Assembly: GCA_027482905.1 (NCBI GenBank)
Contig: JAIXVP010000130.1
Span: forward strand, 1-33,410
DNA length: 33,410 bases
Direction: 5' to 3'
From: Opitutaceae bacterium
GTDB taxonomy: Bacteria; Verrucomicrobiota; Verrucomicrobiia; Opitutales; Opitutaceae
Positions 1 through 33,410 of this stretch are shown piece after piece (position 1 is the first letter of the stretch; each line of letters starts with the position of its first letter). The position numbers were made by a program, and so were the translations under genes. The notes under the pieces are model-generated. The model had not been told where the DNA came from. It saw nothing but the letters and a program-made list of their open reading frames with translations, and did no database searches.

Positions 1-1025
1 CGGTCGCGGGCGAGTCCGGCGATGCGGATGCCGTTGATCAAGACGATGCCGAACAAACCTAGCACGGTGAGACTTCCCAAAAATCCCTTCTCCTCGGCGA
101 TGACGGAGAAGATAAAATCATTGTGCGCGACGGCGCGCGGCAGGTAGCCCAGCTGGGCCTGCGTTCCCTCGGTCCAGCCCTTGCCGGTCAAGCCGCCGCT
201 GCCGACCGAAATGAGCGATTGGCGCTGGTTCCAGCCTATGCCCATCGGGTCGATCTTGTCCGGGGCGATGAAGCTGACGATGCGGTTGCGCTGGTAATCC
301 TTCAGCGGCACCCAGGAGACCGCCTCGTAGCGGCCGCGGTCCTTCTGGTAGGACAACTTGTTCGCATCCATGAAGTTCATGTAGCGTCCCATATCCCAGG
401 AAACCACCGCCACGAGGATCGTGAACGCGCCGAGCGCCCCCGCGAAAAAACGGGTCGAGAGCCGGGAAACGTAAAGCATGGAAAAAACCATGGGGGGCAG
501 AACGATGGCCGACTTGAGGTCCGGCTGGAGGAGAATCAGCAACATGGGCCCGCCCGCCGCAAGGGCCAACTTCCCCAAAGTGCCCAAGGATTGACGGATG
601 GAGCCCAAACGCGCCCCGACCAAAAGCGACGCGGTGGCGAACAACACCGCCGCCTTAGCCGGCTCGCTCGGCTGCACCGCCAGAATCCCGAGGTCCAGCC
701 AGCGCTGCGCCCCGTAGCGCTCCTGCCCCACCCCGGGCAGCAAGACCAAGATCAACAACAACAAGCACGCCAGGTAGAACCAGTGCCACACGCTCAGCCA
801 GAAACGGTAATCGACGAGCGAGACGACGAGGTAGACGCCCGCGCCCGCCCCCAGCCAGACGAGTTGACTGATCCAGTTGGATAGCGGGGTGGAAAACTGC
901 GCCGAGTAGATGAAGGCCACCCCGATCGCGCTCAACCCGGCGAGGGCCAGCGGCGTCCACGGATCCCAGCGCTCGCGCGTGCTGGTCTTGAAGACACTGA
1001 GGTAGGCGCTGGCGTCGCTAAGCAT
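1..1025 (-). CDS. rodA: RodA, SEDS-family peptidoglycan glycosyltransferase (3' end outside window)
   Basis: RodA polymerises lipid II into glycan strands during lateral wall growth, working in the inner membrane with a class B PBP and MreBCD. Reading the minus strand from ATG at 1025 gives 341 uninterrupted codons to the left edge, so the C-terminus is missing. Visible family marks are an N-terminal cytoplasmic stretch followed by several hydrophobic helices, the segment GAQRWLDLGILAVQPSEPAK (about residues 100-120), and near the edge the periplasmic-loop motif NDFIFSVIAEEKGFLG. The R...QPSEPAK signature is typical of RodA/FtsW/SpoVE. RodA is preferred over FtsW because of the overall form of these motifs; FtsW is the alternative. 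It is divergent from the exported-protein block that starts at 1247. Confidence 0.93.
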   Translation of the reverse strand, partial: MLSDASAYLSVFKTSTRERWDPWTPLALAGLSAIGVAFIYSAQFSTPLSNWISQLVWLGAGAGVYLVVSLVDYRFWLSVWHWFYLACLLLLILVLLPGVGQERYGAQRWLDLGILAVQPSEPAKAAVLFATASLLVGARLGSIRQSLGTLGKLALAAGGPMLLILLQPDLKSAIVLPPMVFSMLYVSRLSTRFFAGALGAFTILVAVVSWDMGRYMNFMDANKLSYQKDRGRYEAVSWVPLKDYQRNRIVSFIAPDKIDPMGIGWNQRQSLISVGSGGLTGKGWTEGTQAQLGYLPRAVAHNDFIFSVIAEEKGFLGSLTVLGLFGIVLINGIRIAGLARD

Positions 1026-1246
1026 GGGTGACGCGCAAACTCCACGCGGAGCGCCCCGGGCGCAAGTGCGGGTTGAAGGGCTGCCTTGCGGGGATGGCTC
1101 CCTTCGCCGCCAGCGAATCCACGCTCAATTGAATCCGTTCATTTTACTGGATGATTTCGGGTAGGTTTACGGACTACATTAAAAAACACCAAGGATATTC
1201 AGGTAACTACTTATCTAAATCGTAGCCGATAACCCAAAATCTGAAC
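1026..1246. other. Divergent intergenic region rodA / exported-protein block
   Basis: These 221 bp separate rodA (minus) from the secreted-protein genes (plus) and must hold promoters for both unless the genes are read from elsewhere. The half next to 1247 is visibly AT-richer (about 1130-1230) than the flanking genes. I see no convincing -35/-10 pair, operator palindrome or Shine-Dalgarno sequence. Confidence 0.4.
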
Positions 1247-1657
1247 ATGCACCGCACCTCACGCTTAACCTTGGCCATGCTGTCCTGCGCCTGCTTTTCC
1301 GCTTCTTCGCTGAACGCGGCGGACGCTCCTGTTTCTCCCCTGTCGGCTCGTTCAGACCTTGCCCTTGCCGAAACCGCCGAAGCACGCGCGGAGGACGCGC
1401 TGCTGGAACTGAAATCGCAGGGCGGCAAATCCGCCTCCAGCGACACGCTGGCCGCCGCTCACGAACGCATCCTCCTGGCCCGCGCCGCCACCGGACGCGC
1501 CAAAATCCGTCTCGCAGCCGCCACCCACCGCAGCGACCCGGAGTCTCGCGCCCTCCGCAAAGCCCTGCTGGCCGCCCCCACTCCCGAAGCCCGTCGCGCC
1601 GTCCTCGCCCGACACCTCGCCGTCGGCAAGGCGCTCGAAAATGAAACCGCCCGATAA
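1247..1657 (+). CDS. Small exported alpha-helical protein of unknown function
   Basis: This is a 136-aa protein I do not recognise. It begins with a clear Sec-type signal (MHRTSRLTLAMLSCACFSASSLNA, cleavage probably after NAADA or nearby; the two Cys do not form a clean lipobox). The mature part is about 110 residues, very Ala/Arg/Glu/Leu-rich and predicted helical, possibly coiled coil, with no Cys and no membrane segment. It is the first gene of the exported-protein block. Its end overlaps the longest possible start of the next gene by 17 bp, or lies 22 bp upstream of the preferred start at 1680, which suggests co-transcription. The antisense frames here are high-GC shadows. The reading is supported by the signal peptide and the gene spacing only. 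Confidence 0.6.
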   Translation: MHRTSRLTLAMLSCACFSASSLNAADAPVSPLSARSDLALAETAEARAEDALLELKSQGGKSASSDTLAAAHERILLARAATGRAKIRLAAATHRSDPESRALRKALLAAPTPEARRAVLARHLAVGKALENETAR

Positions 1658-1679
1658 ACGCCTTCTCCCGGCCCTACCC

Positions 1680-2588
1680 ATGCCCAATTCCGCTCCATCC
1701 ACCCCGGTGTGCTTTCGGTTGTTGATCTCGCTCGCCGCGGTCACCGCATCGATTTTCGCACAGCAAAAAGTCTCCACCACCAGCAGCTCGGTGGCGTTGA
1801 ACACCCCCCAGTTTTTGTGGTTTACGAATCAAAACGCCCTTCGCTTCGGGACCGTGTCCAACACGGCGCCATGGAGCACCGCGAACCTCGGCGCCTATAG
1901 TCTCGCCTTTGGCCAGGATGCCGAAGCGTCCGGCGCGGGCTCTTTTGCTTTTGGTCAGGGCGCCAGCGCCGCCGGTCAAAATTCCTTCGTTTTCGGCCCT
2001 TACGCTCGCGCGAGCCACTACTCGATCGCGATGGGGCAGTCCGCTTACGCCGACGTATCCTCGATCGTGCTCGGCGAAAACGGCAACGCCGATTCCGGCG
2101 GCACCCAATTGGGGGGCTCCGGCATGGCCATCGCACCCGGTGCGATCTCGCTCGGCGAAAGCTTCGCCGTCGCACCCTATTCGTTCAGCGCGGTCTACTG
2201 CGGCGGCGCCTATGGTTTCGGCTCCATCGGCATCGGCGTGGAATCGTGGGCGGAGGGCGACTATTCGGTCTCTCTCGGCGCAGGCGCCTATGCCAAGGCC
2301 TGGGGCGGCATCGCCCTGGGCATGGGCAATGTCGCCAAACGCAAAAACGGCGCCGCCATCGATTCCGAAAACCCGGCGTCGGACGACGCCATTTTCGAGG
2401 TCGCCCGGCCGGATCCCGCACTCGGCATCGATCCCGTCGGCGGCATGCCGCCGGAGCGGGGCGAAAACGCCCTGACCATCTACCGGGACGGGGACATTCA
2501 CGCGGTCGGCGCCGTGCGCGTTCCGCGCAGAGGGAATCTCTCCATGGGCGCGTTTCAGGCCAAACCCGCCGGCGTCGCCTACCCCTGA
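1680..2588 (+). CDS. Exported YadA-head-like beta-roll protein without a membrane anchor
   Basis: The product is 302 aa from ATG 1680. That start puts a hydrophobic signal segment (CFRLLISLAAVTASIFAQ) at the N-terminus; an in-frame ATG at 1641 would add 13 residues and overlap the previous gene. From about residue 65 to 220 the protein shows roughly nine short repeats of about 14 residues with alternating small residues, e.g. AYSLAFGQDAEASGAGSFAFGQ split across two units. This is the 'S.A.G..A.A.G' pattern of YadA/Hia left-handed parallel beta-roll heads, which trimerise. The segment after it (DDAIFEVARP...ENALTIYRDGDIHAVGAV) resembles the conserved tail of bacterial and phage beta-roll proteins of the 'VGNG...NALTV..DG' kind. 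The usual C-terminal 12-strand-forming YadA anchor and a long stalk are absent, so it is probably a soluble or wall-associated trimer. Function unknown. Confidence 0.72.
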   Translation: MPNSAPSTPVCFRLLISLAAVTASIFAQQKVSTTSSSVALNTPQFLWFTNQNALRFGTVSNTAPWSTANLGAYSLAFGQDAEASGAGSFAFGQGASAAGQNSFVFGPYARASHYSIAMGQSAYADVSSIVLGENGNADSGGTQLGGSGMAIAPGAISLGESFAVAPYSFSAVYCGGAYGFGSIGIGVESWAEGDYSVSLGAGAYAKAWGGIALGMGNVAKRKNGAAIDSENPASDDAIFEVARPDPALGIDPVGGMPPERGENALTIYRDGDIHAVGAVRVPRRGNLSMGAFQAKPAGVAYP

Positions 2589-2598
2589 ACCGCCCCAG

Positions 2599-5322
2599 AT
2601 GCGCGTCCGCTTTCCCCGCCTGTTTGCGTGGCCGTTGTTCCTCGGCCTGCCCCTCGTCTCCGCCCTTCATGGCGGGGGGATGATAAATCCGCCGCCCGCC
2701 GAGGGCCCGGCTTGGTGGCGCACCCGCGGTGTGCTGCTGCTTGGAGCCGAGCCCGATGACTACGCGGTGCTAAACCAGGGGCAGCTCAAGCAACTCGCCT
2801 CCGCCGCCGTTGCGGAATTGAACGCCTCCCTGCCGGGCGGGGCCGGCCCCACCTTGGCCGCCACGGTCGCTGCGTGGACGCCTCCTCCCGCCGATGCCGA
2901 CGATTACGCCGCCGTGAATCAGGGTCAGCTCAAATACCTCGCCTCGCTCATTTATGATCGGCTCGCGACCGCGGGTCTCGCCACAGGCCGGCCGTGGGAG
3001 GATTCACCCCATCAGGCCGATGACTACGCCCTCGCCAACCAAGGTCAGGCCAAGATGCTCTTCAACTTCGACGTGGCGCATCCCCGGACGCTCGGCGGCT
3101 CCTTTGCGACCACCACCATCACGCTCGATGCCGCTTCCGCCACCGGCTATCAGACGTGGATCGCCCAGTTTCCCCTCGTCACGCAGCGCGACTACCTCGA
3201 TTCACCGGCCGGCGACGGCGTCAGCAACCTGCTGAAATACGCCCTCGGCCTTTCCCCTGCTCAAAATGCCGGCACGGTGCTGCCGACGGTGGTGTTTCGC
3301 CCCGTGAACGGGGTGACGCACGCGGGCCTCGCCTTTCAATGGCCCGTCACCCTGCGACCGGAACTTGGCTATCAACTGGAAACGACGACCAATTTTAGCT
3401 CGTGGTCTGTGGTCGCAAACCCCATCGAGCTGTCGGAAACCAACGGCGTGCCCGCCGGGTTTAGGCGCATCGTGCTGCTCGATCCCGCACCCTTTTCGGG
3501 GACGATTTTTTTCCGCCTCCGGGTGACGCTAGCCCACGCCGCGGATCCGACGTTCCTGACCCTGCCCGCCAGACCGACCAACGCCCCCGGTATCTTTATC
3601 TCGGAGGGTGTTCGCCTGGGTTTCGATCTGAGCGCGCTGGCCACGTTGCCCGGGCAAATCCGGCTCTACTCCCGCCCGACGGGAGGGGGAACCGCTTGGA
3701 CGCCACTCGGACGGCTCCGTTCCGACAGCTTTCGCGAACGGCTGGGGGTCAGGTTTTTTGCCGGTAGCGCCGTTTGGCTGCCGGATACACCGGGAACCTA
3801 CGAGATTTTCGCCTCCGCCCTGGATGCCGACGGCACTCCCTTCGCCGGGAACCTGCGATCGGTCAACATCTTGGCCGATCCGGTAAGTCAGACGCGGGTA
3901 ACGGCGTTAGCGTGGTTGTGGGAAGGAGCGGGACCCGATCCCGTCTCGGGTGGCGCGGGCACCGTGAGCAATCCCTTGGTTACGTCCGGGCCGATCTCCT
4001 TTTCGATTGGGAACATCGCCGGGTTGCCTGAATCGCCCCAAACCATCGGTCGCGTCGAATACTACGACAATGGCGAGCTTTGGGGCGTGGACTACTGGGG
4101 ACCCGACTACCTGACTCTCGGTCATCCCTACTTCGACAGCCAATCCCAACTCGACAACGGGTATGGCGTGCTGGACAAGAACCTGCATGCGATCACGGTC
4201 AAGGTATACACCCCCGAAGGTTTGTTGATCGGCACGGGCGGCGCCCCCTACTACGTGCGGGTGGACTCGGGCAACCGGCGCCCCTTGCTCACCCTGCCCC
4301 CGTCGGAACTCAAAAAGACGGTCGTCGCGGGCTCACCGTTGACGATCACCGCCACCGCGACCGATCCCGACGCGGACCAAAGCGTCAAAAATTACCACTG
4401 GCAGGTGATTTGTTCGCCCGACTTTTACACCCCGACCGGTTCCGAACCATTTACCAGCAATCTAGTGGTGGATACGGCTCCCTGGCCCGCCGGTCAGTAT
4501 TTGTTAAAACTCTGGGTGACAGATTCGGTAGACGGGAAAAGCTATCCGCGCTATATCGAAGTGGAAGCCCTACCCCAGGCAGGGGCGGCAAGTCTGCCCG
4601 CCCAGCTCGCGGCCGCGATCGTCGATCCGGCGACGATCACCATCTCCAACGTGAACTATCGTGGCGTAGCCGCCGCCGCCACCACCTTTAGCGGCGGACT
4701 GGCTGCGGGCTTGGAAATGGACGAGGGGGTGGTTCTGACCGCGGGGTTGGCGGAAAAGTGGAACGCAGGGAATCGGCTTTTCAATACTGGGAGTCCAAGC
4801 CCCCACCCACTTTCATGCATAGACATCGTGATGGCCCGACAAGCCGGGGACCGCACACACGATCTGGGTCTTCTGGATTTCGATTTCCAGTGCATAAGTG
4901 GCCAGCTTGAGGTCGCCTACCAGTTTGGCTCGGAGGAATATGTAGAGTATATAGATAGTTACAATGACGCCATCCAAATTCAAATCAATGGGCGAACGGT
5001 ATCTCTCAATCCAGACGCCGAACAAGCAGTTGCCGTAAACACCGTGCACCGCTTTATTGCGAGTAGCGAGCGGGCGTCAGCAAATCCCGGTGCCGATATA
5101 GCCGCCGATCACGAGTATCTTTACTTCGACAACACCCATTTGATCGAACCCGGAAAAATCGAATACGACGGCATGGTGGTGAAGCTAAAAGCCTATATAT
5201 TCCTGAGCCCTAATCCCATGCGCCGGCATCATGCACGGCTAGGAGTGGCCGACACAAAAGATCGCGTATTTGATACCGCCCTATTTATCAAAAAACAGGG
5301 TTTCACCTCAAGCACCCCATGA
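2599..5322 (+). CDS. Large exported protein: NQGQLK repeats, PKD-like domain, choice-of-anchor L domain
   Basis: 907 aa with an N-terminal signal (RLFAWPLFLGLPLVSALHG). Three copies of a DDYA..NQGQLK motif begin at residues 53, 101 and 141 (nt 2755, 2899, 3019); I recall this motif from N-termini of large secreted verrucomicrobial proteins. A long beta-rich middle follows, with a Trp-rich segment and Ig-like strands. About 560-655 is PKD/cadherin-like, with the acidic loop TDPDADQS. About 662-907 fits the choice-of-anchor L domain: the LAAAIVDPATITISNVNY start, the strongly conserved YQFGSEEYVEYIDSYNDAI core, and the GVADTKDRVFDTALFIKK end. Choice-of-anchor domains are normally followed by a PEP-CTERM or other sorting tail; this protein stops right after the domain. 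Its TGA overlaps the next ATG (ATGA), so the PEP-CTERM protein at 5319 is translationally coupled. GC falls in the last 500 bp. Ligand unknown; probably extracellular adhesion or matrix. Confidence 0.78.
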   Translation: MRVRFPRLFAWPLFLGLPLVSALHGGGMINPPPAEGPAWWRTRGVLLLGAEPDDYAVLNQGQLKQLASAAVAELNASLPGGAGPTLAATVAAWTPPPADADDYAAVNQGQLKYLASLIYDRLATAGLATGRPWEDSPHQADDYALANQGQAKMLFNFDVAHPRTLGGSFATTTITLDAASATGYQTWIAQFPLVTQRDYLDSPAGDGVSNLLKYALGLSPAQNAGTVLPTVVFRPVNGVTHAGLAFQWPVTLRPELGYQLETTTNFSSWSVVANPIELSETNGVPAGFRRIVLLDPAPFSGTIFFRLRVTLAHAADPTFLTLPARPTNAPGIFISEGVRLGFDLSALATLPGQIRLYSRPTGGGTAWTPLGRLRSDSFRERLGVRFFAGSAVWLPDTPGTYEIFASALDADGTPFAGNLRSVNILADPVSQTRVTALAWLWEGAGPDPVSGGAGTVSNPLVTSGPISFSIGNIAGLPESPQTIGRVEYYDNGELWGVDYWGPDYLTLGHPYFDSQSQLDNGYGVLDKNLHAITVKVYTPEGLLIGTGGAPYYVRVDSGNRRPLLTLPPSELKKTVVAGSPLTITATATDPDADQSVKNYHWQVICSPDFYTPTGSEPFTSNLVVDTAPWPAGQYLLKLWVTDSVDGKSYPRYIEVEALPQAGAASLPAQLAAAIVDPATITISNVNYRGVAAAATTFSGGLAAGLEMDEGVVLTAGLAEKWNAGNRLFNTGSPSPHPLSCIDIVMARQAGDRTHDLGLLDFDFQCISGQLEVAYQFGSEEYVEYIDSYNDAIQIQINGRTVSLNPDAEQAVAVNTVHRFIASSERASANPGADIAADHEYLYFDNTHLIEPGKIEYDGMVVKLKAYIFLSPNPMRRHHARLGVADTKDRVFDTALFIKKQGFTSSTP

Positions 5323-6017
5323 AAATCCGTTTTACCACACGATTCACGCTCCCAGCTATCTTAGCCCTAACTCCGCTTTTTGGCAATAGGCTGCACGCCT
5401 TGGTTGTAGATTCATTTGTCGATGGTCCATTTTACGCCGAAACATCGATCAACAGCCCTTTGGCTACATTGCGCCAAGCGACCCTAGGGCCAAGAACGAT
5501 TCCTGCGGCGGACACGCTTCAAGGCACTGCGGATGCAAGCGAAGGTTCATTTACCTTTTACTCACACGACACGACGCCCGATGTGCCGTGGAAGAATCAT
5601 TACATTCAAATTAGCTATATTAATATAGTAGGCATTTTCGACGCCAGTCTCTACAATGCCTTCACTTTCGACTTCACCGACCTAGTCGGCACCGGCGACC
5701 TCGTCGTTGAAATCGGGTTTGGGCCGTCCATTTACAATACAACAACGCTCAGCACCCCGATCACCGAGCCGGGCTGGCTGGCGGTGCCGATGGAGGCCAT
5801 AAACTACAGCTCACGCGGCGGCGATACGCTGAATGCCTTCAAGTCGATCCACTTCACCTTCCGCGCGACCAGCCCAACCTTCGGCTTCACGCTGAATGAG
5901 ATCGCCCTCACCAAGGTGCCCGAGCCGGCCAGCGCCGCCGCTCTGCTTGGTGTCACCGTGCTTGCCGCCGCCACCCTTCGCCGCAGAAGGCGCGGCAATC
6001 GATACACGGGTATCTGA
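5319..6017 (+). CDS. PEP-CTERM sorting-domain protein, copy 1
   Basis: 232 aa. It starts with a signal peptide (basic MKIRFTTR, then the hydrophobic LPAILALTPLFGN, about 25 residues). The 170-residue mature part is beta-rich and has no recognised domain. It ends with the PEP-CTERM tripartite tail: VPEPASAAALLG, a short hydrophobic helix, then RRRRR. In this family the tail directs export followed by cleavage and sorting by an exosortase; none is encoded in the window. Unusually, eight further residues (GNRYTGI and neighbours) follow the Arg cluster. It overlaps the choice-of-anchor L gene by 4 bp. The first two thirds are AT-richer than the last third. It is paralogous along its whole length to the gene at 6224-6904. 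Confidence 0.82.
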   Translation: MKIRFTTRFTLPAILALTPLFGNRLHALVVDSFVDGPFYAETSINSPLATLRQATLGPRTIPAADTLQGTADASEGSFTFYSHDTTPDVPWKNHYIQISYINIVGIFDASLYNAFTFDFTDLVGTGDLVVEIGFGPSIYNTTTLSTPITEPGWLAVPMEAINYSSRGGDTLNAFKSIHFTFRATSPTFGFTLNEIALTKVPEPASAAALLGVTVLAAATLRRRRRGNRYTGI

Positions 6018-6029
6018 ATTTCGAAACCC

Positions 6030-6227
6030 CGCTACTTTTTTTACGCCTATGGATGCGGTAGATTCAAAACGAATGGCATGGTGGTAAAACTAAAGTCCTA
6101 CGTCTTTTTCGCCTCAAACCCTACACGCTACCGTCATGTTCGGATGGGCGTAGCTGATACAAGAGATCCATACTTCGACTCCGCCCTCTTTATTAAAAGG
6201 CAGGGTTTTACTTCAAGCACCCCATGA
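6030..6227 (+). pseudogene. Duplicated 3' remnant of the choice-of-anchor L gene
   Basis: Between the two PEP-CTERM genes, an open frame ending at TGA 6225-6227 encodes a C-terminus that matches the end of the 907-aa protein almost residue for residue. Examples are NGMVVKLKSYVFFASNP (against DGMVVKLKAYIFLSPNP) and GVADTRDPYFDSALFIKRQG (against GVADTKDRVFDTALFIKKQG), with the same terminal GFTSSTP. Similarity is strong from 6075 onward and fades upstream towards about 6030. No start codon or upstream domain is present, so it is a gene fragment. Its TGA overlaps the ATG of the second PEP-CTERM gene exactly as in the parent (ATGA), which shows that the 3' end and the following gene were duplicated as a unit. 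Confidence 0.85.
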
Positions 6228-6904
6228 AACCTCGTTTTCTAACGCTCGCCGCTGCGGGCCTACTTGGCGTCCTACCCTGTGCGGGCATGAAATCATTGGT
6301 CGTGGATACATTCACCGAGGGGCCGTTTTATCCAAATCAGACATCCATCAGCGGGCCTTTTGCGAACTCACGCCAAGTGACACTAGGACCGCGAAAGACT
6401 CCGGCTGAGGATACTCTCATGGTTAGGTCGGACCAAGGCGAAGGTTTGTTTACTTTTTACTCCCACGACACTACACCCGCAGTGCCTTGGCAAAATCTCT
6501 ATATTCAAATTTTCTATATCAATCTAGCTACATTCGACGCCAGCCCCTACGACTCCTTTGCCTTCGACTTTAGCGACCTTATCGGCACTGGCGACTTGGT
6601 CATCGAAATCGGTTTTGGTCCATCTTTCTATAACGAAACGACCTTGAGCACTCCTATCACCGAACCAGGCTGGCTAGAAGTGCCGATGGAGGCGATAAAC
6701 TACAGCCCACGCGGCGGCGATACGCTAAATACGTTTCATACGATCCACTTCACCTTCCGCGCGACCAGCCCGACCTTCGGCTTCACGCTGAATGAGATCG
6801 CCCTGACCACGGTGCCCGAGCCGGCCAGCGCCGCCGCGCTGCTCGGCGGCGCCGCCGGCGTGCTAACCCTGCTGCATCGCCGCCCCCGCCGACCGGCAGG
6901 ATAA
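6224..6904 (+). CDS. PEP-CTERM sorting-domain protein, copy 2
   Basis: 226 aa, paralogue of the protein at 5319-6017. It has a signal peptide (MKPRFLTLAAAGLLGVLPCAG) and a beta-rich body sharing long stretches with copy 1, e.g. FTFYSHDTTPAVPW and FGFTLNEIAL. The C-terminal tail is VPEPASAAALLGG, a short hydrophobic helix, then HRRPRRPAG, i.e. a standard PEP-CTERM ending without the extra residues of copy 1. The start is fixed by the signal peptide and by the ATGA overlap with the upstream gene remnant. The last 200 bp are much closer to copy 1, and more GC-rich, than the first 450 bp. Presumably exported and processed at the cell surface by an exosortase encoded elsewhere. No enzymatic function is visible. 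Confidence 0.82.
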   Translation: MKPRFLTLAAAGLLGVLPCAGMKSLVVDTFTEGPFYPNQTSISGPFANSRQVTLGPRKTPAEDTLMVRSDQGEGLFTFYSHDTTPAVPWQNLYIQIFYINLATFDASPYDSFAFDFSDLIGTGDLVIEIGFGPSFYNETTLSTPITEPGWLEVPMEAINYSPRGGDTLNTFHTIHFTFRATSPTFGFTLNEIALTTVPEPASAAALLGGAAGVLTLLHRRPRRPAG

Positions 6905-6922
6905 GTTGGCCCCGCCTGCTCG

Positions 6923-8209
6923 TCACTCCATCCCAAACGCCCGCCGCAGCTCCGCCAGCGCGCTGTCCGGCATCGGCACCAATGGACCCAGCGGGCGGCT
7001 GAGTTGCAGGGCCTCCGCCGTCGCCTCCAGCACCTCCAGCCGATCAAAAGCCTCCAGCAGGGTGCGGCCCACGATGAGCGCGCCCTCGTTTTCGATCAGC
7101 AGGACCGGACACCGCCGGATCGACATGCGCGCCGCCAGCGCCTCCGCGTCCCGCGCCACGCAGGCGAAGGGCACTTTCGGCGCATCCCCTAGCACCAGAT
7201 AACTTTCCGGGATAGTGCGGCTGGAGAAGTCCGCCGCCGACATACAGAACGCGCTCGCGCACATCGGCTGCGCGTTAATTACCGCGCCGACATCCGGATT
7301 CGCCGCGTAGATGAGCCCGTGCAGGCGGCTGACCCGGCTGGCGCGTTTGCCCGCCTCGGCGGCTGTCGCCGTCGCCCGGACGAGGCTGCCCGGCTGCAAG
7401 TTGAGCCGATCCCGCCGGCGTGGCGTGATCACAAACCCGTCGGCGTCGAGCCGGGCCGAGATCGCACCCGCCGTGCTGATCATCAGGCGCTGGCGGTAGG
7501 CGCGGTGCGCAAAGGCGCAAACTTCGCCGCGCAGCTCGCGTTCGCGGTGGGTCACCGGCGCCGGGGCGAGCTCGCCCATCTCGGGCACGGCGAGCCCGGC
7601 GAGGTTGTTCTCCGGCAGGGTGCGCAGGCCGCCCAAGGCCGAGGCGCGAATCACGGTTTGGGCGACAAACTCGAGGGTCTCGAAGCGTTGAAACGCCTCC
7701 GCCAGATCGCGCCCGCCGATCACGACGCCGTGGTTCTCCAGCATCACGCAGTCCGCGCCGCCGGCGAAGGCCTCGGCGATTTTCGCCCCGAGCTCCTCGC
7801 TGCCCGGACAGGCGTAGGCGGCGTAGGCGATGCGCCCGCAAAGCTGGTGGCCGTGGGTCTGCACCCGCGTCTCGGGCAGGCGGCGCACGATGCTAAAGGC
7901 GACCAGCGCGCCGGGATGCGCATGGACGATGGCCTTGAGATCGGGCCGGCGCCGGTAGATTTCGCGATGGAAGGGAAACTCGGAGGACGGTGGATGCAGG
8001 CCCTCGCGGGTGCCGTCGGCCGCCACCCGCACGATGTCGGCGGCGCGCAGGGAGCCCTTGTCCACCCGCGAAGGCGTTATCCAGATGGAGCCGTCGGGAT
8101 CGAGGATGGAGAGATTTCCCCCTGAGGTGGTCGTCATGTGGTAGCGATAGATGCGGTCCATCGTCGCCACCATTTCGTCGCGGGGATGCAGCCAATTCTG
8201 GGAGTCCAT
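6923..8209 (-). CDS. Tandem class II aldolase/adducin-type protein, second domain degenerate
   Basis: 428 aa from ATG 8209, chosen because the class II aldolase homology begins there. Residues 1-200 form a complete class II aldolase domain. They have the acid/base Glu77, the Zn ligands His96 and His98 in VHAHPG, and His160 in ENHGVVIGG, spaced as in L-fuculose-1-phosphate aldolase. Such enzymes cleave or epimerise phosphorylated sugars, or act as a decarboxylase or dehydratase. Residues 220-428 repeat the same fold ([33 protein letters not shown]), but all three His ligands and the Glu are replaced (Asn312, Gln314, Glu375, Val293). The second half is therefore probably structural or regulatory. 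The substrate cannot be predicted. The gene is divergent from the cyclophilin gene, and no kinase or isomerase lies nearby. Confidence 0.85.
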
Positions 8210-8380
8210 GCGGACGAGTTTCCGCGTCACTCGCCGGGGGGTCAAAGCCTTGCCAATCCGCGCCCCGGCTTGGCCAAAAAACGCCCACGCCGCCCACACC
8301 TTGGCAACCTTCCCCGCCGGGCGAGGTCGGATTCGACACCGCGCCTCCCCCACCCCACCCTCCTTTCCCGCTCCCCACCC

Positions 8381-9034
8381 ATGAAATCCACCTCGCTCCT
8401 CCGTCGCCTGCTCGGCGTCTTCGCCCTCTCGCTCCTCGCCGCCCCCCTCGGCCTCGTCGCCGAAGAGGCCGCGCCCGCCGAGGCCAAACCCGCCGTCGTG
8501 GCGCCCACGCCCGCCCCGCCCGCGCCGGCCGCCATCACGGATATCCGCATCGTGGTGAAAACCGACAAGGGCGACATCGAAGGCGTGATCTACGCCTCCA
8601 AAGTTCCAGTGACCGCGGCCAACTTCCTCAATCTCGCCAAACGCGGTTACTACGACGGCCTGACTTTCCACCGCGTAATCCCCGACTTCATGATCCAGGG
8701 CGGCGACCCGCGCGGCAACGGCACCGGTGGTCCCGGCTACCAGTTCGCGGACGAGTTCCATCCAGCGCTCCGCCACTCAAAGCCCGGTATTTTCTCGATG
8801 GCCAACGCCGGCCCCGGCACAAACGGCAGCCAGTTCTTCATCACCCACGTCGCCACCCCCTGGCTCGACGGCAAACACAGCGTCTTCGGCGCCGTCACCA
8901 AAGGCCAGACCACGGTCAACGCCATCGCCAAAGGCGACAAGATCCTGAAGATCGAGGTCCTCGACCCGACCGACACCCTCTTCGCCGCCCAGGCCGAAAA
9001 CCTGGCAAAGTGGAACGCGGTGCTGAAGAAGTAG
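8381..9034 (+). CDS. Exported cyclophilin-type peptidyl-prolyl cis-trans isomerase
   Basis: 217 aa from ATG 8381. A signal peptide ([18 protein letters not shown]) and an Ala/Pro-rich linker of about 25 residues precede a compact bacterial cyclophilin domain (about 52-205). Active-site residues are present: Arg98, Phe103 and Gln106 in [14 protein letters not shown], Gln151 and Phe152 in GSQFFIT, Trp161 and His166 in [10 protein letters not shown]. It catalyses X-Pro isomerisation, here presumably on periplasmic proteins or as a lipid-free outer-compartment chaperone. A longer frame opens upstream at 8138, but it overlaps the divergent aldolase gene and lacks a signal sequence. The 171-bp spacer 8210-8380 must contain the promoters. 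It converges on the minus-strand gene ending at 9060. Confidence 0.93.
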
Positions 9035-9057
9035 GACCGCAAACGCGCCGCCGGTCC
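9034..9057. terminator. Possible weak bidirectional hairpin between convergent genes
   Basis: GGACCG and CGGTCC form a 6-bp stem around a 12-nt loop in the 25-bp gap between the convergent stop codons. Neither strand has a T-run, so termination is a positional inference only. Confidence 0.25.
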
Positions 9058-9059
9058 GC

Positions 9060-10601
9060 TCAGAGCCCCCGCAACGCGCCCGCGATGTCGGCCGGCAACG
9101 TGGCCCCGGCGCGCCACGCGGCGGCGGTGGCGGGATCGTTTCCGAGCCACGCCTGATAGACCACGAGCGTCGCCTCCCGCCGGGCCGCTTCGGACCGCAG
9201 GCCCAGCGCCCACTCCAGTCCGGCATGCGGAGAAGCCTGCGCCAGATACGGGGCGAGCGTGACGGCGGCCGCGCGTTGGGTCGCGTCGTCGGCCAGATTC
9301 GCGACGAACCGGGCAGCCGCCGCCTGGTCCTGCACCGCCCAATTCGAAACCGCCGCGCCCAGCCACGCGTCGCGTTGCGCTCCGGCGGATTGCCCCAGGG
9401 TCCACGCCGCCGCCCCCGCCGCGTCGCTCCGGGACCAGGCGTCGACCACGGCCCCGAGCGCGCGTTCGCGGCTGGCGGGGTCGGCGAGCCCGGCGGCCCA
9501 GTCGCGCGCCGCCGCCGGATTCTGATTCGCCATGAGCGTGGCGACGCGCTCGGCGGCGGCGGCGCGCGCCTCGCCGGCCGGCAGCGCGTCGATCTTCGCA
9601 ATGGCGCCGGGCAGGTCGTTGTGCGCCCAGATTTCGAGAATGTTGGCCACCGCGAGGGCCGATGCGTCGTCGACCGGCAAACCCGCCGCCCACGCCAACG
9701 CACGCCGCGGATCGAGATCCGCAAACGCCCGCGCCGCCTCCACCACCGCGAGGGTGCGTTGCTCGGAAAAGGGCATCGCGACGATGAGCGATGCCGCCCC
9801 GGCCGGATCGTGCGGAATCACCTCGCGCAGGGCCTGGTAAAGCGCCCGGTCTCGGGGCTCCCCGGTCAGCGCCTCCAGCGCGATCTCGAAGGCGCGGAGC
9901 GGATCCTTGGCCGCGAGGGTGTAGAGCACGGTCTCGAGCGCGACCTCGCGCGCGTCGGCATCCGCGACGCCCCGCGCCCAAGCCAACGACGCCGCGAGAT
10001 CGGACTGCGCGTAGACGTCCGCGACCGCCCGCCAGGCCGGCGCCACGCCCGGGCCCGCCGGCACGCGCGCCAGCCACGCCCGGGCGCGCACCGCGTCCTG
10101 CCGGGCGAACCGGTCGAAGAGCGTGGCGAACAAGTGAGCCTCCTCCGGCGCCCGGATCAACGCGATGGCCAGGCTCAAAGCCCGCTCGGGATCGCGTTCG
10201 ACCAGCTCGGTCAGAAGGTAAAGCAAGGCTTGCGAACGCTCGTCGCCGGGCGGCAGGGCGTCGATCGCCGCGATCACGCCGTCCGGGTCGGCCACGAAGG
10301 CGCGCCGCCAAAACAAGTCGAGTCGCCGGAAACGTTCGTCCGGATCGGCGAGCGCCAGGAGCCCGGCGAGCTCGGTCTGAACCGCGCTCGGCGCGGCGAC
10401 CGACGCCGCCGGGGCCGGCGCCGCAACCGGGACGTTCAACGCGGATTCCGCGCGGGGTTCCGCGACGGGACGAGACTCCGGCGCGGCGGCCGGGTCGGTG
10501 GAGTCGTTCGCGGCGTGCGGGCCCCGGGCCCACCACAGGGCCAGCGCCACGCCGAGCAGGAGAGGCGCTAACCAGGCGAAAAACGAAATCCGGCGCTTCA
10601 T
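9060..10601 (-). CDS. Membrane-anchored alpha-helical repeat protein (W..DP..A repeats)
   Basis: 513 aa starting MKRRISFFAWLAPLLLGVALALWW. This is either an uncleaved N-terminal membrane anchor or a signal peptide, followed by an Ala/Pro-rich linker to about residue 75. The remainder is a solenoid-like array of helical pairs with a period of about 33 residues and a recurring pattern 'W...DP.AAA.W...L', e.g. IWAHNDLPGAIAKIDALP and NWAVQDQAAAARFVANL. This resembles TPR/HEAT-type helical repeats and suggests protein-protein binding outside the membrane. I recall similar anonymous proteins in Verrucomicrobia but cannot name the family. The overlapping minus frame 8737-10536 and the plus frame 9225-10571 are rejected as GC-driven shadows. 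Its start lies just below the nuclease terminator, so it probably has its own promoter. Confidence 0.75.
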   Translation of the reverse strand: MKRRISFFAWLAPLLLGVALALWWARGPHAANDSTDPAAAPESRPVAEPRAESALNVPVAAPAPAASVAAPSAVQTELAGLLALADPDERFRRLDLFWRRAFVADPDGVIAAIDALPPGDERSQALLYLLTELVERDPERALSLAIALIRAPEEAHLFATLFDRFARQDAVRARAWLARVPAGPGVAPAWRAVADVYAQSDLAASLAWARGVADADAREVALETVLYTLAAKDPLRAFEIALEALTGEPRDRALYQALREVIPHDPAGAASLIVAMPFSEQRTLAVVEAARAFADLDPRRALAWAAGLPVDDASALAVANILEIWAHNDLPGAIAKIDALPAGEARAAAAERVATLMANQNPAAARDWAAGLADPASRERALGAVVDAWSRSDAAGAAAWTLGQSAGAQRDAWLGAAVSNWAVQDQAAAARFVANLADDATQRAAAVTLAPYLAQASPHAGLEWALGLRSEAARREATLVVYQAWLGNDPATAAAWRAGATLPADIAGALRGL

Positions 10602-10617
10602 GAAAGGTCAGCCGACG

Positions 10618-10655
10618 AAAAACCCACCGACGCCATGGGGGCGCGCGGTGGGTTT
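10618..10655 (-). terminator. Intrinsic terminator of the nuclease gene
   Basis: Read on the minus strand, AAACCCACCG (10655-10646) pairs perfectly over 10 bp with CGGTGGGTTT (10629-10620), with extra GC pairs towards the loop, and runs into a TTTTT tract. It begins 24 bp past the nuclease stop codon and ends 17 bp before the next minus-strand start codon. It should stop read-through into the helical-repeat gene. Confidence 0.75.
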
Positions 10656-10678
10656 CCGGAACTCGCGGCGCGATCAGC

Positions 10679-11488
10679 TCAGTTGGTGCCGGTGTCGCGG
10701 TCGGCCAGCAGGGTGGTGCGGGCGGAGGCGGAGAGGTTGGTGAAGAAGGACAGGCCGGTGCTGGTCTGCAGCGAGCTGGCGGTGGTGATGTAGGTCGTCC
10801 AGGGCGTGGTGCGGATGCCGGCGTTGTTCGGCACGCGGAGCGCGATCACGCGGGTGCCGGCGGGGTTGTTGTTGATGCGGGTGACGGCAGAGCCGGTGCC
10901 AGAGGGGGCCACGACGGCGATCTTCCAGGTGTAGGAGGGCACGAGGACGGAGTTGGTGCCGATGGAGCCCTTCGAGCCGTAGCCGCCGGAGAGGATGAGC
11001 ACTTCGCGACCGGTGTTGGCCTGGGTGCGGCAGTAGGTCTCGAAGTTGGCCCAGATGCCCTGGTTGTTGTCCGGCTCCTGGGGTAGGATGTTGGTGAGGA
11101 TAAAGGTCTGCTTGCTGTCGGCGTCGGTGACATTGCGGTCCGCGTTGGGGCACATGTGGCCGCGATCGTAGCCCGAATTGGTGTAGTCGGCGTGAGTGAC
11201 GCGTTTCAGGCCGGCGGGCAGGGAGGTGTCGGTGATGAAGTTACCGGTGAAGCGGCCGCTGCCCTGATCGGCGGAGGTGAGGCTCCAGCTGGCCCACTTC
11301 GGGGTGCCGTTGGCGCTCACGTAACCGACCGCGTATTGCGGGCGCTGGATGAGGTAGTTGGCGGCGGACGTGCCGGCGGCGCTGGGATTACCCAAGACCA
11401 TCTGGTAGCTGGTGCCGATGGTGGCGAAAACGGGCGAGGCGAGGACGGCGATCAGGGCGCCGACGAGGGCGAGACGGGGGAATTTCAT
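10679..11488 (-). CDS. Secreted DNA/RNA non-specific endonuclease (DRGH, beta-beta-alpha metal)
   Basis: 269 aa from ATG 11488, which places a clean signal peptide (MKFPRLALVGALIAVLASPVFA) at the N-terminus; the longer frame up to 11683 adds non-homologous sequence. The NUC1/Serratia-type nuclease signature is intact: YDRGHMCPNADRN (residues 107-119) with the catalytic His111, followed by TFILTNILPQ, NNQGIWANFETYCR (metal-binding Asn and Glu150), and the usual VPSYTWKI strand. It cleaves single- and double-stranded DNA and RNA with one Mg2+, probably outside the cell for nutrient scavenging, predation or defence. No immunity or inhibitor gene is adjacent. An intrinsic terminator follows. Confidence 0.93.
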   Translation of the reverse strand: MKFPRLALVGALIAVLASPVFATIGTSYQMVLGNPSAAGTSAANYLIQRPQYAVGYVSANGTPKWASWSLTSADQGSGRFTGNFITDTSLPAGLKRVTHADYTNSGYDRGHMCPNADRNVTDADSKQTFILTNILPQEPDNNQGIWANFETYCRTQANTGREVLILSGGYGSKGSIGTNSVLVPSYTWKIAVVAPSGTGSAVTRINNNPAGTRVIALRVPNNAGIRTTPWTTYITTASSLQTSTGLSFFTNLSASARTTLLADRDTGTN

Positions 11489-11749
11489 GGCGAAGGGAAA
11501 AAAGGCGAGGAAACCGAGGGAAAAGCCGGGGAGGAACCCCGGACGGTCGGTCGGCGGACCGACGAGAACATCCAAGTCGTCTAAGCATTGATGCGTGTAA
11601 TAGAAGTTCCGATTCAAGCCACGGAGCTCCGCTGCGGGAAAATCCTGCGACTCAGGGAAAAGCCCCAGACAAAAAATCGGCAAAACCGCCGATCAACCCA
11701 GGCGTATCACTTAAGTCGATACACGGTTCAGGGCGTCCCCGTTCCGGGA
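11489..11749. other. Intergenic region between ygiQ-like and nuclease genes
   Basis: These 261 bp contain the two hairpins described at 11526-11563. Otherwise I see no gene: the short plus-strand frame 11588-11836 has no homology I recognise and overlaps the ygiQ end. The stretch 11590-11730 is AT-richer than its surroundings and is the likely place for the nuclease promoter, but no clear hexamers stand out. Confidence 0.35.
11526..11563. other. Two tandem perfect hairpins upstream of the nuclease gene
   Basis: CCGGGG-AGGAA-CCCCGG (11526-11542) is followed after 3 bp by GTCGGTC-GGCG-GACCGAC (11546-11563). They lie 38-75 bp above the nuclease start codon and about 190 bp past the YgiQ stop. 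There is no adjoining T-run. They may be a leader structure or a factor-dependent terminator; the role is unknown. Confidence 0.35.
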
Positions 11750-13798
11750 CTACGAACCGCCACGCCGCCCGCGGGGGAAAAACGGGCGGGACGGGGGTTT
11801 TGGCGCCCGTCCGCCGGCGGCGGGCGGCGATTGTGACGGCGGCGTGACGCCCCGGGGGATTTTCATGCCGCAGGGCGCGATATGCGGCGCAGGCGTGACG
11901 TCGCGCGTGGCCTTGTGTTCGTCGAGCAGGCGACGGGCGATCTCGGGCAGGCCGAGGCGCTGGAGGGTGCCGCGCAGGGCTTTTTTCATCTCGGGTTTAT
12001 ACCAGAAGAAGAAACTCCGCTGCTCCTGCTTTTCCTCGGGCGTGCGGGCGACATCGACCGGCTGGCCGTCGTAGGGATGCACGCCGGTGGCGTAGATCTC
12101 GGTCGCGACCGTCATGGGCGTGGGCGTGAAGTCCTGCACCTGCTCCAGGCGGAAGCCGAGGTCCTTGGTCTTGAGCGCGAGCTCGGCCATGTCCTCGGGT
12201 CGCGAGCCGGGGTGCGAGCTGATGAAATACGGGATGACGGGCGTGTCGGGTTTGCCGGCCTTGGCGGAGGCGCGGTCGAACTTCTCCTTGAACTTGTAGA
12301 ACAGGCTGAAGCTCGGCTTGCGCATGACGCGCAGCACGTGGTCGCTGGTGTGTTCAGGGGCGACCTTGATGCGGCCGGGCACGTGGTGGGCGGCGAGCTC
12401 CTCGATGTATTTCTCGTGGCTGGCCTGGACCTCGGGCGTGACGCCTTTGTCATGCAGGAAAAGGTCGTAGCGAATGCCGCTGGCGACGAAGGCATGGTTG
12501 ACGCCCTCGGTCTCGCGCACGGATTTGTAGATGTCGAGCAGCGCGGTGTGGTCGGTGTCGAGATTGCGGCAGACCTCGGGCCAAATGCAGGAGGGCCGCA
12601 CGCACTCGTCGCAGATCCACTGCTCCTTGCCCTTCATCTTATACATGTTGCCCGAGGGCCCGCCGAGGTCGCTGATGGTGCCGCGGTAATCCGGCATCTG
12701 CTTGATCGACTCGACCTCGCGCAGGATGGACTCCTTTGAGCGCGACGCGACGAACTTACCCTGATGGGCCGAGATCGTGCAGAAGCTGCACCCGCCGAAA
12801 CACCCGCGGTGCATGTTGATCGAGTGCTTGATCATCTCGTAGGCGGGGATGGGGCCGCGCTTGCGATATTTCGGGTGGGGCAGGCGGGTGTAGGGCAGGT
12901 CGAACGAAGCGTCGATCTGCGGCTCGCTCATCGTCGGGAAAGGTGGATTGACCACCAGCAGGCGGTCGCCGGTGGGCTGAAAGAGGCGGCGAGCCTTCAC
13001 GCGGTTGGACTCGGTCTCGATGGCTTTGAAGTTCTGCGCGTAGAGTTCGCGGTCGGCGGTGCATTCCTCGTGGGTGTGGAGCGTGTGGTCCTCCCAGTTG
13101 GCGTTTTTCGGCGCGGCCTTGCCCGGGGGCAGGAGCACGGCGGTCTGCGGAATGGTGGTGAGCGAGGAAAACGGCACGCCACGCTTCAGCAGGCGCACGG
13201 TCTCCTTCAACGGGAGCTCGCCCATGCCGTAGACCAGCAGGTCGGCGCCGCTGTCGGCGAGGATGGAGGGCTTCAGCGTCTCGGACCAATAATCGTAATG
13301 CGTGACACGCCGCAACGAGGCCTCGATGCCCCCGATCATGATCGGGGTCTCGGGGAAGAGCTGCTTGAGGATACGCGAGTAAACCGTGGTCGCATAGTCG
13401 GGGCGGAAACCGATTTCGCCGCCGGGCGTGTAGGCGTCCTCGCCGCGAGGTTTGCGCGCGGCGGTGTAGCGGTTGACCATCGAATCCATGCAGCCCGAGG
13501 TGACGCCGAAGAACAGGCGCGGCGCGCCGAGTTTCTTGAAGTCGCGCAGATCATCGCGCCAGTTCGGCTGCGGCAGGATGGCGACCTTCAGGCCCTCGGC
13601 CTCAAGCAGGCGCCCGATCACGGCGGTGCCGAAAGCGGGGTGGTCGACGTAGGCGTCGCCCGAAACGATGATGACGTCGAGTTGGTCCCAGCCGCGGGCC
13701 TTCACCTCGTCGGCCGTGGTAGGCAGCCAGCGGGTCGGGTTCCAGACGGGCTCGCTGGAATAGATCTTGGTGGCGGGGGCGTTGACGGGGGAGGACAC
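11750..13798 (-). CDS. YgiQ/UPF0313-family radical SAM protein
   Basis: 682 aa from GTG 13798. Homology to YgiQ starts near WLPTTADEVKARGWDQLDVI, and GTG 13798 is the last plausible start before it; a GTG at 13963 would overlap the divergent gcvP start. An N-terminal B12-binding-like segment (DVIIVSGDAYVDHPAFG) is followed by the radical SAM cluster CFGGCSFC (CxxxCxxC, about residues 333-340) and the extra Cys-rich stretch CDECVRPSCIWPEVC typical of this family. The C-terminus is a Pro/Arg-rich tail, probably disordered. YgiQ-type proteins bind a [4Fe-4S] cluster and SAM and generate a 5'-deoxyadenosyl radical; the physiological substrate is not established. It is divergently arranged with gcvP, with a 127-bp spacer. 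Confidence 0.92.
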   Translation of the reverse strand: MSSPVNAPATKIYSSEPVWNPTRWLPTTADEVKARGWDQLDVIIVSGDAYVDHPAFGTAVIGRLLEAEGLKVAILPQPNWRDDLRDFKKLGAPRLFFGVTSGCMDSMVNRYTAARKPRGEDAYTPGGEIGFRPDYATTVYSRILKQLFPETPIMIGGIEASLRRVTHYDYWSETLKPSILADSGADLLVYGMGELPLKETVRLLKRGVPFSSLTTIPQTAVLLPPGKAAPKNANWEDHTLHTHEECTADRELYAQNFKAIETESNRVKARRLFQPTGDRLLVVNPPFPTMSEPQIDASFDLPYTRLPHPKYRKRGPIPAYEMIKHSINMHRGCFGGCSFCTISAHQGKFVASRSKESILREVESIKQMPDYRGTISDLGGPSGNMYKMKGKEQWICDECVRPSCIWPEVCRNLDTDHTALLDIYKSVRETEGVNHAFVASGIRYDLFLHDKGVTPEVQASHEKYIEELAAHHVPGRIKVAPEHTSDHVLRVMRKPSFSLFYKFKEKFDRASAKAGKPDTPVIPYFISSHPGSRPEDMAELALKTKDLGFRLEQVQDFTPTPMTVATEIYATGVHPYDGQPVDVARTPEEKQEQRSFFFWYKPEMKKALRGTLQRLGLPEIARRLLDEHKATRDVTPAPHIAPCGMKIPRGVTPPSQSPPAAGGRAPKPPSRPFFPRGRRGGS

Positions 13799-13925
13799 GG
13801 TGCGGTTGCGGACACCGTGATGGAATTCCGGCGCGGGGGAATGCGCAAATCGCGAAGCGGGCGCCCGGTTTTCCTGCACCTCGTTCTTGCCGACGGCGGC
13901 GGCGCTCCCACGCTCGCCCGCCAAC

Positions 13926-16802
13926 ATGTCCGCCAACGCGTCCTTCGCCGCCCTCGCCCCCACCGACGTCTTCGCGCCCCGTCACATCTCCGCCACCGCG
14001 GCCGAGCGCGAAAAGATGCTGGCCGCCATAGGTCTACCCTCTTTGGAGGCGCTGATCGAAGCCACCGTGCCGGCCGATATCCGGTTGGACAAGTCCTTGA
14101 TCCTGCCTCCGCCCCTCGGCGAATCGGCCGCTCTGGCCGAACTGCGGGGAATCGCGTCGCTCAACAAGGTTTTCCGAAATTTCATCGGACAAGGTTATTA
14201 CGATACGCTGACCCCGCCGGTCATCCAACGCTGCATCCTCGAAAACCCGGGCTGGTATACGCCCTACACGCCGTATCAGGCGGAGATTTCGCAAGGCAGG
14301 TTGGAGGCTTTGCTGAACTTTCAGACCATGGTCGCGGACCTGACCGGGTTGGATATCGCCAATGCCTCCCTGCTCGACGAAGGCACCGCCGCCGCCGAGG
14401 CGATGATGCTTTGCCACCGGGTGCGCACCGCGGCGGGAGGTTTGTTTTTCGTCTCCGAACGCTGTCATCCGCAGACCATAGAACTGGTCAAAACCCGCGC
14501 GGAGCCGCTCGGCATAGAGGTGCGGATCGGCGACCACGCAGCCCTGGAGCCCGCCGCCTTGCCGGGCTTGTTCGGGCTGCTGGTTCAATATCCCGACACC
14601 GACGGGGACATATACGACTTCGCGCCGCTGTTTGAGCGGGCCCACGCCGCCGGCGCGCTTTGCGTCGTCGCCACCGATCTGCTGGCGCTGACCCTCCTGC
14701 GTCCGCCCGGGGAGTTCGGCGCGGATGTCGCCGTGGGCTCCGCCCAGCGCTTCGGTGTGCCGCCCGGCTTTGGCGGTCCCCACGCCGCGTTCTTCGCCAC
14801 CCGCGACGCCCTCAAACGCCAGATGCCTGGTCGTCTGGTGGGCGTGTCGAAGGACGCGCAGGGCAACCCGGCCCTCCGCCTTTCCCTCGGAACCCGCGAG
14901 CAGCATATCCGCCGCGACAAGGCCACCTCCAACATCTGCACCGCCCAGGTCCTGCTGGCCGTGATGGCCTCGATGTATGCCGTTTACCACGGCCCGGAGG
15001 GGCTGCGCAGGGTCGCGATTCGTATCCATTTGCTCACCACGACTCTGGCGGACGCGCTCCGGCGCGCGGGGGCGACCGTGAAGAACGGTCCGATCTTCGA
15101 CACCCTCGTGATCGGCAACGTTTCCGCCGCGCGGGTGCATGCGGCCGCCGAGGCGCGGAAAATCAATCTGCGCGTCCTCGACGCCACCCGCGTCGGAATC
15201 TCGCTGGACGAAGCCACGACGCTCGAGGAGCTGGACGCGTTGTTGGATTGCTTCAGCGAGTCCGCCGACGCGATACCCCGGGCCGAAGCGGACCTCGGCT
15301 CTTTCGCGCGCCGCACGCCGTTCCTGACCGCGAAGGTTTTCCAGTCCCACCACACCGAGCACGAGCTGCTCCGCTACATCAAACGCCTCGAGTCCCGGGA
15401 CCTTTCCCTTTGCCACTCCATGGTCTCGCTCGGCTCGTGCACCATGAAGCTCAATGCGGCCGCCGAAATGTTTCCCCTTTCCTGGCCGGAATTCGCCAGA
15501 CTGCATCCCTTCGCCCCGGCCGAACAGACTCGCGGCTACCAAAGACTGACGCGCGAACTCGAAGCCTGGCTCTGCGAAATTACCGGCTTCGCCGCCGTTT
15601 CGCTCCAGCCCAACGCCGGTTCGCAAGGGGAATACGCGGGACTCCTTGCGATCCGCGCCCACCACGCCGCCCGGGGTGACACACACCGCAACATCTGCCT
15701 CATCCCGACCAGCGCACACGGAACCAACCCGGCCAGCGCCGTGATGGGCGGCTTCACCGTGGTGCCGGTTAACTGCGACGCCTTGGGCAACATCGATATC
15801 GAAGACCTTCGCGCAAAAACCCGGCGGCACGCAAAACACGTGGCCGCGTTGATGATCACCTATCCCTCGACCCACGGGGTGTTCGAAACCGCAATCCGAG
15901 AGATATGCGACCTGATCCATGCGCATGGCGGTCAGGTCTACATGGATGGCGCGAATATGAATGCCCAGGTGGGTTTAACCTCGCCCGGTCGCATCGGAGC
16001 CGACGTGTGCCACCTAAATCTACACAAGACATTCTGCATACCCCACGGTGGAGGTGGCCCCGGAGTGGGCCCGGTATGTGTCGCCGCGCACCTCGCGCCC
16101 TATTTACCTGGTCACAGTGTGCGTCCGCCACGTCATCATACCCAAGACGGAGCCGCCCTGGCGCCCGGCATCGGTGCGATATCCGCGGCGCCCTACGGCA
16201 GCGCCTCGATCCTTGTCATCCCGTGGATGTATATTCGCATGATGGGAGCGGAGGGGCTCGTGGAGGCGACTCGTGTCGCCATTTTAAACGCCAACTATAT
16301 CGCGCACCGCCTGGGCGCTTGTTTCCCCGTGCTGTATCGGGGAGGCAACGGGTGCGTGGCCCACGAATGCATCATCGACCTGCGAGCTTGGAAAACGCAC
16401 GGCCTGGAAGTCGAGGATGTAGCCAAACGGCTGATGGATTACGGCTACCACGCCCCCACCATGAGTTGGCCGGTCGCAGGCACGCTTATGATAGAACCAA
16501 CCGAAAGCGAAGACCTGGCGCAATTGGATCGCTTCTGCGATGCGCTGATTGGAATACATTCTGAAATGCAATCGGTCGCGCGGGGCGAAATGAATCAAAT
16601 CGACAATCCCCTGAAAAACTCACCACACACCGCGTTGATGGTAACTTCCAACCGGTGGGATCATCCTTACACTCGCGAATTAGCCGCCTATCCAGCTATG
16701 TGGACCCGTTCTTTCAAGTTTTGGCCCAGCGTTGGTCGCGTCGATAACGTCTACGGGGATCGCAACTTGGTCTGTAGCTGCCAAGGCATGGAAAACTACT
16801 GA
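13926..16802 (+). CDS. gcvP: Glycine dehydrogenase (decarboxylating), P protein, single polypeptide
   Basis: 958 aa from ATG 13926, chosen because [20 protein letters not shown] matches the family N-terminus; a start at 13887 would add 13 residues. P-protein decarboxylates glycine with PLP and passes the aminomethyl group to lipoylated H-protein in the glycine cleavage system. Both halves are present in one chain. The N-terminal half runs to about 440. The C-terminal half has [33 protein letters not shown], the PLP-lysine motif [18 protein letters not shown] (Lys about 701), and the C-terminal [18 protein letters not shown]. The length is normal for fused GcvP. gcvT and gcvH are not in the window. 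GC content falls clearly within the last third (from about 15.9 kb), continuous with the low-GC block that follows. Confidence 0.97.
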
Positions 16803-16839
16803 AGCATCCGATGGACAATTCAAATCCCTATTCAGAAGA

Positions 16840-17718
16840 TCAATCGTATCGGGCGGGATGTCCAAAATAGTTGAGGCTTAACATTTCTTTCCACACCCGA
16901 AACCGACCTTCATAGCTAATTCGTCCGTATTCATCGTGCTCCGCGCGCGGCAAAAGAAAGCCCATATCAGTATTCAAGTGTTCCAACTCGGATTGTTGCT
17001 TGTTTAGATCGTCGATAGGATCCGAGCTCCATGCGACGGATCCTTGGGCGGATTGCTCAATTCGCAGGCGGTGCAACTTGAGCAGACGCACGAAAGAGCG
17101 CGTATTTGGTTTACGCCGCAAATCCCATTTTTCGGGATAAAAACCGGCGAATGGCAGATAATGGTTGTCGGTTACCATTAGCGTCCCATCCACCAGTCGG
17201 GTGGAAAATTGAAAGCAGACCGACAAGCATCCATCGGGTTGAGGCAAAAACGCCACCTGAAGCCGGGTCGATCCTGTTGCGTCTTGGTAAATGGACAAAC
17301 GCAAAAAATAGCTGGTGGCGACCTCGGCTCGAGCAGACTGCAAATAGCTAAAACCGGAGGACCTTAGGCTCTCACGCAAGGTGAGAAAGCGTCTTTGAAC
17401 CGGCCATTCGTCGCCCGTTTGATTGGACGTAAACCGTGGAAACAATGGCAGAGGACTCAAACTAACCGCCTGAATCGTGAGCCAGCGATAGATACTATCC
17501 AACCAGAACCAGACGATGAAATAAACGACGAACAGTATCTCGTAAGGGCGCCCTAGCCAACCAAAATACCAGCTGATCTCCGCCATACCACCGGCGATGA
17601 TAAACCACCGTAGCCAGCGATTGATGACTCCCAATACGGGGGATGCAAGGTATTGGTTGGTTTTGGTCAAAACCAGCGAAACGACCATCGCCGGGATCAA
17701 AAACAGAGTTGTCTGCAC
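16840..17718 (-). CDS. Membrane protein of unknown function with a cytoplasmic domain
   Basis: 292 aa. The N-terminal 90 residues contain about three hydrophobic helices (LFLIPAMVVSLVL, WFIIAGGMAEISWYFGW, ILFVVYFIVWFWL). The remaining 200 residues are soluble, mixed alpha/beta, with a strand-rich stretch (RLQVAFLPQPDGCLSVCFQFS) and a basic segment (RKPNTRSFVRLLKLHRLR). I do not recognise the family. The start at 17718 gives the first helix directly after MQTT. Convergent with gcvP (37-bp gap), it follows dnaN on the same strand (stop at 17799, 80 bp upstream) and could be read with it. GC is clearly below the window average. Confidence 0.7.
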   Translation of the reverse strand: MQTTLFLIPAMVVSLVLTKTNQYLASPVLGVINRWLRWFIIAGGMAEISWYFGWLGRPYEILFVVYFIVWFWLDSIYRWLTIQAVSLSPLPLFPRFTSNQTGDEWPVQRRFLTLRESLRSSGFSYLQSARAEVATSYFLRLSIYQDATGSTRLQVAFLPQPDGCLSVCFQFSTRLVDGTLMVTDNHYLPFAGFYPEKWDLRRKPNTRSFVRLLKLHRLRIEQSAQGSVAWSSDPIDDLNKQQSELEHLNTDMGFLLPRAEHDEYGRISYEGRFRVWKEMLSLNYFGHPARYD

Positions 17719-17798
17719 TTATAAAACATTACCCAAGCCGGCAGAATAAATGTTATGCGGCTCGATCAAAGGTTTAAATCACACTATCGTTCCACCGT

Positions 17799-18923
17799 TT
17801 AACTTATACGCACGGGCATCACTACGCATACGAAGTTTGCATCCGTCTTAATCACCCCGGGGCTAACCTCGTCCTTTAGTTCAAAGTAAACTTCATCCTT
17901 GGCCAACGCACGCAAAGGATCGATGATAAATTGCGGATTAAACGCGACTTGGAGCTCAGGGCCGCTGTAGGCAATCGCCATGGTTTCGTGCGCTTCGCCG
18001 AAATCCGGACTGCTTGCACTGATTTCCAAGTGATTGTTGGTCAGCTTTAACTTCACCGAATTGCTCTTGTCGGAACAAACCAACGCCGCGCGGTGCACAC
18101 ATTCCAGCAACAGTTCCCGTTCCAATTTAATCCGTTGGTGGGTTTCTTTGGGAATCACCTGTTGGTAGTTAGGGTAATTTCCCTCCACCACTTTGCTGTA
18201 TAAATAAATTGCATCGATCAGTCCGGATTCGGGGTTATCTGCATGAATCTGAAACGCGGCCCTGCGATCATTAAACGATACCTTCAATTTTTCTCCCTTG
18301 TCCAACATTCTTAACAATTCCGAAACTGTCTTCGCGGGCAAGATAATCGCGCCCGCTTTGTCGGCGGGAACATCAAGCTCTTTATTTATAAGCGCCAGAC
18401 GACGACCATCGGTGGCAACCAAAGCAAGTTTGCCATCTCGGAAATTAAAATACACCCCATTTAGTATATAACGGGTCTCATCGGTTGATTGCGCATAGGC
18501 CACGCTTTTCAACATGCCCGTCAACTCGACTTGTTCCAAGGTGAATGTCTTATCATCACCGAAGTCGGGAAGCGGGGGAAATTCCTCCTTGCCGATTCCC
18601 ATTATCCGGAAGACGGAGCCACCAGAAGACAACTTTACCTGGTGGTTGGGTGAAGCGTCAAAAGAAACATCGATTTGAGGCAGTTCACGAACGATCCCCG
18701 CCAACCTTTTGACGGGAAGCGTCACGGCTCCGGTTTCCTTGACCTCTGCCTTTATCTTCGCACGAATGCCAAGATCTAAATTAGTGGTGGTGAGCGTAAT
18801 ACCATCTTTTTCCGCCTCGATCAGAACGTTGCTTAGAATCGGCATCGTCGCTTTTGAACCGACCACGTTGAGCACCTGGGCCAGGCCGTTGCTGAAGTGA
18901 TCGCGATTGATCTTGAATTTCAT
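17799..18923 (-). CDS. dnaN: DNA polymerase III sliding clamp (beta subunit)
   Basis: 374 aa, a normal length for DnaN. The dimeric ring clamps DNA and tethers the replicative polymerase, ligase and MutS. Family landmarks are the N-terminal [32 protein letters not shown], the domain 2 segment [26 protein letters not shown], and the C-terminal [12 protein letters not shown] with the end motif CVVMPVRIS (usually MPM.L/R at the very C-terminus). There is no dnaA next to it; instead 351 bp of AT-richer non-coding DNA lie upstream, followed by pssA. This departs from the common dnaA-dnaN order. Confidence 0.97.
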
Positions 18924-19274
18924 GGATGCGTCGAAATGGGGGCTGGGATGTCTTGAATCTGGTTCGTGCCGGCGGAGCAGAGCAAGGCTTGTCTTCGGTG
19001 GAAAGGGGAAAATGAAACCAATTACCGTTTGTTCGCAGGCTTGTTGGTTTATGTGTTTTAAAACTATTCTTCTTTATCTAAAATCATCACATCCTTAAGG
19101 GCGGTGAATAACTGCAATAAGACGCGTGTTTTAGAGGGCAAATGCTTCGTAAAATCCGGTGAGTGTTCTCGGTTTTTCATTTCGTGATCTCGAACTTATT
19201 CGTTCGTTTTGAATATGCCCAGGTTATTCACGTCATTTTCGTGGGGTTCATTCACCTATGGGAGCAACGGTCGT
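18924..19274. other. 351-bp non-coding region upstream of dnaN; candidate replication origin
   Basis: I find no credible gene here. The stretch is AT-richer than most of the window, with AT-rich tracts near 19050-19090 and 19180-19230. It contains two inverted nonamers close to the DnaA box TTATNCACA: TTATTCACC on the minus strand (19103-19111) and TTATTCACG on the plus strand (19224-19232), each 8/9. A weaker TCATTCACC is at 19248-19256. The position between dnaN (transcribed leftwards) and the mnmE/mnmG/parS segment on the right suits an origin. Without a full box cluster or a visible DNA-unwinding element it could equally be the dnaN promoter region alone. Confidence 0.35.
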
Positions 19275-20138
19275 TTAACCGACGCTTCGGTTTTGTCGAA
19301 AATGGCGCACCAATCCGTAGAATATATAGGCCAAACAACATATCAACATGCCGATTTCTTTATACGTGACCGCCGCGGCCGCGGCCACGACGTATAGTAT
19401 CAAAGTGGTTAGCTTTGTCTTGGTTTGGAAATCTATCTGTTTGCCGCTAGGATAGCGCACCGTGCTTACCATCAAGAATGCAATCAGAAGCATGAGAATG
19501 GGGAGAATAAGCGCCCACCGCTGTAATTCTCTTTCATGAGCCGCCAGGTTTAACAAAAACAAAACCAAGGCGGCGACAGTTCCGGCCGCCACGGGCACGG
19601 GCAAACCAAGGAAGTCTTTGTTGACCGGAACCCCCGGCTTTTGCAGTAAGGGGTGCGTAATAACATTGAATCGAGCCAAGCGTATCGCGGCGCAAAGCAG
19701 ATAAATAAAGCCCAGTAACCATCCAATTTCACGGAAATGGGGATAACCTTGGGTCGGTGAGAGGATTAGAAAGAATACCATCAACGCGGGCGCCAGGCCA
19801 AACGACACAATATCAGCCAAAGAATCAAATTCGGCGCCGAACAACGATTCTTTGCCTCCCATGCGAGCAAGTCGGCCATCCAACGCGTCAAACGCCATGG
19901 CACCGAATATCAACCATACCGCCCTTGTATACAACGCGCTGGCCTCGGTTGTGATAACGTCGGATCCACGCATCGCATAATGGGCCTGGATGCACATGAT
20001 GACGGCCACGAAACCGCAAAACAGATTCCCCGCGGTCATAAGGTTCGGCAAAAAATAGATCCTACTTGCCTCCGCCGGATCCAACGGCGGTTCATAGGAC
20101 TCATCCACGCGTGTCGGTGGTGTGTTGGTGTTGGGCAT
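19275..20138 (-). CDS. pssA: CDP-diacylglycerol--serine O-phosphatidyltransferase
   Basis: 287 aa, a multi-helix inner-membrane enzyme of the CDP-alcohol phosphatidyltransferase family. It makes phosphatidylserine, the precursor of phosphatidylethanolamine. The catalytic motif D-G-x2-A-R-x8-G-x3-D-x3-D is complete in DALDGRLARMGGKESLFGAEFDSLAD. The preceding FLPNLMTAGNLFCGFVAV segment is typical of PssA. About eight hydrophobic stretches are visible; a soluble N-terminal tail of about 30 residues precedes them. The choice of PssA over PgsA rests on the N-terminal NLMTAGNLFCGF form and the overall length. It lies 18 bp downstream of the small RelE-like gene and is probably co-transcribed with it. 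No psd gene is present in the window. Confidence 0.9.
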   Translation of the reverse strand: MPNTNTPPTRVDESYEPPLDPAEASRIYFLPNLMTAGNLFCGFVAVIMCIQAHYAMRGSDVITTEASALYTRAVWLIFGAMAFDALDGRLARMGGKESLFGAEFDSLADIVSFGLAPALMVFFLILSPTQGYPHFREIGWLLGFIYLLCAAIRLARFNVITHPLLQKPGVPVNKDFLGLPVPVAAGTVAALVLFLLNLAAHERELQRWALILPILMLLIAFLMVSTVRYPSGKQIDFQTKTKLTTLILYVVAAAAAVTYKEIGMLICCLAYIFYGLVRHFRQNRSVG

Positions 20139-20156
20139 GTTATCTCCGATGCATGT

Positions 20157-20510
20157 CTACTTGGTGAGGGATTCGAGGTATTTCCAGAATTTGGAATTTT
20201 GTTCGACGAGTTGATGCTCGGTCACGGGTAGACGATTACGGAGCAAAAAGTCTTCCAGGGAATGGTGGTGCAATATATATAAGATATGCAAGTTTGCTTC
20301 ATCTCGCAGTTCGAAATAATACCTCAATTCAGCGTCACGGAGCCGAAACAAGTTTTTCCCTGCCCGAATAAAACGGTTAAGTGGTTCCCTCGGGTGAGCC
20401 AAATCGTCCGGGCGCAATTTTCCGACGGGATCGATTGCGCTTAATTGGGCCAGCGGGCCAAGTTTTTTTAGCTCACCCAAAGCCTGTTCTGAGAAGGTGA
20501 CTTGAAACAT
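20157..20510 (-). CDS. Small RelE/ParE-like protein upstream of pssA
   Basis: 117 aa. The pattern MFQVTFSEQALGELKKL, a loop, IRAGKNLFRLRDAELRYYFEL, then LHILYILHHHSLEDFLLR resembles the beta-alpha-alpha-beta-beta-beta core of RelE/ParE-type toxins, where a G-x-x-L-x-R-x-R-x-x-Y-R-x-x-Y-x core strand pair occurs. There is an extra C-terminal helix. No antitoxin gene is adjacent on either side: upstream is 197 bp of non-coding DNA and downstream, 18 bp away, is pssA. It may therefore be a domesticated RelE-fold protein with a housekeeping role rather than an active toxin. The fold assignment is by eye and only moderately certain; the gene itself is well supported. Confidence 0.6.
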   Translation of the reverse strand: MFQVTFSEQALGELKKLGPLAQLSAIDPVGKLRPDDLAHPREPLNRFIRAGKNLFRLRDAELRYYFELRDEANLHILYILHHHSLEDFLLRNRLPVTEHQLVEQNSKFWKYLESLTK

Positions 20511-20707
20511 GATCGCTCAAATAATCGATGTCATTCAACCATGGCAAGACTTGGCGGTTGGTCGCACGGGGATTGACCCATGATGGTCGGTATCCGATTT
20601 CGTTCGAGATTTCTGATGTAAAATGTTTGAGAATAAATGTTAAAGTATTATTCTTTTATGCGATTTCAAGGCGTATCGTTTGATCGTTGCGATATCGTGG
20701 GGAATCG
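20511..20707. other. Divergent intergenic region between the pssA operon and the ABC importer
   Basis: This 197-bp region serves both directions. The right half (20600-20690) is strongly AT-rich and contains the candidate promoter at 20627-20654. I see no inverted repeat typical of a LacI-type sugar operator. Confidence 0.4.
20627..20654 (+). promoter_or_regulatory. Candidate sigma70-type promoter for the ABC importer
   Basis: TTGAGA (20627-20632), a 16-bp AT-rich spacer, then TATTCT (20649-20654), 53 bp before the chosen start codon at 20708. Each hexamer has two mismatches to consensus, so this is a weak match supported mainly by its position in an AT-rich stretch. Confidence 0.3.
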
Positions 20708-23086
20708 ATGCAACGTCCGGGCGTAGCTTCCATGGTCTCGTTTCGCCTTCTTTGTTTATTTCTGGTATCCATAGTATGGGTTCGGACGGCAACGTCCGAG
20801 GTGGTATTGGATATACCTGTTTTGGTTGCCGGTTATGGTTCCGAGTTTTTCCAAGAGACGGCCCGTGATTTCGAGGGTCACCGCCCTGGAGTTCGTATCA
20901 ATCTACATGGCGATCCTCGCATCAACGATCGGGTCCGCACGCGGGTGATGGCGGGTGTTTTGCCCGATGCCACGGATGCAGTCTTGCTTTATCAAAAATT
21001 GATCGACAGCGGCCAGATCCTAGATTTGGGAACCGCATTGGCCGGGCCAAATTGGGAAAACACCGGTGTATGGCGGGATGATTTTCGCCCCGGGGTTTTG
21101 TCTAGATGGACGGTTCCGGACCCCGGCGGTAGTCAACCGCCTGCGATCTATGGTTTACCCTTTGCCCATGCCGTATGGGTTCTGTTTTACGACAAGGCGC
21201 GGTTTCGGCGTGAAGGTTGGGCGCCTCCCGGAACCTGGGACCGCTTTTTCGCGCTTTGCGAGTCCATGGAGGCGCGGGGCGTGGCGCCGCTATCCCTTCC
21301 CGGCGTTGCCATGCGTTATGGCGACGCGATCCTGCGCGCGGCCCATTACAATCTGGTCGGAGAAGCGGGATACGTCGATTTCCGAGATTTGGTGCCGGGC
21401 GCGCGGACCGACCCCCGTTTTATCCGTGCGGCGGGGATTCTGGAACGGGTGGCCAACCGTCATCTGGTCCGCGGTTGGGAGGGCATGACCCACACCGCCG
21501 CGCAATTGGAGTTCATCGAAGGGCGGTGCGCGATGACGCTCTCCGCCTCGTGGTTCGCCAACGAGATGCGCGGTCGGATGCCGGCCGGGTTCGAGCTCGG
21601 CGCGATGAATCTTCCGGTGTTCGACGACGGTATCGCTTCACCGGATACGGTTCAATCGCAGAGCGGCTACTATTTCCTGTTTCGCACCGGCGATCCCGAG
21701 CGGGAACGCGCGACCGTCGATTTTTTCCGGTTCATGACCTCTCGCGAAAGGGTGCGACGATTTGTCGAGCTGACGGATTCGCCGGTCGCCTTGCGCGGGG
21801 CCGCCCCCACCGATTATTCGGCGAGGATGGCGGATACGGCCGCCCTGCTGGAACGCAGTCCGGCTTCCTTCGACGCCGCGCCGGCTCGCACCTCGGTCGC
21901 CCAAGGGACGCTTGCGCAGGCGTTTACCGACGCCCGTTATCAGCTGATGACCGGCCGCATTTCCGCGGTGGATTTCGGGGCGCGACTCGAGGCGGCCGCG
22001 AGGTCGGAACGGGACCGCGCGACGGATCCCGGCCATATCGAAAAGCGTCATCCTCTCGCGGCCATTACCTTGGGGCTTTTGCTGTTCGCCGCCTGTCTCT
22101 GGCTTGTCCGCCCCTTCTGGCGGCCCAGGGGCCGTTTGACCGCGTCTTCCGGGGCAAGCGGTTTGGCGCCCTTGCGTCGTGGCTTCGGGGCGCTGTTTAT
22201 CGGGCCGGCGTTTGTTCTTTATGCGGCATTTGTGCTTTTACCGGCGCTGGCCGCCTTTGCGCTTTCGTTTTTTCGTTGGGATGGAATCGGGGCTCCGGAC
22301 TGGGTTGGGGGTTTCAATTTCCGTTGGTTGTTGCTCGAGAGCGACGTCTTTTGGTCTGCTTTGCGAAACAATGGCTTTCTAATGATCGTCCCGCCGTTGT
22401 TTGTGGTCCCGTTGTCGTTGGCGCTGGCCGTTTTTATTCACCGGGGCGGGAGGAGTGCGGGATTTATCCGCGTGGTGCTGCTTTTTCCCAATCTTCTGGG
22501 TGGAATCGCGGCGGCTTTGATCTGGATGGCGGCCTACGAACCGACTTCCGGTTTCGTTAATTCGGCGTTTCTTGCCGCCGGTGATTTAATTGCGTTTGTC
22601 GGCGGCCCCGATGCTCTTGCGCGTTGGTTTTATGGTTTCCGCGGCTATGCGTGGCTGGCGCAGTCGAATCTCTACGGTTCATTGGTCCCCATCTATCTCT
22701 GGATGGCGTGCGGTTTTAATCTGGTGCTCTACCTCGCTGCGATGCAGGGCGTGCCGGACGAGCTATACGAGGCTGCGGAGCTCGACGGCGCGTCGCCATT
22801 GCGTCAGTTCTTTTCCATCACGCTCCCGTTGATCCGGGGCGTGATGACGGTTTCGGCGGTCTTTTTGGTGATCGGCGGGTTAAACGCCTTCGAGCTCGTC
22901 TGGCTGCTTACCGCGCAGGACCCGTCGGCGGGCACCCACACGCTTGGCACCTTCATGGTGGGAACGCTTTTTGGCGAGTTTCAGGCCGGACGTGCGGCGG
23001 CCATCGCGGTCATTCTGTTTGTGCTGGTCTTGGTGGGTTCGCTGGCGGTTCTGCGGCTGAGCCGGACCGAGGGAGAAAACCAATGA
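20708..23086 (+). CDS. Sugar ABC transporter: solute-binding protein fused to MalF-type permease
   Basis: 792 aa from ATG 20708, preceded by GGGGA 5 bp upstream; starts at 20687 and 20732 are possible. A signal-like helix (FRLLCLFLVSIVWV) is followed by a family 1 extracellular solute-binding domain, about residues 30-430 (IYGLPFAHAVWVLFYDKARF, GRCAMTLSASWFANEMR, GYYFLFRTGDPERERATVDFFRFM). A linker then leads to a first TM helix (LAAITLGLLLFAACLWLV), a short basic cytoplasmic loop, and a MalF-like permease domain with the EAA loop EAAELDGASPLRQFFSITLPL near residue 690. The topology is consistent: the binding domain sits in the periplasm and the extra helix returns the chain to the cytoplasm before the permease core. 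It overlaps the MalG-type gene by 4 bp. No ATPase gene is nearby, as is usual for CUT1 systems sharing one ATPase. Substrate probably a carbohydrate. Confidence 0.88.
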   Translation: MQRPGVASMVSFRLLCLFLVSIVWVRTATSEVVLDIPVLVAGYGSEFFQETARDFEGHRPGVRINLHGDPRINDRVRTRVMAGVLPDATDAVLLYQKLIDSGQILDLGTALAGPNWENTGVWRDDFRPGVLSRWTVPDPGGSQPPAIYGLPFAHAVWVLFYDKARFRREGWAPPGTWDRFFALCESMEARGVAPLSLPGVAMRYGDAILRAAHYNLVGEAGYVDFRDLVPGARTDPRFIRAAGILERVANRHLVRGWEGMTHTAAQLEFIEGRCAMTLSASWFANEMRGRMPAGFELGAMNLPVFDDGIASPDTVQSQSGYYFLFRTGDPERERATVDFFRFMTSRERVRRFVELTDSPVALRGAAPTDYSARMADTAALLERSPASFDAAPARTSVAQGTLAQAFTDARYQLMTGRISAVDFGARLEAAARSERDRATDPGHIEKRHPLAAITLGLLLFAACLWLVRPFWRPRGRLTASSGASGLAPLRRGFGALFIGPAFVLYAAFVLLPALAAFALSFFRWDGIGAPDWVGGFNFRWLLLESDVFWSALRNNGFLMIVPPLFVVPLSLALAVFIHRGGRSAGFIRVVLLFPNLLGGIAAALIWMAAYEPTSGFVNSAFLAAGDLIAFVGGPDALARWFYGFRGYAWLAQSNLYGSLVPIYLWMACGFNLVLYLAAMQGVPDELYEAAELDGASPLRQFFSITLPLIRGVMTVSAVFLVIGGLNAFELVWLLTAQDPSAGTHTLGTFMVGTLFGEFQAGRAAAIAVILFVLVLVGSLAVLRLSRTEGENQ

Positions 23087-23955
23087 GTTCGCGGTGCGTC
23101 ACCTCCACGACGAGTTTGCCTTCCTGGTCGCGCTTGTTGGCGGGCGGGGCCCTGCTTCTGTATGTGTTCTGGGTCGTTTCGCCCTTCGCGTGGGTCGTTT
23201 TGTCGTCGTTCAAGGCCGATGCCGCGATTCTCCGTGAGCCGCTCGCGCCGCCCGGTTGGGCTGACCTGGACGGTGCGGCCTACGCGCGGGCGTGGCAGGC
23301 CGGGCAACTCGGGACCTGTTTGTTGAACTCGGCTGTTATTGCGGCGATTTCTGTTTTCCTGATACTTTGGTTGGGCTCGATGGCCGCGTATGCTCTGGCG
23401 CGTTATCACCATCCGTGGGCCGGCCTGGTGCGGATGCTTTTTTTAGGCGGTCTGATGTTGCCGGCCCAGTTGGCCATGGTGCCGCTTTTTTTCGAGTTGC
23501 GGGCCTTGGGATTGCTCGAATCGCGAACAGGGCTGGTATTGGTTTACGTGGCCAACGGACTGCCGTTTGCGATTTTCATTTTGACCGCGTTTTTCCGTGA
23601 TCTTCCCCGTTCGCTGCATGAGGCGGCGGTCATGGATGGCTGTTCCGAGGCGGCGGTGTTCTGGCGGGTCATGCTGCCTTTGGCTCGTCCCGGGCTGATC
23701 ACGGTGGCGATTTTCCAGTTCATCGGACTCTGGAAAGAGTATTTTTTCGCCTTCATGCTGGTCGGTGGCGGAGACGGCGAGGCGCGGACGCTGCCCTTGG
23801 CGCTGGCCGATCTGGCCATCGCCGCCCAGTATCGTGGTGATCAAGGAATGCTTTTCGCCGGTCTGGTTATCGTGACCATTCCCATGCTGGCGGTCTATTT
23901 GCTGTTGCAGGGGCATCTCGTGCGCGGGATCGCCGCCGGGGCGGTCAAAGGCTGA
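23083..23955 (+). CDS. Carbohydrate ABC transporter permease, MalG type
   Basis: 290 aa. This is the second membrane subunit of the importer encoded with the fused gene, starting inside its stop codon (ATGA) with GGGAGAA seven bp upstream. The protein has six hydrophobic helices. It starts with a short cytoplasmic tail and LLYVFWVVSPFAWVVLSSFK, the typical MalG start with its 'S.K' after helix 1. The EAA loop is EAAVMDGCSEAAVFWRVMLPLARP (about residues 183-206), the docking site for the ATPase. It resembles the CUT1 family (malG/ugpE/lacG-like). Substrate not determinable. Confidence 0.93.
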   Translation: MSSRCVTSTTSLPSWSRLLAGGALLLYVFWVVSPFAWVVLSSFKADAAILREPLAPPGWADLDGAAYARAWQAGQLGTCLLNSAVIAAISVFLILWLGSMAAYALARYHHPWAGLVRMLFLGGLMLPAQLAMVPLFFELRALGLLESRTGLVLVYVANGLPFAIFILTAFFRDLPRSLHEAAVMDGCSEAAVFWRVMLPLARPGLITVAIFQFIGLWKEYFFAFMLVGGGDGEARTLPLALADLAIAAQYRGDQGMLFAGLVIVTIPMLAVYLLLQGHLVRGIAAGAVKG

Positions 23956-24003
23956 AGCTCGACGCCGGCCGGTCGCCCGCTACGTTGTTTTTGTCCCCCG
24001 ACC

Positions 24004-26349
24004 ATGTCCGCCCCTTCGCCGTCCCTGCATACCACGATAGACGCCTTCGAGCCCATGTTGCTTGCATGGTTGCGTCAGGGGCTCGATGAACACGATATCG
24101 TGGCGCTGACCGACGCCGCCGGGGCGATACGTTTCGTCAACGAACGGTTTTGCGAGATTTCCGGTTATACGGAAGCCGAGTTGTTGGGGCAAAACCATCG
24201 CCTGCTCAAATCGGGCGAGCACCCCGATTCCTTTTACCGTGAGATGTGGAACACGATATCCACGGGGGAGATCTGGCGCGGGTCCATCTGCAACCGCGAC
24301 AAATCCGGCCGGCTTTATTGGGTGCAGACCACCATCCTGCCCCTGCTTGGTCTGGGCGGACGGACCTTGGGCTATCTTGCGGTCCGGACCGACGTCACCA
24401 GGCTGGTGTTGGCCGAGCGCGAGCTGGCGCTGAAGACGGCCGAGCTGCAGCTGCTGTTTGAACACGCCCCGATCGGCCTGAGCTGGCGGGAGTTCAATTC
24501 CGACGGCACCCCCGGTCCGAATCACGTCAACCAGCGTTTTTGCGAGTTGATCGGTCTGAGCCGCGGCGACGCGGCCGACCTCGGCAACGTCCAGCGTATC
24601 ACTCATCCCGACGACTGGCGGCAGCAGGCCGCGCTCAACGCCGAGATCTACGCCGGCAAGCGTGATTCCTTCACCCTCGAGAAACGCTATCTGCACGCCG
24701 ACGGCACGACGGTGTGGGGTATATTGACCGTGGTCGTGCTACGCGAGAAGGACGGACGCATCACGCATCACTTCGCGATGCTCGAGGATATCACGGCGCG
24801 CCATCTTGCGGAGGAGGAGTTGCGCCGGACCGAGGCCCGCTGGCGCACCTACATCCAGACCGCGAGCGAGATTCTTTACGCCCTGACGCCCGAGGGGCGT
24901 TTGAAATTCGTCTCGCAGGCTTGGACGGCGAAATTGGGCCATCCGGTCGAGGAGGTGTTGGGCACCGCGTTCCGTGATTATATTCATCCCGAGGATTCGG
25001 GTCGATGGGACGCGTTTTTCGCCCGGACGCTGGCCACCGGCGGGGACGGCGAGGGGATCGAATATCGCGTGCGAAACCGGGACGGGCGCTGGGTCTGGCA
25101 TGCCTCGACCGGTTCGGCCTACAGCGACCGGGACAAGCGGCGGGCGTTTTTTGGCGTGGGTCGCGACATATCCGTGCGACGCCAGGCGCAGCAAGAACTG
25201 CGCGCCGCCCTTGGTCGGCTGGAGGAAATGGCGCGGATCATCGACCGTTCGCCGTCCGTGGTGGTGCTCTGGCGCGCCGAGGGCGGGAGCTGGCCGGTGG
25301 AGTTCGTGTCCGCGAGCGTCCGCCAGTTCGGCTACGAGCCCGAGGACCTGATGTCCCGGCGCCTCAATTTCCGGGATATCACCCATCCCGAGGACCGCGA
25401 GCGGGTCGGCGCCGAGGTCGACGCCCACGCCGCCGCCGGGCATCGCGAATACAACCAGGAATATCGCATCCAATGCGCCGACGGCTCGGTCCGCTGGGTC
25501 GACGACCATACTATCGTGCGGCTCGACGAGCGGGGTGCGGTAACCCACCACGAGGGGCTCATCACCGACATCACCGAGCGCAAGGCGGCCGAGGCCCGGG
25601 CACGCGAGGTGCAGGAGCGCGAGCTGGAGCTGGCGCGCGACGTCCAGCAGCACCTTCTGCCGAGCCGATTCCCCGATCTGGGGCGCATCGATGTCGAGGT
25701 GCTTTCCCAGCCCTCGCAGCAGTTGGGCGGCGACTACTACGACGTGCTGCCGGTGGACGAACGCCACCACGGTTTCGTGATCGCGGACGTTTCCGGCAAG
25801 GGCGCGCCCGCCGCCCTGATGATGGCGGCCTGCCGCGCCAGCCTGCGGCTCTGCGCCCCGGGCGAGCTTTCGCCCGCCGCCGTGCTGCACCGGGTGAATC
25901 GCGCGCTCCAGCCGGACATGCCGCCGGGCATGTATATAACGCTCTTCTATGGTATCATAAATCTTGATACACTGGCGCTCCGGTTCTGCCGGGCGGGACA
26001 CGAGGCCGGGCTGCTGCTGCGAGCGGGCGGCGGCGCGCCGGTGCTGTTGGGGGATGGCGGCATGGCGCTCGGCATGGCCCCGGCCGAGCTGTTCGACGCC
26101 ACCCTCGACGAGGGGCGCGTGGTGATGGCCCCGGGCGATCTCCTGGCGCTCTACACCGACGGCGTGAACGAGGCCTGCAACGCCTCCGGCGAGGAGTTCG
26201 GCCGGGAGCGTCTGGCCGACGCGCTCCGCCGCCACCAGCGCGAGCCGCTGGCCGAGATCGTTCGCCGCATCGATCGTTACCTGCGCCAGTTCTGCACCCT
26301 GGCTCCCCGGCACGACGACCGGGCGCTGTTGGTCGTCAGGGCGCGCTGA
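24004..26349 (+). CDS. Four-PAS sensor with SpoIIE/RsbU-type PP2C phosphatase domain
   Basis: 781 aa, no transmembrane segment, so a cytoplasmic sensor. Four PAS/PAC units follow one another at about 15-140, 145-270, 280-400 and 405-530, each ending in a 'DIT.R/DIS.R'-like PAC end (e.g. LEDITARHLAEEELRRTEAR, ITDITERKAAEARAREVQ). A short coiled-coil signalling helix (ERELELARDVQQHLLPSRFP) joins the last PAS to a SpoIIE domain (about 555-781). Metal-binding motifs are intact: GGDYYDVL (Asp about 577), DVSGKGAPAALMMA, LYTDGVNEA, and the final HDDRALLVV. Such proteins dephosphorylate an anti-sigma-factor antagonist in partner-switching networks in response to PAS-sensed signals. No STAS or HPK-type kinase partner is adjacent. 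It starts 48 bp after the ABC permease and overlaps the convergent nucleoside hydrolase gene by 14 bp. Confidence 0.93.
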   Translation: MSAPSPSLHTTIDAFEPMLLAWLRQGLDEHDIVALTDAAGAIRFVNERFCEISGYTEAELLGQNHRLLKSGEHPDSFYREMWNTISTGEIWRGSICNRDKSGRLYWVQTTILPLLGLGGRTLGYLAVRTDVTRLVLAERELALKTAELQLLFEHAPIGLSWREFNSDGTPGPNHVNQRFCELIGLSRGDAADLGNVQRITHPDDWRQQAALNAEIYAGKRDSFTLEKRYLHADGTTVWGILTVVVLREKDGRITHHFAMLEDITARHLAEEELRRTEARWRTYIQTASEILYALTPEGRLKFVSQAWTAKLGHPVEEVLGTAFRDYIHPEDSGRWDAFFARTLATGGDGEGIEYRVRNRDGRWVWHASTGSAYSDRDKRRAFFGVGRDISVRRQAQQELRAALGRLEEMARIIDRSPSVVVLWRAEGGSWPVEFVSASVRQFGYEPEDLMSRRLNFRDITHPEDRERVGAEVDAHAAAGHREYNQEYRIQCADGSVRWVDDHTIVRLDERGAVTHHEGLITDITERKAAEARAREVQERELELARDVQQHLLPSRFPDLGRIDVEVLSQPSQQLGGDYYDVLPVDERHHGFVIADVSGKGAPAALMMAACRASLRLCAPGELSPAAVLHRVNRALQPDMPPGMYITLFYGIINLDTLALRFCRAGHEAGLLLRAGGGAPVLLGDGGMALGMAPAELFDATLDEGRVVMAPGDLLALYTDGVNEACNASGEEFGRERLADALRRHQREPLAEIVRRIDRYLRQFCTLAPRHDDRALLVVRAR

Positions 26350-27424
26350 GCAGGGCCACGCACCACTCCTCGAACCGGGGCACGTCGGCCGCGAAGACCA
26401 CCTCGACGTCGCGCTCGCCCAGACCGGGCCCCTTCCCGGCGGACCAGCTCAGGGTGTTGCCGTAACCGGCGCCGTCCGCGCCCGTGTCCACATCCACCGC
26501 TAGGACGCGTTTTTCACGCATCAAATCCGGGGCGAGCAGGGCGGCGGCGGCAAGTTCGTCCCACATGGGGTAACCCTCGGCCCACGCGGTGACGTAGCGG
26601 GCAACCGGCGTGTTGGCGGCGGCGATGCGCTTGAATAGTTCGGGACGGAAGAAGGTCGCGGTCGTCGGGTCGATCGGCACCTGGACGACGCGCGGCCAGG
26701 CCGAGCGCAGGACGATGCGCGCCGCCTCCGGATCCCAGCGGAAGTTGAACTCCAGCCGGACCGAGTGGGCGTATTCGCCCGCGAAGGCGTTGTCCGCCGG
26801 GCGAGGGTTGAAACTGCCCCCCATGACGACCAGTTCGCGCACGCGGCCCGCGAAGCCGTCGTCGAGGCGGGCGGCCAGCGCCAGATTGGTGAGCGGACCC
26901 ATCGCGAGAATGGAGACGTCGCCCGGGTGCTCGCGAGTCACGCGCAGGAGGAAGTCGACCGCGCTTTCCGCCCGGGGCGTCGAGCCCGGCCCCGGGGCGC
27001 CTTCACGCATGGGCGGCACGATCTTCGGTGGGTGGTAGGGCGCCCGGATCACTCCGGTTTCGGGCCATTTCTGGGTCCAGGCGCCCTTGTAGAACAAGGG
27101 GCCGTGGACCGCCTCCCAGCGCTCGGTCGCGGTCTTGGTGTTCAGCAGGGGATGGGTGGCGCCCCGATACACGGGAATTTCGGTCCGGCCCACGAGTTCG
27201 AGCATGCGCAGGGTGTGGGCGAGATTTTCCTCCTGCCAGCCGTCCCCGCTTTCGATGGTGATGCCCAGCACCTCGACGTCCGGAGCTTGGAGCACGAGGA
27301 GGATGGCCTGTTGGTTGCTGCCGCCGGGTCCGTAGGCGTCTTGATCGATCACGATCTTGCGCGGGGCGGCCGGGAGACCGGTGGCGAACGCCAGGGCGAG
27401 CAGGATTCTGGTGGAATTGGACAT
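26336..27424 (-). CDS. Exported nucleoside hydrolase-family protein with altered metal motif
   Basis: 362 aa with a signal peptide (MSNSTRILLALAFATGLPAA) and the inosine/uridine-preferring nucleoside hydrolase fold. Recognisable segments are VLGITIESGDGW, VPV.RGAT-like YRGATHPLL, ILAMGPLTNLALA, VMGGSF, LEFNFRWDPEAARIVL and MWDELAAAALL. The canonical Ca-binding DTDxGxDD near the N-terminus reads DQDAYGPGGSNQQA: the first Asp pair (27, 29) is kept but the DD pair is replaced by Asn/Gln. The late Asp (in MWDE) remains. Activity on nucleosides is therefore uncertain; the ligand may be another N-glycoside or the enzyme may use a rearranged site. It is divergent from the PHP gene (72-bp gap) and convergent with the PAS-SpoIIE gene. 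Confidence 0.85.
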   Translation of the reverse strand: MSNSTRILLALAFATGLPAAPRKIVIDQDAYGPGGSNQQAILLVLQAPDVEVLGITIESGDGWQEENLAHTLRMLELVGRTEIPVYRGATHPLLNTKTATERWEAVHGPLFYKGAWTQKWPETGVIRAPYHPPKIVPPMREGAPGPGSTPRAESAVDFLLRVTREHPGDVSILAMGPLTNLALAARLDDGFAGRVRELVVMGGSFNPRPADNAFAGEYAHSVRLEFNFRWDPEAARIVLRSAWPRVVQVPIDPTTATFFRPELFKRIAAANTPVARYVTAWAEGYPMWDELAAAALLAPDLMREKRVLAVDVDTGADGAGYGNTLSWSAGKGPGLGERDVEVVFAADVPRFEEWCVALLSAP

Positions 27425-27496
27425 GGCCGCCGGTGAGCAGATCGCGGGCCCGCTTCGGTTTTGCCCTGCCGCGTCCGACTACCCCACCCTGCCCCG

Positions 27497-28324
27497 ATGT
27501 CCGTTGTTCCCGCTCCGCTGCTCTACGAGTCCCACGCCCACACCACCCTCTGCAAACACGCCGTGGGCTCGCCCGAGGAGTATTGTCATCACGCGCTGCG
27601 CCGCGGTTTGCGCGGCATCGTTTTCACCTGTCACGCCCCGCTGCCGAACGGCTGGTCGGCCGAGGTGCGCATGGCCGACGCCGAGTTCCCGGCCTATGTG
27701 GGGATGGTCGAGCGGGCCCGGGAGGTCTTCGCCGGCCGTCTCGACGTCAGGCTCGGGCTGGAGAGCGACTTCATGCCCGGCCTGGAGCCCTGGCTGGAGC
27801 GGCTCCACCGCCGCGCCCCCCTGCACCATGTGCTCGGGAGCGTCCACTACCAGATGGCGTTCTACCGCGAGCGGTTTTTCACCGGGGACGTCCCTGCGTA
27901 TCAACAAACCTACTACGAACACCTCGCGCTGGCGGCGGAGAGCGGGCTCTTCGACACGCTGAGCCATCCCGATTTGATAAAAAACGAGCGCCCGGCCGAG
28001 TGGTATTTCCCGCGCATCCGGCCCCACGTGGAGCGGGCGCTCGACCGGATCGCGGCCACGGGCGTGGCGATGGAGCTCAACACCAGCGGGTTGCTCAAGG
28101 CCATCCCCGAGATGAATCCCGGCCCGGAACAACTCCGTCTGATGCGCGAACGCGGCATTCCCGTCGTGTTGGGCGCCGACGCGCATCGCCCCGATCGGGT
28201 GGCGGACGGCTACGTGGCCGCCCTGGTTCTGTTGGCCGAGGCGGGTTACGACGAGGTGAACGTCTTCCTCGACCGGCGTCGGCATGCGATCCCTTTGCGG
28301 GCCGCCCGGGAAAGCCTGCGTTGA
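27497..28324 (+). CDS. PHP-domain histidinol-phosphatase-type phosphoesterase
   Basis: 275 aa from ATG 27497; the upstream start at 27461 only adds non-homologous sequence. The PHP trinuclear metal-site motifs are in order: ESHAHTTLCKHA, a middle Glu in LGLESDFMPG, HHVLGSVH, SHPDLIK and VLGADAHRP. The form is close to the HisK/HisJ-type L-histidinol-phosphatase (EC 3.1.3.15), which removes phosphate from L-histidinol phosphate in histidine biosynthesis. Members of this branch are often misassigned, so the substrate is a family inference. No other his genes are in the window. It is followed after 49 bp by mnmE. Confidence 0.85.
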   Translation: MSVVPAPLLYESHAHTTLCKHAVGSPEEYCHHALRRGLRGIVFTCHAPLPNGWSAEVRMADAEFPAYVGMVERAREVFAGRLDVRLGLESDFMPGLEPWLERLHRRAPLHHVLGSVHYQMAFYRERFFTGDVPAYQQTYYEHLALAAESGLFDTLSHPDLIKNERPAEWYFPRIRPHVERALDRIAATGVAMELNTSGLLKAIPEMNPGPEQLRLMRERGIPVVLGADAHRPDRVADGYVAALVLLAEAGYDEVNVFLDRRRHAIPLRAARESLR

Positions 28325-28373
28325 GGGCTGACCGCGAACGATTTTGCGTGCCAAGGTTTCCGATCCCGCCGCC

Positions 28374-29795
28374 ATGACGCCGACCGTTTTCGATCGCCCC
28401 GACACTCGAACCGAAGCTTTGCCGGCGGAAGCGGAGTGGTCGCGGGACACCATCGCGGCCCTGGCGACTCCGGCCGGCAACTCGGCCTTGGCCGTCATCC
28501 GGGTCGGCGGCCCGGCCTCCCGGCGCCTGGCGGCGGCGATCTTCGGGCGCGACGCGGAGCGCCTGCCCGAGCGCCGCCCCGTTTACGGCACTTATCACGC
28601 CCTGGCGGGCGCGATTTTGGACGATCTGGTGTGGACCTTCCTGCCCGGTCCCCGCACCGCGACCGGAGAAGACACCTTGGAACTTACTCCGCACGGAAAT
28701 CCCCTTATTGTTCAACTTATTCTGGGCGATCTATTTAAGCGGGGGTGCCGTCCGGCCGAACCGGGTGAGTTCACCCGGCGGGCGTTTTTGGCCGGAAGGA
28801 TGGATCTCACCCAAGCGGAGGCGGTGATGGATCTGATCCATGCCCGGAGCGAGCGGGCGCTGGCGGTGGCGCGGCGGCAGTTGCGGGGCGGTCTTGGGCG
28901 GGCGGTCGAAGGGTTGATCGCCGAGCTCCTGGTCGTGCTCGCCCGGATTGAGGTTTACGTTGATTTTCCGGATGAGGACCTTCCGCCCGAGGATCGGGGG
29001 CGCGTGGTCGCGGCTTTGCGGGAAGTTCTACGTGGAACAAATCGCCTGCTGGCGACCGAGCGTTTCGGCGGGGTGTTGCGGGATGGGGTGAAAACCGTTC
29101 TGCTGGGAGCGCCCAACGCAGGAAAGAGCAGCCTGCTCAACGCCTTGGTGGGTCGGGCGCGCGCCTTGGTGAGCCCGGAGCCCGGCACCACCCGCGACTA
29201 CCTGGAGGAGCGCCTGCAGGTGGGTTCGCATCTTTTGCGGCTGATCGATACGGCGGGACTCAATCCGGCGCCGCGAACCGTGGAGCGCCAGGGCATGGCA
29301 AAGACCTTGGAGTGTCTGGTAGAGGCGGATCTCGTGTTGTGGGTCGTCGATGCGTCCCGGCCGGTTCCGGACCTGGACCCCGTCTATGCGGAGCATCTGG
29401 CCCTCGGAAAGACCCTGGTGGTCTGGAACAAGGTTGATATCGGGGGCGGTCCTCCGCCGGCGCTCCCCTACCCCGTGGTTTCGGTTTCGGCCTTGGTCGG
29501 TTCTGGTCTCGAGGAGCTTGGCCGGGAAATCGAGCGCTTGGTCGAGCGACTGGCGCCGGACTCGACCGGGGGCGAGGAGGTGGTGGTCAATACCCGTCAT
29601 GCCGAGGCGCTACGCCGGGCCGAGGTGGCCCTCGGGGCGGTGCTGGAGGGATTGACGGCCGCGCCGGCCGCGCCGATCGAATTGGTTTCCAGTGATTTAC
29701 GAAGTGGATTGGATGCCTTGGGTGAGATCGCGGGAAGGGTGGATAACGAGCGCATGCTGGATGCGCTGTTCGCCCATTTCTGCATCGGCAAGTGA
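28374..29795 (+). CDS. mnmE: tRNA uridine-5-carboxymethylaminomethyl modification GTPase MnmE
   Basis: 473 aa from ATG 28374. With MnmG, it installs the cmnm5/nm5 group at U34 of certain tRNAs, using methylene-THF, FAD and GTP hydrolysis. The N-terminal THF-binding domain is present (TIAALATPAGNSALAVIRVGGP, AEPGEFTRRAFLAGRMDL), followed by a helical domain. The inserted G domain has the P-loop GAPNAGKSS, TTRDYLEE, DTAG and WNKVD, and the C-terminal FCIGK carries the essential Cys. The usual ...SCHGG... region reads TPHGNP. A 16-bp parS-like site lies inside the gene (29024-29039). It is followed by mnmG after 83 bp. Confidence 0.97.
   Translation: MTPTVFDRPDTRTEALPAEAEWSRDTIAALATPAGNSALAVIRVGGPASRRLAAAIFGRDAERLPERRPVYGTYHALAGAILDDLVWTFLPGPRTATGEDTLELTPHGNPLIVQLILGDLFKRGCRPAEPGEFTRRAFLAGRMDLTQAEAVMDLIHARSERALAVARRQLRGGLGRAVEGLIAELLVVLARIEVYVDFPDEDLPPEDRGRVVAALREVLRGTNRLLATERFGGVLRDGVKTVLLGAPNAGKSSLLNALVGRARALVSPEPGTTRDYLEERLQVGSHLLRLIDTAGLNPAPRTVERQGMAKTLECLVEADLVLWVVDASRPVPDLDPVYAEHLALGKTLVVWNKVDIGGGPPPALPYPVVSVSALVGSGLEELGREIERLVERLAPDSTGGEEVVVNTRHAEALRRAEVALGAVLEGLTAAPAAPIELVSSDLRSGLDALGEIAGRVDNERMLDALFAHFCIGK
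29024..29039. other. parS-like site 2 (within mnmE)
   Basis: AGTTCTACGTGGAACA matches the palindromic parS consensus form TGTTCCACGTGGAACA in 14 of 16 positions (first base A for T, and T for C at position 6). One half-site is perfect. It lies 1.6 kb from the perfect site in mnmG. Probable ParB-binding site, by similarity only. Confidence 0.55.
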
Positions 29796-29825
29796 AGATC
29801 TTGGACTGATGACGCCAACGGGTGA

Positions 29826-29839
29826 CGAGTCGCGACTCG
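29826..29839. repeat. 14-bp perfect palindrome in the mnmE-mnmG spacer
   Basis: CGAGTCGCGACTCG is self-complementary over all 14 bp without a loop, in the 83-bp spacer between mnmE and mnmG, 40 bp before the mnmG start codon. It could be an operator or a restriction/methylation-related site; nothing in the sequence decides this. Confidence 0.35.
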
Positions 29840-29878
29840 GCTTGTCCTTTGGCCCGCCACGGCGTGTTTTGGGTGCAA

Positions 29879-31861
29879 ATGATCGACTCCCCTGCCCTGC
29901 CCTTCGACGTGATCGTCTGTGGCGCCGGCCACGCCGGCTGCGAGGCGGCCCTGGCCGCCGCCCGATCCGGGGCGCGCACCCTTTTGCTGACCGGCAATCT
30001 CGATACGGTCGCCCAGATGAGCTGCAATCCGGCCATCGGTGGGCAGGCCAAGGGGCAGATCGTGCGGGAAATCGACGCTTTGGGCGGGGAAATGGCGATC
30101 AACACCGACGTCACGGGTATCCAGTTTCGACTCCTGAACGAGTCGAAGGGCCCGGCGGTGCAATCCCCACGGGCGCAATGCGATAAGAAAGCCTACCAGT
30201 TTCGTATGAAACACACGCTGGAGTTGCAGGCGAATCTGCGGCTTTTCCAAGCGACGGTTACGGGCTTGCTTTTCGAGGGCGTCGCGACGGCGGGTGGGCG
30301 GCGGGTGTGTGGCGTCAGGACGAACCTGGATATCGAGTTTCGCGCCCGCACCGTGGTGGTGACCACCGGCACGTTTTTGCGTGGTCTGATGCATATCGGG
30401 CAGAACAAAAACGAAGGCGGACGCTTGGGGGATTTCAGCGCGAAGACCCTTTCGGCCAGTTTCCTGGAGGCGGGCATTGAATTACAACGGCTCAAGACCG
30501 GCACCCCCCCACGCCTCGCGGGGCGCTCCATCGATTTTAGCCGGATGGAGCCCCAGCACGGCGACGCCCGGCCGACGCTTTTCGCCTTTCACGACACCCG
30601 CGATCCGGAGCCCCTGTTCCACGTGGAACAGGGCGCGCCGGGCGGAGTGGCGCTCCGGGAAGAGCGACTCGGCTGGACTCCGGGCCGGAACCAGGTGCCC
30701 TGTTGGATGACCTACACGACCGAGCGCACCGCGAGGTTGGTGCGCGAAAACTTGCATCTGTCCGCGATGTATTCCGGCGAGATCGAGGGGGTCGGGCCTC
30801 GTTACTGCCCGTCGATCGAGGACAAATTTGTTCGGTTTGCCGACAAGCCCCGGCACCTGCTCTTTCTGGAGCCCGAGGGCCGATCCACCAACGAGTTCTA
30901 CATCAACGGTCTGTCCACCTCGTTGCCGTTTGCGGTGCAGGTGGAGATGGTGCGCAGCATCCCGGGGTTGGAGAAGGCGGAGTTGCTGCGGCCGGCCTAT
31001 GCGGTCGAGTATGACTTCGCGCCGCCCACCCAGCTCTTTCCTTCATTGGAGTCCAAGAAGGTGGAGAATTTGTTCTTCGCGGGGCAGATCAACGGAACGT
31101 CGGGATACGAGGAGGCGGCTGGCCAGGGGTTGATGGCGGGTATCAACGCCGCGCGCAAAACCCGGGGCGAGCCGCCCCTGATTCTCGGACGCCATGAGGC
31201 CTATATCGGGGTTTTGATCGACGACCTGGTGACCAAGGGCACCCGCGAGCCGTATCGGATGTTTACCAGCCGCGCGGAGCATCGGTTGCTGTTCAATCAT
31301 GGCAGCGCCGAGCTGCGTCTGCGTGCTCACGCGTGCGAAGGGGGCTTGGTCTCGGCCTCGCGGTTGGCCCGGATCGAGGCCAAGGCGGCGCGGATCGAAC
31401 TCTGGACCGGCCAACTGGAGCGGCTGCGGCCGGCGGCGGGCGAAGCCGGGGCAGGGGAGGGGACCTGGGCGGATTGCCTGCGCCGTCAGGCGGCCAAGGG
31501 CGCGGGGACCGAAACAGACTTCGCCGATTCTGGGCCGGCGGCATTTCGGGAGTTGCCGGAGGTTGAGCGGGCGGAGGTTCGTTATCGGGTCGTTTATGCG
31601 GGTTATCTGGCGCGAGAGCGGCGCCAGGTCGCCAAGTTGCTGGAGGTGGAGAAGGTTAAGATCCCGGCCGATTTTGATTTTACGGCTGTGCATGGACTGA
31701 GGGCGGAGAGTCGCGCCAAGTTGCTGGAGGCCCGACCCGTGTCGGTCGGACAAGCGGGTCGGATCAGCGGGGTGAGTCCGGCCGACCTCAGCGTTTTGTT
31801 GGTCGCGCTGGAGGCGCGACGTCGCGTCCGGGCGTCCGGCGAGGACACGCTGCTTTCTTAA
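29879..31861 (+). CDS. mnmG: tRNA uridine-5-carboxymethylaminomethyl modification enzyme MnmG
   Basis: 660 aa from ATG 29879; homology begins at FDVIVCGAGHAGCEAALAAARSG, so the upstream start at 29822 is not needed. FAD-dependent partner of MnmE. Visible marks are the FAD dinucleotide-binding GxGxxG, the Cys in QMSCNPAIGGQAKG (about residue 48), VVVTTGTFLRGLMHIG, VGPRYCPSIEDK (catalytic Cys about 310), EPEGRSTNE, FFAGQINGTSGYEEAAGQG, TSRAEHRLLFNHGSAELRL and the C-terminal ISGVSPADLSVLLVAL. Compared from memory with E. coli MnmG, there is an extra loop of about 25 residues before QVPCWMTYTTERT. The codons of this loop carry a perfect parS-type palindrome (30612-30633, codons 245-251). mnmG is convergent with recQ (46-bp gap). 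Confidence 0.97.
   Translation: MIDSPALPFDVIVCGAGHAGCEAALAAARSGARTLLLTGNLDTVAQMSCNPAIGGQAKGQIVREIDALGGEMAINTDVTGIQFRLLNESKGPAVQSPRAQCDKKAYQFRMKHTLELQANLRLFQATVTGLLFEGVATAGGRRVCGVRTNLDIEFRARTVVVTTGTFLRGLMHIGQNKNEGGRLGDFSAKTLSASFLEAGIELQRLKTGTPPRLAGRSIDFSRMEPQHGDARPTLFAFHDTRDPEPLFHVEQGAPGGVALREERLGWTPGRNQVPCWMTYTTERTARLVRENLHLSAMYSGEIEGVGPRYCPSIEDKFVRFADKPRHLLFLEPEGRSTNEFYINGLSTSLPFAVQVEMVRSIPGLEKAELLRPAYAVEYDFAPPTQLFPSLESKKVENLFFAGQINGTSGYEEAAGQGLMAGINAARKTRGEPPLILGRHEAYIGVLIDDLVTKGTREPYRMFTSRAEHRLLFNHGSAELRLRAHACEGGLVSASRLARIEAKAARIELWTGQLERLRPAAGEAGAGEGTWADCLRRQAAKGAGTETDFADSGPAAFRELPEVERAEVRYRVVYAGYLARERRQVAKLLEVEKVKIPADFDFTAVHGLRAESRAKLLEARPVSVGQAGRISGVSPADLSVLLVALEARRRVRASGEDTLLS
30612..30633. 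other. parS-type ParB-binding palindrome within mnmG
   Basis: TGTTCCACGTGGAACA (30615-30630) is a perfect 16-bp palindrome. It is extended by CCC on the left and GGG on the right to 22 bp of perfect inverted symmetry, in a region without other long palindromes. It is the GC-type variant of the chromosomal parS sequence family (TGTTTCACGTGAAACA), as I recall from Pseudomonas. It lies in an expanded loop region of MnmG. Confidence is for identity as parS; parAB genes are not in the window. Confidence 0.85.
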
Positions 31862-31907
31862 GTCTAATCCTGAAAACAATTAAGGTAATAATCGGGCCGC
31901 CGCCGCG

Positions 31908-33410
31908 TCAGTCGTCGAACCGTTGGCGGGGGTTGGTCTCGAGGAACTCGGCGATGAAACGGGCAAAGGTCGCGCCGAACTCCTCGCGCTTCTTTTCGCC
32001 CATCCCGAAGATGCCATGCAGGTCTTGCTCACGGGCCGGATATTCGCGCGCCATCTGGCGGAGGGTTTTGTCACCAAAAATCACATACGCCGGCACCTCG
32101 CGTTCGTCGGCGAGGCGCTTGCGAAGTTTCTTGAGTTCGGCGAGCAGGATCTCGTCGCAGGCGACGTCGCCTTCGCGGCGCAACGGGGCACGTTTCGCCT
32201 TCGGGACGACCTCGGAGGGTTTGGTGAGGGTGACGGGCGCGCGGGACTTGAGCAGGGCGAGGCCCTCGGCGGTTATCTCGAGGGTAGGGAACTCGCCCTC
32301 GCCCTGGGTCACGTAGCCGAGGCGTTGGAGTTCACGGCCGACGGCGGCCCAGTGGTGGCGCGGCAGGTCGCCGCCGATGCCGTAGGTGGTGAGGCGGTCG
32401 TGACCCCACTTGAGGACCTTTTCGGTCTTCGCGCCGACGAGCACCTCCACGACGTGGTTCAAGCCGACGCCGAAGCGAGAGGCCTGGCGGCAGCGGTAGA
32501 CGCAGGAGAGAAACTTCTGGGCGTGGAGGGTGCCGTCGTAGGTGTCGCGCGGCTCGTTGCAGTTGTCGCAGGCGGCGCAGTTATCCAGCGGAAAAGTTTC
32601 GCCGAAGTAGGCGAGGAGTTCGCGGCGGCGGCAGCCGGTGCCCTCGGCGTAGCGGGCCATCAGGCGGAGCTGGGCGCGGGCGCGCTGTTGCTCGGCGGCG
32701 TCGGTGATCTCGTCGAGGAAGTGGGTCTGCTTGGCGATGTCGCCGCCGGAGAACAGCAGCAGGCAGTCGCCGGGCAGGCCGTCGCGGCCCGCGCGACCGG
32801 TTTCCTGATAGTAGCCCTCGAGGTTCTTGGGCAGGTCGTAGTGGATGACCCAGCGGACGTTGGGTTTGTTGATGCCCATGCCGAAGGCGATGGTGGCGCA
32901 GATGATCTTGGTCTCGTCGCGCAGGAACACCTCCTGGTTGCGGGCGCGTTCGGCGGGGTCGAGGCCGGCGTGGTAGGGCTTGGCGGCGTAGCCCCGGCCG
33001 GCGAGCGACTCGGCGACGCGTTCGGCGGTGGCGCGGGAGGCGCAGTAGACGATGCCGGACTCGTCCTCGCGGCGCTTCACCCAATCGATGATCTGTTTCA
33101 GCGGTTCGTCCTTCGCGAGGACCTTGTAGGTGAGGTTAGGGCGGTTGAAGGAGGCGACGAAGACGGCCGGGTTGCGCAGGCGCAGGTGTTTGACGATGTC
33201 CTCCCGCACGCGCTCGGTGGCGGTGGCGGTGAGGGCGATGACGGGAACATCGGGCAGCAGGTCTCGGAGCTGGGAGATCTGGCGAAACTCAGGGCGGAAA
33301 TCGTGACCCCATTCGGAAACGCAGTGGGCCTCGTCGATGGCGAGGCACCGCACGTTCCAGGCCCGCAGGTTCTCCCTCCAGTTGTCCAGCATCAGGCGTT
33401 CGGGCGCGAC
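31908..33410 (-). CDS. recQ: ATP-dependent DNA helicase RecQ (5' end outside window)
   Basis: 501 codons are visible, open to the right edge (VAPERLM at 33410-33390), so the N-terminal helicase part (P-loop and about 110 residues) is missing from the window. RecQ unwinds DNA 3'-5' in repair and recombination. Motifs present are IDEAHCVSEWGHDFRPEF, TATATERVREDI, IVYCASRATAERVAESL, ATIAFGMGINKPNVRWVIH and GRAGRDGLPGDCLL. The zinc-binding cysteines follow (CRRRELLAYFGE, CAACDNC), then the winged-helix RQC domain, and an HRDC domain near the end (LLAELKKLRKRLADEREVPA...FG.MGEKK). ATG 33392 is internal, not the start. Convergent with mnmG. Confidence 0.95.
   Translation of the reverse strand, partial: VAPERLMLDNWRENLRAWNVRCLAIDEAHCVSEWGHDFRPEFRQISQLRDLLPDVPVIALTATATERVREDIVKHLRLRNPAVFVASFNRPNLTYKVLAKDEPLKQIIDWVKRREDESGIVYCASRATAERVAESLAGRGYAAKPYHAGLDPAERARNQEVFLRDETKIICATIAFGMGINKPNVRWVIHYDLPKNLEGYYQETGRAGRDGLPGDCLLLFSGGDIAKQTHFLDEITDAAEQQRARAQLRLMARYAEGTGCRRRELLAYFGETFPLDNCAACDNCNEPRDTYDGTLHAQKFLSCVYRCRQASRFGVGLNHVVEVLVGAKTEKVLKWGHDRLTTYGIGGDLPRHHWAAVGRELQRLGYVTQGEGEFPTLEITAEGLALLKSRAPVTLTKPSEVVPKAKRAPLRREGDVACDEILLAELKKLRKRLADEREVPAYVIFGDKTLRQMAREYPAREQDLHGIFGMGEKKREEFGATFARFIAEFLETNPRQRFDD

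What the first reader, a model, noticed from the sequence alone, without database searches (positions are those of the whole stretch)
5171..6904. Tandem duplication that kept an ATGA coupling: gene tail plus PEP-CTERM gene
The last ~50 codons of the choice-of-anchor L gene and the whole PEP-CTERM gene occur twice in tandem (5171-6017 and about 6030-6904). The second copy of the big gene survives only as a 3' fragment, yet its stop codon still overlaps the next start as ATGA. Either the fragment is a plain relic, or it keeps a short coupling leader that delivers ribosomes to the second PEP-CTERM gene.
Basis: seen in the sequence. Interest (0 to 1): 0.65.

Follow-up and report, generated by a model that had tools for sequence, protein, structure and literature searches.

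The report
Displaced gene tail with surface-protein partner
A bacterial surface-protein operon carries, behind its intact last two genes, an older and quite different version of the same pair (only the last 49 codons of the big gene, then a whole second partner gene), and a sister species has the two versions in the opposite order, which suggests that such tail-plus-partner blocks are shuffled by recombination.

Summary
The repeat is real. The 3' tail of the anchorless choice-of-anchor-L gene (2599-5322) plus PEP-CTERM gene A (5319-6017) recurs as a 49-codon tail fragment (6078-6227) plus PEP-CTERM gene B (6224-6904), with ATGA kept at both junctions. It is not a recent or simple duplication. 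Tail and fragment, and A and B, differ at most synonymous sites (pS about 0.7 and 0.56), far more than this genome differs from its sister species (flank dS 0.25-0.35). A/B identity is patchy (about 40% to 95%) and follows a GC3 mosaic. Of 15 genomes in the genus only one other (G014, MAG WB9_2_209) has the units, at the same locus in the order B then A. Its fragment is a recombinant: codons 1-20 resemble the window's fragment, the rest and the start of PEP A match the window's full-length tail and PEP A. I read the second unit as a displaced tail-plus-partner module, as in rhs/cdi C-terminal displacement; ATGA travels with it. A selected coupling leader is possible but weakly supported (p about 0.035) and untested. 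Tail-then-partner order recurs in distant relatives of the same class. New variant of a known kind; moderate interest.

The parts
1247..1657 (+). small predicted secreted protein; first gene of the putative operon (its 5' part survives in the G011 deletion scar)
   Evidence: ORF; G011 joins window 1-1492 to 8019-9033
1641..2588 (+). YadA-head-repeat protein; a similar protein precedes the choice-of-anchor-L gene in G083
   Evidence: Pfam PF05658 E 1e-12; G083 ORF 2176-2820 (similarity seen by eye)
2599..5322 (+). anchorless choice-of-anchor-L protein, 907 aa; GC3 0.76 to about 4758, then 0.54 in the tail
   Evidence: NF038133 E 3e-38 at aa 670-902; GC3 blocks
5173..5322 (+). last 49 codons of the big gene, the stretch repeated as the fragment; C-terminal beta-strands of the domain
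   Evidence: AlphaFold2 model, residues 200-248 of the construct
5319..6017 (+). PEP-CTERM gene A, start overlapping the big gene's stop (ATGA)
6005..6077 (+). junction: end of PEP A passing into decayed, frame-shifted tail sequence; same junction in G014
   Evidence: window vs G014 local score 71, shuffle mean 17; alignment
6078..6227 (+). displaced tail fragment, 49-codon ORF ending in ATGA; no Shine-Dalgarno motif, no consensus promoter nearby
6224..6904 (+). PEP-CTERM gene B, the partner in the displaced module
5777..5936 (+). conserved GC-rich block in PEP A (88-95% identical to 6673-6832 in PEP B; dS 0.13 over codons 180-210), probable conversion or crossover site
6673..6832 (+). matching conserved GC-rich block in PEP B

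Best explanation
The second unit is a displaced tail-plus-partner module. The operon makes an exported choice-of-anchor-L protein without its own anchor and, from an overlapping start codon, a PEP-CTERM partner. The low-GC tail plus partner body behaves as an exchangeable block. A divergent block ended up downstream of the present one, keeping only the last ~50-73 codons of its tail and its whole partner gene. ATGA came along because tail end and partner start move as one piece. Shown: divergence, mosaic composition, same blocks in opposite order in a sister species, recombinant fragment there. Inferred: that displacement by recombination (as in rhs/cdi) rather than simple duplication made the first array; that the fragment's main effect is to give homology for recombination; that PEP B is still expressed, possibly by coupling to the fragment ORF.
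For: Tail/fragment pS 0.71, pN 0.18; PEP A/B dS about 1-2 outside the 3' block, 0.13 inside it. G000-G014 flanks dS 0.25 (rodA) and 0.35 (cyclophilin), but the shared PEP B stretch has dS 0.06 and the first 57 codons of PEP A no difference at all. G014 at the syntenic site has a PEP B body with an A-type 3' end, the same junction, a fragment whose codons 1-20 differ from tail A at 22/60 sites but codons 21-49 at 2/87 (Fisher 2e-8), then PEP A. That is the product expected if an excised circle [tail A 3' - PEP A - junction - fragment 5'] reinserted through the conserved 3' block of PEP B; two ordinary unequal crossovers would also do. GC3 mosaic: body 0.76, tail, fragment and PEP bodies 0.49-0.55, PEP 3' ends 0.80-0.82 (Fisher 2e-17 and 1e-11). 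Tail then partner recurs in G718 (homologous partner, BLASTP E 1e-10, TAA directly followed by ATG) and in five f24 genomes with another partner family. Published models: rhs, PMC2935791; cdi orphans, PMC6336857.
Against: Only two genomes carry the array, and G014's copy is broken (big gene not found in the genome, both PEP genes truncated, RAYT-like remnant and multi-copy repeats at its edges), so no expressed switch is seen. Both are fragmented assemblies; a short-read chimera inside the G014 array cannot be ruled out, although it sits exactly at the syntenic site. Low GC is a property of this tail/partner pair in the relatives looked at, so it does not prove foreign origin. The two blocks are homologous, so an old duplication followed by divergence and conversion fits nearly as well.
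Confidence: 0.5

Rival explanations
1. Old tandem duplication (partial, or full-length followed by deletion) whose copies diverged in place with occasional gene conversion; the fragment is a passive relic and ATGA is incidental.
For: Colinear repeat in direct tandem; conversion-like 3' block; fragment's upstream part decayed; G014's copy is decaying.
Against: Does not by itself explain the reversed order and recombinant fragment in G014, nor near-identity of the blocks across species while flanks differ.
Confidence: 0.3
2. The fragment is kept by selection as a short coupling leader: ribosomes ending at ATGA reinitiate on PEP B.
For: ATGA and the 23 nt around it are kept in all three junctions apart from two silent C/T sites; 49-codon frame intact in both species while the sequence just upstream is frame-shifted or stopped; fragment-fragment amino-acid changes 8 vs 11.1 expected, p about 0.035; no Shine-Dalgarno motif before PEP A or B; ATGA-type pairs are generally coupled (13 of 14 tested pairs in H. 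volcanii and E. coli, PMC6728339).
Against: 20 codons give little power; conversion from a functional tail could also keep the frame; the big gene, which is not overlapped, lacks a Shine-Dalgarno motif too, so its absence is not diagnostic; no start signal for the fragment ORF itself; short gaps (about 4-38 nt) rather than overlaps in several distant pairs.
Confidence: 0.15
3. Stop-codon read-through or frameshift fuses the fragment to PEP A or PEP B.
For: The frame from PEP A's TGA (6015) to 6227 is open in the window.
Against: G014 has TAA at the end of its first PEP gene and an in-frame TAA just before the fragment; PEP B begins with a signal-peptide-like stretch that a fusion would bury.
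Confidence: 0.02

Closest known systems
rhs C-terminal displacement (dissociated tips), Jackson et al. 2009, PMC2935791
   Same: Intact large gene followed by a dissociated 3' piece of an alternative version; conserved and variable parts with distinct GC; recombination through the fragment, with a circular intermediate proposed.
   Different: No toxin/immunity pair; the fragment is the end of a choice-of-anchor-L domain, not rhs core plus tip; the two tails are homologous (69% aa), and only two genomes are known.
Orphan cdiA-CT/cdiI modules downstream of cdi operons (PMC6336857)
   Same: Truncated 3' end of the big gene plus complete partner gene downstream; may recombine with the upstream gene.
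   Different: Partner carries a PEP-CTERM sorting signal and is not an immunity protein.
Termination-reinitiation at ATGA overlaps (Huber et al. 2019, PMC6728339)
   Same: ATGA overlap at both tail/partner junctions.
   Different: Upstream ORF of the second pair is a 49-codon remnant without an evident start signal; coupling not tested.
Choice-of-anchor-L domain proteins (NCBIfam NF038133) with PEP-CTERM sorting
   Same: Domain match above cut-off; PEP-CTERM signal nearby.
   Different: The anchor is in a separate overlapping gene; in G048 the same domain carries its own PEP-CTERM tail.

Membership tests
choice_anch_L (NF038133) | profile score over 27 bits | tested here: met
   big gene 131 bits; fragment 19.8 bits, not over cut-off
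PEP-CTERM protein | C-terminal sorting signal TIGR02595 over 16 bits | tested here: met
   PEP A 20.9, PEP B 18.2 bits; Pfam PF07589 below its cut-off for both
rhs/cdi-type C-terminal displacement | dissociated tail plus partner downstream of an intact gene | tested here: met
rhs/cdi-type C-terminal displacement | same tail seen attached in one genome and dissociated in another | tested here: inconclusive
   G014 has A downstream of B, the window has A attached; but G014 lacks the big gene
rhs/cdi polymorphic toxin | toxin tail and immunity partner | tested here: not met
   tail is choice_anch_L, partner has a PEP-CTERM signal
ATGA translational coupling | overlapping stop/start | tested here: met
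   5319-5322, 6224-6227
ATGA translational coupling | downstream translation depends on upstream translation | not testable with these tools
   needs reporter assay or ribosome profiling

The most novel reading that the evidence does not exclude
A non-toxin surface-protein operon uses rhs/cdi-like C-terminal displacement: tail plus anchored partner form a cassette that moves between lineages and is stored downstream with a truncated tail. Recombination through the fragment could swap the expressed tail and partner together, with ATGA keeping the new pair in translational register.
Probability: 0.3. Interest if true: 0.7.

Novelty: new variant of a known kind. Interest (0 to 1): 0.42.

Why it matters
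Displacement of gene tails with their partner gene is known mainly from toxin systems. Seeing the same architecture in an anchor-in-trans surface operon would mean that tail/partner shuffling is a more general way to vary bacterial surface proteins. It would also make a testable case of whether a leftover fragment can still couple translation.

Tried and rejected
Viral contigs: no relatives. Genome-contig scan: only the G014 record. Papers holding both 'choice-of-anchor' and 'PEP-CTERM': none. Read-through of PEP A into the fragment: rejected because of G014's stops. Promoter inside the junction: none by consensus. PEP A structure: low confidence (pLDDT 47). The choice_anch_L domain model (pLDDT 76) gave only weak matches to beta-sandwich folds such as CBM61/CBM35, none at E below 0.001. 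G129's apparent fragment and G718's C110 tail lie at contig edges, so they do not count as independent fragments. G188's second pair is on another contig, not shown to be tandem. Low GC as proof of import: rejected because the pair is AT-rich in all relatives looked at.

Full report
Observation. The repeat is real and significant: 798 aligned columns at 74% identity. The big gene 2599-5322 ends in a choice-of-anchor-L domain with no anchor after it, and PEP-CTERM gene A starts inside its stop codon (ATGA 5319-5322). Behind A stands a 49-codon ORF, 6078-6227, homologous to the last 49 codons of the big gene, and its stop overlaps the start of PEP-CTERM gene B (ATGA 6224-6227). In an AlphaFold2 model of the domain the fragment is its last few beta-strands, so it is unlikely to fold alone (inference).

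Age and mosaic. Tail and fragment differ at 25 of about 35 synonymous and 20 of about 112 non-synonymous sites; random placement of the same substitutions would change 26 codons instead of 15 (0 of 20,000 simulations as low). So most divergence happened under coding constraint, but this may predate truncation. PEP A and B have dS of about 1-2 over most of their length and 0.13 over codons 180-210. GC3 is 0.76 in the big gene's body, 0.49-0.55 in tail, fragment and PEP bodies, and 0.80-0.82 in the PEP 3' ends. The pair is also AT-rich against its surroundings in G718, G083, G169, G188 and G200, so low GC is a trait of the pair and not in itself proof of import.

Relatives. Of 15 genomes in the genus only this one and G014 (MAG WB9_2_209) have the units. 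The site lies between a rodA-like gene and a cyclophilin gene. G009 has these two genes next to each other; G006 has an unrelated gene (photolyase-like by eye) and the aldolase gene there; G011 has a deletion scar joining window 1-1492 to 8019-9033, so it once had at least both ends of the region. G014 has, in order, a 5'-truncated PEP B with an A-type 3' end, the same junction, a 49-codon fragment with the same ATG and ATGA, and the first 57 codons of PEP A, cut by what looks like a RAYT-type transposase remnant (by eye; the repeat at both edges is multi-copy in the genus). The G014 fragment is a recombinant with its breakpoint near codon 20. PEP A's 5' end is identical between the two species and PEP B has dS 0.06 where flanking genes have 0.25-0.35. 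These blocks have thus moved or been homogenised between lineages more recently than the flanks split.

Wider pair. The domain is rare: 5 of 141 relatives, 10 of 372 genomes of the order, 20 of 384 of the class. In G083, G169, G200 and G188 an anchorless domain protein is followed by a PEP-CTERM protein of another family, with overlap (G083) or short gaps; G129 shows the same order at a contig edge. In G718, outside the order, the tail is followed directly (TAA ATG) by a homologue of PEP A/B. In G048 the domain has its own PEP-CTERM tail. So the tail-partner order is older than this array; the array itself is known only from two genomes.

Mechanism. The simplest account of all this is displacement of an existing tail plus partner by an incoming or recombined one, as proposed for rhs (PMC2935791) and cdi (PMC6336857). 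G014's structure is what insertion of an excised circle carrying tail A 3', PEP A, junction and fragment 5' into PEP B's conserved 3' block would give; two unequal crossovers would give it too. An old duplication with conversion remains a serious rival. Coupling at ATGA is plausible from general knowledge (PMC6728339), and PEP A and B lack Shine-Dalgarno motifs, but so does the non-overlapped big gene. Post-truncation selection on the fragment has only weak support (p about 0.035 on 20 codons).

Verdict.

Noticed in passing
L066 (G011) about 1449-2254, vs window 1485-8025: Clean deletion in G011 removing the operon between the small first gene and the aldolase gene, at about 9 bp of shared sequence.
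   Followed up: partly
L025 (reverse complement about 5510 and 6470): Inverted TTTCTCGGCCYGACCCC repeats flank the G014 array; pairs about 1 kb apart recur in G009, G011 and G014, probably ends of a RAYT/REP-type element.
   Followed up: partly
window 17802-19073 (-): DNA polymerase III beta subunit gene in a stretch of low GC3 (0.55-0.60) compared with neighbours near 0.8.
   Followed up: no
window 20684-23083 (+): One ORF appears to fuse an extracellular solute-binding protein with an ABC permease domain.
   Followed up: no
window 6923-8776 (-): Protein with two class II aldolase/adducin stretches.
   Followed up: no
L068 (G048), L069 (G083): The same domain occurs with its PEP-CTERM anchor in cis (G048) or with the anchor in a separate overlapping gene (G083), an anchor-in-trans arrangement not found described in the searched papers.
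   Followed up: partly
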